A stretch of 64,000 nt of DNA. Origin: Bacteroidales bacterium (GTDB lineage Bacteria > Bacteroidota > Bacteroidia > Bacteroidales > UBA932). Where the stretch lies: NCBI GenBank assembly GCA_017445015.1, contig JAFSVL010000048.1, forward strand, positions 19,641 through 83,640, read 5' to 3'. This document shows positions 1 through 64,000 of this stretch, one piece after another. Position 1 is the first letter of the stretch. Every line of letters starts with the position of its first letter. The notes beneath the pieces were generated by a model that saw only the letters and a list, made by a program, of their open reading frames with translations, had not been told where the DNA came from and ran no database searches. Made by a program: the position numbers and the translations under genes.

Positions 1-1253
1 TGAGCCCATCCGGTCAGGCCCGGACGCACCATGTGCCGCACCAGATATGCGTCCACCAGTTTGGAATAGGTCTCAGTATGGAGAATCATGTGCGGACGCG
101 GACCGATGAGGGACATATCCCCCTTGAAGACATTGATCATCTGAGGCAGTTCGTCCAGGCTGGTCCGGCGCAGAAAGTTTCCGAAGCGCGTTTTGCGGGG
201 ATCGTCCTTCGTTGCCTGGAGCGTATCTGCGGCTGCGTTCACCCGCATGGACCGGAACTTGAGCATGGTGAAGGGCTTGGCCTTGTAGCCCGTACGCATT
301 TGACGGAAAAGGATGGGGCCCGGCGAGGACAATGTGGTCCCGACCGCCACGAACAGCCAGATGAAGGGATATAAGGTAATCAGGAAAAGACCGGAAAAGA
401 AAAGGTCGAAAATACGCTTGAGGAAATGGTTCACCGGCGCGGCCAGGGGTTCTTCGCGCAGACGGGCGACAATGACGGGCCCGAGGTCCGAGAAATGCAG
501 CTTCCGCTTTACATATCCGTCCATACTGGGCAGGTAATAAAAGGTAACGAAGCGGTTCTCGCATTCCCGGATCAGGGCGTTTACCCATTCAGGGTGCAGG
601 GCGGGATTGACGCTGCAGTAAAGTTCATGCACCTTGTTGCCTTCCTCGATATAGGGGATGACCGCCGAGAGCGGCCCCAGATGTGCGGCCCCCTCGGGAA
701 GGAATTCGGGCGCGTCAGAGAAAAAGCCCAGGGGCCGATAGTCCAGAAAATCAACGCCGCGGCTGAGTTCCTGCCAGAGGGCGGAAGCGTTTTCGCCCTC
801 CCCCGCAATCAGGACATGCACCTTGTTCCGTCCGTGCGCCCGCGCCACGAGGATGATCCGGCGCATCAGCAGGTGCCAGAGCGAGATACAGATGGTTACC
901 GCAATTCCCTGCTGGAGATAAAACTTTCCTGCAAAAGAGAAAAACATCATTTGCACCGTCAGGGCGAAAATCACCAAAGTGGAGAGGCACTGCAGGAACG
1001 CCCGCGACACCACGTCCCGCCGGTGCACGCCGCGGCCGTAAAGACGTATGGGGAAAATGACGATGGAAAAGAGGAAAGACACCACCAGGAAATACAGGGT
1101 ACGCGGCCGGATGAGCACCAGGTCGGCACTGTCGTCAAAGCGGAAAAAACTGCCCAGCCATTCAAAGACCAGCAGATGGATCAGCAGGTCCACCGCGGCC
1201 ACCGGCACGCTGTACAGCCAGAATTCCTTTGAACTGAAAGTCTTAGCGTTCAT
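1..1253 (-). CDS. Polyprenyl glycosylphosphotransferase (WcaJ/EpsE-type), 3' end cut by window
   Basis: Membrane enzyme that starts lipid-linked repeat-unit synthesis by moving a sugar-1-phosphate onto undecaprenyl phosphate. The reading frame opens with ATG at 1253 and has no stop before position 1, giving about 417 codons. The N-terminal half has several hydrophobic membrane segments and a Rossmann-like central part. The C-terminal third holds the bacterial sugar transferase signature: KRIFDLF membrane entry, a PGPILFRQ stretch, KFRSMR, SLDELPQ and SLIGPRPH, in the family order. It lies 9 nt after the WecG-like gene and is the last visible gene of the polysaccharide operon. The sugar specificity cannot be told from the sequence. 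Only the extreme C-terminus (about 50 residues) should be missing. Confidence 0.93.
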   Translation of the reverse strand, partial: MNAKTFSSKEFWLYSVPVAAVDLLIHLLVFEWLGSFFRFDDSADLVLIRPRTLYFLVVSFLFSIVIFPIRLYGRGVHRRDVVSRAFLQCLSTLVIFALTVQMMFFSFAGKFYLQQGIAVTICISLWHLLMRRIILVARAHGRNKVHVLIAGEGENASALWQELSRGVDFLDYRPLGFFSDAPEFLPEGAAHLGPLSAVIPYIEEGNKVHELYCSVNPALHPEWVNALIRECENRFVTFYYLPSMDGYVKRKLHFSDLGPVIVARLREEPLAAPVNHFLKRIFDLFFSGLFLITLYPFIWLFVAVGTTLSSPGPILFRQMRTGYKAKPFTMLKFRSMRVNAAADTLQATKDDPRKTRFGNFLRRTSLDELPQMINVFKGDMSLIGPRPHMILHTETYSKLVDAYLVRHMVRPGLTGWA

Positions 1254-1262
1254 GTCTTAGCG

Positions 1263-2009
1263 TTATCGGCGCAAAGATAGCAACTTTTTCCTTTCCTGCC
1301 GAATCAGACTCGGGAGGATGCGGATGAATCCCCAATAGCGCGGGATATTCTTGGAGGGTTCCTCGAAGGCGCGATGCAGCCATTCCAGGCGGAGGCGGCG
1401 CATCCAGAGCGGCGCACGGCGCACCTTCCCCACCCCCGAATAAAAGTTGAATACCGCCCCGACACCGAAGAGTACCCCGCGCTCGAGCAGAGGCAGCAGC
1501 CGGCTCATGAACAGTTCCTGTTTGGGCGCACCCAGCGATACCCAGACAATATCGGGACGGTCGGCATTAATCATATCGGCGATGCCCCTATAGTCAAATT
1601 CCCCCACCTTGCAGTACGGCAGCGGTTCGAAGCGCATCCCTTCCAGCGCCGGAATTTCCTCCGTGAGACGCTGCCGCAAACCGGCGATAATCTCCGGCGA
1701 ATTCCCCAAAAAGAAATGACGATATTTCCCACAGCGGATGTACTTGCTGAAAATATCGGCACAAATGTAGGACTGCAGGGGCCTGTGATGAATGCGGGAG
1801 AGGAACAGCGCCACCACCGAGCCGTCACAATTATTGAGCAGGGATGAGCGGAAAACCTGGAGGAACGCCGGATCCGTGTTCGCAACGGTAATATTGTTGG
1901 ATTCCGCAGCGCAGACATAGCCCTTCCCGCCGCCGCGCACCGTCTGTTCCACCACGACATCGAAGCGGTCCTGGTCAAACTCCATGGGGATATTGAAGAA
2001 CTCCTCCAT
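1263..2009 (-). CDS. WecG/TagA/CpsF family glycosyltransferase
   Basis: 248 residues, the normal size for the WecG/TagA/CpsF family (GT26), which adds an N-acetylmannosamine-type or glucose sugar to a lipid-linked acceptor at the inner face of the membrane. Family landmarks are the N-terminal NNITVANTDPAF-like segment, the central PDIVWVSLGAPKQELFM motif and the GVGAVFNFYSG motif followed by RRAPLWMRRLRLEWLHRA. The start ATG overlaps the stop of the upstream glycosyltransferase by 1 nt (TGATG), so the two are translationally coupled. It probably adds the second or a late sugar of the repeat unit; the donor is not predictable here. Confidence 0.92.
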   Translation of the reverse strand: MEEFFNIPMEFDQDRFDVVVEQTVRGGGKGYVCAAESNNITVANTDPAFLQVFRSSLLNNCDGSVVALFLSRIHHRPLQSYICADIFSKYIRCGKYRHFFLGNSPEIIAGLRQRLTEEIPALEGMRFEPLPYCKVGEFDYRGIADMINADRPDIVWVSLGAPKQELFMSRLLPLLERGVLFGVGAVFNFYSGVGKVRRAPLWMRRLRLEWLHRAFEEPSKNIPRYWGFIRILPSLIRQERKKLLSLRR

Positions 2010-3085
2010 CAGAGCAGGCGGAAAATTTGCGCCGCTATGGAGTCCCAGTCATAGGCGGACATATCATAATCCTTTTTCGGGCACCCCTGCGCAAAAAGCG
2101 CTTCAAGGGACGAGGCAAGGGCGTCCGTATTTCCCAACGGGAAATAGCACGCGGCCGGCAGCCCGACTTCCAGATTCGCGGGAATGTCGCTGACGATGAC
2201 CGGTAAGCGGTAACTCATGGCTTCGAGCAGCGCAATGGGCAGGCCTTCGTGCGATGACGGAAGGACGAAGCAGGAGGCTCCCGTCAACAGCGAATGCAGT
2301 TTCCTGCCGCGCACCAGGCCGGTCATCACCACCCCCGCTTCAGCAGCCAGGGCATGCAGCCTGCGCGAATACGCATCTTCGAAATCCGCGGCACCGGCAA
2401 TGACGAGCTTCGTCCCTTCAGGCAATTTCGCTTTGGAAAAGGCCTCGATAAGTTCGTGAAGGCGCTTCTCCGGGACCAGACGGCTCATCCCGAAGACATA
2501 GCGCCCCGCTTCGATACCCAGCCTGGCAAACCACTGCGCTTCCTCGCAGAAATCAGGTGTTGAAACCCCGTTATGGATCAGATGCACCCGTTCCGTGCGG
2601 CCGCAACGACGCCGGATGAGTTCCCTGATGACCTCGGAGATGACAATCACGTCGTCCGCATAGCGGCAGCCCATCCTTTCCCCGAGCCGGAGCATGGTCC
2701 TCGCCAGGAATCCCCATTTGTCACGGTCGTAATCAGGCCCGTGATGCACAAAAATTACACGGAGTCCCAGCATTTTGGCATAGGGGGCAAGCAGGGCCGG
2801 ACCTACGGCGTTCAGATAGAGCACGTCAGCCTTCACTGCTGCCGCATAACGGATGGCCCGGAAGGTATGGACAATGGCCTCGAAAGCCTTCCTGCGCGGA
2901 GCCGGGATATCCTGGATGGCAACGCCCTTCCACTCCGTCAGAGTGTCTTCGGCATAAAAGGAACGCCGCACCACAGTCACGTCCGCTCCCAGGGCCGCAA
3001 GGCGCGGGCAAAGCTCTTCACAGTGCTTTTCCACGCCCCCCTGGATACGGGGGATGCCACGGGTACCGGTTACGACGACCTTCAT
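2009..3085 (-). CDS. GT4 family glycosyltransferase
   Basis: 358-residue GT-B fold glycosyltransferase, probably cytoplasmic and acting on the growing polysaccharide repeat unit. The N-terminus MKVVVTGTRGIPRIQGGVE carries the glycine-rich acceptor loop. The C-terminal nucleotide-sugar domain shows FGMSRLVPEKRLHELIEAF, then LPSSHEGLPIALLEAMSYRLPVI with the E-x7-E pair typical of GT4 retaining enzymes. The opening resembles the rhamnosyltransferase-like subgroup of GT4, but this does not fix the donor. It overlaps the radical SAM gene upstream by 4 nt. Confidence 0.9.
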   Translation of the reverse strand: MKVVVTGTRGIPRIQGGVEKHCEELCPRLAALGADVTVVRRSFYAEDTLTEWKGVAIQDIPAPRRKAFEAIVHTFRAIRYAAAVKADVLYLNAVGPALLAPYAKMLGLRVIFVHHGPDYDRDKWGFLARTMLRLGERMGCRYADDVIVISEVIRELIRRRCGRTERVHLIHNGVSTPDFCEEAQWFARLGIEAGRYVFGMSRLVPEKRLHELIEAFSKAKLPEGTKLVIAGAADFEDAYSRRLHALAAEAGVVMTGLVRGRKLHSLLTGASCFVLPSSHEGLPIALLEAMSYRLPVIVSDIPANLEVGLPAACYFPLGNTDALASSLEALFAQGCPKKDYDMSAYDWDSIAAQIFRLL

Positions 3086-4179
3086 TTCAGTCCGTCTTTT
3101 GCCACCGCATGCAGATCGCAGGTGGACAGGGCATCCAGTTGTTCCTTGCTGACTTTCCCGTCCCGGAAATCGCGCACAATCTTCAGTTCGTACATCGAAT
3201 ACTTTTTCCGCTTGAAAAAGCGCAGGAATTTATGCCGGAACACCCACCATAACGGGACTGAAATGTACTTGTGCATCGCAGGGCTCACGGAACCGATCAT
3301 CCAGCACCGGCGGTCGCAGCAGCGCACCTTCGCGCGCACTTTCTCCGCATCGCCGCTGTTCCAGAGTTCGTCCCAGGACTGCGTATTGAGGTTTCCCATC
3401 ACCTCCTTGTCGCGGGTGCCGTTGCAGGGCATCACATCGCCATAGGGATCGATGAAGAAGGTGTCGAAACTCATATCGCAGGGAAGAAGGCGTTCCTGCC
3501 CGTAGATATAATTGATCAGCCCGTGATTGAAATAGGCCCGGAACCACTTCTTCGGGCTATTGGATTTGAGAAGTTCGTTGATAAGGGCTTCGAAATGGCC
3601 GGCCACCATCGCCCGGTCGCGGATGATGTTCTTCGATTCGACGAAATAAAAACTGTTGTGGAGGCTCGCGGTGGCGAATTCCATCCCCATCTCATTGGAG
3701 AGCAGGTAGAGCGGGACCAGGTCAGGCGCATTGCGGTCCTGCACCGTCATCCCGAAACCTACGTCCTTCATCCCCATCTCCACGAGTTTGCGCAGGGTGG
3801 TATAGCCCCGGTTGAACCCGTCCTGAAGCCCGCGGATCTCATTATTCGTCTGTTCCAGGCCCTCAATGGAAATACGGATGCCGATTTGCGGGAATTCCCT
3901 GCAGAGGTCGATGATGCGGTCCGTAAAAAAGCCGTTGGTGCTGATGACGATACGGTCCGAGTGCCTGTAGAGTTCCCGCACGATGTCCTTCAGGTCTTCA
4001 CGGATGAACGGTTCTCCGCCGGTGATGTTGGTAAAGTACATCTTCGGGAGTTTTTTCAGCGTTTCCACACTGATTTCCTCTTCCGGCCGGGAAGGAGCCT
4101 TATAACGGTTGCACATCGTGCACCGCGCATTGCAGCGGTAGGTTACGATGACGGTTCCGTTGAGTTTTCTCTTTGACAT
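3082..4179 (-). CDS. Radical SAM protein with SPASM-like C-terminal cluster domain
   Basis: 365 residues. The radical SAM motif CNARCTMC places Cys16, Cys20 and Cys23 on the [4Fe-4S] cluster that cleaves S-adenosylmethionine. It is followed by the NITGGEPFIREDL stretch (GGE SAM-contact motif). The C-terminal part has LPCDMSF, DVMPCNGT, and a cluster of Cys residues near VRCCDRRCW, as in SPASM or twitch auxiliary-cluster domains. Such enzymes modify sugars, peptides or cofactors. Its place between an ATP-grasp gene and glycosyltransferases suggests modification of the polysaccharide or its substituent, but the substrate is unknown. It overlaps its downstream neighbour by 4 nt. Confidence 0.9.
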   Translation of the reverse strand: MSKRKLNGTVIVTYRCNARCTMCNRYKAPSRPEEEISVETLKKLPKMYFTNITGGEPFIREDLKDIVRELYRHSDRIVISTNGFFTDRIIDLCREFPQIGIRISIEGLEQTNNEIRGLQDGFNRGYTTLRKLVEMGMKDVGFGMTVQDRNAPDLVPLYLLSNEMGMEFATASLHNSFYFVESKNIIRDRAMVAGHFEALINELLKSNSPKKWFRAYFNHGLINYIYGQERLLPCDMSFDTFFIDPYGDVMPCNGTRDKEVMGNLNTQSWDELWNSGDAEKVRAKVRCCDRRCWMIGSVSPAMHKYISVPLWWVFRHKFLRFFKRKKYSMYELKIVRDFRDGKVSKEQLDALSTCDLHAVAKDGLK

Positions 4180-4195
4180 CTAAGCAGTGTATCCA

Positions 4196-5110
4196 TTATA
4201 AAACGTAGTCAGAGGGCAAAGATAATAAATTTCCCAGTTCCAGGTCCTGTCCGTAGGTCCCGAAAGGCTGCATCCCGCCCCAGTCGTAAAAGGTAAATTC
4301 CCCGAAATAGGGTTTCCCGCCGATTTCAAAGAAATCCACACGCACAAAGGGAAGTCCCGCGCTGAGCATGGCCGCCAGTTCCTTCATCAGGTCGAAACTC
4401 CGGGGTTTTTCGAATTCCGGTTCCATGCGCCGGAATCCATGGTCTATGGCTACCGGATTGAAGTCCATGTCGTAGAAGTTCTCAAAGACGTCGTCGTTTT
4501 TGACGGTGATGTACATATAGCGGGGCACGCCGCCGAAGCACCAGAATTTATAATCCAGCAGGACGCCTTCGTGTCCGTCATCCATGAATTGATCCGCAAG
4601 CACCCTGGGGGGAATGTCCTTGTACACCCACTCGCGCAAGGGGGGATAGTAGTTTCGCCGGAGTTTCCGTCCGATCTGCCTGACGGCTCCGGCCTTGTCA
4701 AAGGCCGCCCTGTCCTTGCAAACGAAGACTCCCCCGCTGTCGTGCGTACATTTGAGCACGAAACGCCCGGGAAGGGCGTCGAAATCAATGTCCCCGGCGC
4801 TGTCCCAGACGCCCAGGCACGGAACGACATATTCGGCACCGATGCGCTCCGACACAAACGCCTTCACCGCATATTTGTCGGCCAGTTTAGGCAGCAATGG
4901 ATTATGGTAATGCAACTTCATCCAGTTCAACTTCTCGTTGAATGTGCGGGGCTGCCCAAGATTCAGGCGATAGCCGCCATTCAGGGTAAAATAGATGCGA
5001 AGATAAGATTCGCTGTCCTCCGAAAAGAAACGGCAACCCTTACTAAACGCACGTACGGCGACCAGACGGGGATGACCGAGGGCCTTATGCATACGTTGCA
5101 AGATTTTCAT
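4196..5110 (-). CDS. TupA-like ATP-grasp protein
   Basis: 304 residues resembling the TupA-like ATP-grasp family named after the teichuronopeptide biosynthesis protein. Landmarks are the N-terminal RTFNEKLNWMKLHYHNPLLPKLADKYAVK segment, the FVLKCTHDSGGVFVCKD nucleotide-binding lysine/glycine region (about residues 128-144), YKFWCFGG, and the metal-binding PFVRVDFFEIGGKPYFGEFTFYDWGG stretch near the C-terminus. ATP-grasp ligases join a carboxylate to an amine through an acyl phosphate, so one hypothesis is amidation of a uronic acid or addition of an amino acid to the polysaccharide. It overlaps the upstream glycosyltransferase by 4 nt. The family call is firm; the reaction is inferred. Confidence 0.87.
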   Translation of the reverse strand: MKILQRMHKALGHPRLVAVRAFSKGCRFFSEDSESYLRIYFTLNGGYRLNLGQPRTFNEKLNWMKLHYHNPLLPKLADKYAVKAFVSERIGAEYVVPCLGVWDSAGDIDFDALPGRFVLKCTHDSGGVFVCKDRAAFDKAGAVRQIGRKLRRNYYPPLREWVYKDIPPRVLADQFMDDGHEGVLLDYKFWCFGGVPRYMYITVKNDDVFENFYDMDFNPVAIDHGFRRMEPEFEKPRSFDLMKELAAMLSAGLPFVRVDFFEIGGKPYFGEFTFYDWGGMQPFGTYGQDLELGNLLSLPSDYVL

Positions 5111-6051
5111 ATCGATTCGTATAACTGTTTCAGTTTTAACGCAACATCCGACAAGGAATACCCTTTCCGGAGAAATAGATCCCGACCCTCAAAGGGGGCT
5201 GTTGAAAGGAGGACTTTCCGGGCCGCAACAGCAAGCGCATCAGCGGAAAACTCCCCTACTATGACACAGCCTGGAATGTCACCTATCATTTCCCTCACAT
5301 TTCCTACGTCGGTAGAAGCCACCGGAACATTACAGCACATGCATTCCTTCACGGAATTCGGGGAGCCCTCGAAGTCACTGCTGACAAGATGCAGGTTACA
5401 GGCATTCATGTAAGCGGGAATCTGCTCTCGCGCAGTGTTGTAGAGTTCCAGCGCCCGAATATGGGGAAAATCCTTACGCAGCAATTCCAGAGCAGCGTCA
5501 AAACGGTCCTTGCGTTTCTGCGTCCTTCCCCACTTATTGGAATCCATATATAAGACATACACCGCTTCCTGGTCCAGACCAAGCTGTTCACGGCAAATCA
5601 TCCTGTCCATCGGATGGAAAAAATCCGCATTGCATCCGTTGGGAAGATAAACGGTTCTGCTCCGCTTCAGGTAAGGAGAGGTATTTTTGATGATAATACG
5701 GTTGAAGCAGGTATGGATCAGGCCGAAACAGTTGATTTTCCATTCCCGGGCCGGGTCGTTCTGGTAGGAAACCACACACTTTTTGAAAAACGGCCACAGC
5801 GTACAGATGCAAAGAAGGGCCGAAAGGACATGGTGGCAGTGAACCACATCGTAGCGCCCACGCAGTATCCTCCACCAGATGACGGGGATATAAGTCAGAT
5901 ACATCCAGGTGCCCCGCCCTTTACGGTCGCAGTACAAAACATCACATTCTATACCTTTCCTTTGCAGCGATTCGACTTGTTCCTTGACAAAGATGCCAAA
6001 AATAGGATAGTCCGGCGTCGGATAATTTGTAGTGATATGAAGGACTCTCAT
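5107..6051 (-). CDS. GT4 family glycosyltransferase
   Basis: 314-residue GT-B glycosyltransferase. The N-terminus reads MRVLHITTNYPTPDYPIFGIFVKEQ, a classic acceptor-domain opening. The C-terminal domain contains HLVSSDFEGSPNSVKECMCCNVPVASTDVGN, the GT4 donor-site block, with the second Glu of the usual E-x7-E in KE. At 314 residues it is shorter than the typical 350-400. It is preceded by the ATPase gene, whose stop lies 21 nt upstream, and overlaps the ATP-grasp gene by 4 nt. Expected to be cytoplasmic and to add one sugar of the repeat unit. Confidence 0.88.
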   Translation of the reverse strand: MRVLHITTNYPTPDYPIFGIFVKEQVESLQRKGIECDVLYCDRKGRGTWMYLTYIPVIWWRILRGRYDVVHCHHVLSALLCICTLWPFFKKCVVSYQNDPAREWKINCFGLIHTCFNRIIIKNTSPYLKRSRTVYLPNGCNADFFHPMDRMICREQLGLDQEAVYVLYMDSNKWGRTQKRKDRFDAALELLRKDFPHIRALELYNTAREQIPAYMNACNLHLVSSDFEGSPNSVKECMCCNVPVASTDVGNVREMIGDIPGCVIVGEFSADALAVAARKVLLSTAPFEGRDLFLRKGYSLSDVALKLKQLYESI

Positions 6052-6072
6052 AAAAAATAGAAGTGCAACGAC

Positions 6073-7497
6073 TTACGATTGAAACAGGTCGTCCATAGTC
6101 AATTTAACCGGCACATCGGCGGCATTGGCATTGTCCGTGAGGCCAAAAGTCGTAATCATCGACAATACAATCCGTTTCCCGACACCGGTCTCGCGCTTGA
6201 ATACAGCTTTTCGGTATTCCATCCTGGACAATTCTTCAGATGACAGCGAATAGGGCGACTTGCTGTATTTCATCTCGAACAGGTTAATGGTATCGTCGTT
6301 ACGGTCTATGAGAAGGTTTATCTGTACTCCCGGTTCTTTCGACCCTTTTGGGGACTTCCAGTTCCAGGAATGGGCCGTACTAATGACAATGGCAAGACCC
6401 ATTGCCTTTTTAATTTGCTCAATGTGCTGCAGGCACACCCGCTCAAAGGCCAGGCCGACCCACGCATCATAAACGCCTGTATCCAGACTGGATGTCCAAA
6501 AGTGGGTTTCACCGCGCGTGTTTTCACCGATGAACTTGAACCAGAAGAGCGTGTAATTGTCCATGAGTTGGTACATGCTCCCTTTTTTCATGTTGCCTAT
6601 CATCGTGTACTTGCGGATGAAACCGCATTGCTCCAGTTCCTTCAGGGCCTTGGAGAATGTCGCGTTGTCACTCAGGGACGTTGCGCTCAGAATTTCTTCC
6701 CGCAGCAGGCCGCATCTTCTGGCAGAGAGCGCATTAACAATGGCAATGTGTGTTTTAGGGCGCCTGAAAAGGGAGGCGTAGAGAGCGTCATATTCGTGGA
6801 CCATTTCGCCGTCTTCTTCAAAGAACATGCGATCGATGTTCTGTGCAACGGAAAAACCGGGACGAAAGAAACTCCAATTGTATGGGATTCCGCCCATAAC
6901 CATATAGGCCTCCAGAATCTGCCGGCGTGTAAAATCAAGTTTGTTTTTCTTGCTGTACTCTTCACATTCATGGAGTGAGAATGGCCGAAGTTGAATTTGC
7001 CGGGTGACACGGTCGTGCAGGCCTCCGTAATTCATTACGATATTATCAATAATCCACGAGGTGGCGCTACCGCATACGATAAGTACAATGTCCTTCCTTG
7101 TTGTAGCCCATGCGTTCCAAAAGTGATCCAGCGCGCGAATGAAATGGGACTTGGGCGTATCCATCCACGGAAGTTCGTCGATGAACACCACTTTCTTCCC
7201 TTCCGGCAGACCTGCCAGAAGACGCTGGAGGAGACGGAATGCATCACCCCAGGTCTTTGGCTTGGGGCTTTTGGGCAGTCCGGCCGCATAGAGTGATTCC
7301 CGGAATTCAGTAAGCTGCTCGCTCATTGTCGCATCCAGGATTCCTGTATGCTGAAAGGCGAACTGATAATTGAAGGTTTCCCGCACCAAAAAGGTCTTAC
7401 CCACACGCCGTCGGCCATAGAGGGCAACAAATTCAGACTGTTTTGAACGTAGAAGCTCGCGAAGCAGTGCCTGTTCTTTTTCTCTTCCTATCAGCAT
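6073..7497 (-). CDS. AAA ATPase (ATPase_2) fused to a PD-(D/E)XK-like DUF234 domain
   Basis: 474 residues from ATG 7497; an in-frame TTG 24 nt upstream is less likely. The Walker A motif GRRRVGKT is at residues 28-35 and Walker B VVFIDELP near 103-110. A winged-helix region follows at roughly 250-330. The C-terminal domain has ExxC, then LIDRNDD and LFEMKYSK, which fit the D and ExK of a PD-(D/E)XK nuclease-like fold as in DUF234 proteins. This family is widespread in Bacteroidetes and archaea, is often found singly, and has no settled function. It is not a polysaccharide enzyme, yet it sits inside the EPS operon in the same orientation with its own -7 box, so it looks inserted. Confidence 0.85.
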   Translation of the reverse strand: MLIGREKEQALLRELLRSKQSEFVALYGRRRVGKTFLVRETFNYQFAFQHTGILDATMSEQLTEFRESLYAAGLPKSPKPKTWGDAFRLLQRLLAGLPEGKKVVFIDELPWMDTPKSHFIRALDHFWNAWATTRKDIVLIVCGSATSWIIDNIVMNYGGLHDRVTRQIQLRPFSLHECEEYSKKNKLDFTRRQILEAYMVMGGIPYNWSFFRPGFSVAQNIDRMFFEEDGEMVHEYDALYASLFRRPKTHIAIVNALSARRCGLLREEILSATSLSDNATFSKALKELEQCGFIRKYTMIGNMKKGSMYQLMDNYTLFWFKFIGENTRGETHFWTSSLDTGVYDAWVGLAFERVCLQHIEQIKKAMGLAIVISTAHSWNWKSPKGSKEPGVQINLLIDRNDDTINLFEMKYSKSPYSLSSEELSRMEYRKAVFKRETGVGKRIVLSMITTFGLTDNANAADVPVKLTMDDLFQS

Positions 7498-7518
7498 ATC
7501 ATTGTGTTGACTGTTGCG

Positions 7519-7526
7519 CAAAGATA
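7519..7526 (-). promoter_or_regulatory. Bacteroidetes-type -7 box upstream of the AAA ATPase gene
   Basis: The minus strand reads TATCTTTG, an exact fit to TAnnTTTG, 21 nt upstream of the ATG at 7497. No convincing TTTG -33 box stands at the usual 19-nt distance. It suggests the ATPase gene can be transcribed apart from the polysaccharide operon. Confidence 0.5.
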
Positions 7527-7612
7527 ATAATTCTTATTTAACAACGCGCTATAACCCGTGGAAATCTATTAAAAGAGGAACATTTCCACGAACAATATGA
7601 AGGGCCTTCATT

Positions 7613-8671
7613 CTATTCCGATTCGAAGCATTTTACAAAATCAGCAGGCACCGCACCTCGGTAAGTATAGGGTACATTCCTGAGCCGCAGGGATTGTTCC
7701 ATGGCTTCCGCTGTGGCTGCGGCGTCTTCACACGGGACAATAAAGCCGTTAATCCCCTCCGAGACAATCTTTGACATGGAGGAGATGCAATTTGATGCAA
7801 CGCAGGGCACCCCGAGGTATTGTGCCTCCACCAGCGCATTCGGCAAGCCTTCCCAGCGCGATGTCAGCACAAAGCAGTCGGCAAATTTCATATAGGGAAC
7901 AGGGTTGCGGCAATAACCCGTAAAAAAAACACAGTCCGACAGGGCGTTATCCCTGACACTTGCACGCAGCGACTGCACATAAGCATCATTGTCCGGGATG
8001 TCTCCGACAATGTGCAACGTGGCATCGGGATGGTGTCTTTTTACAGATAAGAACGCCTTGAGCAGGATATCCTGCCCTTTTTGAAAATCCACACGGGCAA
8101 CATTGACGAAGTGCGGCCCCGCACCGGAATAGGGATTCGATGAATCTTCGGCCTTCGCGCTGAGACCGGAATAGTCCGGGATATTATTCAGGGTCACTGC
8201 CCGCCCGGGCATGACCCCCAGATCAGCGATACACTCATCCCGCAGTTCATCCGTCTGGCAGATGACGGCTGAGGCCCTCCGGTACAGCCACCGCACCAAC
8301 ATCCGTCCGGCCGCATCTCCATCGCCCTTGTAACTCACATTCCCCCGAATCACCGTATGCCCGACTCCGGCAAGCATCGCAGCCAGTATCATACGGCCGT
8401 TCAGATAATGGAACGAGGAGAATACCACGTCCGGCTTCTCGCGCCGGAAGAGCCGCCAGATCCGGAAAATCCCTCCCTGCCAGATATGCCAGAGCCTGAT
8501 CAGGTGCAGCTTCGCCCCATCGGGGATAAGTTCACCCACTTTGTCAGCAGAAGGGCCGACAATGACATATTCCACCCGGAAGCGTTCAACAGGCAGGTAC
8601 GAGGCAATCCGCACGGACTGCCGCTCTGCCCCGCCGTTTCCGTTCGGTAATATGACCAGAACTTTTTTCAC
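7613..8671 (-). CDS. GT4 family glycosyltransferase
   Basis: 352-residue GT-B glycosyltransferase. The N-terminus MKKVLVILPNGNGGAERQSVRIASYL has the glycine-rich acceptor loop. The donor domain shows FVNVARVDFQKGQDILLKAF, a LHIVGD strand and CFVLTSRWEGLPNALVEAQYLGVPCVAS with the conserved EGLPNALVEA block. Probably adds a sugar to the lipid-linked repeat unit in the cytoplasm. It ends 92 bp before the ATPase gene's TTG alternative start, a gap holding only the ATPase promoter. No promoter of its own was seen. Confidence 0.92.
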   Translation of the reverse strand: MKKVLVILPNGNGGAERQSVRIASYLPVERFRVEYVIVGPSADKVGELIPDGAKLHLIRLWHIWQGGIFRIWRLFRREKPDVVFSSFHYLNGRMILAAMLAGVGHTVIRGNVSYKGDGDAAGRMLVRWLYRRASAVICQTDELRDECIADLGVMPGRAVTLNNIPDYSGLSAKAEDSSNPYSGAGPHFVNVARVDFQKGQDILLKAFLSVKRHHPDATLHIVGDIPDNDAYVQSLRASVRDNALSDCVFFTGYCRNPVPYMKFADCFVLTSRWEGLPNALVEAQYLGVPCVASNCISSMSKIVSEGINGFIVPCEDAAATAEAMEQSLRLRNVPYTYRGAVPADFVKCFESE

Positions 8672-8727
8672 GCTACTTTAACTTGCTAATTTAATTAAAA
8701 ATTCAGGAAGAAAAAAAGCACCCCATT

Positions 8728-9999
8728 TCACCGCAAAAAACGACTAAACAACGTATTCTTGGTATTTAATTGCTCCGTTGATGGATTTTCACCACGATAC
8801 TTCATTTTGCCGCCACGGGTAAGTATGCGGATATCGCCTACACCTGCATTATACTTACGAGAAAACAATTCCCCATCCGTACTGATACGACAGTTATAAA
8901 AGTATAACGAACCGTTTACAGGACCATCTTTATCCCCAATAATTGAACAAATATTGCGAATCCTAAAGTCACAATTACGAAAGGTTGAACGTATGTGGTC
9001 TGCTGCAATTCCCCTATCCTGCTGAATAAGGGCAATGAGTCCAACATCAGAGAATTTTTGAGGGGCGAAATCAAAAAGACATTTTTGAAATGTACATGAA
9101 TACAAGGCTTCAGGGACGGGCGGACACTGATACATAACAATTCGATGTGTCCATATTCCTTTAGAAAAAAATTTACTCCTCCTCACATGAATATTGAAGT
9201 TGGGGATCGTATTTGCCGTATCCGTATGAATGATAAACAACCCGGAAGACGGAACGGTTCCAGCCCCACTAAACGAACAATCATCAATCTCGGCATCCAA
9301 CCCGACTGTAGGTAAAGAAGAAAGCGCATCTACAGCCAGGCAAAAACACTCATCGAGCGTATCATAATCAATGGTTACTCTTTTCATGAAAACGCTCACA
9401 TGATCTGAGCATTTATCCATAACCCAAACAGCGCCTCCCATTCGAGAGGCGGAGTGAGAAACAATATCACAATCAGACATATAGAGATCCCCACCTGTTA
9501 CAACGAGGAAACTTACATTATTATGCCACCCTTTATCAATGAAATCAACGCGCTGAATGATTGTCTTCTTGCAATTTCTGGAGCATAGAAGATATGTGTC
9601 GCCCGTATGATAAAAATCCGGGAATTTTTCACCCAGGCGGCACTCAATCTTGAGATTGCTTACACAATACTTTTCACGGTGTATCCCTTCATCATCAAAA
9701 GCAAATATCTCATCATACTCTTCAACAGGATAATCATTATCAATGATGACGGTGGCACCTCTACCCTGCAATTCAAAAGAAGAACCAGATATCCGCGGCA
9801 ATTGGCTGTGAAGTGCATACAACGCACGATCTTTGAGTCTGATGGGCAAGCCACTTCTGATACAGGCACCAAAGGCCGGGGAATCATCAGTAACACCATC
9901 CCCGTATGCTCCGAATTGTTCCGGAGTGACAAAAGAAAGTGGCCATGCTCCAACGGCATGCAGCAAAAAAGCAATTAGAAACAAAAAACGTAGTTTCAT
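8728..9999 (-). CDS. Secreted right-handed beta-helix protein (pectate-lyase-3-like)
   Basis: 423 residues with an N-terminal signal peptide (MKLRFLFLIAFLLHAVGA, cleavage near residue 18-20). The mature start, PEQFGAYGDGVTDDSPAFGACI, is the hallmark of the pectate lyase superfamily / phage-tailspike-like beta-helix family. The rest is rich in short polar rungs with N and D turns and many Cys residues, in keeping with a parallel beta-helix. In EPS clusters such proteins may be periplasmic polysaccharide lyases, epimerases or binding proteins. No catalytic residues can be assigned. Its stop lies 56 bp upstream of the next glycosyltransferase start, and its own start overlaps the upstream gene by 4 nt. 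Confidence 0.75.
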   Translation of the reverse strand: MKLRFLFLIAFLLHAVGAWPLSFVTPEQFGAYGDGVTDDSPAFGACIRSGLPIRLKDRALYALHSQLPRISGSSFELQGRGATVIIDNDYPVEEYDEIFAFDDEGIHREKYCVSNLKIECRLGEKFPDFYHTGDTYLLCSRNCKKTIIQRVDFIDKGWHNNVSFLVVTGGDLYMSDCDIVSHSASRMGGAVWVMDKCSDHVSVFMKRVTIDYDTLDECFCLAVDALSSLPTVGLDAEIDDCSFSGAGTVPSSGLFIIHTDTANTIPNFNIHVRRSKFFSKGIWTHRIVMYQCPPVPEALYSCTFQKCLFDFAPQKFSDVGLIALIQQDRGIAADHIRSTFRNCDFRIRNICSIIGDKDGPVNGSLYFYNCRISTDGELFSRKYNAGVGDIRILTRGGKMKYRGENPSTEQLNTKNTLFSRFLR

Positions 10000-11141
10000 C
10001 TACTATAAACCTCTACATATTTTCCCGCAATTGCCTTCCACGATTGCCCTCCTTCAGAATTGCGTTTCGCAATATTTTCACGCATTTTCTCCAAAAGTTC
10101 CGCATCGCCAAGAAGTCTCCCAAAAGCCATCGAAAGGCCCTCGACATCCCTAGGAGGAACAAGTAAGCCCGTTATCCCGTCTTCAACAACCTCCGAAAAG
10201 TTGCCCACCCTTGTTGCGACTACTGGAGTGCATAGTGCGAAAGAGGTCTGAATAACCCCACTCTGTGTCGCATCTGTATATGGGCAAACAACAAATTTTG
10301 CCGACGATACATAATCCGCAACTTCTTTTACCGTCAAATATCGATGCAGAATTTCAACATCATTTTTACCGGAATACAGTTTAGTATCAAAACAGATAGG
10401 CCCAGCACCTGCAATCACCAGGCGAACCTCGGGGAAACGGTCGCGAATTCGATTGAACGCTTTCAAAGCAAAATCAATCCCCTTATAAGGAGAAAAGCGG
10501 CCCATGAAAAGAATGAAAGGGGGACCCGGCACCTGTGTTTTGCCGAAAACCGTATAACAGGTATATGGCCCAAGAGATGCATGAAAAATACGTTGGGGAG
10601 AGACATGCCATTTTCGACAGAACACCTCATCCTGTAAATGATTTAGCAAAACAAACTTAGAACAAACATAGGGCAAAAACATACGCTTAATCGTATCCCG
10701 AAAAGATCCCTCTCCACTGTGCGGTATCGGATCATGAACCACACAAAGGGATTTTTTCTTATATTTAAGCAGCAACGGGAAATGAAAAGCATTAGGGATA
10801 TTCACATAGTGAACAACATCTGGCTTAATCCTGTCAATAAGCCTCCATTCACTTAGAAAGAGACGGAACGATGCCCATCCAGTTTTACCAACGCTGTCAT
10901 TGGAAACAAAGACCTTATCTAAATCCAGCCATTCATGCCACATTGCAAACGCAGAATAGGAAGATGCTGGATAGATCCCTGATTTACATTGAATTTTTTC
11001 AAATTCCAGCAGGGTAGTCTTATCAAAAAACGGAGCCAGTCGGACAATATAGTATACCTCATGTCCAGCATCCCGCAATGCCTTAATCAGTGGAAAGTCA
11101 CAGTCAGCAAAGGGGGGGATCGATATCATAACAATTCTCAT
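9996..11141 (-). CDS. GT4 family glycosyltransferase
   Basis: 381-residue GT-B glycosyltransferase. Motifs in the donor domain are FILFMGRFSPYKGIDFALKAF, RLVIAGAGP, and KFVVCPYTDATQSGVIQTSFALCTPVVATRVGN, where a Q-S-G-V loop replaces the commoner EGFG/EGLP, as in several GT4 subgroups. This gene and its neighbours are visibly more AT-rich than the flanking housekeeping genes. It overlaps the beta-helix gene by 4 nt. Donor and acceptor are not predictable. Confidence 0.9.
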   Translation of the reverse strand: MRIVMISIPPFADCDFPLIKALRDAGHEVYYIVRLAPFFDKTTLLEFEKIQCKSGIYPASSYSAFAMWHEWLDLDKVFVSNDSVGKTGWASFRLFLSEWRLIDRIKPDVVHYVNIPNAFHFPLLLKYKKKSLCVVHDPIPHSGEGSFRDTIKRMFLPYVCSKFVLLNHLQDEVFCRKWHVSPQRIFHASLGPYTCYTVFGKTQVPGPPFILFMGRFSPYKGIDFALKAFNRIRDRFPEVRLVIAGAGPICFDTKLYSGKNDVEILHRYLTVKEVADYVSSAKFVVCPYTDATQSGVIQTSFALCTPVVATRVGNFSEVVEDGITGLLVPPRDVEGLSMAFGRLLGDAELLEKMRENIAKRNSEGGQSWKAIAGKYVEVYSR

Positions 11142-11172
11142 ATACGCGTGATTGAGGCCGTTTAAAGAACCA

Positions 11173-12180
11173 TTATTTATTGACCAGCCGAATATTGTAG
11201 CGTGAAAGGATCTGAGACAATTCAGCCGCTCTACATCCGGTTGAATGGGGCAGCAGGAAATGGGTAGCTAGCCCCACATCGAATGGGAGGCCCCGCATAC
11301 GGTCCAACTGCATTTCAAATTCTTCGTAACCACTCACATTAGGGACTACCGATGAAAGATTATACCACTCCGTATCCTGATTTTTAGGATAATGTCCGAT
11401 AACGTGACAGCGGTTCGATAGCATCTCGAAAAGACGTGGCGTTACCTGATTGTACCTAGAGCTTTCCGCTTTCGCTTCATCCAAACCAGGCGTAGTATAA
11501 CAACTAACTCGCGTGGCTGCAATCATTTGCAGATAGGATTCTCTTCCAGTATCTTTAGCGACAAAACGCCCCTTGTTACTCATATAGCATCGGTTTTCAA
11601 TCTCGCCGTTGTTGAGGATATATTCAAAATCCGGATGTCGTCGGGAATATTCCTCTAATAAGCGCAGGAAAAAGGGATTTGGGCGCCCGAAGACACAAAA
11701 ATCATACTTTTTTTCCACCGGACGGGCCAGACGTTCCAGATAGGAGTCCGGCACTGATAATGCCCAATGTTCAACAGGGAAAGGGCAGTTGTGCGCCAAG
11801 AGGAAATCATAGACTTCCCGGTTGGAAACCAGCATCAGGGGCACATGGCGATAGGCCTTGAAAAACGCAGGTAGGTCCTCCTCTTCCAGCCAAAAATCAA
11901 TCAGGACTGGGATGCTGTTTCGATTGTTCCAGCAAAGCTCCTCGGTTGTTGCCGTCATAATAAAACGCACCCCCAACGAAGAAGATGGGAGTAGCGCATG
12001 ATACAATCCCGTCAGCCCGTTTTTTTCAAAACGGCGGTGAAAAATATTACTGATCTCACCCGGTGCATTGATCCTTAACCCCAAGGAACGGGCAAGAATA
12101 TCCTCCCATTCATAAACAATTTGAAAAGAGGGATATGGAGCGAATTTCCGCTGTGAACAAATGTGCGTCAGCGTTCTCAT
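11173..12180 (-). CDS. Putative GT-B glycosyltransferase, CgeB-like
   Basis: 335 residues, not a clear member of a well-studied family. The C-terminal half carries YDFCVFGRPNPFFLRLLEEY, then a segment with SYLQMIAATRVSCYTTPGLDEAK and TPRLFEMLSNRCHVIGHYPKN, which matches the layout of the glycosyl-transferase group 1 C-terminal domain seen in CgeB-like proteins. The N-terminal half fits a degenerate acceptor domain. It starts 4 nt inside the end of the flavoprotein gene (ATGA overlap), so it belongs to the operon. A glycosyltransferase role is inferred from fold-like features and location. Confidence 0.7.
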   Translation of the reverse strand: MRTLTHICSQRKFAPYPSFQIVYEWEDILARSLGLRINAPGEISNIFHRRFEKNGLTGLYHALLPSSSLGVRFIMTATTEELCWNNRNSIPVLIDFWLEEEDLPAFFKAYRHVPLMLVSNREVYDFLLAHNCPFPVEHWALSVPDSYLERLARPVEKKYDFCVFGRPNPFFLRLLEEYSRRHPDFEYILNNGEIENRCYMSNKGRFVAKDTGRESYLQMIAATRVSCYTTPGLDEAKAESSRYNQVTPRLFEMLSNRCHVIGHYPKNQDTEWYNLSSVVPNVSGYEEFEMQLDRMRGLPFDVGLATHFLLPHSTGCRAAELSQILSRYNIRLVNK

Positions 12181-13412
12181 AGCGTCTTACAAAGATCCAT
12201 CGCCGCACCAATGGCTACATCCATATTATAATACTCCCAATCGGCAAAACGTCCACAAAGATAGAGCCCGCTCTCAGCCAACACCTCCTTCATCTCAGCC
12301 ATCACCCGACGCGTCTCAGGTCCTTGTATCGGATAAGTATACGGACTATAATGATGGGTAATGTATCTGGGATGGAAGGGAATCCGCTGCAAGTTGTCGA
12401 GAATTTCATCCTTCGATACTTCATCGGTAAACTCCACCGTACCCGTCATCTTACCGGGGGCATTGTTGGTCGGGGAAAAATTACCCGTACAGATAATACG
12501 GTGAGAACGATGTTCCGCCCCAGGCTGATATACCCATGAATAGGGATTGGTATCCAATTCGCAGAAAACCGCTGTTGTCCCATGGGATTCCAGACTGTCA
12601 ATAAAAGAGGTCCACCGGTCAATATCCACCCCCCGGGTCATCGCAGGCAGGCCCTTTACATTCCCGCAGAACACGATCTTATCATAACTTTCGCCGGCGA
12701 TCCGCCATGCACCTCCGGTATATGTTATCTGACCGACTTCCGTTCCATAACAGATATCCAGGCCCTGCGAGAGGCGGTCGGCGATAAATTGGGAACCACC
12801 GGTGTTGCCGTACCAGAAACTGGCGTGCACAAAACTCTTTTCCTCCACATGATTGATGTTGTTAAAGAGCATCTCTGCTGGACTGGGCATAGGCAGTTTT
12901 CCCTCAAGCCAATCCAGAGGCACACAATCCAGCGGACGACGCCACACCTTCTCGTTATAAGGTTTAAAATACAGCTCATACAAGGTCTCCCCGAAACGCT
13001 TGCGCAGGAAATCGGCAAAATTATCCGGACAAGCACCATCTACAGCCGAAATCCGCAACAAGTCCCCGATAATATTCCGCTGAATGTCCGGAGCGAAGCG
13101 ATAAAAGTGATTCTCGATAGGATAGGGCACCATTAAGGACCCTGTCATCGCTACGACGGCATTGCGGTCTGCCTTACGGAATTCCCGGCCCCGGTCAAAC
13201 TGTCCCCAGAACCAGTCCAGAACGTCCTGCCTGCTGGAATTGAAGACATGCCCGCCACAAAGATGGAAGAGGCTCCCCTCTACCCTCCTGCAACGGATCA
13301 AGCCCCCGGGAACAGTTTCCTTCTCAAAGACTTTGACCGCATAACGATCCTGAAGGAGCCGGGCAACGCTCAATCCGGAAATACCGGCACCAATAACAGC
13401 TACTCTTTCCAT
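12177..13412 (-). CDS. FAD-dependent oxidoreductase, UDP-galactopyranose mutase/protoporphyrinogen oxidase-like
   Basis: 411 residues. The N-terminal dinucleotide fold is VIGAGISGLSVARLL, followed by VFEKETVPGGLIR (FAD ribose contact). A UGM-like block follows with GGHVFNSS and YFKPYNEKVWRRPLDCVPLDWL. The C-terminus YLCGRFADWEYYNMDVAIGAAMDLC is the FAD-closing motif of this superfamily. In polysaccharide loci such proteins are UDP-galactopyranose mutases or related sugar-nucleotide mutases or oxidases. It overlaps the flippase gene by 13 nt and the CgeB-like gene by 4 nt. The strict UGM identity is uncertain. Confidence 0.82.
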   Translation of the reverse strand: MERVAVIGAGISGLSVARLLQDRYAVKVFEKETVPGGLIRCRRVEGSLFHLCGGHVFNSSRQDVLDWFWGQFDRGREFRKADRNAVVAMTGSLMVPYPIENHFYRFAPDIQRNIIGDLLRISAVDGACPDNFADFLRKRFGETLYELYFKPYNEKVWRRPLDCVPLDWLEGKLPMPSPAEMLFNNINHVEEKSFVHASFWYGNTGGSQFIADRLSQGLDICYGTEVGQITYTGGAWRIAGESYDKIVFCGNVKGLPAMTRGVDIDRWTSFIDSLESHGTTAVFCELDTNPYSWVYQPGAEHRSHRIICTGNFSPTNNAPGKMTGTVEFTDEVSKDEILDNLQRIPFHPRYITHHYSPYTYPIQGPETRRVMAEMKEVLAESGLYLCGRFADWEYYNMDVAIGAAMDLCKTL

Positions 13413-14830
13413 ACTTTGACAAAAGTTTTCCTACCCGCAAAAATTCCCATTGACAACGCGAAGAACAAAGCGATTCTCCAAGGCAAAGACAATGCATCGA
13501 TGGCAAAAAGCGAAAAAGCGATCGATGCAAATACAACGGCAAGTAACAACCCCGAGAATTTCCAGGTCATTGCCCCGCCAACTGTCTTCTTCAGCACAGG
13601 GAAAATATACAACAGGTTCAAAATACTCGCCAAGACAAAACCGGCAGCGAGTCCTTCCGCCCCTCTGCGCGAGGAGAAATACAGGATAGGCGTACTGACG
13701 AGCGCATAAATCACAGAGCATACGGCCAGCTTCCCCTGCGCATCAGCCGCGCCGAGCGTATTTCCGTTCAGGCAAAAGATTCCATAAAGTACAGTGTACC
13801 AGCACTGATAGGCCAGGACATTGGCTGTATTTGCATAATCCGCACCATAAAGAAGCGCGACCAGTTCCCCCTTGAAAAGCGAGGCACTAATTGCCATATA
13901 AACCCCAAGGCCACAGACCAATGCCAACACTTTACGGGTCTGCAAGCTGAAGGCCGCACGATCCCTGGCAAAAAGAATAGACTGGTTCGGAAAGAAGGCA
14001 CTGAAAGCCGTCTGCATGAACAGCGTTATGGGGAGCAACAGCTTGTTTGCCGTATTAAAATAGGCTACCTCTACCACGCCTGTATTGTGCTCCAGAAACA
14101 AAATAGGGAATTGTCCGGTAAACAGGCTCAGCAGGTACATCAAATAAAAAGGCATCGCCTGCTTGAGATAGTCCTGACTCTCCTGAAACGAAATATGCTT
14201 CTGTCCCCCACCGTCACGAAGCAAAGAGAAATGTTTCAGGCATACATAATAGGCGACGGTTTTCAAAACATAGACCCCAAGATAGACAGCCAGCACGGAT
14301 TCAACGGTAAACCAGGACCTGGGCATCAGCAGATAAATCACCAGATTGAGCAGGGTTGCCGATATCCCAATCACCGTATTCCATTCCATCCGCTGCATAC
14401 CGAATGCCACATTCTGCTCCGCATCCCACAGACTCTCAAGAAAAACGCCCCCAAGGATCGAGAAAATGACAAACGAAGAAAATTCCTGATGGGTAAAGAA
14501 CGCATAGAGGGCAAACGCGACAGCGGAGACGATAAAGCCCCCTCCGCGCAACACCAGCGAAAGACGGAAATAGAAGGCGGAATGATCCTGTTCCCGTGCA
14601 ACAGAACGCGTAACCAACTGACTCAGTCCCAGCGACGCGACGAAGTAAAACATGCTGATATAAGTCAGAACGAGGGAGTATTCGCCATAACGCTCCGGAG
14701 CCAGAAACCTCGCCACGATGATATTGATAATCATCGAGATGAACCTGGAGCCGAAATTCCCGACCGTTAAAAGTGAGAAGTTGCGCAAAAACGGACGGGA
14801 ATCAAGCTTATGAAGCCAACTTTCTCTCAT
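13400..14830 (-). CDS. wzx: Wzx-type oligosaccharide flippase
   Basis: 476 residues from the ATG at 14830; a longer frame to a non-ATG start at 14872 would run 65 nt into wzy. The protein is a string of about 12-14 hydrophobic helices. Its N-terminal SLLTVGNFGSRFISMIINIIVARFLAPERYGEYSL is the signature of the polysaccharide biosynthesis (PST/MVF) flippases that turn lipid-linked repeat units across the inner membrane. It overlaps wzy by 23 nt upstream and the flavoprotein gene by 13 nt downstream. Substrate unknown. Confidence 0.92.
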   Translation of the reverse strand: MRESWLHKLDSRPFLRNFSLLTVGNFGSRFISMIINIIVARFLAPERYGEYSLVLTYISMFYFVASLGLSQLVTRSVAREQDHSAFYFRLSLVLRGGGFIVSAVAFALYAFFTHQEFSSFVIFSILGGVFLESLWDAEQNVAFGMQRMEWNTVIGISATLLNLVIYLLMPRSWFTVESVLAVYLGVYVLKTVAYYVCLKHFSLLRDGGGQKHISFQESQDYLKQAMPFYLMYLLSLFTGQFPILFLEHNTGVVEVAYFNTANKLLLPITLFMQTAFSAFFPNQSILFARDRAAFSLQTRKVLALVCGLGVYMAISASLFKGELVALLYGADYANTANVLAYQCWYTVLYGIFCLNGNTLGAADAQGKLAVCSVIYALVSTPILYFSSRRGAEGLAAGFVLASILNLLYIFPVLKKTVGGAMTWKFSGLLLAVVFASIAFSLFAIDALSLPWRIALFFALSMGIFAGRKTFVKVWKE

Positions 14831-16037
14831 ATCGGACAATGTCCCTATCTGCCAGGAACAGCATAAATCCAAAAAAGACGAACCAGTTAATATTTTGAGT
14901 ATAAATGGTTACGAGAGGCGCGTTCACAAGAAATGCAACAAAATACATTTTTAAATGCATCTGTAACTTTTTCCAATTTTTCACCACAAAAAAAATATAA
15001 AAAGAGATGAAGCACAACGCCGTAAGTACGCCAAACATATTTGCAGCTCCTACAATCCCCACATCCGCATGGTATAGATGGAGGGTATCATAAAAATATC
15101 GAACCTGCTCCCCATATGCACTATTTCCAATAGGACCGTTCCCAAAAAGGACGGAAAGAGGCCCACCCCAAAACTCTAGTCCATAGGTAGCATAGGTAAT
15201 TAAACGGATATTGTCATCCGATAAATCACCTGCCGTTAAATCCATCAACTCGCCGAAGAGTTTTGAAGAGTTTAGGACAATCAATACAGCAAACGCAACC
15301 AAACCAACTAATACCAACCATCTCCGTTTGCTATGGGAAGAAAACAAAAAAACAAAGGAAAGTGCAACCAAGGTGGATGCCATAAACTGTCGGGATTGAT
15401 CCAGATAGACACCTAAAAGACCCACCATGAACAAGATCAATGCCTTTCCAGAAAAACGTTGCGTAAGCTCTTGAAAATACCTGAATACCAGAAACATAGA
15501 GAGATAGGTGTCTTCTATATAGAAGCGATAGATACCGCTTCTCACTTCGACATCCTTATAGGTACCGCTGACCATATCCAACCCATCCTGACGAAAGGCA
15601 AACCAATAGTCAGGATATGTAAATTGTTGAGCTACATAAATAAAGGTTCTTGCAAGCGCAAATACGGTAAGCGCATTCAAGACAACCTCGGTGGATAACT
15701 TAGCCTTATGGGGGAGAAAATAGACAAGAACGAGAAAGAAACAGAGATACGCCCGCATAGATTCTACCGGAGACTGACCGTTCTCAATCCAGGCCGGGAG
15801 AAAACTCAGCATCGGAATCAGAAGGAGGGCAAGCATCCAATAACGGCCAGGGACATATCTGGGGCTGCGAGAGAAGATGCAAATCAAAATGAGCAGTAGC
15901 GCCATTACATTGGTCACCCTGCCATGAAGCGTGGAAGATAGACCTACAAAGTCAAAATAGCGCAAAGAATGCAGGAATACGAAAAAAACGAATCCGGCAA
16001 CTGCTTTAGGGTATTTGCGTAGGTCAATCCAACTCAT
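14808..16037 (-). CDS. wzy: Wzy-type O-antigen/EPS polymerase
   Basis: 409-residue integral membrane protein with about 10-12 hydrophobic segments and little else that can be aligned by eye, as is usual for Wzy. A large periplasmic loop lies between roughly residues 115 and 185. I take the ATG at 16037 because it forms a TAATG junction with the acetyltransferase stop; an ATG 18 nt upstream is possible. The call rests on topology, size and position between an acetyltransferase and wzx. This gene is among the most AT-rich in the window. Confidence 0.82.
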   Translation of the reverse strand: MSWIDLRKYPKAVAGFVFFVFLHSLRYFDFVGLSSTLHGRVTNVMALLLILICIFSRSPRYVPGRYWMLALLLIPMLSFLPAWIENGQSPVESMRAYLCFFLVLVYFLPHKAKLSTEVVLNALTVFALARTFIYVAQQFTYPDYWFAFRQDGLDMVSGTYKDVEVRSGIYRFYIEDTYLSMFLVFRYFQELTQRFSGKALILFMVGLLGVYLDQSRQFMASTLVALSFVFLFSSHSKRRWLVLVGLVAFAVLIVLNSSKLFGELMDLTAGDLSDDNIRLITYATYGLEFWGGPLSVLFGNGPIGNSAYGEQVRYFYDTLHLYHADVGIVGAANMFGVLTALCFISFYIFFVVKNWKKLQMHLKMYFVAFLVNAPLVTIYTQNINWFVFFGFMLFLADRDIVRYERKLAS

Positions 16038-16543
16038 TATAAAAGAGGCAACCAATAATTACCGGGAACATATTTGTAATTCTTACGCTCCCGAACAGAG
16101 AGACGGCGCGCAGGGACGCCACCCACTACCGTCCATGGTTCCACATCCGAAGTAACAACAGCACCGGCAGCGATCACAGCCCCCTCACCAATGGTTACGC
16201 CCGGCAATACGATACAATTGGAACAAAGCCAAGCATAATCCCCTATCGTTACGGGAGCGCCCTTTGCCCTGAATGAAATATCGTTATAATCATGATGCAA
16301 GGTCCAGATGGTCACGTCCGAGGCAAAGCACACATTACGCCCAATGAAAAGGCCCTTTCGGCAATCCAGATGATTCCTGAAGCCTATTGAGCTGCCTTCG
16401 CCGATCGTGAGAGGGCCACGCCAATATTCAAGGCCATGATAAAGCGGCACGGAACGATGAATGTTCACATCACGGTAAAGGCACAATAGTCCCCTCCGAA
16501 TGTGCTTTGACGGAATGCAACAGATAAAACGAATCCATAGCAT
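16037..16543 (-). CDS. Left-handed beta-helix acetyltransferase (maltose/WbbJ-type)
   Basis: 168 residues from ATG 16543, which sits 10 nt after the wzz stop; the frame stays open upstream to 16669, inside wzz. Hexapeptide-repeat turns are visible (IGEGSSIG, IGRNVCFASDVTI, VTIGDYAWLCSNCIVLPGVTIGEGAVIAAGAVVTSD). The catalytic-type His pair is in WTLHHDYND. The ending PWTVVGGVPARRLSVRERK is the family C-terminus. It probably O-acetylates a sugar of the repeat unit, using acetyl-CoA. The stop and the wzy start share one base. Confidence 0.9.
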   Translation of the reverse strand: MLWIRFICCIPSKHIRRGLLCLYRDVNIHRSVPLYHGLEYWRGPLTIGEGSSIGFRNHLDCRKGLFIGRNVCFASDVTIWTLHHDYNDISFRAKGAPVTIGDYAWLCSNCIVLPGVTIGEGAVIAAGAVVTSDVEPWTVVGGVPARRLSVRERKNYKYVPGNYWLPLL

Positions 16544-16553
16544 TGAGAGCGTA

Positions 16554-17729
16554 TCAAACCACAGTCGCCGCTTCTCCTGAAGATGTCTGTAAACCTTTTT
16601 TACCATCCCTCTCGGCCTTTTGTTGAGCGATAAACAACCAAAATACACAAAACATCGCCCCCAGCACAAACCAGAGCATCGCCAGCTTGACCTTGGACGG
16701 ACTGCCCTTATGCGGCGCCATACCAGGCTGGATCACCACCAGCACCGGTGCTTCCAACTGAACCTTGGCACGGGCCATCAACAGATTCTGCGCCGTCTGG
16801 TTGTACATCTGGAATTTGAGTGATGCCTCGTTCTGGAGCCGTTGCTGCTCCACCATCGAGCTTTGCATCACAAAGCCCTTGTGTGAATCCACGTAACGGG
16901 AATATTCCCGCTGTGCCTTCAGATATTCCGCCCGGGTCTCTTCTTCCACGGCCTGATAATAATCCACCGACTCCTGTGCCTTCTCCGTCCTATATTCAAT
17001 CACGAAGGCTTTCAGGTTATCGATAATCCGGTTGGCCACTTCCGCCGCAATGACCCTGTCCTGCATCTTGACCTTGATCTTTAGCACATACGTGCGCTTT
17101 TCAACCGTGGCGGCAATGCTCTTGGTGAGCGCCAGCGCCACCCGCTCCTGCTCTTTGGTCAGACGCACCCGGGAAACGTTTTCGTGTCCTTCCGCATCAT
17201 CGATGGGATCCTCCTTGATGAACAGCCCCTTGACCCAGTCCATCGCCACGTGAGGGAAGCCGAAAATGGCCCCCCACCAGGGCGCTTTGGTGTAATTGAC
17301 CATATAGTCATAAAGGTCCGTATGCACTACGGAATCCCGGGTTTCCACAGTCACCGGCATATCAAACAGGTCAATCATGAAGTTCTGGGACTTGATGATT
17401 TCCGGATAGAGGTCCGGGTGCATGGCGTCCGTCATCGCGAGGGTATTCATATTGAAGCCCGCCAGGCTCGCCAGGGAACTCAGGCCGGAGGAACTGCCGC
17501 GCGTGACCAGTTCAGGCGCTACGACGGCACTGGAAACAAACTCCTTGGGCTTGCTGAAGCCGATCATGATGCCGAACAGGGAACCGATGAAAGCCCATAA
17601 GAGGATTTTCTTCCAATTACCCAGCAGCAAGCGAATATACTTCCCGAAATCTATACTTTCTTGCCCCGTGGCAGAAGGATTCTGCACACCATCCTCAAAA
17701 ATCTCGTCGTCAAAATATTTACCAGCCAT
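16554..17729 (-). CDS. Wzz-type chain-length determinant protein without kinase domain
   Basis: 391 residues from ATG 17729 (MAGKYFDDE), 1 nt after the stop of the export gene. The first membrane helix is near residues 40-60 (KKILLWAFIGSLFGIMIGF). A long periplasmic region rich in helix follows, with the AQESVDYYQAVEEETRAEYLKAQ coiled-coil block. The last helix, LAMLWFVLGAMFCVFWLFIA, is preceded by the proline-containing PSKVK entry. The C-terminal tail of about 25 residues lacks Walker motifs, so the BY-kinase domain that often follows is absent. It controls polysaccharide chain length with Wzy and the Wza-like protein. Confidence 0.92.
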   Translation of the reverse strand: MAGKYFDDEIFEDGVQNPSATGQESIDFGKYIRLLLGNWKKILLWAFIGSLFGIMIGFSKPKEFVSSAVVAPELVTRGSSSGLSSLASLAGFNMNTLAMTDAMHPDLYPEIIKSQNFMIDLFDMPVTVETRDSVVHTDLYDYMVNYTKAPWWGAIFGFPHVAMDWVKGLFIKEDPIDDAEGHENVSRVRLTKEQERVALALTKSIAATVEKRTYVLKIKVKMQDRVIAAEVANRIIDNLKAFVIEYRTEKAQESVDYYQAVEEETRAEYLKAQREYSRYVDSHKGFVMQSSMVEQQRLQNEASLKFQMYNQTAQNLLMARAKVQLEAPVLVVIQPGMAPHKGSPSKVKLAMLWFVLGAMFCVFWLFIAQQKAERDGKKGLQTSSGEAATVV

Positions 17730-17730
17730 A

Positions 17731-20223
17731 TTATTTCTTGAACAAATTGACAACAGTAGCAATCATCGTGGAAATGGACGCCGCGGCGGTACCGATACCC
17801 AGCCATTCTCCGGTAGTCAGTTTATTGTGCTCCGGACGGTTCGGCACGACGATTTCCGCACCGGCATCCACCTTGGCCCCCATCCCCACCGAAACCGTTC
17901 CGTTCATGTGCACGACATAGGTCTTGATCCGTTTGGCATGCGTGGAAAATCCACCCGCCTGCTTTACATAATAACGCACGGGCTTCCCCTTGATAAACTG
18001 CACGGTATTCGGGTAAAGCACTTCGCCCTGGATGCGCACGGTGGAAGTAAACTCCGGAATAATGATTTCGTCGCCGTCACGCAGGATCATATCATAGGAA
18101 GAACCGGGATTCGCCAGCGCCTTGTCCAGTTCCAGACCTACGCTGTACAGTTCCGAAACCATGATTTTCTTAGTATTGATGGAATCGCGCCCGGTATTCT
18201 GGTTGATGATGCGGGACATGGTCATCCGCACATTGCGTTCGTACTGGCTGATTTTGCGCTTGAGCATGGCCCCGTGCACGTCACCCATATTGGTGGGGCC
18301 GCCGGCGCGGCGGATCAGGTCACTCAAACGTTCTTCCGTGCTTTCCAGGGCATACTGTCCCGGGAAGTTGACGGCGCCGGACACGGTGATGATCTTCTGC
18401 TCCACGAAGGTCGGGCTCTTGCGGACGGCAACTGCGTCAAAGGGTTCCAGTTCAAATTTAGGGTCACCGTCCACCATCAGCCCGTCCTCTATGGCAAAGG
18501 TAAAGATCAGGGCAAGCGTATCGCTGGCCTCTTTGCTCGAAGAGTTCTGGATACGGCGGGACACATCCACTTTCACCGACGAAGCGCCTTCGGTAAGGCC
18601 GCCGGCCAGCAGGATCAGGTCTTCGACCGTCGTATGTTCCGCGTACTGGTACTTGCCGGGGTTGAGCACATAACCGGTGATGGAGAAATCCCCCTTGGGG
18701 TACACTTCATTCACGTTGGAGATGACGAGCACGTCATTGCGGTGCAGCGCGACGTCAGGGACCGTCCCGTCCATGACGGCGCCGATGGGAACGGCAATCA
18801 GTTCCAGCGAACGGTCGGGTTTTTCACGGATAATCTGTGCACGGTTCATGAACGCATCAGGCAGCAGGCCGCCGGCATGCTGCACCAACTGACGGACGGT
18901 AGCGATGTCCCCGCCCAGTTCGAAACTGCCGGGACGATAAACGGAGCCCTGGACCTCCACGATATTCTCGAACAATTCCGTTTCGTTGACGTGCACGAAG
19001 GCGGAATCACTGTCCATGACCGGAAAGGACGCAAGGTCCTCCCCGGAAACCGTATAGGCTTTACGCCGCGTACCTTCCCTCCGGAAAACATTGACCGATC
19101 CGGCATAGGCGTCCCCGGTGAATCCGCCGGCAAAGCGCACGAGGTCGGAAACGCTCTCATGCGGCTTGAGTTCATAAAACATCGGGCGCTTCACGCCCCC
19201 GTCTATGCTGGCCAGCGCAAGATAAGGCGGGACAAGGATGACATCCCCCTCGCGCAGGGAGATATTGGATCCGGTACCGGTAGCGAACAGGATGTCATAG
19301 ATATCGACGGAGGCGAATTCCACCCCGCTCCGCATCACTTTCACGTCACGCATCGAACCCACCGGCGTAATGCCGCCCGCCTTATAAAGCGCGTTCAGCA
19401 CGGTCGTGAAGGCGGAAAGGCGGTAGGTCCCCGGGATATTCACTTCACCGAGCACACTCACCTGGATGGTACGGATTTCTGAAAGGGTCAGGCTCATCCA
19501 GGCGCTGGGGCGGGCACCGCGAAGGCCGGAGAAATACTTGGAAAGCTGCGCCCGGATTTTGGTCGTAGCGTCCTTGATGGAAAGACCGCTCACATTGATA
19601 GACCCCACCTGCGGGATGCTGACCTTGCCCTCGGGGGTCACCGTCAGGCTGTAAGAGGCTTCGCTCTCTCCCCAGATTTCCACCAGCACCACATCTCCGG
19701 GGCCGAGGATATAGTCATCCGGCGTAGCCGCATTTTCATTGGGCTCGAAGGAAAGCTGGCTGGCCGAACTCAGGAAATTCTGCCCATAAATCTTTTTGGA
19801 CCCGTCCGGGTAGCGGATGCGGGAAGGAGGGAGAGTATCCTTTTTATCCACCATGGTTTCAAAGGCAGGAAGGACGCCCGGTGTAGTAGGCAACACTTCC
19901 CGGCGGGACGCGGCGCTCTTGCGCTGGGCGGCCCGGTTCGTCGCCGTCGAAGAAGACGAGGCCGTCTCCAGTTTGTTCGAGGAGGTTGTAATTCCCAGGG
20001 CATTGACCTTTCCCTCCCGGTAACTCTTCATGAGCCGCTGAAGCTGTTGGGTGGAAACCCCTTTGGAAAGCAGCTCCGTGCCGATCTGGGATTCAGTCTT
20101 TCCGGCCGAAACGCCTTCCATGATATACTTGACAATCGCCGAGTCGCTCATCTGCGCCCATGCGGCGGGAGCGCCTGCCAGCAGCAGCAAAGCGGCAAAA
20201 AAGCATGCAAGAATTCTGCGCAT
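17731..20223 (-). CDS. wza: Outer-membrane polysaccharide export protein (Wza-like, multiple SLBB domains)
   Basis: 830 residues, much longer than the E. coli Wza (about 380). The signal peptide is MRRILACFFAALLLLAGAPAAWA. The PES domain starts near residue 166 (DDYILGPGDVVLVEIWGE), followed by several SLBB-type repeats recognisable by VSGEVxxPGxY/F-like turns (VLGEVNIPGTYRL, VQGSVYRPGSFEL, ITGYVLNPGKYQY, VSGAVNFPGQYAL, IQGEVLYPNTVQF). A C-terminal hydrophobic helix (GTAAASISTMIATVVNLF) may cross the outer membrane. It is the first gene of the EPS operon, behind a good promoter. It would form the outer-membrane exit channel. Confidence 0.94.
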   Translation of the reverse strand: MRRILACFFAALLLLAGAPAAWAQMSDSAIVKYIMEGVSAGKTESQIGTELLSKGVSTQQLQRLMKSYREGKVNALGITTSSNKLETASSSSTATNRAAQRKSAASRREVLPTTPGVLPAFETMVDKKDTLPPSRIRYPDGSKKIYGQNFLSSASQLSFEPNENAATPDDYILGPGDVVLVEIWGESEASYSLTVTPEGKVSIPQVGSINVSGLSIKDATTKIRAQLSKYFSGLRGARPSAWMSLTLSEIRTIQVSVLGEVNIPGTYRLSAFTTVLNALYKAGGITPVGSMRDVKVMRSGVEFASVDIYDILFATGTGSNISLREGDVILVPPYLALASIDGGVKRPMFYELKPHESVSDLVRFAGGFTGDAYAGSVNVFRREGTRRKAYTVSGEDLASFPVMDSDSAFVHVNETELFENIVEVQGSVYRPGSFELGGDIATVRQLVQHAGGLLPDAFMNRAQIIREKPDRSLELIAVPIGAVMDGTVPDVALHRNDVLVISNVNEVYPKGDFSITGYVLNPGKYQYAEHTTVEDLILLAGGLTEGASSVKVDVSRRIQNSSSKEASDTLALIFTFAIEDGLMVDGDPKFELEPFDAVAVRKSPTFVEQKIITVSGAVNFPGQYALESTEERLSDLIRRAGGPTNMGDVHGAMLKRKISQYERNVRMTMSRIINQNTGRDSINTKKIMVSELYSVGLELDKALANPGSSYDMILRDGDEIIIPEFTSTVRIQGEVLYPNTVQFIKGKPVRYYVKQAGGFSTHAKRIKTYVVHMNGTVSVGMGAKVDAGAEIVVPNRPEHNKLTTGEWLGIGTAAASISTMIATVVNLFKK

Positions 20224-20246
20224 TCCAATTATTGTACTAAAACAGA

Positions 20247-20277
20247 CAAATATACGCTTTCTTTTGTATTAAAGCAA
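20247..20277 (-). promoter_or_regulatory. Promoter of the polysaccharide operon
   Basis: On the minus strand TTGC (20277-20274) is followed after 19 nt by TATATTTG (20254-20247), a fit to the Bacteroidetes TTTG-N19-TAnnTTTG pattern with one weak base in the -33 box. The -7 box ends 23 nt upstream of the wza ATG at 20223. The -33 box lies inside the last codons of the CpsB-like gene. Confidence 0.7.
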
Positions 20278-20967
20278 CAAGCGCAAACGCTCGTGATATT
20301 TGGAGGCGACGGAACCCTCCATCAATTTTTCGAACACGACCCGCTGGTGCAGATCCGTCGCACTGAACATGTACATACCCTTTTCCAGCAGCCACTCCGC
20401 CTTGCCGCGTGCGGTGCTGCCGTAGAGCCCCAGCATCGACGGAAGGTTGAGCTGGAAAAGGATACCCTCGCGATGCAGGCTCTGGTAGTCTTCCTCCTTC
20501 ATGTAGCGATAGCGTTCAGGATGCGCCAGTACGGGTTCCCAGCCCGCCTTGACGATATTCCGGAGCATTTCCCGGAAGCCGAGGGGCGGGTTGTAATAGG
20601 AAGTTTCCACAAGCAGGCGCTCATTGTCGAAGGGCAGCAAGTCTCCGGCTTCCAGACGGTCGGCAAAGAGATTGTCCAGCATATTCTCCGAAGCCAGATG
20701 CAATTCCACGGGCCCGTCGTAGGCGGCCTTCAGCGCAGCAAAACGCTCACGCAGTTCCGCCGGCGAATTGGGGACATCCTCCATGACGTGCGGAGTGAAC
20801 CATACTCTGGAGACGCCCGCCTGTGCATAGCGCGCGAGCATATCCAGGCTGTCCTCCATCCGCTGGAAACCGTCGTCCACACCCGGCAGGATATGGCAGT
20901 GCCAGTCCGTAAACCCCTCGAACAGCGGCGAGAGGGGCAGTTTTTTCGAGAAATCAAACCAGCCCAT
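20269..20967 (-). CDS. CpsB/CapC/YwqE-type tyrosine-protein phosphatase (PHP fold)
   Basis: 232 residues of the PHP-type phosphatase family that dephosphorylates BY-kinases controlling capsule or EPS synthesis. The metal-binding motifs are in order: DWHCHILPGVDDG (His23, His25), TPH near residue 79, the HPERYRYM motif and the C-terminal SATDLHQR. Its start overlaps the ffh stop by 1 nt, so it is expressed with ffh, and the wza promoter lies at its 3' end. The kinase partner is not in this window. Confidence 0.92.
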   Translation of the reverse strand: MGWFDFSKKLPLSPLFEGFTDWHCHILPGVDDGFQRMEDSLDMLARYAQAGVSRVWFTPHVMEDVPNSPAELRERFAALKAAYDGPVELHLASENMLDNLFADRLEAGDLLPFDNERLLVETSYYNPPLGFREMLRNIVKAGWEPVLAHPERYRYMKEEDYQSLHREGILFQLNLPSMLGLYGSTARGKAEWLLEKGMYMFSATDLHQRVVFEKLMEGSVASKYHERLRLLL

Positions 20968-22289
20968 CAGCGATGAAAGTTTTTGAGGCGGGCGGCAAGC
21001 GATCCGTCCATCGCCGATTTCATCATCCGCCGCGTACCCTCGAACTGTTTGAGCAGTTTGTTCACATCGGCGAGCGAAGTGCCGGACCCCGCGGCGATAC
21101 GCCTGCGGCGGCTGCCGTTGATTGCTTCGGGATGCGATTTTTCATACGGCGTCATGGACAGGATGATGGCTTCGGTGGACTTGAACGCATCGTCCGGGAT
21201 ATCCACATCCTTCATCGCCTTGTCCATGCCGGGGAGCATGCCCGCCAGGTCCTTGAGGTTGCCCATTTTCTTGACCTGCTGGATCTGGTCGTAGAAATCC
21301 GCCAGCGTGAACTGGTTACGGGCCAGTTTTTTATGGAGTTCGCGCGCCTTCTTCTCATCGTATTGCTCCTGGGCCTTTTCCACGAGGGAGACCACGTCGC
21401 CCATGCCGAGGATACGGTCCGCCACGCGCGAGGGATGGAAGACATCGAGCGCCTCCATCTTTTCTCCGGAACTGACGAATTTGATGGGTTTCCCCGTGAC
21501 GGCCTTGACGGAAAGGGCCGCACCGCCCCGCGTATCGCCGTCCATCTTGGTCAGCACGACACCCTCATAATCAATCGCATCGTTAAAGGCTTTGGCCGAA
21601 AGGACCGCATCCTGTCCGGTCATCGCATCCACGACGAACAGCGACTCCGTCGGATTCAGGGCCTCATGCATCCTGCGGATTTCATCCATCAGTTCCTGAT
21701 CGACGGTGAGGCGGCCCGCCGTATCGACGATAAGCACGCTGCAGCCTTCCGCCTTTGCGGCGCCGACGGCCGCACGCGCCACCTTCACGGGATCGCTCTC
21801 CCCTTCCTGAACAAAGACGGGGACGTCCACCTGGGCACCCAGCGTTTTAAGTTGTTCGATGGCGGCGGGACGGAACGTGTCACAGGCGGCCAGCATCACC
21901 TTCATGCCCTTCCTGCTCTTGAGATGGAGCGCGAGTTTGCCACAGAACGTTGTCTTGCCGGAACCGTTGAGACCCGCTACGAGCACGATCGCCGGGCTTC
22001 CCTTGAGATTGATTTCCGACGCGTCGCTGCCCATGAATTCCGCCAGGGCGTCATGGACGATTTTGACCATCATCTGCTGCGGCCGCACCGCAGTAAGCAC
22101 ATCGGCGCCCAACGCACGGGCCTTCACGTCGTCGCAGAACTCCTTGGCGACCTTGTAACTCACATCCGCATCCAGCAGCGCCCGGCGCACATCCTTCAGG
22201 GTTTCGGCAATATTGATTTCCGTAATCTTGCCTTCACCTTTCAGTATTTTGAAAGACCTCTCCAGCCTTTCGGACAAATTTTCAAACAT
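20967..22289 (-). CDS. ffh: Signal recognition particle protein Ffh (SRP54)
   Basis: 440 residues, the usual Ffh length. The N domain opens MFENLSERLERSFKILKGEGKITE. The G domain has the P-loop GLNGSGKTT (residues 106-114; most homologues have GLQG), DTAGRL and TKMDGDTRGGAALS. The methionine-rich M domain contains GMLPGM and the RNA-binding SRRRRIAAGSGTSLADVNKLLKQF motif. It binds signal sequences and 4.5S RNA and docks to FtsY for cotranslational membrane targeting. A 21-bp palindrome lies 29 bp upstream; no clear -7 box was seen. Confidence 0.98.
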   Translation of the reverse strand: MFENLSERLERSFKILKGEGKITEINIAETLKDVRRALLDADVSYKVAKEFCDDVKARALGADVLTAVRPQQMMVKIVHDALAEFMGSDASEINLKGSPAIVLVAGLNGSGKTTFCGKLALHLKSRKGMKVMLAACDTFRPAAIEQLKTLGAQVDVPVFVQEGESDPVKVARAAVGAAKAEGCSVLIVDTAGRLTVDQELMDEIRRMHEALNPTESLFVVDAMTGQDAVLSAKAFNDAIDYEGVVLTKMDGDTRGGAALSVKAVTGKPIKFVSSGEKMEALDVFHPSRVADRILGMGDVVSLVEKAQEQYDEKKARELHKKLARNQFTLADFYDQIQQVKKMGNLKDLAGMLPGMDKAMKDVDIPDDAFKSTEAIILSMTPYEKSHPEAINGSRRRRIAAGSGTSLADVNKLLKQFEGTRRMMKSAMDGSLAARLKNFHR

Positions 22290-22317
22290 TATAATTTCGC
22301 ATTAATCTTCAGAATAC

Positions 22318-22338
22318 AATTACCTGCGGCAGGTAATT
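22318..22338. terminator. Palindrome between nucleotidase gene and ffh, probable terminator
   Basis: A 21-bp perfect inverted repeat AATTACC-TGCGGCA-GGTAATT. It starts 10 bp beyond the stop of the nucleotidase gene in the direction of transcription. A run of six T follows on the plus strand, and an A-tract then TTGTATT on the minus strand, so a bidirectional hairpin is plausible. It could also be a protein-binding palindrome upstream of ffh. Confidence 0.5.
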
Positions 22339-22347
22339 TTTTCATGG

Positions 22348-24078
22348 TTATTGAACTATCGCTTTTGGAAACACCAGTTTAAAATCTTCTTCTATGGTTT
22401 TCCGGGCCGCTGCCGGAACAAACTCCCAGTTGCCGAGCAGGCTCCGGTCGGAATAATACGCGGGCGTCAGATTCTGTTCGGAGCGCAATGCCCTGTACAT
22501 CAGCGACCGCACCTCCTCCTGTTTTTCCAGAATCCGTTCCTCGATGGCCCCGACCGTCACAGGAAGCGAGGAAGCCTTCAGGAATAAACCGCCCGACGCA
22601 CGATAGGAGTTCATCGCCACACGATACAGCCGCTCAGGCGCGAAAGGCCTGCCGTCCGCCATCGACGATATATTGACCCGTTCCCCGCACGGGCGGGTGG
22701 CATCCACGGTATAGCAGATACCCGCCGCAGAATCAAAGTTGTAACTGCGGTTGCGGAAAGACCAGCCGCGGGCACCTGTACGCGGGTCGTCACGCGGCAG
22801 GATCCTGAGCACATGGCCGTCCTCGCCGCCGATCCACTGATCGTATGCGTATTCCAGATAATTGCGAAGTTCCTTCCCGCTCATGGAAACCGTATAAAGG
22901 CTGTTCTCGTACGCATAGAGCGTAAACATATCGTTGAATACCAACTGACCGGCGTGAAGGACCTTGTCAAAACTGAGCGGCGCGGCGATGGAGACATCCG
23001 CACCGGAGGCGCGCAACTGCACCGTATGGATCAAATCCATGTAGGGACTCTGTCCGCGGAAAGCATCGCGCGTGAACAGGGTCCGGTCCAGGGTCGCCAC
23101 GGGGCGGAGCGTAAAGGCACGGACCGCCTCGAAATCCGCCCGGAAAGCGGCACGGAGTGCCGTATCGGGCTTAAAGGCCCTGACACGGAGCAGGTCCGCC
23201 GAAAGTTTCCTTGCCCGGCGGGCCCGACGGCCGGAACCTTCCAGGACAGCGCGCGCGACATAACGCATCCTCGCGCCGGAATTGATCAGGCAGATATCGT
23301 CCTCCACCTTTACGAGCGGATTGTGGTCATGCGCGCATACCAGCACGTCCACCCCCTTCAGGCTTTGCAGGAGATCCAGGCCCTGGTTCTCGATCTGGAG
23401 GCCGTTACCGTCACCGGTCCCTGAATGCACCGCGACCACGGTCACATCCGGACGCAGGCGCCTTTGCAGCTTGTCCACTTCCTCCTGGACAAAAGGAATC
23501 AGGGAACGGAAATCCATTCCCTCCCAGACGGAGGGGGCAAGCCAGGCACGGATATTCGCGTTCGTACAACCCAGCACCAGCACCTTCAGCCCGGCCCTCC
23601 GCAGCAGGGCATATTCCTTAAAGTAGGACGAGCCGTCCGGCTTCAGCGCATTGGCGGCAAGAAAAGGGATTCCGAGCGATTCAAACTGCGCGGCTATGCG
23701 GTCGTAAACGGCATGTCCGGTTTCGATGTCATGATTGCCGGCTACGACCGCATCATAGCCCATCGCCGCATACATGCGCGGACAAAGGTGGGGCGTAATC
23801 GTATCGACATAGTTGAAATAATAAACGCAATTATCCCCCTGGAGAAAATCCCCGGCATCGATGAGCAGCACATTCCCGGCCCCTTCCGCCCGGCGCACGG
23901 AATCGATGAGGGTGGCGGCGCATATCATCGACGGATGAACCCGCCTGCCCAGATAGGAGGAATCGAATACCGCGCCGTGGATGTCATTGGTGGAGAGAAT
24001 CGTCAGCCGGTGCGTCCCGCCCGAACAGGCGGCAAGGACGGAGGACAACAGCGGTATAAGGAGGAACCGGGCTTTCAT
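22348..24078 (-). CDS. 5'-nucleotidase / 2',3'-cyclic phosphodiesterase family lipoprotein (UshA-like)
   Basis: 576 residues from ATG 24078, chosen because it gives a lipoprotein signal (MKARFLLIPLLSSVLAAC) and an ATGA overlap with the upstream gene. The calcineurin-like metallophosphatase domain shows STNDIHG, DAGDFLQGD, AGNHDIETG and a HSGTGDG/HDHNP pair of metal ligands. The C-terminal 5'-nucleotidase domain spans about residues 300-540 with YENSLYTVSMSGKELRNYLE and RVAMNSYRASGG. It likely releases nucleoside and phosphate from extracellular nucleotides, anchored in the periplasm or outer membrane. It is co-transcribed with the outer-membrane barrel gene. Confidence 0.93.
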   Translation of the reverse strand: MKARFLLIPLLSSVLAACSGGTHRLTILSTNDIHGAVFDSSYLGRRVHPSMICAATLIDSVRRAEGAGNVLLIDAGDFLQGDNCVYYFNYVDTITPHLCPRMYAAMGYDAVVAGNHDIETGHAVYDRIAAQFESLGIPFLAANALKPDGSSYFKEYALLRRAGLKVLVLGCTNANIRAWLAPSVWEGMDFRSLIPFVQEEVDKLQRRLRPDVTVVAVHSGTGDGNGLQIENQGLDLLQSLKGVDVLVCAHDHNPLVKVEDDICLINSGARMRYVARAVLEGSGRRARRARKLSADLLRVRAFKPDTALRAAFRADFEAVRAFTLRPVATLDRTLFTRDAFRGQSPYMDLIHTVQLRASGADVSIAAPLSFDKVLHAGQLVFNDMFTLYAYENSLYTVSMSGKELRNYLEYAYDQWIGGEDGHVLRILPRDDPRTGARGWSFRNRSYNFDSAAGICYTVDATRPCGERVNISSMADGRPFAPERLYRVAMNSYRASGGLFLKASSLPVTVGAIEERILEKQEEVRSLMYRALRSEQNLTPAYYSDRSLLGNWEFVPAAARKTIEEDFKLVFPKAIVQ

Positions 24079-25226
24079 TTGCGAAGGAGTTTGTCGAGGT
24101 TGAAGCGCAACGCCACGATCTGCTGCCATCCCCGGAAGGCGGGATACAGGCTGGTGGGATTGCCCAGATGAAGGACGATGGCCACCCGCAGGTCCAGCCA
24201 GGGGAAGATATGGGGCTCATAAAAGGCCTCCAGCCGGTCATAGAAAGAAAAGCCCTTAATATGGGTATGATAGAAAATTTCCCCGAAATAAAGGTCCCGG
24301 GCATAAGGTGCGCCGTAATCTGCGACGCCGAAGAACGGCATCAGGTCCTGACCGTAATAAAAACTGTTGCGGATACCGGCATCCCACATACGGGCCGTCT
24401 GGTCGCTTTGGAACCCAAAGGGAAGGGTACGGCTGTCGCGCGAAGCCCGGTCCCACTGGTAAGTGGCTATCGCCCCGAGCGTCACGTCCAGTTGCTGAAG
24501 CGGCGTCCAGGGCACGGCCCACTTGGCATAAAGATGCACCATGGAATTATCCACCACATTCTTTGCCGTTTCGGAACAGGCGAAATGAAACAGATGCGCC
24601 GCCCAGCAGGCGGAAAGTCCGTACGGGAACTTATACTCGCCCGCCGACAGGATACGGAAGCGCTCGCGGCTGTTCCCGGTCTGGAGCCCCAGCCAGTCCA
24701 GCCCGAGTTCCGCATACAGGTTCGGCATGCGGTACTTGAAAAACAAGCCCTCGAGGGAATTGTCCGTAAAGACATTGCGCGTCGAGAAAAAAGCCCCGGT
24801 ATAGGCACCCTCCATAAAGTTGCGGGGAAACCATCCCGCAATCCCGGAAAATTCCCCGGGTCCGAGACGCGCATCCACACGGTAGAAGATATTTGCCTCG
24901 TTGATCAGCTTTTTGATATCGAATCCCGGCATCCCGAAATCATGGTAGAAACTCAGCGAAGCGAAGAGCGTATGGAGGATTTTTCCGCCGTCCTGGTTCA
25001 CGCGCAGACCGATACCTGGCTTGAGACGCAGGGCATGCAGGGTGGAGGAAGGTTCGTAATAGCCTTTGCTGTGGTCATATTCCGCATTATCAAGGACATA
25101 TTCGAAATCCACATCATAAAGGAATTTCACCTTCGGACGAAGCAGACTGTCATTTTGAGCCGCCGATACGGGAGACGCCTGGAACACCAGCGCCGTCAGC
25201 AAAACAGAAAGGGCATATCTTCTCAT
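24075..25226 (-). CDS. Uncharacterised outer-membrane beta-barrel protein
   Basis: 383 residues from ATG 25226, 6 nt after a perfect -7 box. The signal peptide is MRRYALSVLLTALVFQASPVSA. The mature part consists of alternating-hydrophobicity strands with many aromatic residues (FLYDVDFEYVL, LFASLSFYHDF, AELGLDWLGLQTG, FFGVADYGAPY) and ends in a strand VALRFNLDKLLRK. This fits an outer-membrane barrel of about 14-16 strands. I do not recognise the family. The following nucleotidase gene, overlapping by 4 nt, suggests a role in nucleotide or phosphate uptake, but that is inference. Confidence 0.75.
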   Translation of the reverse strand: MRRYALSVLLTALVFQASPVSAAQNDSLLRPKVKFLYDVDFEYVLDNAEYDHSKGYYEPSSTLHALRLKPGIGLRVNQDGGKILHTLFASLSFYHDFGMPGFDIKKLINEANIFYRVDARLGPGEFSGIAGWFPRNFMEGAYTGAFFSTRNVFTDNSLEGLFFKYRMPNLYAELGLDWLGLQTGNSRERFRILSAGEYKFPYGLSACWAAHLFHFACSETAKNVVDNSMVHLYAKWAVPWTPLQQLDVTLGAIATYQWDRASRDSRTLPFGFQSDQTARMWDAGIRNSFYYGQDLMPFFGVADYGAPYARDLYFGEIFYHTHIKGFSFYDRLEAFYEPHIFPWLDLRVAIVLHLGNPTSLYPAFRGWQQIVALRFNLDKLLRK

Positions 25227-25232
25227 ATTCTG

Positions 25233-25250
25233 CAAAAATAACTATTTTTG
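25233..25250. promoter_or_regulatory. Palindromic divergent promoter core
   Basis: CAAAAATAACTATTTTTG holds a TAnnTTTG -7 box on each strand (minus 25240-25233, plus 25243-25250), 2 nt apart and pointing away from each other. Each box ends 4-6 nt before an ATG (25226 minus, 25255 plus), so transcripts would be leaderless or nearly so. No strong -33 boxes were found in either direction. Confidence 0.65.
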
Positions 25251-25254
25251 CGAT

Positions 25255-26112
25255 ATGAAATTCACTCTGGGCGTAGAAATAAAGCCGGCCGCGCGCCGAA
25301 TCGCCATCGACGAGCCGGTTCTTCTGCTGGGAAGTTGCTTTTCAGACAGTATCGCCGCGCGGATGAAAGCCTCCGGCATGCCGGTCTGCGCCAATCCCTT
25401 CGGGACGCTTTATAACCCCGAATCCATTGCGTCGGCGCTCGAACGCCTGGAGAGCGGAAGGCCATTCGGCGAAGCGGACTGCATGGAAATGGGATCGGGT
25501 GCCGGGAAAATCTGCTCCTTCCACCATCACACCTCCTTTGCGCGCGAAAGCGCCGATGCATTTTTACAAAACGCCAATGCGTCGCTGCTGGAGGCCGCCG
25601 GGGTATGGAAGCAAAGCCGGGTTCTCATCGTGACCCTGGGGACGGCGATGGTCTGGCGGCGGCTCGAAAACGGAGAGGCTGTAGCCAACTGCCTGAAAAG
25701 ACCGGGCGGTGAATTTACCCATGAAATGCTGTCTGTCGCCGGAGTATCCGCGGCACTGCGGCGCATCATCGCACTGGCCGGCGGCCGGAGCGTCATTTTT
25801 ACCGTCAGCCCCGTCCGTCACCCGGGCGAAGGCCTCCACCGCAACAGCCTGTCCAAAGCGACGCTTCTGCTCGGCCTCGAAGAAATCCTCCCGTCCACCC
25901 CCGGTGCCACGTACTTTCCTGCCTACGAAATCGTACTGGACGAGTTGCGGGATTACCGCTTCTTCGCAGAGGACTTCTGCCATCCCTCAAAAATCGCCGC
26001 CGATTATGTCTGGGAGCGTTTTTGCGACGGCTTCCTGACCCCCGAAGACAAAGAAAAGGCGCGCCTTTTGGCAAAGCGCGCCCTTTCCGCAGGTCACATA
26101 CCGTTTAAATAA
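25255..26112 (+). CDS. GSCFA domain protein
   Basis: 285 residues of the GSCFA family, named for the motif seen here as LLGSCFSDSIAARM (about residues 24-37), with the second block NPFGTLYNPESIA and the HHTSFA and FTVSPVRHP motifs. The Ser in GSCFS and the Asp/His near the C-terminus (RFFAEDFCHPSKIA) suggest an SGNH-hydrolase-like fold, with a possible role in acetyl or acyl transfer or hydrolysis. The exact substrate is unknown. It is expressed from the shared divergent promoter and followed by a structured repeat. Confidence 0.9.
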   Translation: MKFTLGVEIKPAARRIAIDEPVLLLGSCFSDSIAARMKASGMPVCANPFGTLYNPESIASALERLESGRPFGEADCMEMGSGAGKICSFHHHTSFARESADAFLQNANASLLEAAGVWKQSRVLIVTLGTAMVWRRLENGEAVANCLKRPGGEFTHEMLSVAGVSAALRRIIALAGGRSVIFTVSPVRHPGEGLHRNSLSKATLLLGLEEILPSTPGATYFPAYEIVLDELRDYRFFAEDFCHPSKIAADYVWERFCDGFLTPEDKEKARLLAKRALSAGHIPFK

Positions 26113-26167
26113 TAAGCAAATCGCCCGCCTATCCTCCGCCTCACAGGACAAGGGTGCAAGTGAAAGG

Positions 26168-26252
26168 GCAACTGAAGTCTGTGGCGTTAGGGCGCATTTA
26201 CCCGGATAGGGTTGCGAAGCAACAAGCGCCCGTTGCCGCAGACTTCAGTTGC
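26168..26252. repeat. Structured palindromic repeat, copy A
   Basis: An 85-bp nested inverted repeat between the GSCFA and GIN genes. The outer arms are GCAACTGAAGTCTGTGGC (26168-26185) and its near-perfect complement at 26235-26252. The inner arms are GGGCGC and GCGCCC, and the apical hairpin is GTTGC-GAA-GCAAC (26211-26223). The core ATTTACCCGGATAGGGTTGC recurs in copy B at 34515-34637 on the opposite strand with different arms. It may also act as a terminator for the convergent genes. Confidence 0.75.
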
Positions 26253-26266
26253 CGGCGAAGCAGCCT

Positions 26267-26980
26267 TTATTCTGTTTTAATGCGTCCGATGCCGTTGATG
26301 GAAGAACGGACATTCCTGCAGTCCAGTTTCGAGACGTCAATTCCGCCGGCACCGTTGAGTTTCAGACGGGCGTCGTCGCTGCGGCCCTCGTAGGTGGCAC
26401 CTCCGACACCGTTGACGCTACCTTCCAGCAAACCGGCACAATCGAGCCCGGTCACATCCAGGGAACCTGCGCCGGAAACGGAAGACTTCATCCCCTTGCA
26501 GCGGACGGAATTCACAGTGAGGTTGCCGGCTCCGCCCAGTTTCAGCGTCACAGCGTCCGCCTCGATATCAGAGATTTGCGCCTCCCCGGCACCGGTAAGC
26601 TTCAGGGAGAAGTCATCGTTGCTGCGGATATTCCCGTGGGAACGGAAATTCACGGCGCCCGGCAAATCGATGCGGGAAATGTGCCGCGACCCCACCCGCA
26701 CATGGATACGGCGGATATTCCTGAGCGACGACCCCTTCTTCATGCCGATGGAAAGGACCCCGTCCTTCTCGACGACCTCAACGGCCTCCAGAAGTTCCTT
26801 CGTCGCACCGCTCAGTTCCAGATACGGCGCCACGCCGCACTGGTAATCGATTTTAGCGGAGAGCGACACGACCAGCGCGTCAAAGTCCTTCACACCGACG
26901 GGAAGCACTTCGTTCTCATCGACGGCGAAGGCGCAAACGCTCAGCGCGAGAGCGGCGAGACATGCAAAAAACCTATTCAT
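26267..26980 (-). CDS. Secreted head-GIN domain protein (DUF2807-like)
   Basis: 237 residues. A signal peptide (MNRFFACLAALALSVCAFA) is followed by a repetitive beta-rich domain of the DUF2807 / putative auto-transporter adhesin, head GIN type: G-I-N/G-A-G turns recur about every 20 residues (LPGAVNF, LTGAGEAQI, LGGAGNLTV, VSGAGSLDV, VNGVGGATY, LNGAGGIDV, INGIGRI). It is a periplasmic or surface protein of unknown role. The start overlaps the yebC stop by 8 nt, so it is the third gene of a TPR-yebC-GIN operon. Confidence 0.85.
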   Translation of the reverse strand: MNRFFACLAALALSVCAFAVDENEVLPVGVKDFDALVVSLSAKIDYQCGVAPYLELSGATKELLEAVEVVEKDGVLSIGMKKGSSLRNIRRIHVRVGSRHISRIDLPGAVNFRSHGNIRSNDDFSLKLTGAGEAQISDIEADAVTLKLGGAGNLTVNSVRCKGMKSSVSGAGSLDVTGLDCAGLLEGSVNGVGGATYEGRSDDARLKLNGAGGIDVSKLDCRNVRSSINGIGRIKTE

Positions 26981-27725
26981 CGGCGGGCTTCATCGTGGTA
27001 TAGACGTTGGTCACATCCTCGTCGTCCTCCAGGAGGCCGGTGAGTTTGTCCAGCGTGGCGCGCTGATCCGGTGTCACTTCCTTGAGGTCCACATTGGGAA
27101 TCTGCTCGAATCCGCCGGAAACCAGTTCAAATCCGTTTTCCTCGATGTATTTCTGAATCTGGCCATAGGCGGAATACTCTCCGTAAATCACGATGACCTT
27201 GTATTCGTTGCCCTCCTTGTCCTCCTCGGTCTGCTCGAAGAGTTCCTCCACGCCGTAGTCGATCATCTCGAGTTCCAGTTCCTCGAGGTCCATCCCCTCC
27301 TTCTCCTTGATGGTAAAGGTGCACTTGCGGTCGAACATGAAACCCACGGAACCGGTGGTCCCGAGCGAACCGCCGCATTTGTTGAAATAAGAGCGGACAT
27401 TCGCCACGGTGCGGGTATTGTTGTCCGTCGCCGCCTCCACGAGGTACGCGATACCGAAGGGGCCGAAACCCTCATAGATGATTTCCTTGAAATCGCCCTG
27501 TTTGCTCTCGGTCGCCTTCTTGATGGCGCGTTCGATGTTCTCCTTGGGCATCTGCTCGCTGCGGGCCTCCGCCATCAGGGCACGCAGGCGGGGGTTTCCC
27601 GTCACGTCGGGACCGCCCTGCTTGACCGCGATGGTGATTTCCTTTCCGAGTTTGGTGAAGGTCCGGGCCATGTGGCCCCAGCGCTTCATCTTCCTTTCCT
27701 TGCGGAATTCAAACGCTCTTCCCAT
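26973..27725 (-). CDS. yebC: YebC/PmpR family protein
   Basis: 250 residues, normal for the family. The N-terminus MGRAFEFRKERKMKRWGHMARTFTKLGKEI is typical of Bacteroidetes members (others begin with AGHSKW). It contains LRALMAEARSEQMPKENIERAIKKA and YEGFGPFGIAYLVEAATDNNTRTVANVRSYFNK, the most conserved block. Family members are DNA-binding regulators in some bacteria, and some (YebC2/TACO1) relieve ribosome stalling at polyproline. Which applies here cannot be decided from sequence. It lies 3 nt after the TPR gene and overlaps the GIN gene. Confidence 0.95.
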   Translation of the reverse strand: MGRAFEFRKERKMKRWGHMARTFTKLGKEITIAVKQGGPDVTGNPRLRALMAEARSEQMPKENIERAIKKATESKQGDFKEIIYEGFGPFGIAYLVEAATDNNTRTVANVRSYFNKCGGSLGTTGSVGFMFDRKCTFTIKEKEGMDLEELELEMIDYGVEELFEQTEEDKEGNEYKVIVIYGEYSAYGQIQKYIEENGFELVSGGFEQIPNVDLKEVTPDQRATLDKLTGLLEDDEDVTNVYTTMKPADE

Positions 27726-27728
27726 AGC

Positions 27729-28403
27729 CTATTCCTCCGTGGACGTGATGAATTTATCGATATCGTAAGCCTCGATGGAAGCCGGATATTTGTCCTTGAT
27801 GCTTTCGAAGCACTTGAGCGCTTCGGCGCCCTTGCCCGACTCACGCAGCGCGAGGCCTTCCTTCAGCAGGTAGGCGGCGGCAAAATCATTGTCGGCGGCA
27901 GCGGCGGCTTTCCTGAAAGCAGCGGCGGCGGCGGCGTAATCTTCAAGACCGACATAGGCGTCGCCCAGACAACCCAGCGCACGGGCGGTCATAACCGGAT
28001 CTTCACCGCTGTACTTCTTGAGGTAATCCACCGCATCCTCGAAGCGTTCGAGGCGCAGTGCACAGATTCCGGCGTACAGATACACCGCGGTGCCGGCCTT
28101 GGTGCCGTACTCGTCGATCACGGCTGCGAATCCGAGGGTGTTGTCATCCCCGTCCAGGGCCAGTTCCCAGTCCTCCGCCTGGAAATTGAGTTCGCAGGGA
28201 TAGCACTGTGCCATCGCTTCTTCCACACGGGGCTGCCAGATAAACTTGTAATAGCCGAGGATGCCCAGACCGACGATGACGACGGCAGCAAAGACGCTCC
28301 AGATGGTCTTCTTGTTTTCGTTGTAAAATTGCTGGGCGGAAGAAACGGTCGCCTCGATATTCTCCTGACGGATTTCTTCCTGGGTTTTCTTTTGGGTTGC
28401 CAT
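27729..28403 (-). CDS. Membrane-anchored tetratricopeptide repeat protein (YfgM/TPR-like)
   Basis: 224 residues. A short cytoplasmic N-terminus is followed by one transmembrane helix (about residues 34-53, IWSVFAAVVIVGLGILGYYKF), then TPR-like helical repeats with A-x-A-L-G and G-DAY-GLEDYAAAAAAFRKA patterns. The layout matches YfgM-type or Bacteroidetes TPR proteins thought to act with the Sec translocon or envelope complexes. First gene of the TPR-yebC-GIN operon, behind a perfect-consensus promoter. Confidence 0.85.
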   Translation of the reverse strand: MATQKKTQEEIRQENIEATVSSAQQFYNENKKTIWSVFAAVVIVGLGILGYYKFIWQPRVEEAMAQCYPCELNFQAEDWELALDGDDNTLGFAAVIDEYGTKAGTAVYLYAGICALRLERFEDAVDYLKKYSGEDPVMTARALGCLGDAYVGLEDYAAAAAAFRKAAAAADNDFAAAYLLKEGLALRESGKGAEALKCFESIKDKYPASIEAYDIDKFITSTEE

Positions 28404-28436
28404 TATGTTTTGTTTTTAGTTTTTTTCGTTAGCCTG

Positions 28437-28467
28437 CAAATTTAGGCATTTTTTGTATATTTGCAAA
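28437..28467 (-). promoter_or_regulatory. Consensus promoter of the TPR-yebC-GIN operon
   Basis: The minus strand carries TTTG (28467-28464), a 19-nt spacer and TAAATTTG (28444-28437), an exact match to the Bacteroidetes -33/-7 consensus. The -7 box ends 33 nt upstream of the ATG at 28403. It physically overlaps the recF promoter on the other strand. Confidence 0.85.
28456..28463 (+). promoter_or_regulatory. -7 box of the recF promoter
   Basis: TATATTTG matches TAnnTTTG and ends 6 nt before the recF ATG at 28470, predicting a nearly leaderless mRNA. Only a weak -33 (CCTG) stands 19 nt upstream. It directly abuts the -33 box of the divergent TPR promoter. Confidence 0.65.
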
Positions 28468-28469
28468 GT

Positions 28470-29573
28470 ATGCCGACGCTCCAAAAAATAGTCATCCGCG
28501 ACTTTCGGAACATTGCCCTTCAGGAACTCGCGTTCTCGCCGAACGTCAACTGTATCTGCGGCGGAAACGGCGAGGGAAAGACCAACCTGCTGGACGCCAT
28601 CTGGTACCTTTCCATGACGAAAAGCGCCTTTTCGGGAGGTGAACGCTTCAACTTCCGCCACGGCTGCGACAGTTTCGAAATCGGCGGCACATACACGATG
28701 GAGGGGAACCTCACCGCACGCTTTTCCGTCAGGAGCAATGCGGGCGGAGAAAAAATTTTCAAGCGCGACGACAAGGCCTACGACCGGATTTCCCGCCATA
28801 TCGGCGTACTTCCCGTCGTCATGGTCTCCCCCGCCGACATCGCCCTGGTGAGCGATTCGGGCGACGAGCGGCGGCGCTTCGTCAATACCGTCCTTTCACA
28901 GATGGACCCCGTCTATCTCGACGCCCTCCAGCAATACAACCGCCTGCTGCTCCAGCGCAACAAACTGCTCAAGGCCGATGTGCGGGATTCCGCGCTCCTG
29001 CAGGTTTTCGACGAAAAGATGGCCATCCTCGCCGGCCCGGTGTTCGAACGCCGGGAACGCTTCGCCCAGGGGCTGGTAAGTGTTGTCAGCGAATACTATA
29101 CGCGCATCTCCGGAGGGAAGGAGCAGGTAGGCATCGAATACCGCTCGGACCTGCGTAAAGGGCCGCTTGCGGAATTGATGCTCGCCCACCGGGAACGGGA
29201 TTTCATTTTCAAATACACCACCTGCGGCCTTCAGCGGGACGATTTCATCTTTACGATGGACGGCTGGCCGATCCGCCGCTGCGGTTCCCAGGGGCAGCAG
29301 AAATCCTTCCTTGTCGCCCTCAAGTTCGCCCAATACGAGCTGATGCGCCGCGGAGGCGGCCCCGCCCCCGCACTGCTGCTGGACGACCTCTTTGACAAAC
29401 TCGATACCGGCCGCGTCGCCAACCTGCTCTCGATGGTTTCCGCCAGCGATTTCGGCCAGATTTTCATCACCGACACCCATCGGGATCGTCTCAGCCCCAT
29501 CATCGACTCCCTGACCGGGGAGCGCGCCTATTTCGAAACGCACGAAGGCACATTTACCCGTCAGGATGGCTGA
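28470..29573 (+). CDS. recF: DNA replication and repair protein RecF
   Basis: 367 residues. ATG 28470 is preferred over an in-frame TTG 9 nt upstream. Motifs of the SMC-like ATPase are Walker A GGNGEGKTNLLDAI (residues 31-44), the signature GSQGQQKSFLVALKFAQ and Walker B ALLLDDLFDKLD, with the D-loop after it. RecF loads RecA with RecO/RecR at gaps in DNA. Overlaps the next gene by 8 nt, forming a recF-DUF721-pdxB-sialidase-like run. Confidence 0.97.
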   Translation: MPTLQKIVIRDFRNIALQELAFSPNVNCICGGNGEGKTNLLDAIWYLSMTKSAFSGGERFNFRHGCDSFEIGGTYTMEGNLTARFSVRSNAGGEKIFKRDDKAYDRISRHIGVLPVVMVSPADIALVSDSGDERRRFVNTVLSQMDPVYLDALQQYNRLLLQRNKLLKADVRDSALLQVFDEKMAILAGPVFERRERFAQGLVSVVSEYYTRISGGKEQVGIEYRSDLRKGPLAELMLAHRERDFIFKYTTCGLQRDDFIFTMDGWPIRRCGSQGQQKSFLVALKFAQYELMRRGGGPAPALLLDDLFDKLDTGRVANLLSMVSASDFGQIFITDTHRDRLSPIIDSLTGERAYFETHEGTFTRQDG

Positions 29574-29898
29574 ATACCGCATTCACCGGAAAGAGGCCCT
29601 GAGCATTGCGCAGGCCATCAGGCTCTGGATGAAAAGCGAACATCTCGGAGCCACCTTCAACACACGGCGTATCTTTAACGCCTGGGACCAGGTCTCGGGA
29701 GCGGCGGAGTACACCCTGAAACGCTATTTCCGGGACGGAACGCTGCATATCACGCTGAGTTCTTCCGTGGTACGCAGCCAGCTCTCCTTCCAGAAAGAAG
29801 CCCTGATTGAAAAACTGAACCGGACCCTGGAACAGGATGAACTCTTCGATCCTGAAAACCAGACGGTCTCGCGGGTCCGGGAACTCAAACTGAAATAA
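29566..29898 (+). CDS. DUF721 (DciA-like) protein
   Basis: 110-residue protein of the DUF721/DciA-related family. The Bacteroidetes form is recognisable by ALSIAQAIRLWMKSEHLGATFNTRRIFNAWDQVSGA, followed by a small beta-strand module (YFRDGTLHITLSSSVVRSQLSF) and the RELKLK end. Related DciA proteins load the replicative helicase in bacteria that lack DnaC. The direct overlap with recF by 8 nt fits a replication or repair role, which remains inferred. Confidence 0.88.
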   Translation: MAEYRIHRKEALSIAQAIRLWMKSEHLGATFNTRRIFNAWDQVSGAAEYTLKRYFRDGTLHITLSSSVVRSQLSFQKEALIEKLNRTLEQDELFDPENQTVSRVRELKLK

Positions 29899-29914
29899 GA
29901 AGCTGTTTTGAATC

Positions 29915-30949
29915 ATGAAATTCGTCATCGACAAGGATATCCCCTTCATCAAAGGCGTATTCGAACCCTGGGCCGAAGTGGTGTACCTCGAGGGAAGTGC
30001 CATTGCGCGCGTGGACCTGCTGGACGCTGACGCTTTGATTATCCGCACGCGCACGCGGTGCGACGCCGCCCTGCTCGCCGGAACGGGCGTCAAGATCATC
30101 GCCACCGCCACCATCGGTTTCGACCATATCGACCTCGATTACTGTGCCTCCAAAGGCATCTACGTCCGCAATGCCGCCGGATGCAATGCAGGCGGCGTCA
30201 TGAATTACGTTTTTTCCGCCCTGTACGGTGCCGCCGCCAGAAAAAGCATACCGCTGACAGGGGCGACTTTCGGCATTATCGGCGTAGGGAATGTGGGCAA
30301 GCGCATCGAACGCATGGCGCGGCAACTGGGATTCAAGGTGCTGCTTTGCGACCCGCCGCGTGCGGAGAACGAAAATCCCGCGCTTTTCACTCCGCTTGAG
30401 GAAACGCTCGCCGCTTCCGACATCATCTCCCTCCACGTGCCCCTGAATCCCGGCACCCGCGGCATGGCCAATGCGGAATTCTTTGCCCGGATGCGGCCGG
30501 GGGCATTTTTCATCAACTCCGCCCGCGGCGAGGTCGTCGTGGACGAAGACCTGATCGCCGCCTCCGGAAGGCTCGGCCCCATCATCATCGACACCTGGAA
30601 TAATGAGCCGGATGTCAACACACGGCTTGTGGAATGCGCGGAAATCGCCACCCCGCACATCGCCGGGTACTCCTACCAGGGCAAGCAACTGGGAACGCGG
30701 GAAGTGGTACGCGCCACGGCCCGGTACTTCAACATTGAGCCTTTGTACGAGTTCTTCCCCGCCGCCGATGTCAAGGGACTTGAAGCCGTCAAACTCGATT
30801 TCAACGGCAAAAACCAGGGGCAGATCGCCGCCATGTTCCAGTACAACTATCCGGTATTCACGGACGATTTCATCTTCCGCACCAATCCCGCCGATTTCGA
30901 GCGCCTGCGCGACAACTATAAATACCGCAGGGAATTCTTTGCTGATTAA
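29915..30949 (+). CDS. pdxB: Erythronate-4-phosphate dehydrogenase
   Basis: 344 residues of the D-2-hydroxyacid dehydrogenase family, close to PdxB in layout; E. coli PdxB is about 378. The NAD-binding motif GIIGVGNVGKR is at residues 120-130. Catalytic-type residues are the Arg in NSARGEVV, an acidic residue in NNEPDV and the His in TPHIAGYS. A short C-terminal dimerisation part remains. It oxidises 4-phospho-D-erythronate in the DXP-dependent pyridoxal phosphate pathway. The N-terminal IPFIKGVFEPWAEVVYLEG is characteristic of PdxB rather than SerA. Confidence 0.93.
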   Translation: MKFVIDKDIPFIKGVFEPWAEVVYLEGSAIARVDLLDADALIIRTRTRCDAALLAGTGVKIIATATIGFDHIDLDYCASKGIYVRNAAGCNAGGVMNYVFSALYGAAARKSIPLTGATFGIIGVGNVGKRIERMARQLGFKVLLCDPPRAENENPALFTPLEETLAASDIISLHVPLNPGTRGMANAEFFARMRPGAFFINSARGEVVVDEDLIAASGRLGPIIIDTWNNEPDVNTRLVECAEIATPHIAGYSYQGKQLGTREVVRATARYFNIEPLYEFFPAADVKGLEAVKLDFNGKNQGQIAAMFQYNYPVFTDDFIFRTNPADFERLRDNYKYRREFFAD

Positions 30950-30956
30950 AGATACC

Positions 30957-32696
30957 ATGTTGACGTCATTGATTCTTCTCTCTTTGCTGACACTCCCTCC
31001 CGCAGCGGACAGGAAGGGGGCGCCGATAGCAAAAGCGGAGGAATTGAACCGCCACGCAGAGGCCCCGGACTCCCATGCCGGAGAAACGGGAAGGAGCGCA
31101 CTGGAAGTCGATTTCCGGGGCATTTCATATCTCGGTGAAAAGGAACTCGGATACCGTTATCTCGACTACCCGAGGCTCAAGATACTGCCAGACGGGAGTT
31201 ACTTCCTGCTCTACCAGACCCGCGACCAGGAGCGGGGAAAAAACCACGACGGCGTCCTGAGCGCCTTCAGCCGCGACGGACGTACATGGGAGCGCGGACC
31301 GGCACTGTGGGAAAAACGGCCGGTGAGAGACCCGGAGGGCAATCCGGACATCCGCTATTACGCTACCGCCGATGCAATTGTGCTCCAGAACGGAGACCTG
31401 CTGGCCTTCGCGCAGTACCGGCTCCTGAACGGATCGATGAAATACCGCAAGTCCTGGGGACTCGCGATGAAACGCTCGAAAGACCTCGGCAAGACCTGGA
31501 GCGAGGAAACCGAACTCTTCCACGACCGCTGCTGGGAACCCTTCCCCCTCCAACTGCCCAATGGAGAAATCCAGGTGTACCTGACCCATACCAATCACGA
31601 CTGGGACAGGCAGCTCACCGACATCACCCTGCTTCGTTCCTTCGACAACGGCGAAACCTGGACGACGCTCAGTCCGGCGATGCGTTTCGCCGACGGCACC
31701 TCGCGGGCCGACCGCAAATCGGTGGACATGCCGCCCCCGCAGGGCGAAAGCACGGCCCACTTCACCTCACAGATGCCTGCGGCCGTCCTGCTGCACGACG
31801 GGAAGACCATTCTGGCCGCTTACGAATCCGTCCGGCTGGAGCCCTCGCATAAACTGATGCTCTCACTGGGCTGGAACAACGCCTCCTGGCCGCAGGGTAC
31901 CCTCACCGGGACACGGGAAGGTCCGGAAAAGATCATGAAGAACTTCGTCGGCGGCCAGGCCCCCTATCTGGCCCAGTTCCCCTCCGGAGAGACCGTCCTG
32001 TCCTACTGCGGGAACTTTTGGTACATCCGCCTCGCCGACGAACGGGGAAAGGGCCTCGCGAAAGCGCCGTTTTTCTCTCCGGTGAAGTTATATGCCCGCT
32101 GGGGGAACCTGGAAATCGAAAACGCCCACCTGATATGGGCGACCGCCGCCAATGTGCACAAGGATCCCTCGGAAATGTACCTGGTCCGGGACATCGTGCT
32201 GGCTCCCATGCGCCTGAACCACAGGATCCAAGCCCCGTCGCTGAGTCCGGAAATCGACGGAGACAATGCGGACTGGGCGGCGGTGGACGAATCGTTCTTT
32301 CTCGGCAGCGACTCTCAGGCCCAGTGCTGTTTCCGCTTTGCGCAGGACAAAAAATACCTTTATGTCTGCGTCGATTGCCTGGACAGGGAACTTCATGCGG
32401 AGGACATGCTGGACCTCTGCTTTTCAGACGGGAAGGATGCCTCCACCCTTCGTAAAATCACGCTTGCGGCCGACAAGGACGACACCGGGGAACGGCAGGG
32501 AGAAAATGTAAAGGTCGCCATGAAACACTATCCCGGAGAGGGATATGTCGCAGAATTCCGCATCCGGCGCGATGCCCTGCCCATCGCGGGGAAGCGCATT
32601 TTTTTCAACGCCATCCTGAGGAAAGGGACCCTGAAGGATACCTTCAACTTCCGCACCCTCGATAAGGTGGACAACTGGTTCGAGGTAAAGTTGTAA
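30957..32696 (+). CDS. Exo-alpha-sialidase/BNR-repeat protein with C-terminal CBM9-like domain
   Basis: 579 residues from ATG 30957, 7 nt after pdxB; the frame is open further upstream inside pdxB. A short signal peptide ([17 protein letters not shown]) is followed by a six-bladed-propeller-like domain with Asp-box turns ([32 protein letters not shown]) and [25 protein letters not shown] at its start. From about residue 415 a carbohydrate-binding family 9-like domain begins ([20 protein letters not shown], ending [18 protein letters not shown]). It could be a secreted sialidase-like glycosidase or a non-catalytic propeller; the Arg triad of true sialidases was not traced. Odd placement in a recF-pdxB run. 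Confidence 0.75.
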
Positions 32697-32704
32697 AAAA
32701 TACC

Positions 32705-32712
32705 TACCTTTG
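32705..32712 (+). promoter_or_regulatory. -7 box upstream of the decarboxylase operon
   Basis: TACCTTTG fits TAnnTTTG and ends 6 nt before the ATG at 32719, 8 nt after the stop of the sialidase-like gene. No TTTG was seen at the 19-nt distance, so its strength is uncertain. Confidence 0.5.
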
Positions 32713-32718
32713 CATAAT

Positions 32719-34230
32719 ATGTCGATACAACAGGATAAAGCGATACGGCTGGAAGAGCGGCGCGCGGCCGCTTGGGAAGGCGGCGGGGAAAAGCGCATCG
32801 AAGCGCAGCATGCCAAAGGGAAAATGACCGCCAGGGAGCGGCTCACGTTACTGCTCGACGAAGGTTCCTTCGAAGAATTCGATACCTTCGTCCAGCATCG
32901 CTGCACCCACTTCGGCATGGAGGCATCCCACCCTGACGGGGATGGCGTCGTCAGCGGCACCGGCACCATCGGAGGCCGGCCCGTCGCCGTCTTTGCGCAG
33001 GATTTCACCGTGAACGGCGGCTCGCTGAGCAAGACCATGGCGGAAAAGATCTGCAAGGTGATGGACCTGGCGATGAAAACGGGCATGCCGGTCATCGGCC
33101 TGAACGATTCCGGCGGCGCACGTATCCAGGAAGGCATCGACGCCCTCGCGGGATATGCGGAGATTTTTGAACGGAACATCCTCGCCTCCGGCGTAATCCC
33201 GCAGATCAGCGGCATCTTCGGGCCCTGCGCCGGCGGTGCCGTTTACTCCCCCGCCCTTACGGATTTCACCTTGATGGTGCGCGGGACTTCCCACATGTTC
33301 CTGACAGGCCCGGCGGTCGTCAAGAGCGTCACCGGCGAGGAGGTCAGCCAGGAGGAACTGGGAGGCGCCGACGTGCATGCCTCCCGCAGCGGCGTGGCCC
33401 ATTTTGCCGCGGAAAACGAACAGGAAGGCATTGCCACCCTGCGGCAGCTCCTCTCCTTCCTGCCCCAGAACAACCGCTGCGAAGCCCCGGAAAAAGCCAC
33501 GGACGACCCTGCGGGACGCGCCTGCCCGGAACTCGACGGCATCATCCCCGACTCCGCCCAGCAGGCCTATGACATGTATGGCGTCATCGGCAGCATCGTG
33601 GACGACGGGGAATTCTTCGAGATCCACCGTGACTTCGCACCGAACATCATCGTGGGGTTTGCACATCTGGGCAGCAGGAGCGTAGGCATTGTCGCCAACC
33701 AGCCGGCCAAGATGGCCGGTGTGCTGGACATCGGCGCATCGCGCAAGGCCGCCCGTTTCGTACGTTTCTGCGACGCCTTCAACATCCCGCTCGTCACGCT
33801 CGTCGATGTCCCCGGCTTCCTCTGCGGCACGCAACAGGAATACGGAGCCATCATCAGCAATGGTGCGAAATTGCTTTACGCCTATGGCGAGGCCACGGTC
33901 CCCAAGGTGACGGTTACGCTCCGGAAGAGTTACGGAGGCGCCCATATCGTTATGAGTTGCAAACAATTACGAGGAGACATCAACTATGCCTGGCCCTCGG
34001 CGGAGATTGCCGTCATGGGAGCTAAGGGTGCGGTGGGCATCCTGAAAGGGGTCGAGGAAAAGGACTACGAGGCGCTGTTCTGCAACCCGTACCAGGCCGC
34101 GCAGAAAGGCTATATCGAAGATGTCATCCTGCCCCGGGACACCCGGTGGCGCGTCATCCGCGCATTGGCTTACCTGGAGGGAAAGCGGCTGGACCTCCCG
34201 CCCAAGAAACACGATAACCTTCCTTTGTGA
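32719..34230 (+). CDS. mmdA: Carboxyltransferase subunit of methylmalonyl-CoA decarboxylase / propionyl-CoA carboxylase
   Basis: 503 residues, the usual size. ATG 32719 gives the family start [42 protein letters not shown]. The carboxyltransferase N domain has [19 protein letters not shown] and [13 protein letters not shown]. The C domain has [30 protein letters not shown], with the oxyanion-type Gly runs. It moves CO2 between (S)-methylmalonyl-CoA and biotin. With the OadG, biotin carrier and OadB genes behind it, it probably works in the decarboxylating, Na+-exporting direction, as in propionate formation. The stop overlaps oadG by 1 nt. Confidence 0.95.
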
Positions 34231-34637
34231 TGCACGACGGCCTGATTCTCGCGCTTGTCAGCATCGGCGTCGTCTTCGCGGCGCTGCTGATCCTCTACCT
34301 TTTTTACGGGTTGATGGGGAAACTCTTCATGCGGCAGGCTCCTGCCCGGCCCCGGGCTCAGGCTCCGGAGGACGATGAGGAAGCCGTCCGGATGGCTGCG
34401 GCCATCGCCGTCGCCCTGGAACTGGAAAACAGCAGGAAGATTACCATCCACCCCTCCTGTCCTTCCTGGAAAACCCCGGAATACGGTTTCCGGAAAGCGG
34501 TTTCACCCGAAGGGCCGGCAACCCGCGGCGCTGACTGTGTCGGAAGCCCCCTGCGCCCTGTTGCTACGCAACCCTGTCCGGGTAAATGGTCGCAGGGGGC
34601 AACCCGCAACAGTCCTGAGCGCGCAGCGGATTGCTGA
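34230..34637 (+). CDS. OadG-like gamma/delta subunit of Na+-pumping decarboxylase, C-terminus supplied by a repeat
   Basis: 135 residues. One N-terminal membrane helix (about residues 4-28, LILALVSIGVVFAALLILYLFYG) and a short charged region (DDEEAVRMAAAIAVALELENSR) match OadG/MmdD subunits, which are normally about 80-100 residues. From roughly residue 95 onward (codons in 34515-34637) the sequence is encoded by a palindromic repeat: Pro/Arg/Cys-rich and unlike the rest. The natural end was probably near KTPEYGFRKA. The subunit stabilises the complex; the extra tail is likely tolerated. ATG overlaps the mmdA stop (TGATG). Confidence 0.8.
   Translation: MHDGLILALVSIGVVFAALLILYLFYGLMGKLFMRQAPARPRAQAPEDDEEAVRMAAAIAVALELENSRKITIHPSCPSWKTPEYGFRKAVSPEGPATRGADCVGSPLRPVATQPCPGKWSQGATRNSPERAADC
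34515..34637. repeat. Structured palindromic repeat, copy B
   Basis: Overlaps the 3' end of the oadG-like gene. The inner arms GCCCCCTGCG (34546-34555) and CGCAGGGGGC (34591-34600) are perfect. The apical hairpin is GTTGC-TAC-GCAAC (34560-34572). The outer arms 34515-34537 and 34608-34635 are complementary with bulges. Read on the minus strand, its core ATTTACCCGGACAGGGTTGC differs from copy A (26168-26252) by one base, while the flanking arms differ but stay self-complementary. Confidence 0.75.
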
Positions 34638-34655
34638 TTTTCAACGGAAAAGAAT

Positions 34656-35081
34656 ATGAAATATACAATTACGATAGACGGAAAACAATACGCGGTGCAG
34701 GTCAAAAGCATCGTGGGAGACCAGGCGGAGGTAGAGGTAAACGGAAAGTCCTGCAGCGTCAAGGTGGAACAGGCACGCCAACCCCTGCCGGTACAACGTG
34801 CGGCCCAGCCCGCCCCCCTCATGACGGCGGTCCCGCCGGCACAGGCGCAGGTACAGGTTCCTGCAGGCGGAAAGGCGGTCACCGCGCCGCTGCCCGGCGT
34901 TATCATCCACCTGATGGCCGTTCCCGGTCAAGGCGTACGGAGGGGTGACAAAATCGCCGTACTGGAAGCCATGAAAATGGAAAACGACATCCTCGCCCCC
35001 GCCGACGGACAAATCTCGGACATTGCCGTCCATGAGGGAGATTCCGTCCTGGAAGGCGCCGTCATCGCCACAATGGTTTAA
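34656..35081 (+). CDS. Biotin carboxyl carrier protein of the decarboxylase
   Basis: 141 residues. The N-terminal KYTITIDGKQYAVQVKSI is the usual start of this subunit. It is followed by a Pro/Ala/Gln linker (about residues 40-72) and a biotinyl domain. The biotinylation motif is EAMKMEN with Lys107 as the modified residue, then LAPADGQISDIAVHEGDSVLEGAVI. Carries CO2 from the carboxyltransferase to the membrane subunit OadB. Lies 18 bp after oadG and 6 bp before oadB. Confidence 0.95.
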   Translation: MKYTITIDGKQYAVQVKSIVGDQAEVEVNGKSCSVKVEQARQPLPVQRAAQPAPLMTAVPPAQAQVQVPAGGKAVTAPLPGVIIHLMAVPGQGVRRGDKIAVLEAMKMENDILAPADGQISDIAVHEGDSVLEGAVIATMV

Positions 35082-35087
35082 AGGGGC

Positions 35088-36230
35088 ATGGGCAACATCT
35101 TTGACGCATTACAGCAGTTCTGGTCCTTTACGGGCTTTGCGAACATGACCTGGCAGCATTTCGGAATGATTGCCATCGGCATCGTATTCATCGTCCTGGG
35201 CATTGTCAAAAAATGGGAACCGTTGCTGCTGGTACCCATCGGCTTCGGGATGATCGTGGGCAATATCCCTTTCGCCGCCGGGCTGAACATCGGCATTTAC
35301 GAAGAAGGTTCCGTTCTCAATATCCTGTATCAGGGCGTCCGGCAGGGCTGGTATCCCCCGCTGATTTTCCTCGGAATCGGCGCGATGACGGATTTCTCGG
35401 CGCTGATTTCCCAGCCGCGGCTGATGCTCATCGGCGCAGCGGCGCAAGTGGGCATCTTCGGAGCCTATCTGCTGGCGCTGTGGATGGGATTCCTCCCGCA
35501 GGAAGCGGGAGCCATCGGCATCATCGGCGGAGCGGACGGCCCTACGGCCATTTTCCTTTCTTCCAAACTGGCTCCCGAACTGATGGGCGCCATCGCCGTA
35601 TCGGCCTATTCCTACATGGCGCTGGTACCGGTCATCCAGAAACCCATCATGCTGATGATGACCTCCAAAAAGGAACGGCTCATCCGCATGGCCCGGCCGA
35701 GGCAGGTCAGTCACAGGGAAAAGGTCATCTTCCCCATCGCAGGATTCATCGTAACGGCGCTGATCGTGCCTTCCGGCCTTCCGCTGCTCGGGATGCTGTT
35801 CTTTGGGAACCTGCTCAAGGAATCCGGGGTAACCAAACGCCTGGCGCAGACGGCAAGCGGCCCGATGATCGACGTGGTTACGACGCTTATCGGCCTGACC
35901 GTAGGGGCTTCCACCCAGGCCAATGTCTTTATTTCGGGAAGGTCGCTGAAGATTTTCCTGCTCGGCCTGGTTTCCTTTATCATCGCCACCTTCTGCGGGG
36001 TGCTGTTCGTAAAAATCATGAACCTCTTCTGCAGGGAAGGGCACAAGATCAACCCGCTGATCGGTAATGCCGGCGTATCGGCCGTCCCCGACAGCGCCCG
36101 CGTCTCCGAGACCGTCGGCCTGGAAGCCGATCCGGAGAACCACCTGCTCATGCACGCCATGGGCCCCAATGTCGCGGGCGTCATCGGTTCTTCCGTAGCG
36201 GCAGGTATCCTGCTCAGTTTCCTGGGCTAA
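35088..36230 (+). CDS. oadB: Sodium ion-translocating decarboxylase beta subunit
   Basis: 380 residues of hydrophobic membrane protein with about 9-11 helices. Conserved blocks are IFLGIGAMTDFSALISQP (with the Asp thought to bind Na+), GIIGGADGPTAIFLSSKLAPELMGAIAVSAYSYMALVPVIQKPIM, GLTVGASTQANVFISGRSLKIF and GNAGVSAVPDSARVSETVGLEADPENHLLMHAMGPNVAGVIGSSVAAGILL. It decarboxylates carboxybiotin and exports Na+. Last gene of the four-gene operon; ends before a repeat-bearing convergent spacer. Confidence 0.96.
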   Translation: MGNIFDALQQFWSFTGFANMTWQHFGMIAIGIVFIVLGIVKKWEPLLLVPIGFGMIVGNIPFAAGLNIGIYEEGSVLNILYQGVRQGWYPPLIFLGIGAMTDFSALISQPRLMLIGAAAQVGIFGAYLLALWMGFLPQEAGAIGIIGGADGPTAIFLSSKLAPELMGAIAVSAYSYMALVPVIQKPIMLMMTSKKERLIRMARPRQVSHREKVIFPIAGFIVTALIVPSGLPLLGMLFFGNLLKESGVTKRLAQTASGPMIDVVTTLIGLTVGASTQANVFISGRSLKIFLLGLVSFIIATFCGVLFVKIMNLFCREGHKINPLIGNAGVSAVPDSARVSETVGLEADPENHLLMHAMGPNVAGVIGSSVAAGILLSFLG

Positions 36231-36297
36231 CATATAACGGCAGAGCCAATTCCCATTGCGGCTGCCCCCAAGGTCCCGCCCTTCGTTGATTTTTGGC

Positions 36298-36372
36298 GAT
36301 TTTATACGAGGGCAGGGCCCAGTGGGCCCTGGCACCGAACAAATATGCCGATTCTGTACGAGCGCAGGGCCC
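36298..36372. repeat. Imperfect tandem direct repeats in the oadB-tex spacer
   Basis: Two 23-bp units at 36298-36320 and 36350-36372 share TACGAG-(G/C)-GCAGGGCCC and the leading GATT, with four mismatches, at 52-bp spacing. The first is followed by a GCAGGGCCC-AGT-GGGCCCTGGC hairpin. The spacer 36231-36492 holds no recognisable gene. Confidence 0.5.
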
Positions 36373-36408
36373 TTCGGCCATGGTGATCAAAAGATCCCGT
36401 AATCGTCA

Positions 36409-36457
36409 GGTCCGGCACCCCCCGGATTTTGAACTGTTTTGGCCGGGTTGCCGGACC
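36409..36457. terminator. Hairpin in convergent oadB-tex spacer
   Basis: GGTCCGGCACC-CCCCGG pairs with CCGGG-TTGCCGGACC across an AT-rich loop (36426-36442). A stem of 13-15 bp sits between two convergent operons, so it may end transcription from both sides. No strong T-run follows. Confidence 0.5.
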
Positions 36458-36492
36458 TCCGGGCTGAAAAAGAGGCTGAAGAACAGGGTAAA

Positions 36493-38652
36493 TTACTCGC
36501 CCTTATGTTGCCCGTCACTTATCAGCCGCAGCGATATCCGGTTCCGCTGCACATCGGCGCCAAGCACTTCCACCCGGATTTTCTGGTGGAGTTTGAGCAC
36601 GCGGGACGGATCACGCAGGCCCTTGACCCCCATCTGGCTCACATGGATCAGCCCGTTGTCATGCAGGCCGATGTCCACGAAGGCGCCGAAGGCGGTAAGG
36701 TTCGTCACGATGCCGGGCAGTTCCATTCCGGGACGAAGGTCGGCGATATCGCGGATGCACTCGTCAAAAGCAAAGGAAGACGCTTGTTCGCGCGGATCCA
36801 GCCCGGGCTTGGCCAGTTCCTTGAGGATATCGCGCACCGTGGGAAGTCCGGTCGTATCCGTCACATAATCTTCCGCACGGATACCCGCGCATAACGCCGC
36901 GTTCCCCACCAATTCCCGGACGGAAACGCCCGCATCGGCAGCCATGCGGCCGACCACGGAATAGGATTCGGGATGTACGGCCGAATCGTCGAGCGGATTG
37001 TCTCCGCCCTTGATACGCAGGAAGCCTGCGCACTGTTCGAAGGTCTTTGCCCCCAGCCGGGGCACGTCACGCAGCGCCTCCCGGCTGGGGAACGCACCCT
37101 GCTCCGCACGACGGGCGCAGATGGAGGCCGCCAGCGCCGGGCCGATTCCCGCCACATAAGAAAGCAGGTACGGACTGGCCGTATTGAGGTTTACCCCTAC
37201 GCTGTTCACGCAGAATTCCACGGTCTCGTCCAGTTTCTCGCGCAGGAGATTCTGGTCCACATCATGCTGATACTGCCCTACTCCCAGGTTCTTGGGATCG
37301 ATTTTCACCAGTTCCGACAGCGGGTCCATGAGACGGCGGCCGATGGAGACGGCCCCGCGGACGGTCACGTCTTCGTCGGGAAATTCCTCCCGGGCTATAT
37401 CGGATGCGGAATAGATGGAAGCACCGTCCTCGCTGACGGTCCAGACGCGGCAGCCCTCGGGCATATCCACTTTGGCCAGAAAATCCGCCGTCTCCCTGCT
37501 GGCCGTGCCGTTTCCCAGCGCAACCGCCTCGATGCGGTATTCCGCCAAAATGCGCGAAACGGTCGTCAGCGCACGTATTTTCTCATTGAGCGGCGGATGC
37601 GGATAGATGATGCCATGCCAGCACAGGGCGCCGTGTTCATCGAGTGCCGCCAGTTTACAGCCGTTGCGGAAGCCCGGATCGACCGCCAGTACGCGCTTCT
37701 GGCCCAGCGGGGCCTCGAGAAGCAGCTGGCGAAGATTTCCGCCGAAAATTTCAATGCTTTCCCGGTCCGCCTTCTCCTTGGCTTCGCGCAACACCTCTCC
37801 GGTGAGCGACGGCTCCAGCAGCCGCTTCCACGCATCCTCGCAGGCCAGCGAGATCTGCGCATCCAGTTCCGGGGCGGGATAGCCGTGTTCCTTGCAAAAC
37901 GCATAGCGGATACCGGCTGCGGACTTGGAGGGGTCCGCATCGATGCCCAGTTTCAGCCAGCCCTCGCGTTCCGCACGCAGCAGCGCCAGCAATTGATGGG
38001 CGGGAATCCGGGAAAGCGGGAAGGAATAATTGAAATAGGAACGGTATTTATCGGCTTCCGGGGCGGTTTCGCCCGCTTTGGTCACTTTGGCGGTAATGCG
38101 CCGCTGCCGCAGCACGGCGCGGAGAGATTCGCGGACGGGAGCGTTTTCGTTCAGGCGTTCCGCGATGATATCCCGGGCCCCGGAAAGCGCGGCTTCGGCA
38201 TCCGGCACGCCTTCACGCACAAAACGGAGCGCATCGGCGCGGGGATTTTTCGTCCGCACGTTCCACATCAGGTCTGCTAGCGGCTCCAGCCCCAGTTCCT
38301 TCGCCACCGTCGCCCGCGTCCGTCTTTTCGGGCGATACGGCAGGTATAAGTCCTCCAGGAGGGTGGCTGAGACGCAGTTTTCCACGGCCGCACGCAAATC
38401 CTCCGTCAAGGCTCCGGCGGCTTCGATATTCGCCAGGACGGTCTGCTTACGCTTCTCCATCTCCTCGAAAACGCCTGCCCAATGCTTCACTTCCGCAACG
38501 GAAGCATCATCCATCCCGCCGGTCTTTTCCTTGCGGTAACGGCTGATGAAAGGGATGGTGCCCCCCTGCGCAAAGAGTTCCACGCAATTCTCGACCTGCC
38601 AAGTCTTCAGCCCCAGTTTCTCCGCTATACAATCTATATAGATACCTTTCAT
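36493..38652 (-). CDS. tex: Tex family RNA-binding transcriptional accessory protein
   Basis: 719 residues, normal for Tex. The N-terminal helical domain (YIDCIAEKLGLKTWQVENCVEL) precedes the YqgF/RNase H-like core (LAVDPGFRNGCKLAALD), the helix-hairpin-helix segment (SYVAGIGPALAASICARR and DVPRLGAKTFEQCAGFLRI) and a C-terminal S1 domain (GMELPGIVTNLTAFGAFVDIGLHDNGLIHVSQM). Binds nucleic acid and affects transcription. The gene lies alone, with a MITE upstream. Confidence 0.97.
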   Translation of the reverse strand: MKGIYIDCIAEKLGLKTWQVENCVELFAQGGTIPFISRYRKEKTGGMDDASVAEVKHWAGVFEEMEKRKQTVLANIEAAGALTEDLRAAVENCVSATLLEDLYLPYRPKRRTRATVAKELGLEPLADLMWNVRTKNPRADALRFVREGVPDAEAALSGARDIIAERLNENAPVRESLRAVLRQRRITAKVTKAGETAPEADKYRSYFNYSFPLSRIPAHQLLALLRAEREGWLKLGIDADPSKSAAGIRYAFCKEHGYPAPELDAQISLACEDAWKRLLEPSLTGEVLREAKEKADRESIEIFGGNLRQLLLEAPLGQKRVLAVDPGFRNGCKLAALDEHGALCWHGIIYPHPPLNEKIRALTTVSRILAEYRIEAVALGNGTASRETADFLAKVDMPEGCRVWTVSEDGASIYSASDIAREEFPDEDVTVRGAVSIGRRLMDPLSELVKIDPKNLGVGQYQHDVDQNLLREKLDETVEFCVNSVGVNLNTASPYLLSYVAGIGPALAASICARRAEQGAFPSREALRDVPRLGAKTFEQCAGFLRIKGGDNPLDDSAVHPESYSVVGRMAADAGVSVRELVGNAALCAGIRAEDYVTDTTGLPTVRDILKELAKPGLDPREQASSFAFDECIRDIADLRPGMELPGIVTNLTAFGAFVDIGLHDNGLIHVSQMGVKGLRDPSRVLKLHQKIRVEVLGADVQRNRISLRLISDGQHKGE

Positions 38653-38686
38653 ATTTCTGTCTTTAAGTATTTATGAAAAGCTTTCC

Positions 38687-38854
38687 TTAGAAGCTGTTTA
38701 AATTTTGTTAACGAAAAGATTTATGAGGAATTTTTGAGCTATTTTCCCTGACTGATGAAGGAGTGTAGCCGTAGCTACATGACTGAAGAAGACGGGGAAA
38801 AGAGCCAAAAAGAACCATAAAGATTGAAGTTGATAAAATTTAAACAGCTTCTTA
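38687..38854. mobile_element. MITE-like element with 24-bp terminal inverted repeats
   Basis: The left terminus AGAAGCTGTTTAAATTTT(G)T(T)AAC at 38689-38712 and its complement at 38829-38852 differ at only two positions. The element is about 162 bp, has no ORF of its own and is flanked by TTA on both sides (38687-38689 and 38852-38854), a 3-bp target duplication of the TNA type known for the IS1031 group of IS5-family elements. The right TTA is the stop codon (TAA) of the clc gene. A CGTAGCTAC palindrome lies in the middle. Confidence 0.75.
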
Positions 38855-40600
38855 GTCCCTGGAAATTTCCTTCAGGGCCTCCCGGTAGGCCTCCAGCACG
38901 CGGGACTTGGAAACAAAGCCCAGATAGCGGCCGTCCGCATCCAGCACGGGCAGGCGCCAGCTCCCGCATTTGGCAAATTTTTCCATGACGGATTCCATCC
39001 GTTCGTCCACCCGCACCGTAAAGGGCGGCTTTTCCATCAAATCGCGTACGCCCAGACGGTCATAGAGTTCGGTGCGGAAGATGGTCTTACGGATATGCTC
39101 CACCTCCACCTGGGCGAGGAACCGCCCCTGCGCATCCAGCACCGGATAAACGGCAGCGGTACTTCCGGAAAGGAGTCCCACAAGTTCCCGCAGCGACATA
39201 TCCGCCCGCACGCGGGGATATTTGTCCCGAACCAGGTCCGCCGTCTTGATGAGCATCAGCGCACTGTGGTCGTTGTCGTGCGTCATCAGGTCGCCGCTCT
39301 GGGCGATGCGCTTGGAATAAATCGAATATTTCTCGCGGATGCGGATCGTACCGAAGGAAACGGTGGAACAGAGAATCAGCGGGAGAAGCAGTTCATAACC
39401 GCCGGTAATCTCCGCGATGAGGAAGATGGCCGTCATCGGCGCCTGCATCACGCCCGCCATCAGCCCCGCCATGCCCACCAGTACGAAATTGTGCTCCGGG
39501 ATAACGGTCCCCGTAGGAGAGAGCAGCAGGTTCAGCGAACGGGAAAGCACAAAGCCCGTCAGACCGCCGACAATCAGCGTAGGGCCGAAAGTACCGCCCA
39601 CACCCCCGCCGGCATTGGTAAAGGTCATCGACAGTACCTTTAGCAGCATGACCAGCCCGAGGAAGACCGGAAGCGTCCAGGGGGAATCCAGCGGAAGGGG
39701 AAGGGGCCCCGAAGCGGTGATGTCCCGGTCTGTCAGCAGGATGCGCAAAGAATCATAGCCCTCGCCGAAAAGCGGCGGAAACAGGAAAATCAGCAACCCC
39801 AGCGCCGATGCGCACAGCAGCCAGCGCAGCGCCGGATGGCGAAGACGCGCCAGACGGTCCTCGATCGCCAGCGTAGTACGCATAAAATACAGGGACATCA
39901 GGCCGCAGACAATTCCGAGGGCAATATAGAAAGGAATATTGGCCGGCTGGAAAGGCGTGATGTCACAGGCGAATTTGGCAACCCCGCCGTCAAAGAGATA
40001 GGAAACCACCGCCGCACTCACCGTCGAAAGCAGCAGCGGCATCATCGACGACATCGAGATATTGAACATCAGGATTTCCAGGGTAAAGAGTACCCCGGCG
40101 AGCGGAGCACCGAAGATGCCGGATACCGCTCCGGCGGCACCGCAACCCACCAGGACGGCAATCCCATGCTGGGAAAGCCCGGCGGCACGGCCCAGATTGC
40201 TGCCCAGCGCGGCGCCGGTATAGACAATCGGCGCCTCGGCACCGACAGAACCGCCGAATCCGATGGTCATGGCGCTCGCCGCCATCGAGGTTCCCATATT
40301 GTGCGGACGAATCAGGGCATCCCCGCGCGAGAGGGAAAGCAGCACCTTGGTCACGCCATGTCCGATATCGTCCCTGACAATGAAACGGACAAAGAGCAGC
40401 GTAAGCAGCATCCCTGCCCCGGGAAGGACGAGACGCCCCCAGGCAAAGCCGTCCGGAGCGGTCGTGAGAGGGGTTAAAAAAGACTGTATCAGGGAAATCA
40501 GCCGTTCCAGCAGGACGGCGGCAAGGCCGGCGCTGACACCGACGGCCAGAGCAAGGAAAGGGAGAAGATTATTTTCAGATATTTTCCTGAGAATCCTCAT
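38852..40600 (-). CDS. ClC-type chloride channel/transporter with CBS domains
   Basis: 582 residues from ATG 40600; the longer frame to 40735 runs into the upstream gene. About 10-12 membrane helices carry the ClC selectivity motifs: DDIGHGV (GSGIP region), GGSVGAEAPIVYTGAALGS (with the gating-type Glu in place of GKEGP), GGVGGTFGPTLIVGG (GxFxP). Two CBS domains follow at about residues 440-500 and 520-575. Moves chloride, possibly with H+ exchange, across the inner membrane. Its last codon abuts a MITE. The start overlaps the upstream small gene by 26 nt. Confidence 0.93.
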   Translation of the reverse strand: MRILRKISENNLLPFLALAVGVSAGLAAVLLERLISLIQSFLTPLTTAPDGFAWGRLVLPGAGMLLTLLFVRFIVRDDIGHGVTKVLLSLSRGDALIRPHNMGTSMAASAMTIGFGGSVGAEAPIVYTGAALGSNLGRAAGLSQHGIAVLVGCGAAGAVSGIFGAPLAGVLFTLEILMFNISMSSMMPLLLSTVSAAVVSYLFDGGVAKFACDITPFQPANIPFYIALGIVCGLMSLYFMRTTLAIEDRLARLRHPALRWLLCASALGLLIFLFPPLFGEGYDSLRILLTDRDITASGPLPLPLDSPWTLPVFLGLVMLLKVLSMTFTNAGGGVGGTFGPTLIVGGLTGFVLSRSLNLLLSPTGTVIPEHNFVLVGMAGLMAGVMQAPMTAIFLIAEITGGYELLLPLILCSTVSFGTIRIREKYSIYSKRIAQSGDLMTHDNDHSALMLIKTADLVRDKYPRVRADMSLRELVGLLSGSTAAVYPVLDAQGRFLAQVEVEHIRKTIFRTELYDRLGVRDLMEKPPFTVRVDERMESVMEKFAKCGSWRLPVLDADGRYLGFVSKSRVLEAYREALKEISRD

Positions 40601-40943
40601 CGGCACCGTACTGGGAGATATTGTCATCCGGCAAGGTACCCCCTTCGCTGTCGGCGGAAACGCTGGTTCCGGCGACCTGTGCCTCTTCCGCGTCCTCTTC
40701 GCTTTCAAGCCAGTGCCTGACATCCTCAAGGTCATCGGTCTTCACCTCGATTTTCACCAGGTTGATGGAATCGGGCAGTTCAATCGTCACGGCATAAAAG
40801 GGCGTTCCGTCCGGCTTGGTATATTTGACAAGGTCCTGAAAATAGTCATCGAACCCTGCGGGATACTTCACATTGAATGCCGCCGCGAGTTCAGCGGACA
40901 TTTTTTCATAACTCACTACGTGCCTTTTTCGGTTGTCCAGCAT
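40575..40943 (-). CDS. Small conserved acidic protein of unknown function
   Basis: 122 residues from ATG 40943. The first half (HVVSYEKMSAELAAAFNVKYPAGFDDYFQDL, then PDGTPFYAVTIELPDSINLVKIEVKTDD) is a compact alpha-beta module; the last 45 residues are highly acidic and low in complexity (LESEEDAEEAQVAG...). I do not recognise a named domain. It lies 26 bp after ygiQ and overlaps clc by 26 nt, so it is expressed with them. Confidence 0.75.
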   Translation of the reverse strand: MLDNRKRHVVSYEKMSAELAAAFNVKYPAGFDDYFQDLVKYTKPDGTPFYAVTIELPDSINLVKIEVKTDDLEDVRHWLESEEDAEEAQVAGTSVSADSEGGTLPDDNISQYGADEDSQENI

Positions 40944-40969
40944 ATCAAGCTTGCATTTAGGCCGCAATA

Positions 40970-42841
40970 TTAATGCAAATTATCCGGCTTTGCAAAAAAC
41001 TTTGACTTTTGTGCGATTTTCTTTGCCGGATCGCGCTCCACAAATACCGGCTGCAGGTTTCTCGGGTCCAGACCGGTCCAGTACATTACGGACGAAGTCG
41101 TCATCGGCGTAGGGGTAAAATCCTGCACCTGCTCCATCCAGACGCCTTTCAGGGTCTTGTTCTGCGAAAGCCGCTGCATATCCTGCATCGTACAGCCGGG
41201 ATGCGAGGAAATAAAATACGGGACGATGCCCACATGCGTCCCTTCTTCGCGGTTGACGGCGTCGAATTCCCGCCGCAGCCGCTCGAAATAGCGGAACGAC
41301 GGCTTGGCCATGTACCCCAGGACCTTGTCTTCCGTATGCTCGGGCGCCACCTTGAGCCTGCCGGAGGTATGCCTGAGCACCAGCGCCCGCAGATAATCCC
41401 GGCCGCTTTCATCGCGGAAGCCCTCCGGCGTAAGGAACAGGTCGTATCGCACGCCGCTGCCCACATAGGCATGGCGCACACCAGGCACGGAGAGGACCTC
41501 CCGGTACAGCGCGAGCAGCCGCCGGTGTGAAAAATCCAGGTTGGCGCAGGCCGCCGGATAAAGACAGGACTTGCGCTTGCAGAGGGCACAGCGCGTCTTG
41601 TCGCGGCCGCCCATGCCGTACATATTCGCCGTCGGTGCCCCCAGATCCGAAATATTGCCGCGGAACGAGGGCATCGCCGCCAGTTTCCGCACTTCGGCAA
41701 GAATGCCCTTTTCGGAGCGCGACTGGATGAATTTCCCCTGATGGGCGGCAATCGTGCAGAAATTGCAGCCGCCGAAACAGCCCCGGTGCGTGATGATGGA
41801 ATCCTTGATCATATCGTACGCGGGGATGCGTTTGCCCGCATAGCGCGGATGCGGCAGTTTTGTAAAGGGCAAATCCCAGAAGGAATCCATTTCCTGCGTA
41901 GTGGCGGGCGGATAGGGAGGATTTACCTGGACATAGCCCTCCCCCACCGGCTCCACGAGCGTAGCCGGGCGGAGAAGGTTTGCATTGGTTTCAATGAGGT
42001 GGAAGTTTTCGGCGAAAGCCCGCTTATCGGCGCAGCACGTCTCGAAGGAATGCAGCAGCATCGGGGAGGCGGAGTCCGGGAGGGCCTCGAAAAACCGTGG
42101 CCGCCCATGGCCACGTGAATGGGAGAGGCCCGCAGCCGAAGGCTGTGGGAGGGATGAGCGAAGCGAAGTTTGGCGAGGCCCTTCCGGCGAAGCGGATTCG
42201 CCGATGCTGCCAGTCCGGAAAAAAGCCAGCTGGGGAATCTGTTCAATCTGGCGCAGGTTCCGGCCGGCCTCGATGGCACGGGTGAGTTCCAGCATCGGCC
42301 GCTCCCCCATTCCGTAACAGAGCCAGTCCGCCCCGCTGTCCACAAGGATGGACGGCATCAGACGGTCGTCCCAGTAATCATAATGGGTCAGGCGCCGCAG
42401 CGACGCCTCCACACCGCCGATCACCACCGGGACGTCCGGCCACAGTCGTTTGAGAATCTTCGTGTAAACCGTAACGGCACGGTCCGGACGCTGTCCGGCC
42501 TTTCCCTCGGGGGTGTAAGCATCGTTGTGACGCAGGCGGCGGGCGGCGGTATAATGGTTCACCATGGAATCCATCGCTCCTGCATTTACGCCGAAATAGA
42601 GCCTCGGACGGCCCAGTTTGCGGAAATCCCGCAGATCGTCACGCCAGTTGGGCTGGGGAACCACCGCCACGCGGTATCCCTGCTTCTGCAGGAAACGCGC
42701 GATGCAGGCCGTGCCGAAACTGGGATGGTCCACAAAGGCGTCACCCGTGAAGAGAATGACATCGATGTAATCCCATCCCAGTTTCCGGACTTCCTTCACG
42801 GAAGTGGGGATATCACATCCGGTCGGGCAGTTCAATTCCAA
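40970..42841 (-). CDS. ygiQ: YgiQ family radical SAM protein with an in-frame inserted segment
   Basis: 623 residues. Family blocks are WDYIDVILFTGDAFVDHPSFG, MVNHYTAARRLRHNDAYTPEGKAGQRPDRAV, the radical SAM HRGCFGGCNFCTIAAHQG (CxxxCxxC), GIGGRDKTRCALCKRKSCL-like Cys cluster and VRHAYVGSGVRYDL. Residues about 213-260 (nucleotides 42062-42205) interrupt an otherwise collinear stretch between QLAFFRTG and LLHSFETCC; they are Pro/Arg/Ser-rich and encoded by a palindromic repeat. The start is TTG (42841 or 42835), since homology begins upstream of any ATG or GTG; it overlaps argS by 29 nt. Function unknown. Confidence 0.92.
   Translation of the reverse strand: MELNCPTGCDIPTSVKEVRKLGWDYIDVILFTGDAFVDHPSFGTACIARFLQKQGYRVAVVPQPNWRDDLRDFRKLGRPRLYFGVNAGAMDSMVNHYTAARRLRHNDAYTPEGKAGQRPDRAVTVYTKILKRLWPDVPVVIGGVEASLRRLTHYDYWDDRLMPSILVDSGADWLCYGMGERPMLELTRAIEAGRNLRQIEQIPQLAFFRTGSIGESASPEGPRQTSLRSSLPQPSAAGLSHSRGHGRPRFFEALPDSASPMLLHSFETCCADKRAFAENFHLIETNANLLRPATLVEPVGEGYVQVNPPYPPATTQEMDSFWDLPFTKLPHPRYAGKRIPAYDMIKDSIITHRGCFGGCNFCTIAAHQGKFIQSRSEKGILAEVRKLAAMPSFRGNISDLGAPTANMYGMGGRDKTRCALCKRKSCLYPAACANLDFSHRRLLALYREVLSVPGVRHAYVGSGVRYDLFLTPEGFRDESGRDYLRALVLRHTSGRLKVAPEHTEDKVLGYMAKPSFRYFERLRREFDAVNREEGTHVGIVPYFISSHPGCTMQDMQRLSQNKTLKGVWMEQVQDFTPTPMTTSSVMYWTGLDPRNLQPVFVERDPAKKIAQKSKFFAKPDNLH
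42062..42205. repeat. Palindromic element inserted in frame in ygiQ
   Basis: A 144-bp segment with inverted ends. The reverse complement of GGAGTCCGGGAGGGCCTCG on the left matches CGAGGCCCTTCCGGCGAAG on the right except for a few bases. Internal hairpins are GTGGCC-GCCCAT-GGCCAC, CAGCC-GAA-GGCTG and CGGCGAA-GCGGA-TTCGCCG. The segment is a multiple of three and contains no stop in the ygiQ frame. It resembles, in behaviour, the palindromic elements inserted in Rickettsia genes. Confidence 0.7.
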
Positions 42842-44540
42842 GAATCCTCATCGCTTTTTCCAGCACCTGCGCAAAAGTGCCGATCAGGGCAAGCCTGAGC
42901 TGCATCAGCGTTGCGTCCGGTTCCCGGAGGATGCTGGTATCATGGTAATACTGATTGAATTCCTTGGCAATATCGTAAGCATAATTGGCGATAAGCGCGG
43001 GAGAGAGCGCCTTCGCCGCCTCATCCACTTTCTGCGGATAGGCGCAGAGCAGTTTGATGAGACGCAGTTCCTTGGCGCTGAGCGCCGCATCGGCCTTCCA
43101 GACGGGTTTCACACCTGCCTCTTCCGCCTTGCGCAGGATGCTGCAGATACGTGCGTGGGTGTACTGGATGAAGGGACCGGTATTGCCGTTGAAGTCGATG
43201 GACTCTTCGGGATTGAAGAGCATTTTCTTCTTGGGATCCACCTTGAGGATGAAGTACTTGAGCGCACCCAGGCCGATCATCCGGTAAAGCCGCTCTTTCT
43301 CGTCATCCGGGAGTTCACCGAGTTTTCCGGAGGCCTCGGAAGTGGCTTTGGCCACGCCGTACATCTGTTCGATCAGGTCATCGGCATCCACGACCGTACC
43401 CTCGCGGGACTTCATCTTTCCGTTGGGCAGTTCCACCATGCCGTAACTGAGGTGGTAAATCTGCTCCGCCCAGTCGAACCCGAGTTTGGCAAGAATGAGC
43501 TTGAGCACCTGGAAATGGTAATTCTGCTCATCCCCCACGACATAAATATGCGAATCCAGGCTGTATTCGGAAAAACGTCTCTCCGCGGTACCCAGATCCT
43601 GGGTAATATAGACGGAAGTGCCGTCGGAGCGCAGCAGGAGTTTGCGGTCCAGTCCGTCTGCGGTAAGGTCGCACCAGACGGAGCCGTCGTCATCGCGGGT
43701 GAACACGCCCATGTCGAGCCCCTTCTGCACCAGTTCCTTCCCCAGCAGATAGGTCTCATGCTCATAGTAGGTCTTGTCGAAGCGGATGCCCAGCGCCTGA
43801 TACGTCTGTTCAAAGCCGTCAAACACCCAGCCGTTCATCTTTTCCCATAGCGCACGCACCTCCGGATCGCCCTGCTCCCACTTCACGAGCATCTCATGCA
43901 CCTTGTCCATGACGGAAGGGTCTTCCTTTTCCATCTGCGCGAAGGCCACATAGCAATCGCCTACGAGATGGTCGCCCTTCTTTCCCGTGGATTCGGGAGT
44001 AGCTCCGTAGAACCGCTGCTGCCACGCATACATCGATTTGCAGATATGCACGCCGCGGTCATTGACGAGCGTAGTGCGGATCACCTCATTGCCCGCGGCC
44101 GCAAGCAGGCTCGAAACGCTGTCGCCGAGCAGGTTGTTGCGGATATGGCCGAGGTGCAGGGGCTTATTGGTATTCGGCGAAGAAAACTCCACCATCACAC
44201 GCTTCCCGGTCGCGGGCAACTGCCCGAAAGAAGCGTCGCTGCGGACAGCCTCGAAACGCCCGCCCCAGTAAAGCGACGAAAAACTGATATTCAGGAAGCC
44301 CTTGACGACATTATAGGCGCTGATTTCCGGGCAGGAAGCACACAGGGCCGCGCCAATCGCTTCCCCCGTCGCCTCCGGAGAAGCGTGGGAAACGCGCAGC
44401 AGCGGGAAGGTCACCAGGGTGAAATCCCCCTCGAATTCCTTTCGGGTCGGTTGAATCTGGAGCGAATCCGGCGCAACAGAGGCGCCGTACAGAGATTGCA
44501 GCGCCTCGGAGACGCGCAGGCAGAGAAACTGTTCAGGCAT
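42813..44540 (-). CDS. argS: Arginine--tRNA ligase
   Basis: 575 residues. The class I synthetase HIGH motif is HLGH at residues 129-132 (NKPLHLGHIRNN). The KMSKS-like loop is GKMKSREGTVVDADDL, typical of ArgRS. The N-terminal Arg-tRNA synthetase domain (QSLYGASVAPDSLQIQPTRKEFEGDFTLVTFPL) and the C-terminal DALR anticodon domain (LCAYPQKVDEAAKALSPALIANYAYDIAKEFNQYYH) are complete. It charges tRNA-Arg. It lies 1 nt after rpoD and overlaps ygiQ by 29 nt. Confidence 0.98.
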   Translation of the reverse strand: MPEQFLCLRVSEALQSLYGASVAPDSLQIQPTRKEFEGDFTLVTFPLLRVSHASPEATGEAIGAALCASCPEISAYNVVKGFLNISFSSLYWGGRFEAVRSDASFGQLPATGKRVMVEFSSPNTNKPLHLGHIRNNLLGDSVSSLLAAAGNEVIRTTLVNDRGVHICKSMYAWQQRFYGATPESTGKKGDHLVGDCYVAFAQMEKEDPSVMDKVHEMLVKWEQGDPEVRALWEKMNGWVFDGFEQTYQALGIRFDKTYYEHETYLLGKELVQKGLDMGVFTRDDDGSVWCDLTADGLDRKLLLRSDGTSVYITQDLGTAERRFSEYSLDSHIYVVGDEQNYHFQVLKLILAKLGFDWAEQIYHLSYGMVELPNGKMKSREGTVVDADDLIEQMYGVAKATSEASGKLGELPDDEKERLYRMIGLGALKYFILKVDPKKKMLFNPEESIDFNGNTGPFIQYTHARICSILRKAEEAGVKPVWKADAALSAKELRLIKLLCAYPQKVDEAAKALSPALIANYAYDIAKEFNQYYHDTSILREPDATLMQLRLALIGTFAQVLEKAMRILGIELPDRM

Positions 44541-44541
44541 A

Positions 44542-45402
44542 TTATCCGAGGTAAGGGATGAGAAGTTTTCGAGCAGAGGGCTTCTTCAGTTTGCGGATGG
44601 CTTTTTCCTTGATCTGCCGCACACGCTCGCGGGTAAGGTCCAGCCGTTCTCCGATTTCCTCGAGGGTCATTTCCTGACAGCCGATGCCGAAGAATGAACG
44701 GATGATTTCCTGCTCACGGGGCGTCAGCACCTGCAGGGCGCGGTCGATTTCCGTGCTCAGAGATTCATTGGTCAGGCCCTTGTCCGCACTGGGGCTGTCG
44801 TCATTGGGAAGGATATCCAGCAGGGAATTCTCCTCACCCTCGACAAAAGGGGCATCCACGCTCACGTGGCGGCCGGAGACGCGCAGGGTATCCGCAATCT
44901 TGTCGTGCGGGATGTCGATCATCTCGGAAAGTTCCTCCGTGGACGGCTGACGTTCATACTCCTGTTCGAACTTCGAGAGCGCCTTGTTGATTTTATTGAG
45001 CGAGCCTACCTGGTTGAGCGGAAGCCGCACCACGCGGGACTGCTCCGCAAGGGCCTGCAGGATGGACTGGCGGATCCACCAGACAGCATAGGAAATGAAC
45101 TTGAAGCCGCGGGTCTCGTCGAATTTCTCGGCGGCCTTGATCAGGCCGAGATTCCCCTCGTTGATGAGATCCGGGAGGCTCAGGCCCTGATTCTGGTACT
45201 GCTTGGCCACGGATACCACAAAACGAAGATTGGCCCTGGTGAGTTTCTCCAGGGCCTCTTCATCGCCTTCGCGGATACGCTGGGCGAGTTCGACTTCTTC
45301 TTCAGGCGATACCAGTTCCTCGCGTCCGATTTCCTGGAGGTACTTGTCCAGGGATGCGCTTTCGCGGTTGGTAATCGACTTGGTAATCTTTAGTTGTCTC
45401 AT
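44542..45402 (-). CDS. rpoD: Primary sigma factor RpoD/SigA
   Basis: 286 residues, the short form typical of Bacteroidetes lacking the long region 1.1. Region 1.2 reads [31 protein letters not shown]. Region 2 has [56 protein letters not shown]. Region 3 follows, and region 4 ends with [16 protein letters not shown] and the helix-turn-helix [28 protein letters not shown]. It directs RNA polymerase to the TTTG/TAnnTTTG promoters seen in this window. Its ATG lies 9 nt after the degQ stop, which suggests co-transcription. Confidence 0.98.
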
Positions 45403-45411
45403 ATATTTTTA

Positions 45412-46851
45412 TTAATCCTTCCCAAATCCGAAGTAGAAGTTGTTGCCGGATGAGGTTTTACCCTCCAGGTACACGGAACGCTTTCTCTTCTTCGCGACGT
45501 CGATGACATCCTGAGGTTTGCTCACGGGGACGTCGTTGACCATCTCGATAATGTAACCGTCACCGGCACCGGCCTGCGCCAGTTTGCCTTTCCCGGCACT
45601 GACGATCAGCACGCCGTTCTTCAACCCCACCGCCGCGAGTTCCTCCCTGGTTGCCGCCCGCAGTTTGGCGCCGTAGAAAGATGCCGAACCGTCGGACGCG
45701 ACTTCCACATCGGGAGCCTCCTCAAAAAGCACGGGCAGGACCAGCGTCTTTCCATCCCGGACCACCGTAGCCTCAGTGCGGTCACCGGGCCGGAAATTGT
45801 TGACCTTGACCTGCAGCGCAGAAGGGCTCTTGATGCGCGTAGAATCAAGTTTCACTAACACATCTCCCTGCTTGATGCCGGCCTTCTCGGCGGCACTGCC
45901 GGAAACTACCTCATTGATATATACGCCGTCCAGCGAAGAAAGTTTCATTTCGGAAGCTACTTTTTCCGTAACGGGCGACATGACCACGCCGAGCCTTGCA
46001 CGCTTGACCGAGCCGAAATCAATGAGGTCGGAAACGATTTTATGTACGATGTTGGAAGGGACGGCAAAGGAATAACCTGTGTAGGAGCCCGTCGTTGACA
46101 CGATAGCGGTATTGATGCCCACCAGTTGGCCGGCCTTGTTGACCAGCGCGCCGCCGCTGTTGCCGGGGTTCACCGCCGCATCGGTCTGGATGAAGGATTC
46201 AATCTTGAATTCGCCGGTATAGTTGGGCATCGAGCGGCCTTTGGCGCTGACGATGCCGGCGGTAATGGTGGAACGCAACTGCTCGCCAAGCGGCGAACCG
46301 ATGGCCAGCACCCATTCGCCGAGGCGGAGATTGTCGGAGTCGGCAAATTCGATGGTCGGAAGGCCGGAGGCCTCAATTTTGACCAGCGCCACGTCGGTCG
46401 CCGGATCCGTGCCGATGACCTTCGCCTCGTACACCTTATTATTATTGAGCGTAATTTCGATTTTTGATGCGTCCGCGACGACATGGTTATTGGTGACGAT
46501 ATAGCCGTCAGGGCTGATAATCACACCGGAGCCGCTGCCTTCGGACTGCCGCTGGCCGCCTTCATCGCCGAAGAAAAAACGGAAGAAGGGATCCTGGATG
46601 GGCTGATACTGCCGGGTTATCGTCACCTTGACGAAAACCACCGCATCCACGGCGCGTTCCGCGGCGTAGGTAAAATCAGGATAGTCGGACACTGACAAAT
46701 TGACAGGACCGGAGGGCGTATTATATCCGCTGTCGGAAGAATAGACGGGCGTGGTCCCGGTTGCCTGCGGCGTCGCCGCCTTGACGATTCCGTACGCCGT
46801 AAGCACGCTGAGGCCCACGGAAAGGATAACGGTAAGCAAAGTCTTTTTCAT
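45412..46851 (-). CDS. degQ: DegQ/HtrA-type periplasmic serine protease
   Basis: 479 residues from ATG 46851, which gives a signal peptide or anchor (MKKTLLTVILSVGLSVLTAYG). The trypsin-like domain has the catalytic triad in IVTNNHVVAD (His), DPATDVALVKI (Asp) and NPGNSGGALVN (Ser). Two PDZ domains follow, at about residues 290-380 (GVVMSPVTEKVASEMK, SAAEKAGIKQGDVLVKLD) and 400-475. It degrades or refolds misfolded envelope proteins. Region 46890-46909 upstream holds a sigma-54-like element. DegP/DegQ/DegS cannot be separated with certainty. Confidence 0.93.
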   Translation of the reverse strand: MKKTLLTVILSVGLSVLTAYGIVKAATPQATGTTPVYSSDSGYNTPSGPVNLSVSDYPDFTYAAERAVDAVVFVKVTITRQYQPIQDPFFRFFFGDEGGQRQSEGSGSGVIISPDGYIVTNNHVVADASKIEITLNNNKVYEAKVIGTDPATDVALVKIEASGLPTIEFADSDNLRLGEWVLAIGSPLGEQLRSTITAGIVSAKGRSMPNYTGEFKIESFIQTDAAVNPGNSGGALVNKAGQLVGINTAIVSTTGSYTGYSFAVPSNIVHKIVSDLIDFGSVKRARLGVVMSPVTEKVASEMKLSSLDGVYINEVVSGSAAEKAGIKQGDVLVKLDSTRIKSPSALQVKVNNFRPGDRTEATVVRDGKTLVLPVLFEEAPDVEVASDGSASFYGAKLRAATREELAAVGLKNGVLIVSAGKGKLAQAGAGDGYIIEMVNDVPVSKPQDVIDVAKKRKRSVYLEGKTSSGNNFYFGFGKD

Positions 46852-46889
46852 ATCTCGATGTTTTGAATCTTTCCGGGGGTTCAAAACTC

Positions 46890-46909
46890 AAAATATGTGC
46901 CAAAATCAG
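46890..46909. repeat. 20-bp direct repeat, left copy, flanking the Rpn gene
   Basis: AAAATATGTGCCAAAATCAG occurs here and again, without mismatch, at 47969-47988. The two copies bracket the Rpn-type gene (46924-47838). On the minus strand this copy reads TTGGCAC-N5-TTGA, close to a sigma-54 -24/-12 promoter, 39 nt upstream of the degQ ATG. Confidence 0.85.
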
Positions 46910-46923
46910 AAGTCAGAAAAAAT

Positions 46924-47838
46924 CTACAAAGCAGAGAGTGCTTCGACGGAGAGCCCGGTGGCCCTGGAAATCTGTTCAAGGGGAAGTTTCATACGCAAAA
47001 GATTCCGGGCAATATCCGCCCGTCCTTCTTCGCGTCCTTTGGCTTCGCCCTCCGCCAGGCCTTCTTCCCGGGCCCAGGCCTTCTGCGCGATGATATCGAT
47101 TTCGGTTCTCATGATGCTTTCGTATTTATGCTGCGTTGCCACGTCCATATTGGCGAAGGCAGACCGTTCATACAACTTCCTTATAAATTCGTCTTCAAAG
47201 TTCTCCGGGACCCTGTCCACCGTGTGCATGTACTTCAGCGACCAGGCGAACTGCTCCAGGCGTGTCGCGCATTCCTTCGCCTCATCCTTTCCCCACTTCA
47301 GGCGCCCCAGTTCCAGGTAAAGGAATCTCAGCGCGTCGGTCATCAGTCCTCCGTTCCCTTCGCAGCGCAGGCTGTAGCGGCTCAATAAACCTTCTTCCAG
47401 CGCCTCCCCGCCCTCGTGCGGAAGGGTGAAGTTTACGAAACTTACCACATAGACCGGCATCAGGCTGTAGTCCATCGTATCGACCGTCTCCCCGCGCTTC
47501 GCCGCATCCTGCCGCTGCTGGATTTTCAGTTCCATCTGCTCCCGCAGTGGAAAGGTGGAATAGCAGAGCATCCGGTCCGCGAAACTCTTTTGTGGGGAGT
47601 TCTGCATCTCCACGATGAAGCACTCTCCGTCGTCTCCCGTGCAGTAGCAGTCAAAAGTACTATTTTTATCGGAAATTGCCAAACCGTGCTGCTCCCTGTC
47701 CTTGAGGACAAGACTTTTGATTTTCTTTTCAGGCAGGAGGAGTTCGAGCATTTGGATGATGAGGGGTTCGTTTCCCGGGGCGAAGATGACGACCTTGAGG
47801 GCTTCGTCATAGGTCAGATTGGCATACTTTGGTTCCAT
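46924..47838 (-). CDS. Rpn family recombination-promoting nuclease / putative transposase
   Basis: 304 residues of the PD-(D/E)XK nuclease family transposase group. Conserved elements are the N-terminal DEALKVVIFAPGNEPLIIQMLELLLPEKKI, the catalytic core FDCYC...GDDGECFIVEMQNSPQ (Asp and E-x-Q) and RMLCYSTFPLREQ. The C-terminal region has tandem EGLAEGEAKGREEG-type glutamate/glycine repeats and a small helix-turn-helix-like end (MKLPLEQISRATGLSVEAL), the usual layout of Rpn proteins. It is bracketed by 20-bp direct repeats. E. coli RpnA raises RecA-independent recombination; a similar role here is inferred. Confidence 0.9.
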   Translation of the reverse strand: MEPKYANLTYDEALKVVIFAPGNEPLIIQMLELLLPEKKIKSLVLKDREQHGLAISDKNSTFDCYCTGDDGECFIVEMQNSPQKSFADRMLCYSTFPLREQMELKIQQRQDAAKRGETVDTMDYSLMPVYVVSFVNFTLPHEGGEALEEGLLSRYSLRCEGNGGLMTDALRFLYLELGRLKWGKDEAKECATRLEQFAWSLKYMHTVDRVPENFEDEFIRKLYERSAFANMDVATQHKYESIMRTEIDIIAQKAWAREEGLAEGEAKGREEGRADIARNLLRMKLPLEQISRATGLSVEALSAL

Positions 47839-47968
47839 AGTTCATAAATTCAGGAACGCAATAATATGCCGATAAAACGTAAAAAAGTGTCAAAAACGTA
47901 AAAAGGTTTCTCTTTTCCCCTGACAACGAAGTTGGCTCCAACAATCAATTCCCGAGGGGAAATGGCTT

Positions 47969-47988
47969 AAAATATGTGCCAAAATCAG
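47969..47988. repeat. 20-bp direct repeat, right copy, overlapping the regulator stop
   Basis: Perfect match to 46890-46909. Its last four bases include the stop codon (TGA at 47987-47985 on the minus strand) of the AraC-type regulator. Here the -12 part of the sigma-54-like motif is TTAA, so it is degenerate. Confidence 0.85.
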
Positions 47989-50765
47989 CGCCTGTCCTTT
48001 TTTCCGTATTCTTTGGGAAGGCAGCCCGTATATTTCCTGAAACTGGTAGCGAAATAGGAAGGCGAGGAAAAACCGACCATCGAACTGATTTCCGAAACGG
48101 AATAACGCCCTTCCAGCAAGAGGGTACAGGCGCGCTCAAAGCGGATTTTCCGGATGAATTCCGCTACGGTTCCTCCTGTCGTTTCCTGTATTCTGGCGTA
48201 CAATTTTGAACGGCTCATATACATTTCCCGGGCAAAGTCGTCGGAAGAAAACGCATCATTGTCAATATTCGCCGCTACGACCCGTTCCGCCCTGTGCAAG
48301 AATTCCCCGTCAGCGGATTTTTCATCAGAATCGCGGGGCTGGTATTGCCCTGAGAGCAGATCGCGCGTCTTGTCCAGATTATCTTCCAGCCTGCGAATTT
48401 CCGCCTTCCGCGTGAGAAGTTCTACCCTGGCCCGCAGCAAAGAAGCGATAAGCAGGCCGACAAGGACGAGGAATGAACAGGCCAAAAGAAGGAGCAGCAT
48501 ACGGAAAATACCACTTTGCCACCACCTGGGGAGGACACGGATGGGAAAGACGGCGTCCCCATCGCATAAAACGCCTTCATTATTGGCACTGCGCAGATGT
48601 AGCGTATAGTTACCTGGGGCCAGATTGGTAAAGGTAGCCGCCCTCCCTTCAGTTTTGTGCCACTGGTCATCCAACCCTTCCATACGATAATAAAAAGTAT
48701 CACCTCCATAGGAGAGCATATTCACCACTGACCAGCGTACGACAAGCGGTCCCTTGAAAGCATGCGTCCGCAAGGAGATACAGGCACCCGATGCATCACG
48801 TTCCAAATCAGCAGAATTCCTCCGGTCAATACTGACTCCCGTGAAATAAGGCCTGGGCGCATAGGGATTAGAATACATATCGCCGGGGTCGAAACGGGTG
48901 ATTCCACCCAACCCGCCAAAGTAGAACAGGCCGTCGGCGCCGACACAGGCCGCACCCTCGTTAAATTCGTTGTTCATCGGGCGGTTGATGGGGGTAAGCG
49001 CGCCATTATCCTGCCGAAGGCGGCAGATTATTCTTCCGGAACAAAACCAAAGTGCATCCTCTCCACTGAGGACTGCACGGACATTATTGTCCGGAAGCCC
49101 GTCCCGAACGGTATAGCAGCGGGGCTGGGAAATGCCGGGAAACTCCACCAGGCCGCGTGAAGAGGCCATCCATATCCGGCCATCGGCATCCTGAACAATC
49201 TGGTTTACATGAAAACCTGCGGAGCCGATGGCCGGAAGTAACTCAGACTGCGTCTGTACGCTTCCGTCTTGGAGCGAGAGACGGAAAAAGCCCTCGTCCG
49301 TCCCGATCCAAATCCGGCCGGAACGGTCCCTGTACAACACGGAAATCAAACGCTTGCCCAACTCGGGAACATTTCCAACGGCGGGATGAGGGGAAAAATC
49401 GCCACTCTGCGAATCAAAAAGAAACAGGCCTTCCAGAGAGCCGACCAGCCATTTCCCCTTCTCAATTTCCAGCAGCGAGTAACAGCCGTTCTTGATGGGC
49501 GCCCTGTGATTGAAAGCATAACCGCGCACATGAAGCGTACGGGGATCCAGACGCTTTACGCCGCCCATATGAAGACCGATATAAAGAAAGCCATCACTGC
49601 CGGGGACGATACACTTCACATTACTGCTTTCAAGCGGAAGATGCGGCCGGTTAAGGCTGCCTTGCCCTGGGGAATAAAGGAACAGGCCATCATCGTTGGT
49701 ACCAATCCAGATATTTCGGGAAACGGGGTCAGGGCAAAGGCAGGTGACAAATCCATAAACCTGTTCACCTGACAGGGGGATTTTCTGGATTTTTTCATCC
49801 TGTTGGTTCCAATAATTCACACCGCCGAACCAAGTCCCTATCCATATACCGTTCTGGGCATCCGAATATAGGGCACGCACACTATTGTGACTGAGCGACG
49901 TGGAGTTCTCGTCATGAAGGCACAATTTAAAGGCGCCCTGGAGATCATCATAAACGGCCAAACCTTCATAGGTGCCTACCCAGAGACGCCCGCGAGCATC
50001 GGAATGCAACACCCTGACATAGTCCGACGGAAGCATTTCCTTCCCCTCGTAGTGACGGAGCACCTTAAAACGTGAATCCGTTCGATAGAGCCCGCGACCA
50101 TAAACACCTATCCACCATCCGCCATCCTGAGATGGAGCAATGGCATGAACATCAACACCCCTGAATTCTTGAACAAGGACAGCCTTTCCGCTGTAGAATT
50201 GAAACAGCCCGGCATCAGAAGCGACCAAAAGGAATCGTTCATGAGAAAAAGTGCTCCGTATGACACAGTCCACCCCGAGGGAGATGCTTTCAAAGGAATC
50301 GTCAGCAGGATGGAAAAGAAACAGGCCGTTATCTGTAGAGAGAGCAAGCCCGTCTCCAAAAGAAGAAATATGATTGACGGAACCACAGGGGAAAGAATAA
50401 TTAATAAAATGCGCTGACTTCGCATCAAAGCGGGAAAGTCCCGCCGAAGTCCCTACCCAGATCCGGCCTTCATCGTCGGTAAAAAGGGCGCCGACAAAAC
50501 CGCTGGGGAGGGATGCAGGATCAGAGAAATCCGATTTAAACACCGTAAAATCATAACCATCATAACGATTCAGGCCGTTTTGCGTCCCGAACCACAGATT
50601 TCCAAGCCTATCCTGCGTAATGGAGAGAACGGAACTTTGAGAGAGGCCTTGTTCAATTCCCAAACGACGGAACGAAAGCTGGGGTGCAGCATCAGAAGGG
50701 ACCTGCTTAATCAAAAAAAACAGCAAAAGGAGCGCAGTACGCAAAAGTCGCAGGCAATCTGACAT
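47985..50765 (-). CDS. Membrane-spanning one-component AraC regulator (Reg_prop/Y_Y_Y sensor, no kinase)
   Basis: 926 residues. A signal segment (LLRTALLLLFFLIKQVPSDA) precedes about 14 Reg_prop blades of a double propeller (NLWFGTQNGLNRYDG, RIWVGTSAGLSRFD, RLWVGTYEGLAVYDD, GIWIGTWFGGVNYW...). A Y_Y_Y domain lies near residues 660-750 (FYYRMEGLDDQWHKTEG...NYTLHLRSANNEG). One membrane helix (about 755-779) leads straight through a short coiled coil to an AraC HTH domain (FAREMYMSRSKLYARIQETTGG and SVSEISSMVGFSSPSYFATSFRKYTGCLPKEY). HisKA, HATPase and receiver domains of normal hybrid two-component sensors (about 1300 residues) are missing. Divergent from the lyase, so probably its regulator. 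Confidence 0.9.
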   Translation of the reverse strand: MSDCLRLLRTALLLLFFLIKQVPSDAAPQLSFRRLGIEQGLSQSSVLSITQDRLGNLWFGTQNGLNRYDGYDFTVFKSDFSDPASLPSGFVGALFTDDEGRIWVGTSAGLSRFDAKSAHFINYSFPCGSVNHISSFGDGLALSTDNGLFLFHPADDSFESISLGVDCVIRSTFSHERFLLVASDAGLFQFYSGKAVLVQEFRGVDVHAIAPSQDGGWWIGVYGRGLYRTDSRFKVLRHYEGKEMLPSDYVRVLHSDARGRLWVGTYEGLAVYDDLQGAFKLCLHDENSTSLSHNSVRALYSDAQNGIWIGTWFGGVNYWNQQDEKIQKIPLSGEQVYGFVTCLCPDPVSRNIWIGTNDDGLFLYSPGQGSLNRPHLPLESSNVKCIVPGSDGFLYIGLHMGGVKRLDPRTLHVRGYAFNHRAPIKNGCYSLLEIEKGKWLVGSLEGLFLFDSQSGDFSPHPAVGNVPELGKRLISVLYRDRSGRIWIGTDEGFFRLSLQDGSVQTQSELLPAIGSAGFHVNQIVQDADGRIWMASSRGLVEFPGISQPRCYTVRDGLPDNNVRAVLSGEDALWFCSGRIICRLRQDNGALTPINRPMNNEFNEGAACVGADGLFYFGGLGGITRFDPGDMYSNPYAPRPYFTGVSIDRRNSADLERDASGACISLRTHAFKGPLVVRWSVVNMLSYGGDTFYYRMEGLDDQWHKTEGRAATFTNLAPGNYTLHLRSANNEGVLCDGDAVFPIRVLPRWWQSGIFRMLLLLLACSFLVLVGLLIASLLRARVELLTRKAEIRRLEDNLDKTRDLLSGQYQPRDSDEKSADGEFLHRAERVVAANIDNDAFSSDDFAREMYMSRSKLYARIQETTGGTVAEFIRKIRFERACTLLLEGRYSVSEISSMVGFSSPSYFATSFRKYTGCLPKEYGKKDRR

Positions 50766-50796
50766 AAAATGTAAATTTTGTACAATTATAATACAA
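50766..50796 (-). promoter_or_regulatory. Promoter of the PUL regulator
   Basis: The minus strand shows TTG (50796-50794), a 20-nt spacer and TACATTTT (50773-50766), one base from TAnnTTTG, directly before the ATG at 50765. The spacing equals that of the EPS operon promoter. A leaderless transcript would follow. Confidence 0.5.
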
Positions 50797-50847
50797 TTTA
50801 ATACAAATTTAAAATTTATTATATAAAATCAAATAAAAACGAAACAA

Positions 50848-50884
50848 TTTTCTCTCCATATTTTAGAGAGAAAAACAAACTTTG
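50848..50884 (+). promoter_or_regulatory. Possible promoter/operator of the lyase operon
   Basis: An inverted repeat TTTTCTCT (50848-50855) / AGAGAAAA (50867-50874) stands in the 123-bp divergent spacer. It is followed by AAACTTTG (50877-50884), one base from a -7 box, 4 nt before the ATG at 50889. The inverted repeat may be an operator or a hairpin. The spacer is very AT-rich and otherwise shows no feature. Confidence 0.4.
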
Positions 50885-50888
50885 CAGC

Positions 50889-53210
50889 ATGACTAACCAC
50901 ATCTTACAGTTGACTTTGGCTACACTGATGTTTTTTTCCTGCACAGGGATAGCCGCTGAGATCGTTCCGGGAAGCCCCGGAAAGGGGGCAGCCCAACTTG
51001 TCCCGGTCAAGATTCCCGACCCTCCTAAAAAACATCCAAGACTCTATCTGCGACAGGACGACCTGCCCGAAGTCCGGGCCCGGGTAGAAAGTCCGGACGG
51101 GCAAAGAATCATACGCGCACTGCGCAAAGCCGCCGTACCCCGCACTCCTGAAGAAGAGGCAAAAGAAGACAGAAGCGGCTTCCGCTATTACATGCGCATG
51201 CGCGGACTAACGTCACAGGCACAGTTGGACGCCATCGATTATCTGTTGTATGATGACAGGGAAGCGGGGCGGAGGGCCATTGACGGGATGCTGGATTCCC
51301 TCAAGCATACGAACTTCGGAACGCGCAATGACATGTCCCGTGCCAGCGGGATTATGCTGATGGTAGGCGGCCTGGTGTACGACTGGTGCTATCCCCTGCT
51401 TTCCAAAGAAGAGAAAAAAGCGTTCTACAGCGAATTCATCCGCATTGCCGGCACTATGGAATGCCATTACCCACCCAAGCGGGATGAATACCTGGCCGGT
51501 CACGGGTCCGAATGGATGATCCTGCGGGACATGCTTTCTGCCGGGATTGCCGTATACGACGAGTATCCTGACATGTTCAACTATGTCCGCGAGATGCTGG
51601 AACAGAAGTATATCCCCATTCGGAATTATCTCTATGGGGGGCGGAATTACCACCAAGGGACTGATTACGGCAATGTACGCCTTTCCTGTGATTTTATTTC
51701 CCTGTGGATATTGGACCGGATGGGCGCACGCAATCTCTACTCCCCGGACATGCGCTACGTCCTTTACGACTATATTTACCGCCGCAGGCCAGATGGGAAA
51801 ATGCTGCCTGCCGGAGACGTAAACCACAACCGGGCCTATATCGACACCTACCCCGTTCCGATGATGCTCGCCTCTTCCTACTGGAAGGATCCTTATCTGG
51901 CCGGGGAGTGGGAACTGAAGCCATCCGTCGAACCGCATTGCCTGATATTCAACCTTCTCTGGCGGGACTTCAACCTTCAGGGGCGCTCCCCAGAAGGCCT
52001 CCCGCTGACCATGTACAGTCCTTCCCCCTACGGGTGGATGGTGGCCAGAACGGGATGGGACGAAAATTCCGTAATTGCCGAAATGAAAGTCAATGAACAG
52101 TTCTTCGGGAATCATCAGCATCAGGACGGCGGCGCCTTCCAGATTTATTATAAAGGTCCGCTGGCCATCGATTCCGGCATCTATCAGAGTGTACAGGGTG
52201 GATACAATTCCTTGAACAATAAAAATTACACGAAGCGCACCATCGCGCACAACTCCCTCCTGGTGTATGATCCCGACGAAGTATTCGAATGCTGGGCATA
52301 TGGCGGTGAGAACAAGACGCGCACGGCAGCCAATGACGGAGGACAGCGACTCTGCGGCGAAGGCTGGAATACGTGCCGCTCCTACGAAGATCTTATGAGC
52401 GATGAATATACCGTCGGACGCGTACTGGCCCACAACTTCGGCCCGTCGGAAAAAGTACCTGTATATACCTACATGAAAGGTGACATCACGCAAGCCTACA
52501 GCAAAAAAGTCAGGGATGTACGCCGTTCCTTCGTATTTTTCAATCTCAGGAACAACACCGTTCCCGCTGCCATGATCGTGTATGACCACCTGGAGGCCAC
52601 CAACCCTGATTTCAAGAAAACCTGGCTGCTACATAGCATCGAGGAACCGGAAATTGAAGGAAGGAGCTTTTATGTCCGGAGAACAACCTGCGGAGACAGT
52701 GGCATGCTCCGCTGCGAAAGCCTGCTTCCGGAAAACGGCGTCATCGAAAAAATCGGCGGTCCGGGAAAAGAATTCCTCGTGGACGGCATCAACTATCCCG
52801 CAGACCCTCAGCCCAACCGTCCTGACCCGGCGGGAGAGCGGGGTGCCTGGCGGGTAGAAGTATCACCAGCCACGGCATCGGCTGAAGACTGCTTCCTGCA
52901 TGTGATGCAGGTTGCAGACAATGGCTGTACCTCATTCAGCAAAGTATCCGCCATTGAAGGGGAGGACGTCTGTGGGGCCGTCGTCGCAGGCCACGGCGCA
53001 CTCTTTCATAAGAAATCGGAAACACTGAAGGGAAGTTTCAGTTTCTCCCTGAAAAGCGACTGCTATCTGCTGGTATGCGACCTTGAGCCCGGGAACTGGA
53101 CTGTCATCCGGGACGGAAAGACGATACAGAAAAACGCAAAATCTGAAATGGGCAACGGAACGCTCTGGCTGCGGACCGAACCCGGAACCTATACCTTTAC
53201 GAAAAAATGA
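50889..53210 (+). CDS. Heparinase II-like polysaccharide lyase (PL21-like)
   Basis: 773 residues, equal in length to Pedobacter heparinus heparinase II (772). A signal peptide (HILQLTLATLMFFSCTGIAA) is followed by an alpha-toroid and a C-terminal beta-sandwich. Residues corresponding by a constant offset of three to the known catalytic and metal sites are present: His205 and Glu208 (HGSE), Tyr260 (GTDYGN), His409 and His411 (NHQHQDGG), Asp428 (LAIDSG), plus His454 (IAHNSLLVYD) as a likely zinc ligand. It should cleave uronic-acid linkages by beta-elimination, probably heparin or heparan sulfate; another glycosaminoglycan is possible. First gene of the plus-strand PUL. Confidence 0.85.
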   Translation: MTNHILQLTLATLMFFSCTGIAAEIVPGSPGKGAAQLVPVKIPDPPKKHPRLYLRQDDLPEVRARVESPDGQRIIRALRKAAVPRTPEEEAKEDRSGFRYYMRMRGLTSQAQLDAIDYLLYDDREAGRRAIDGMLDSLKHTNFGTRNDMSRASGIMLMVGGLVYDWCYPLLSKEEKKAFYSEFIRIAGTMECHYPPKRDEYLAGHGSEWMILRDMLSAGIAVYDEYPDMFNYVREMLEQKYIPIRNYLYGGRNYHQGTDYGNVRLSCDFISLWILDRMGARNLYSPDMRYVLYDYIYRRRPDGKMLPAGDVNHNRAYIDTYPVPMMLASSYWKDPYLAGEWELKPSVEPHCLIFNLLWRDFNLQGRSPEGLPLTMYSPSPYGWMVARTGWDENSVIAEMKVNEQFFGNHQHQDGGAFQIYYKGPLAIDSGIYQSVQGGYNSLNNKNYTKRTIAHNSLLVYDPDEVFECWAYGGENKTRTAANDGGQRLCGEGWNTCRSYEDLMSDEYTVGRVLAHNFGPSEKVPVYTYMKGDITQAYSKKVRDVRRSFVFFNLRNNTVPAAMIVYDHLEATNPDFKKTWLLHSIEEPEIEGRSFYVRRTTCGDSGMLRCESLLPENGVIEKIGGPGKEFLVDGINYPADPQPNRPDPAGERGAWRVEVSPATASAEDCFLHVMQVADNGCTSFSKVSAIEGEDVCGAVVAGHGALFHKKSETLKGSFSFSLKSDCYLLVCDLEPGNWTVIRDGKTIQKNAKSEMGNGTLWLRTEPGTYTFTKK

Positions 53211-54373
53211 AACTCTATCTACAGACAGGAGTCTTGCTGGGCGTTGCGCTGCTCTCCTGCACATCCCGAAAATTGGATGTCCCGGACACTTCCGGAGCCC
53301 TTGAAACAGCCTCCGTACAATTAAAGGCGGCCGGTGCGGAATGGTTTGACGCGAAGTGCTTTCCCCGTTCATACGGAAAGGGAGGGTACCTGGAAATGAA
53401 GCTGACGGACTGGACCTGCGGATTCTACCCCGGCTGCCTTTGGCTGACCTACGCCATGACCGGAGACGACGAACTCGCCTCGCTGGCACGCCATTATACG
53501 AAAAAACTCTCCGACATACCGGCGATTACGAGCACGCATGACCTGGGGTTCATGGTCATGCCCAGTTTCGGCATGGAATATACGCTGACCGGCGATGAAG
53601 CGGCAAAAGCCGCGGTCATTAAAGCTGCGCACAGCCTTGCAGGAAGGTTCAACGACACCATCGGACTTATCCGTTCCTGGGATTTCGGAGACTGGAATTA
53701 TCCCGTTATCATCGATAATATGATGAACTTGGAACTGCTCTTCACCGTCGCAGAATGGACTGGAGAAACAAGACTTAGCGACATCGCCGTCCGTCATGCG
53801 GACCGGACGATGGAGAATCATTTCCGCCCCGATAACAGTTCCTGGCATGTGGTCAGTTATCATGATGACGGAACCGTGGAAAGCAAGAGCACATGGCAGG
53901 GCTGTGCAGATGATTCACGGTGGGCGCGGGGGCAGGCTTGGGGGCTTTACGGCTACACGGTCAGTTACCGGTTCACCCGCGATCCGCGTTATTTGGAACA
54001 GGCGAAGAAAATCGCCGCCCTAATCATCGGCCTCCCTGATATGCCCGAAGATAAAATCCCTTACTGGGACTACGATGCTCCGGGGATTCCCGATGCGGCA
54101 AGAGACGCATCTGCCGCGGCGGTGACGGCTTCCGCCCTGCTGGAATTACAGGGGATGGTGGACCCCGTCCTCGGTGCAGAATACCGCGACTACGCGGAAG
54201 ATATCCTTCGCTCCCTCTGCTCGGAGAATTATCTGGCCAATCCGGGCACCAACGGGAATTTCATCCTGATGCATTCTACCGGCGCAGCGCCCTTCGACTC
54301 CGAAATCGACTGCGCCCTCTGCTATGCCGACTACTATTTCCTTGAAGCTGTCCAACGATACAAAGCCTTATGA
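53207..54373 (+). CDS. GH88 unsaturated glucuronyl hydrolase, lipoprotein
   Basis: 388 residues, with a lipoprotein signal (LLGVALLSC, Cys18). The alpha6/alpha6 barrel shows GH88 blocks LTDWTCGFYPGCLWLTYAMTGD, HDLGFMVMPSFGMEY (Asp112), the IIDNMMNLELLF motif (Asp170) and DDSRWARGQAWGLYGYTVSYRFT (236-255). The two Asp residues are the likely hydration and proton-donor pair. Removes the 4,5-unsaturated uronate left by the lyase. Overlaps the lyase stop and the following gene by 4 nt each, so tightly coupled with the depolymerising lyase. Confidence 0.93.
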   Translation: MKLYLQTGVLLGVALLSCTSRKLDVPDTSGALETASVQLKAAGAEWFDAKCFPRSYGKGGYLEMKLTDWTCGFYPGCLWLTYAMTGDDELASLARHYTKKLSDIPAITSTHDLGFMVMPSFGMEYTLTGDEAAKAAVIKAAHSLAGRFNDTIGLIRSWDFGDWNYPVIIDNMMNLELLFTVAEWTGETRLSDIAVRHADRTMENHFRPDNSSWHVVSYHDDGTVESKSTWQGCADDSRWARGQAWGLYGYTVSYRFTRDPRYLEQAKKIAALIIGLPDMPEDKIPYWDYDAPGIPDAARDASAAAVTASALLELQGMVDPVLGAEYRDYAEDILRSLCSENYLANPGTNGNFILMHSTGAAPFDSEIDCALCYADYYFLEAVQRYKAL

Positions 54374-56529
54374 AATACCCCAAGATTCTCATTCTGCTTG
54401 CCCTCGTTTCCTGCTCGGCAAAACGGGGTGACACAGACCATTCCAATATGCTGTACTACAGCGGGGTCAGCGAAATCAGCCCCGGGACTACCCTCAGCGT
54501 GGCTCCGTCCTGGCACGGAGAGTCCCCGAAAGACTTTGAAATCACGGCCGTTTTCTTTGAAGGCGAAGCCATCAGCACCGAATGCTTCTCCGTCGGACGC
54601 GAAAGCGGTGTCTTTACCATCAGCCATTCGGAACTGCTGTCCACCGGACATTACAGCGTGAGTATCGCCTGCAGTTTCGGAGGGAATCGGAAAGAATTTC
54701 CGAATGCCCTTGAAATCCATCTGATGAAACCGATCCCCGACGGAATCATCGTGACACCTTCCTTACTCGGAATTCCTCTTGAGGATATTCTCTCCGGAGA
54801 GGAAAACCTGCCTCAGGCGATAATCGGCACCGATGGGAGCGACCACGTCGCCATCAAGCAATTCAGCATCGCCAATATCCGCAGGGACGGCAAATCCGTC
54901 AATGAGTGCAAGGACTGGTTCTCCCTGTCGCAGGACGGCGTCTTTTCCGTCGTTACGGGCAACCCACATTTCATTCCGGGCCGCTACGATTTCGACTTCC
55001 GGCTGACCACCTATATCGTCGGACAGGAGGACGAGGCAGGACTTTTCACCGACGCGCTGACGCTGGATGTCACTTCTGCCCCCCTCTCACTGGCTTATCC
55101 TGTCACTCAGACCCGGGTGGAACGCGGCTACGGCGCCGTTTCTCCCGCTCCGCAGATGATTGGTTCGCGCAGCGGCCTGCGCTATGCCATCAAACATATC
55201 CTGCCGTCCAACGCTCCCGGCATCAGCGTGGATGAAAACAGCGGCGTACTGTCCTTCCCGGCCACCGAATCCGTAAATGTCGGGGAGGAGTATAGCGTAA
55301 GTCTCACGGTTTCCAATACCTGGGGCAGCGCAGACTTCGACGACGTCTTCAGTTTCAGCATCATCGATTTCATCCATCCCATCACGCAATTCGCCTATGC
55401 CGACCCTGGAGAAATCATCTCTGGACTTGCCTTCAGCAATCCTGTTGCCTCCTGCGACGGAGATGAGGTGGAATACGCCTTCGAGAATTTGCCCGACGGG
55501 CTTGATGGTCTGGAGATTGACCCACGCACCGGTGAGATATCCTGCGCGAAAGGCATCGAACTCGTTCCGGGCAATTATCGGGTATACGTACGTGCAGTCA
55601 ACGTCAAATCGTCGATGAGCACCGCGTTCTCCCTTACTATCATTCCCAATCCCTATCACTTCACCTTCGTGCGCTGGGGGAACAACCTCGGGCTCTCACC
55701 GGTTGAGGAATACGGCAACCAGTTCCTGCTGGAGAGCGGAGTCATCAAAGTTCCCATTCTTGAAAGCGATATACCCGATGGTGTTCCCGTCGCCTTCGCC
55801 ATCAAGAACTGCACGAACAATTCGTCGATGAACACCGGTGCTGCCATTAATGCGAATACGGGAGAATTGACGCTCACCTATAAAGGCGACCAGACCGCCA
55901 ACCGCTCCGCGCGGACGCATGCTTCCGTCATTACAGTAACTGTAGGCGGAACCTCAGAGGCTGCCATTACCCGGAAATTCCCCTTGTTCATCGCACATGA
56001 CGGCTTCATCAACGGTTACAAAGTCCGGTACACGCCTTTTGCCTTCCGCGTCAACCCCCGGACCGGCGGCCGCTCACTTGCGCCCGTCGTCACGCGGGAA
56101 AACGGGGAAGCGGTTAACGGATTCACACTTTCGTATCGCAGGAATGTATTTTTCTACAATATAGACGGCCCTGAGGCGCACATCGACGGACGCGCACAGG
56201 ACGGAAGCGACCGCTTTATGTACAGGGTATGGAGCAAATACTTCAACGCCAGAAACATTCCCGTCAACACCCAGTCGGCCTCCCCTGTTTCCTGGCAGGC
56301 AGACCGCAACGGCGAACGCGGATGGATCGGATACACGGCCTGCTACATCGACCCCGCCGATCTGAGCCTCGTCGTCTGTCCGGACAAGTTCTCCGATGAA
56401 AACGGCTACGCCTCCGGCGTGGTTGCCGGCGCATTCCAGTACAATATCAACAATATCGATCCCGTCAATACCGGTGGAACGGAGTGTTATCCTCTCATCA
56501 TCTGGCTGGATCCGACCTACAACAAATAG
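54370..56529 (+). CDS. Surface lipoprotein with Ig/cadherin-like repeats, candidate glycan-binding protein
   Basis: 719 residues, lipoprotein signal (ILILLALVSC). Several beta-sandwich-like repeats with putative-Ig/cadherin features (DENSGVLSFPATESVNVGEEYSVSLTV, DPRTGEISCAKGIELVPGNYRVYVRAVN, NANTGELTLTY) span about residues 130-510. The C-terminal 200 residues form a separate domain (HDGFINGYKVRYTPFAFRVNPRTGG...). The residues D-x-N/R-T/S-G-x-L/I-S/T recur as in He_PIG/Ig domains. No catalytic motif. Position between GH88 and SusC suggests a surface glycan-binding protein; the ligand is unknown. Confidence 0.72.
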   Translation: MKYPKILILLALVSCSAKRGDTDHSNMLYYSGVSEISPGTTLSVAPSWHGESPKDFEITAVFFEGEAISTECFSVGRESGVFTISHSELLSTGHYSVSIACSFGGNRKEFPNALEIHLMKPIPDGIIVTPSLLGIPLEDILSGEENLPQAIIGTDGSDHVAIKQFSIANIRRDGKSVNECKDWFSLSQDGVFSVVTGNPHFIPGRYDFDFRLTTYIVGQEDEAGLFTDALTLDVTSAPLSLAYPVTQTRVERGYGAVSPAPQMIGSRSGLRYAIKHILPSNAPGISVDENSGVLSFPATESVNVGEEYSVSLTVSNTWGSADFDDVFSFSIIDFIHPITQFAYADPGEIISGLAFSNPVASCDGDEVEYAFENLPDGLDGLEIDPRTGEISCAKGIELVPGNYRVYVRAVNVKSSMSTAFSLTIIPNPYHFTFVRWGNNLGLSPVEEYGNQFLLESGVIKVPILESDIPDGVPVAFAIKNCTNNSSMNTGAAINANTGELTLTYKGDQTANRSARTHASVITVTVGGTSEAAITRKFPLFIAHDGFINGYKVRYTPFAFRVNPRTGGRSLAPVVTRENGEAVNGFTLSYRRNVFFYNIDGPEAHIDGRAQDGSDRFMYRVWSKYFNARNIPVNTQSASPVSWQADRNGERGWIGYTACYIDPADLSLVVCPDKFSDENGYASGVVAGAFQYNINNIDPVNTGGTECYPLIIWLDPTYNK

Positions 56530-56535
56530 ACGGTT

Positions 56536-59500
56536 ATGAACGGACATTTGATTAAAAACATGGCAGCCACTGTGACTGCGCTGCTGCTTGCCCTACCTGT
56601 TTTCGCACAGAACAGAATCATCAAGGGCACCGTCACCGATGAAAACGGAGAGCCGCTCATTGGCGTAGGCATCCAGATCGAAGGCACCGCCAAAGGCACC
56701 GTCTCAAACGAGAAAGGATTCTATGAAATCAGTGCTTCCGATGCTGACAGGCTCGTCTTCAGTTATATCGGCTTCGGCACCGTAACCGTACCGGCAAAGG
56801 GACGCAATGTCTTGGACATTATGCTGAAAGAAGACGGGAAGGTGCTTGATGAAGCCGTGGTCATCGGCTATGGAACCATGAAGCGCAGCGACCTCACCGG
56901 CTCCGTGTCTTCCATCTCCGCCAAAGCAATCGCCGACTACAAGTCAGGTACCGTGCTGGATGCTATGGGCGGGAAAGTAGCCGGGGTGTACATCACCGCC
57001 GCTGACGGAACGCCAGGAGCCGGATTCGATGTAAAAATCCGTGGCGTGGGAACCGTAAACGGCAACACAGCCCCGCTTTATATCGTGGACGGATTCGAAA
57101 CCGACGACATCGACTTCCTGGCCAATCAGGACATCCAGTCCATTGAAATCCTGAAGGACGCCTCCGCCTCGGCTATCTACGGGTCCAGGGCGGCCAACGG
57201 TGTCGTACTCGTCACGACGCGGTCAGGACGCGAAGGCCGTCCGCAGATCAGTTACAACGGTTCAGCCAGCTATAGCATACTGGCGGACAGAATGGAGGTC
57301 CTGAGCCCCTATGAATTCGTCAAATTGCAGATGGAGTTGAATCCTGCACGCTACGAAGGCCGCTACTATAGGGCTGGAGAAGACGCGGAGGGAAATCCCT
57401 GGCGCTACCAATCCCTGGAAGATTACAAAAATGTTAAAGGCATCGACTGGCAGGCAGAAGCCTTCAGGCCGACCTGGTCCCAGAACCACGATGTCAGCAT
57501 CTCCGGCGGAGGAAAGACGAACACCTATCTGGCTTCCTTCTCCCATTTCAACAACCAGGGCATCATGATTGGCAGTTCGTTTAAAAAGAACGCCGCACGC
57601 ATCAAGTTCTTCCAGAAACTCTTCGACTGGCTCAGTTTCAACGGTTCGGTCAACTACACTTCCAGCGTCCAGACCGGCATCGGGACCGGCGGCGGCACAC
57701 TGTCCGCAATCCTTCAGTCCCGACCTACGGGAGGACTTTTCATCTCTAACGAAGAATTGCGCCACAACGCCGTCGATCCAATCTATGAACAACTCGGACT
57801 TGCCTATTCCAACTACTTCAATCCCCTGATCAATGCCGAAAAAGTGAAACAGAGCAACCGGATTGACCAGTGGATTGCGAGCGTCGGGCTGAACGCCGCG
57901 ATCACCAAGCGCCTGACCTTCAAGAGCAGTTTCACCTGGAACCAGGCCTTCCGCCGCACCGACATCTTCTACGGTGAGGGCAGTTCCCAGGCGGCACGCA
58001 CCTCCGGGCCCAACGGCAACTCCCGTACCCAGAAGAGCCTGCGCTGGAGCAATTCCAACACACTGAATTATAAAAACACCTTTGCCAAAGTCCACAAAGT
58101 GGATCTCATGCTCGGACATGAGACAAGCTACGAGTCCAACGAATTCCTCTACGGGGAAGCCTATGACTTCCCCCTCGATGAATTCGGCACCGACAACCTC
58201 GGACTCGGCGCTACCCCCAGCAATGTCAACAGCGGAAAGAGCGACCGCCGAAAACTTTCCTTCTTCGGCAGGGCCTTCTACAACTATGCCGACCGCTATA
58301 TGCTCACCGCCACAGTACGTGCGGATGCATCGACGGTATTCGCCGACAATAACAAATGGGGATTCTTCCCTTCGTTTGCAGCGGCCTGGACCATTTCGAA
58401 CGAAAGTTGGATGCGGGGTGCGCGCGCCATCGACAACCTGAAACTCCGCGCCGGCTGGGGTACCGTAGGCAACGACCGGATCAGCAGTTACCTGTCGCTT
58501 GACCTGCTCGCATCCGCTCGCTACGGGCAGGGAGGAAAACTTGTCACTGTGCTTTATCCGAGCCAGTTGCCCAACAAGAACCTGCGTTGGGAAGGCTCGA
58601 CCACAACCAACATTGGACTGGACCTGAGCATGTTCAAGAACCGGCTGTCGCTGACGGTGGATGCCTTCATCAAAGATTCCAAGGATCTGCTGCTCGCCCA
58701 AAGCCTTGCCCTCGTAACCGGATTCGAATCCCAGTGGCAAAACGTGGGTAAAATCCGCAACAAAGGTATTGAAATCACGCTGAGCAGCATCAATTTCAAC
58801 CGAAGGCACTTCAGTTGGACCACTGACTTCAACATATCGTTCATCCGCAATTCCCTGCTTTCGCTGGCCGACGGGTCCGATTATCTGCTGGCCCTTTCCA
58901 ACTTCAATTCCAATTTCAGGAGTTACGATTACATCGCAGAAGTGGGCGGAGCCATCGGCTCGATGTACGGATATGTCTTCGACGGAGTTTACCAGCTCTC
59001 CGACTTCAATGTCGGTCCGGACGGGGCCCTCACTCTGAAAGAAGGTATCGTGGATATCAGCGAGCACGCCGGAGTACCTGTAACTCCGGGATTCATCAAA
59101 TACAAGGATATCAACAACGATGGCGTAATTACTCCTGAGGACAGGACGGTTATCGGAAACGGCCAGCCGGACTGGTTCGGCGGTCTCTCCAACACGTTCA
59201 ACCTGTATGATTTCGACCTGTCTTTCATGCTGAAGTTCAGCGTAGGCGGAGAGGTATACAATGCCCAGCGTCTCTGGAATACGCAGTCCAAACTGGAAAA
59301 CGTAAACCTGCTGGGTGAGGTTACCGACCGCTGGAGCATCACGAATGCATCCAACAAGGTCCCCTCTGCCACGGGATATATTTCCTACGACATTTGTTCC
59401 CGCTTCATCGAGGACGGGTCATACCTTCGCCTGAAAAACGTTACGCTGGGCTATACCCTGCCACGGCGTCTGACTCGGAAGGCCTTCATTTCTCATCTGA

Positions 59501-59658
59501 GAGTGTACCTTACCGCACAGAACCTCTGGTGCCTGACCGCCTACAGCGGATTCGATCCTGAGGTCAATATGCGAGGCAGCGCCTTGATGCCCGCGTTTGA
59601 CTACGGGTCCTATCCCAAGGCCCGCATCTTTACCGCCGGTCTGGAAATCAAATTCTGA
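56536..59658 (+). CDS. susC: SusC-type TonB-linked outer-membrane transporter
   Basis: 1040 residues. Signal peptide (MAATVTALLLALPVFAQ), a CarboxypepD_reg-like domain (IIKGTVTDENGEPLIGVGIQIEGTAKGTVS), a plug (VSSISAKAIADYKSGTVLDAMGGKVAGVY, IRGVGTVNGNTAPLYIVDGFETDDIDFLANQDIQSIEILKDASASAIYGSRAANGVVLVTT) and a 22-strand barrel ending YPKARIFTAGLEIKF. No STN domain, so not an anti-sigma-coupled transporter. Imports the oligosaccharides bound by SusD. Confidence 0.96.
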   Translation: MNGHLIKNMAATVTALLLALPVFAQNRIIKGTVTDENGEPLIGVGIQIEGTAKGTVSNEKGFYEISASDADRLVFSYIGFGTVTVPAKGRNVLDIMLKEDGKVLDEAVVIGYGTMKRSDLTGSVSSISAKAIADYKSGTVLDAMGGKVAGVYITAADGTPGAGFDVKIRGVGTVNGNTAPLYIVDGFETDDIDFLANQDIQSIEILKDASASAIYGSRAANGVVLVTTRSGREGRPQISYNGSASYSILADRMEVLSPYEFVKLQMELNPARYEGRYYRAGEDAEGNPWRYQSLEDYKNVKGIDWQAEAFRPTWSQNHDVSISGGGKTNTYLASFSHFNNQGIMIGSSFKKNAARIKFFQKLFDWLSFNGSVNYTSSVQTGIGTGGGTLSAILQSRPTGGLFISNEELRHNAVDPIYEQLGLAYSNYFNPLINAEKVKQSNRIDQWIASVGLNAAITKRLTFKSSFTWNQAFRRTDIFYGEGSSQAARTSGPNGNSRTQKSLRWSNSNTLNYKNTFAKVHKVDLMLGHETSYESNEFLYGEAYDFPLDEFGTDNLGLGATPSNVNSGKSDRRKLSFFGRAFYNYADRYMLTATVRADASTVFADNNKWGFFPSFAAAWTISNESWMRGARAIDNLKLRAGWGTVGNDRISSYLSLDLLASARYGQGGKLVTVLYPSQLPNKNLRWEGSTTTNIGLDLSMFKNRLSLTVDAFIKDSKDLLLAQSLALVTGFESQWQNVGKIRNKGIEITLSSINFNRRHFSWTTDFNISFIRNSLLSLADGSDYLLALSNFNSNFRSYDYIAEVGGAIGSMYGYVFDGVYQLSDFNVGPDGALTLKEGIVDISEHAGVPVTPGFIKYKDINNDGVITPEDRTVIGNGQPDWFGGLSNTFNLYDFDLSFMLKFSVGGEVYNAQRLWNTQSKLENVNLLGEVTDRWSITNASNKVPSATGYISYDICSRFIEDGSYLRLKNVTLGYTLPRRLTRKAFISHLRVYLTAQNLWCLTAYSGFDPEVNMRGSALMPAFDYGSYPKARIFTAGLEIKF

Positions 59659-59663
59659 GAACC

Positions 59664-61352
59664 ATGAAAAAGATTATTTTTTCCTGCCTGATACTCATCC
59701 TTTCAGCTTGTTCGCTCAAGGAGAAGAGCTACACTTCCGTCAATAAGGACAACTACCTTAACAACGCCGATGAAGCCGAGACCCTTCTTCTGGGGGTTTA
59801 TCAGGCGATGTGCGACGACGGCATTTACAAATTCCACCTTTCCCTGCTGTTTGCCCTGCCCACGGATGAGGCAAAGGTCGAGGGCAGCACCCTGGTCGGT
59901 TTCCGGGAAGAGGCAAGCAACGCTTTCAGTGCCAGCGACGCCTATGTCCAGACCACCTGGCAGGCCCTTTACAGGGCCATCTACCGGGCAAACGATTTTC
60001 TGGAAAGCCTGGAAGCCAAAATGGACACATTCAGCGAAGCCGACCGCGAACGCTGCCGCTACTATATGGCGGAAGCACGGGCGTTGCGCGGCCTATATTA
60101 TTTTGAGCTGGTCCGTTGGTTCGGACATGTCCCCCTGGTTCAACGGACGGAGGAATCCTATCAGCAGCCCACGCAATTCAAACAGGCGGAGCCGGAGGCC
60201 GTATACCAATACATCGAAGCGGACCTGAAATACGCAGCCGGAGTCCTGCCCTGGCATGACGAGGATGCCGTACGCCAGAACACAGCTTTCCGGCTTTCAA
60301 AGGGCGGCGTACTGGGCCTGCTTGCCAAAGTGTACGCCACCTGGGCGGGATACCCGCTGCAGGACCATAGCAAATGGGCCCTGGCCGCCGAAGCGGCGGC
60401 CGAGGTCGTGAATCAAGGACACCACAGATTGCTGGACAACTACGAAACGCTCTGGAAAAATGCAGCCAATAATGTCTGGGCACCCGAAGAAAGCCTGCTG
60501 GAAGCCTGCTTCTACGCACCTCAGTCCAACACCCCCAGTAGCGGCCGCATCGGCAAGTGGAACGGTGTCAATGCAGCCATTGGTTCCATTAAGGGCAACT
60601 ACAATCAGGGTGTATACCGGGTACAGCCCATGTTTCTGGCCGGATGGAAAGATTACGCGGAGGACAAGCGCTGGGCCCTCTCCTTTGCCGACTACAAATA
60701 CACGCTTGCGGACGGGAAGACCGCAATTACCTGGGCAACCATCAATGGAGAAAAAACTTGGATTACCTTTGAAATGGCGATGGACAACGACTCTCCCGGC
60801 TGGCGCATGGAGTGGAGAAATGCCTTCTCTTATATGATTACGCCCTCCAAGTGGGATATTGAGCGATACGTCGAGGACGGCAACCAGATTTCTGACAACA
60901 ATCTCTCCAACGTCAACTGGTACGTACTTCGTTATGCGGACGTCCTGCTCCTCTATGCAGAGGCCCTCTGTGAAGCAGAAGGCAGCGTGCCGGCGCAGGC
61001 CGCAGAAGCGGTCAACAAGGTACGCCGGCGAGGGTTCGGGGAGGATCAGAATATGCCGTCGGCACGAGCCGACCTTCCCGATGGGCTCAGTCTGGAAGCC
61101 TTTAGAAAAGCCGTACGGGAAGAGCGCTCCCATGAACTGGCATTCGAAGGCCACCGGCGTCAGGACCTTATACGCTGGGGTATTTACTATGAGACCATCC
61201 GCGAATGCTATATGGCTTCCCAGGAATGGCACGAATCGGCGCCCAGATATTTTATCGGCGCACAATATACGGTCAAAGGAAAACACGAACTGCTGCCCAT
61301 ACCACAGCACGATATCGACCTGTGTAAATTTGAACAGAACCCCAAATGGTAA
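59664..61352 (+). CDS. susD: SusD/RagB-type surface glycan-binding lipoprotein
   Basis: 562 residues. Lipoprotein signal (IIFSCLILILSAC). N-terminal TPR-containing part with LLGVYQAMCD, TTWQALYRAIYRANDFLESL and EARALRGLYYFELVRWFGHVPLV. C-terminal RagB/SusD part with LRYADVLLLYAEALCE, VNKVRRRGFG and FRKAVREERSHELAFEGHRRQDLIRWG, plus the LLPIPQHDIDLC end. Covers SusC at the outer surface and binds glycan. Starts 5 nt after susC. Confidence 0.96.
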   Translation: MKKIIFSCLILILSACSLKEKSYTSVNKDNYLNNADEAETLLLGVYQAMCDDGIYKFHLSLLFALPTDEAKVEGSTLVGFREEASNAFSASDAYVQTTWQALYRAIYRANDFLESLEAKMDTFSEADRERCRYYMAEARALRGLYYFELVRWFGHVPLVQRTEESYQQPTQFKQAEPEAVYQYIEADLKYAAGVLPWHDEDAVRQNTAFRLSKGGVLGLLAKVYATWAGYPLQDHSKWALAAEAAAEVVNQGHHRLLDNYETLWKNAANNVWAPEESLLEACFYAPQSNTPSSGRIGKWNGVNAAIGSIKGNYNQGVYRVQPMFLAGWKDYAEDKRWALSFADYKYTLADGKTAITWATINGEKTWITFEMAMDNDSPGWRMEWRNAFSYMITPSKWDIERYVEDGNQISDNNLSNVNWYVLRYADVLLLYAEALCEAEGSVPAQAAEAVNKVRRRGFGEDQNMPSARADLPDGLSLEAFRKAVREERSHELAFEGHRRQDLIRWGIYYETIRECYMASQEWHESAPRYFIGAQYTVKGKHELLPIPQHDIDLCKFEQNPKW

Positions 61353-61381
61353 TAGAGAATCAAAAACAAAACAATACTTTT

Positions 61382-61524
61382 ATGTATACTAAAAATGATA
61401 TCGGAAGGACTACCTTCCGCCTGAACTCGGGGACATGATAATAATCTCCGAGACCGTATTTGCCGCCAGCGACTGGAACACCGCAGCCATCGAAGACGAA
61501 TTTGTCGAAATGTATGACCTGTAG
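61382..61524 (+). pseudogene. Possible frameshifted gene remnant after susD
   Basis: Two short overlapping frames, 61382-61438 (18 codons) and 61435-61524 (29 codons). They read as one protein piece (IGRTTFRLNSG then DMIIISETVFAASDWN and EDEFVEMYDL) if one G is added to the GGGG run at 61429-61432. The spacer 61353-61543 otherwise contains nothing recognisable. It may be a remnant of a degraded lipoprotein gene or a short ORF with a sequencing error. Confidence 0.4.
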
Positions 61525-61543
61525 AACCCTGCCCCGAAGCCTT

Positions 61544-64000
61544 ATGAAAAAGATAACATTCTACACGGTACTTGCCGCATGCGGCATCTTCGTATCCTGT
61601 AACGAAAAACAAGAACCTGCAAATCCCGTCTCCCCCGTTTCCGAAGGGACCGAGGTCCTGCTGAACGTCAACGATGCCCTTTGGACCGGGGAGGCCAAAA
61701 CCGCCTACACGCCCGGGAGCGGGGTCGGACTGACTGGAGAAGAAATGCTCTCCCTCTACTACCGTGACGCAAACGGGAAATACCAGGGCAACATCAAGGC
61801 ATCGCCGACCGCGACAGCCGGACAGTATTCCTTTACCGTCCCTGCCGAAACCGAGGGTATCACCCACTGGTACGGCGTCATGCCCTATTCGACGCAGGTC
61901 AACGGATTCAACAGCGGCAGAACCGCCGTCAATTTCCGGCTCGGCCCCGTACAGTTCCCCGGAGCGAACAGTTTTGACCCTCACTGTGATTACCTGATTG
62001 CACAACCCTTCGATCTGAGCGGTGATCCGGGTGCAAAGAGCGGCGAAATCGTCTCTTTCAAGCGGATCTTCGCCCCGCTTTGCATCGCTGTCAGCGGGTT
62101 GGAAAGCGGTGAAAGGATTTACACCGCCACACTCAGCCTGTCCGAAGAACCCACAGCTGCATCAGCGCTTTCCGGTGTATTTTTCCTGACAATGGACGAC
62201 GATTATGCCGGGACTTACGCCGTTGCCGGCAGCGGTGCGTGCGGCAATGCCGTCTCCGCGGAATATGCAACGGGCCTCGAAGCGGTCGACGGACGATGGC
62301 CGGTGTGGCTGATGGTCAATCCCATGACCATCGCGGCGGGCGGAACTTTGACCCTCAACATTTCCACCGCGGACAAAACCTATGAACGCTCGGTCATTCT
62401 GCCCGCAGACAGGACACTGGGTACAGATGCGCTCAACCTTATCAAATTCAACATCAAGGGCGACGGCTATACGGCCGCAGAATCCGTAACCCAGGATTTC
62501 ACCGCCCAGGTGCTGACCGGAGACAAGAGCCTCACCGCCAGCGACGGTAGTGCACTCGAATGGAGTTCCTCTCTCAGCAGGAGCTTCTCCTCCGCCAACG
62601 ACAACGGCAGCGGCATCACGGGAGCGATGTGGGCCAATGCGGCCTTCACTTTCCCCTCCATCCCCGGAAAGAACATCGTGGGCGCACGCATCTACTGCCA
62701 TCCCGCCTCACGCTACGGCGGCGGAGCTGCGGCATCCACGCTCACCGTGGACGGAACCGATACCTATAACTTCAATCTGGCCAGCTTCAGCGGGAACGAC
62801 GGCATGGCCTACAGCGGAGGTGTGCTCGACATCGACCTTCCGGATGGACGCACGTCCCTCTCCGGACTTACCGTCACACCTACCACGCAGCAGAACCTGA
62901 TTTCCGCCATCACCCTCTTTACCGAGGACGCCTCCATCGACCCCGACGACTATTACGCACAGTATGAGGCTGGCAGGGATATCTCCATCAACGGCACCAT
63001 CTTCAACAAGGCCACCTGCGGCGAAGCACGACTGCTCAAACTTTACGAAATGGCCAACGCCGATGCACTCGTCGCAGACTACACGGCGAACGGCATCCTC
63101 TTCCTCGACTATGACGAAGCGGACGGACAGACCGATGAGAAGGCCTTCGGTTACCGGCTTCAGCCCCAGAACACCGTGATTATCGGCCGCTACCGCGACC
63201 ATCAGCCCCATATCGACCTGGCGGCGGGCGGGAACTTCGGCGTAGAATCCAAGGGCGCGGAGATCCACCTCAAGAACGTGAAACTCACCACGGGGAACGC
63301 CATGTTCAACACCGCCAATCTGGCGGAAGGATCCGCCTGCCTGGACGTCAACATCGAGGACTGCACCCTCGAATCCGGAAACAATTACCTGTTCCTGGAG
63401 AACAACGCATCCAAGGGCTTCCGCAATATAGTTGTGAACAACAGCGTCATCAAGATTACACGGTCCCTGTATGAGGTGTACAGCAGCAGGATTTCAGCAG
63501 GCAGCAGCCTAGGTATTGAAAAATTCCACCTGACGAACAGTGTCGTGTACGGCGCCTCAGCCATCAGCTACCCGACCATCGCCCTGCGGGTTTCCTCAAG
63601 CTCGTTCTGGTACACCCCGGACCTGGACCTCAACCTCGATCACGATACGTTCTACAACCTGCTCAACAATAATCTCGGGCTGGTGGGCCTCGCCAGCATG
63701 GCCAGGCTGAACGTCAACCACTGCGTGGGAGATGCGACGCTGACCCGGAATGTCCCGATTGTGTTCCTGCACGCCGCACTGGAGACCAAAGTCAGCGACT
63801 CCACCATCCGCAACAACTATTTCAACGACCGGGGAGGAACTTACAAATGGAGTTACGGCTACTCTGCGCTCAGCAATTCCGGAGTGACCGCCGGAGCGAA
63901 CACCTTCCCCGAAGGCAATGTTTCCCCGTTCAGCGACACGGATACGTCCAACGGATACTTCCCGGTCAACACCTCCGTCGTGACCAACGGAGCCGGTGCG
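61544..64000 (+). CDS. Lipoprotein with fimbrillin-like N-domain and beta-helix (DUF4957/DUF5123-like), 3' end cut by window
   Basis: At least 819 codons, open to the window end. Lipoprotein signal (KKITFYTVLAACGIFVSC). Residues about 25-310 resemble a fimbrillin-like module (TEVLLNVNDALWTGEAKTAYTPGSGVGLTGEEMLSLYYRD, WYGVMPYSTQ). The next 100 or so residues form a discoidin-like domain (ITGAMWANAAFTFPSIPGKNIVGARIYCHP). The remainder is a right-handed beta-helix with N-rich rungs (IHLKNVKLTTGNA, NIEDCTLESGNNYLFL, HFHL.., STIRNNYFNDRGG). Found commonly at the surface in Bacteroidetes PULs. Likely glycan-binding; a lyase-like beta-helix activity is not excluded. Follows susD by 191 bp. Confidence 0.8.
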   Translation, partial: MKKITFYTVLAACGIFVSCNEKQEPANPVSPVSEGTEVLLNVNDALWTGEAKTAYTPGSGVGLTGEEMLSLYYRDANGKYQGNIKASPTATAGQYSFTVPAETEGITHWYGVMPYSTQVNGFNSGRTAVNFRLGPVQFPGANSFDPHCDYLIAQPFDLSGDPGAKSGEIVSFKRIFAPLCIAVSGLESGERIYTATLSLSEEPTAASALSGVFFLTMDDDYAGTYAVAGSGACGNAVSAEYATGLEAVDGRWPVWLMVNPMTIAAGGTLTLNISTADKTYERSVILPADRTLGTDALNLIKFNIKGDGYTAAESVTQDFTAQVLTGDKSLTASDGSALEWSSSLSRSFSSANDNGSGITGAMWANAAFTFPSIPGKNIVGARIYCHPASRYGGGAAASTLTVDGTDTYNFNLASFSGNDGMAYSGGVLDIDLPDGRTSLSGLTVTPTTQQNLISAITLFTEDASIDPDDYYAQYEAGRDISINGTIFNKATCGEARLLKLYEMANADALVADYTANGILFLDYDEADGQTDEKAFGYRLQPQNTVIIGRYRDHQPHIDLAAGGNFGVESKGAEIHLKNVKLTTGNAMFNTANLAEGSACLDVNIEDCTLESGNNYLFLENNASKGFRNIVVNNSVIKITRSLYEVYSSRISAGSSLGIEKFHLTNSVVYGASAISYPTIALRVSSSSFWYTPDLDLNLDHDTFYNLLNNNLGLVGLASMARLNVNHCVGDATLTRNVPIVFLHAALETKVSDSTIRNNYFNDRGGTYKWSYGYSALSNSGVTAGANTFPEGNVSPFSDTDTSNGYFPVNTSVVTNGAGA

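Follow-up and report, generated by a model that had tools for sequence, protein, structure and literature searches.

Small mobile hairpin elements with a fixed apex and locus-specific arms in uncultured gut Bacteroidales

Two places in the 64,000-nucleotide stretch of Bacteroidales DNA analysed here (the window) carry the same short core, ATTTACCCGGAYAGGGTTGC, between arms that differ from one place to the other and still pair with themselves. What keeps the pairing when the sequence is not kept: selection for a structure at each locus, or a copying mechanism that works on the hairpin itself? The exact core occurs at 26196-26215 (+) and 34568-34587 (-), against a chance expectation of 0.01 matches with up to three mismatches tolerated. 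The two copies, A and B, and their surroundings are as follows.

25255-26112 (+) and 26267-26980 (-): convergent neighbours of copy A, a GSCFA-family gene and a DUF2807-family gene, respectively
26168..26252 (+): copy A, type 1, whole hairpin, matching covariance model R1 at 100.3 bits
26168..26186 (+): left outer arm of copy A, with a sequence specific to this copy
26190..26195 (+): left strand of its inner stem, GGGCGC, pairing with 26226-26231
26196..26210 (+): its conserved core, ATTTACCCGGATAGG, with a CC/GG mini-hairpin and an unpaired ATTTA just before
26211..26223 (+): its apical hairpin, GTTGC-GAA-GCAAC, with a GNA triloop
26226..26231 (+): right strand of its inner stem, GCGCCC
26234..26252 (+): its right outer arm, pairing with the left outer arm
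34497..34637 (+): C-terminal tail of an OAD_gamma (PF04277) frame, 46 residues with stop, which reads through the inserted copy B
34533..34612 (-): copy B, type 2 hairpin, matching model R2 at 82 bits
34568..34587 (-): conserved core of copy B, ATTTACCCGGACAGGGTTGC

Copy B is antisense to, and overlaps, the 3′ end of the OadG reading frame. Both sites have an element-free counterpart in a relative: aligned blocks that lie about 180 nt apart around copy A are 18 nt apart in genome G233, and the spacing around copy B, about 166 nt here, is about 14 nt in the sister species G324, where the orthologous OAD_gamma frame ends with the residues SFRKKP. The GTTGC-NNN-GCAAC hairpin is seen in both copies, and their arms, each self-complementary, differ from one another, as the original prediction from this DNA had it. 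Across type-1 copies, three of the six pairs in the inner stem of copy A show two-sided change.

Copies A and B are members of a large family of small hairpin-shaped DNA elements, about 60-100 bp in size, from uncultured gut Bacteroidales. The 2.3 Mb draft genome holds 43 exact copies of TTTACCCGGANAGGG (23 forward, 20 reverse) and none of the reversed-pattern control. Further copies thus do exist; the intact ones fold into long-armed hairpins, and their flanks differ. Model R1 finds at least 46 matches in this genome, and relatives in at least 27 of 101 genomes of the genus; since at most 46 candidates were scored per genome, all counts from this search are lower bounds. The exact pattern is absent from viral contigs. 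Apparently the family is so far undescribed: no description of the core repeat was found in the open PMC literature, judged by title and abstract, and an Rfam scan of the window returned no family at gathering score, in line with the earlier statement that no known repeat family could be named.

The fixed part of the element is its apex, where ATTTACCC-GGAYA-GGG stands beside the GTTGC-GNA-GCAAC mini-hairpin; the letters vary in the sister species. Its apical loop is GNA in 34 of the 43 copies of this genome, and mini-hairpins of the type d(GCGNAGC) are stable. Conservation peaks at the apex and is lowest at the element ends. The arms covary strongly, judged against two kinds of control: compensated two-sided change affects 18 of 28 and 16 of 27 pairs, a level equalled by none of 500 shuffles. 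Scored with swapped arms as the control, whose 90th and 99th percentiles are 19.5 and 32.5, the own arms exceed the former in 37 of the 43 copies and the latter in 26. The six copies under the 90th percentile (L009, the second copies of L019 and L023, L028, L029 and L031) have degenerate or lost arms; one further copy, L041+7503, is a hybrid of types 1 and 2. With 43 exact cores and covariation of this strength, the structured repeat originally proposed, a conserved core between divergent self-complementary arms, is confirmed.

Orthologous copies tell how such pairing fares in place. Among close relatives, 16 pairs have changed, of which 9 are broken and 2 are altered on both sides (nine comparisons, three of them from one locus). 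Because orthologous copies mostly lose their pairing where they stand, the making of a new copy seems to be the source of the covariation. The arms are not always made anew, since an 81-bp class in genomes G107, G117 and G020 has many copies with identical arms at different loci.

The family is mobile DNA and spreads as DNA, with recent gains or losses at many loci. In the sister species G324, 23 of the 43 copies of this genome could be placed (20 could not), and the core is absent at 21 of these sites, that of copy B included, and present at 2. This test of all 43 copies supplements 15 aligned G324 loci that had been chosen as contiguous-looking, a choice biased towards empty sites; several of the G324 empty-site alignments are poor. 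Junctions differ from case to case. At locus L036, 71 nt are cleanly inserted and 12 bp duplicated, between flanks 99.3% identical; at L164/L146 a 76-nt insertion shows no visible duplication; at L249 about 12 host nucleotides are replaced; L166/G107 is ambiguous. Being so variable, the junctions at the first three do not look like the work of a fixed-duplication transposase. Of target duplication L036 is the single convincing case: flanking direct repeats of length at least 9 occur at 3 of 43 copies and 6 of 400 controls, and the two beyond L036 seem, by eye, unrelated to duplication.

Orientation to genes is neutral, and the direction of transcription is indifferent. By gene calls from a home-made codon model, 17 of the 43 copies are antisense to both neighbours, 14 are sense to both, 6 and 3 are mixed, 1 overlaps a gene and 2 have no assigned orientation; some elements sit between co-oriented genes. 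All 42 copies judged of this genome's own subtypes lie between genes or at a gene edge, none of them an in-frame insertion into a gene. A subtype of the sister species behaves differently: by the same gene calls, 44 of its 56 copies lie inside genes (19 sense, 25 antisense). Again with these calls, length differences are all multiples of three at 23 of 23 gene loci versus 10 of 18 non-gene loci, a test that covers all 41 filled loci, where an earlier set of 14 had been hand-picked with differences of at least 45. In AtpG and in a formyltransferase, Pfam domains span the insert of the sister-species subtype.

The reading towards which we lean is that these are small mobile palindromic elements copied via a hairpin template, with the arms matched at copy making. 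Of the two mechanisms named at the outset, hairpin-based copying fits better than in-place selection for structure, given that orthologous pairs mostly break, that strand is indifferent and that the placeable sister sites are mostly core-free; the REP/RAYT version of such copying, discussed below, found no support. The apex would be what is recognised or what is copied, most probably while folded as single-stranded DNA. One arm would then serve as the template for the other, by snap-back or template switching; passages of PMC8794818 describe template switching as a process by which hairpins can arise and be maintained. A new copy would thereby be born with matching arms, mutations in a single arm being written into both, and host bases beside the site could enter the arms, which would mostly decay after insertion. 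Candidate movers are a trans-acting Y1 transposase and, with no such enzyme, the host's own replication and repair.

The sequences at two loci suggest the inverted-copy step itself, one clean (L249) and one moderate (L250), most empty sites being too diverged to tell. When the filled L249 site of G061 is compared with the empty one of G005, 15 of 16 positions of the left arm, GCAGAAGGCATGGGCC, agree with the host sequence, while the right arm, GGCCTATGCCTTCTG, fits that sequence in inverted form at 14 of 15. In the weaker case, L250, it is the right arm that resembles the host and the left one that is new. The AtpG locus, in the same pair of genomes, was rejected as a demonstration that host sequence had been copied inverted: G005 retains an element-derived inner arm, and the case is not counted because the 9-bp direct repeats of L308 explain it as a deletion. 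It is conceivable, if improbable, that nothing but the 30-40 nt tip is mobile: it would join a host 3′ end, fold back and prime synthesis on the host strand, the arms coming from target DNA with no transposase of a known kind. If so, a near-perfect palindrome would be born at every site and in-frame entry into genes would be possible.

We consider it unlikely that the elements are REP-like, with a RAYT (REP-associated Y1 tyrosine transposase) recognising the folded hairpin. Y1 genes are widespread in the genus, with PF01797 matches in 45 of 61 genomes and Y1 proteins in 27 of the 28 genomes tested (the 27 with R1 matches and G233), and GNA-triloop hairpin tips suit recognition as single-stranded DNA. 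The sole exception among the 28, however, is the present genome. The search for a TnpA-REP (RAYT) or other Y1 gene, proposed as a check on the original prediction, found none in this draft (G000, 79.75% complete) when PF01797, a protein from one relative and a profile of 8 rows were used, and none in the sister draft G324; a Y1/RAYT enzyme was accordingly rejected as the mover in G000, although an absence from draft genomes is provisional. In G020 some 290 nt separate the end of a Y1 gene from an element, but just 2 of 20 fetched Y1 regions of relatives hold one, at about 0.3 and 2.9 kb and on one side, so that flanking of Y1 genes by elements was also rejected. By eye, the 43 copies show no conserved GTAG tag at the stem foot. 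Elements about 1 kb apart (L111-L115) were considered as the ends of an autonomous transposon and rejected: the enclosed genes are unrelated, presumably purM-like in three cases and two other genes in the remaining two. Such gene names (recO, purM, purH, CysS, peptidase) are presumptive, having been assigned by eye.

Insertion into the centre of existing palindromes would explain locus-specific arms without any copying. The 11-bp palindrome already present in the empty site of L336/L367 favours it at that locus, and the duplicated target of L036, GGCTGAAGCC, is nearly palindromic; by eye, however, the empty sites of L249 and L164/L146 have no matching palindrome, and for the family we find this account quite doubtful. 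The empty sites of G324, several of them poorly aligned, carry little weight on this point in either direction.

Fainter still is the case for a structured RNA (a bidirectional terminator, processing site or regulator) selected at each locus, which we hold to be very unlikely. The strong covariation is what such an RNA would produce, and A and T tracts in some arms resemble two-way terminators (L025, L036, L043 and L046, by eye). Isolated mismatches in 34 of the 43 own copies comprise 15 G-T and 5 A-C (p = 0.04), an excess that would suit RNA; relatives have 20 and 17. For copies A and B as simple terminators, a reading set aside, a pattern scan of 25500-35500 was uninformative: it gave 17 terminator-like sites versus 10.2 expected, of which two lay on short stems that touch copy A and none on copy B. 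Against selection of an RNA, the elements are strand-indifferent, occur between co-oriented genes and within coding genes, are missing from most placeable orthologous spacers and mostly lose their pairing at orthologous sites, same-locus compensatory change between species being seen at 2 of 16 changed pairs; besides the empty Rfam scan of the window, a permissive scan of five loci gave a single sub-threshold microRNA match.

That they are MITEs moved in trans by a DDE transposase is highly improbable: copy number, size and the L036 duplication fit, but the conserved part is the centre and the ends vary, the reverse of a MITE, whose conservation is strongest at the ends, junctions change from locus to locus and flanking direct repeats are as scarce as given above.

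A functional RNA is what compensatory change is usually taken to prove; in this family a large set of compensated pairs appears to be due to the copying of a mobile hairpin, which is a warning on that inference, and the family offers a natural system for testing template switching.

Among known systems, MITEs share with the family its size, non-coding nature and dispersal, and differ in having terminal inverted repeats in place of a conserved centre. GTAG-tagged REP/RAYT systems are likewise short intergenic hairpins in many copies and both orientations, and this genus is rich in Y1 genes; here, by contrast, no GTAG tag was seen, no RAYT was found in two drafts and the relatives' Y1 genes are not element-flanked. 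According to passages of PMC3733652, CGTC-tagged REPs occur in Bacteroidetes as well as in other phyla and have no transposase of their own. The 81-bp class of G107, G117 and G020 resembles them, lying among CGTC-like repeats with CGTCAG ends in some copies, whereas the window copies have no CGTC at the stem foot and the core looks unrelated to the CGTC-like repeats beside relatives' copies (both by eye). In quasipalindrome template-switch mutation, as passages of PMC8794818 describe it, inverted strand copying creates and equalises hairpin arms; that is a mutational process at fixed sites, whereas here it would be tied to a conserved, dispersed core. Rickettsia palindromic elements, many of which are inserted in frame in genes of unrelated function according to passages of PMC10969869 and PMC3733652, are small palindromic repeats too, and like them the sister-species subtype lies in frame within protein genes. 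They belong to another phylum, while the present family has a fixed apex with variable arms and, in this genome, intergenic or gene-edge subtypes; the two are likened by description, not by sequence. The gene-borne subtype would extend such palindrome entry into core proteins, ATP synthase gamma and formyltransferase, to one large lineage of gut Bacteroidales.

The core quoted in the original prediction has exactly two exact matches in the window, at 26196-26215 (forward strand) and 34568-34587 (reverse strand), where 0.01 are expected. They belong to two copies of a small hairpin-shaped repeat:

26168-26252, forward strand: copy A, type 1
34533-34612, reverse strand: copy B, type 2

Further copies exist: in the draft genome (G000; 2,302,284 bases, 93 contigs, 79.75% complete), TTTACCCGGANAGGG occurs 43 times exactly and its reversed control never. 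All 43 copies were examined and sorted into 21 of type 1 (GTTAGGGCRCA-core-AAGYGCCCGTTG), 21 of type 2 (CTTCTGCGACCA-core-AGGGAGCAGAAG) and one hybrid. The constant apex reads ATTTACCC-GGAYA-GGG, followed by GTTGC-NNN-GCAAC, with a triloop that is GNA in 34 copies, AAA in six and different in three. Beyond the inner stem the arms are copy-specific in sequence and, in intact copies, pair over about 15-25 bp. About 50 bp upstream of five type-2 copies (L010, L023, L031, L034 and L041), a second, degenerate CCCGGAYAGGGTYGCGGAGCG motif is seen by eye, which gives type 2 the look of a fragment of some longer composite.

Comparison with relatives reveals insertion and recent movement of the element. 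At the site of copy A, the flanking aligned blocks lie 18 nt apart in the closest relative found (G233), against about 180 here. At that of copy B, the frame of OadG (oxaloacetate decarboxylase gamma) ends in ...SFRKKP in the sister species draft RUG11938 (G324) and alignment resumes about 14 nt further on, against about 166 in G000, where the frame extends 46 residues through the element. All 15 loci aligned to G324, chosen for contiguous matches, lack the core there; for the complete set of 43, compared with the available G324 stretches, the site is core-free in 21 cases, carries the core in two (L014 and one L036 copy) and is not placeable in 20. The best filled/empty comparison sets the other L036 copy (near 129.6k of contig C78) against L343: the flanks are 99.3% identical, and the clean 71-nt insertion contains a 12-bp direct duplication, GGCTGAAGCCTC. 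Junction outcomes vary, from +12 (L036) through none visible to about -12 (L249). At any single locus, loss in G324 rather than gain here may have occurred. L343 (RUG11938, CACYHC010000015.1) is about 98-99% identical to C78 near L036, the other placeable loci being at about 76-95%; this high identity suggests recent gene flow between the sister species.

The orientation of the element is neutral to the direction of transcription: 17 of the 43 copies run antisense to the genes on either side and 14 in the sense direction of both, six lie between convergent and three between divergent genes, two are unassigned, and one (copy B) overlaps a frame. Relatives G020, G107 and G117 hold elements within a recO-purM-purH-like gene row. 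In the spacer upstream of a purM-like gene (L112-L114), three close species have three tandem elements, one plus a degraded one, and two.

Arm pairing exceeds the 90th percentile of a swapped-arm control in 37/43 copies, and the 99th in 26/43. Pairs were counted in 20 type-1 copies, an identical duplicate having been removed from the 21, and in 15 of the 21 type-2 copies; the six type-2 copies left out (L009, L019 second, L023 second, L028, L029 and L031), with an arm lost or degenerate, show arm decay. Paired cells amount to 93.0% in type 1 and 91.4% in type 2, with two-sided change at 18/28 and 16/27 pairs and covariation of 0.480 (0.170 shuffled) and 0.411 (0.152 shuffled), respectively. 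The scored structure was taken from the same alignments, which somewhat biases the test in its favour; none of 500 shuffles equals any observed value, and slid structures score far lower in both types. The arms diverge while still pairing with themselves, as had been proposed.

Two causes had been offered for this, selection on structure in place or hairpin-based copying. Under the first, paired change would be expected between orthologous copies. Nine comparisons of orthologous copies (G020, G107, G117), three of them from one locus and with pairs from one member's fold, yielded 16 changed pairs: two two-sided and kept, both in one comparison, three to G-T, two to Watson-Crick and nine broken. 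Once an element has inserted, then, its pairing for the most part decays, and the making of copies must be the main source of the covariation across them. This speaks against selection in place; hairpin copying fits better.

One locus, L249, has a host-derived arm. In G061, host coding sequence makes up its left arm GCAGAAGGCATGGGCC (15/16 positions present in the empty G005), and its right arm GGCCTATGCCTTCTG is an inverted copy of the left (14/15 positions). About 12 host nt absent from G061 are kept in G005 and in the more distant G062, which lacks the left-arm sequence. L250 more weakly suggests the mirror case. Against a single rule for arm origin stand L336/L367, where an 11-bp palindrome is already present in the empty site, the ambiguous L166, and an 81-bp class of the clade with the same arms at many loci. 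An AtpG pair, considered as perfect proof of arm copying, was rejected and reread as a deletion between 9-bp repeats. Around the 81-bp class in G107, G117 and G020 (L130-L160, e.g. the flanks of L134 and L138) lie GATTCCCGGTCRAGCCGGGAATGACG-like repeats, arranged in arrays and similar to CGTC REPs.

We propose that the folded, single-stranded tip would be the unit recognised or copied, its arms then being completed by snap-back or template-switch synthesis. Such completion would explain matching arms at birth, compensated differences between copies, the variability of the junctions and the occasional arm taken from the host. According to PMC8794818, template switching can both create hairpins and repair them. 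What the sequences show is the insertion of the element and its recent movement, the covariation, the decay of pairing in place and the one host-derived arm; we infer the single-stranded intermediate, the snap-back synthesis and any enzyme. Movement in trans by a Y1 transposase, the class of gene that the original prediction suggested looking for, is possible; none was found in G000 or G324, both drafts. That the element acts as RNA is weakly favoured by an excess of isolated G-T over A-C mismatches in the G000 copies (15 vs 5, p = 0.04; 34/43 copies), which is 20 vs 17 in the clade (59 copies); its strand neutrality, the gene-borne copies on both strands and the lack of any Rfam match in the window lean towards DNA.

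Among the 61 genomes in the relatives set, two contain TTTACCCGGAYAGGGTYGC: G000 and G028. Matches to a type-1 covariance model are spread patchily over the genus, in 27 of 101 genomes, and with 46 candidates scored per genome they number at least 46 in G000, 31 in G117, 27 in G006, 24 in G114, 18 in G107, 16 in G020 and 13 in G019. Apex spelling follows group: GGAYA/GTTGC mostly in G000, GTAYA/GCTGC in G020, G107 and G117, GTACA/GTCGC in G019, G061 and G005, and GGACA/GTCGC in G028. At least 106 stretches match in a named genome collection; among the 80 matches listed, titles are nearly all Bacteroidales/Bacteroidia, with one Schwartzia, and many mention rumen, reticulum, omasum or deer. Viral contigs gave no match to the pattern. 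Proteins resembling Y1 transposases occur in 45/61 genomes of the genus (e.g. G068:C6, G007:C75, G020:C58), many of which encode several; they are diverse, measure about 290-370 aa and carry an HUH-type motif, e.g. FNHIHFLI.

In the GTCGC subtype of sister species, 44/56 copies lie inside genes (19 sense, 25 antisense), and 15/50 with other spellings do; all 42 own-type and all 51 GCTGC-type copies lie between genes or at their edges. Two of the host genes encode ATP synthase gamma and methionyl-tRNA formyltransferase, and in both the Pfam domain extends across the insert. Among all filled loci having a relative without a core match, length differences are all multiples of three at 23/23 gene loci, partly non-independent as several are the same gene across species, versus 10/18 non-gene loci; 15 of the 23 differ by at least 45 nt, the rest by less. 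Insertion seems to recur in the linkers of CysS-like, Fmt and AtpG genes. In G101, at L199 (opposite L074), the protein linker in which other species have the element is occupied by a palindrome whose core is different.

The element works like Rickettsia palindromic elements (RPE) and REP elements, the likeness to RPE holding for the gene-borne subtype. It lacks defining features of GTAG REPs and of MITEs, and the window copies lack those of CGTC REPs. Should arm copying prove general, it would be a novelty among bacterial repeat families, as far as the literature searched goes.
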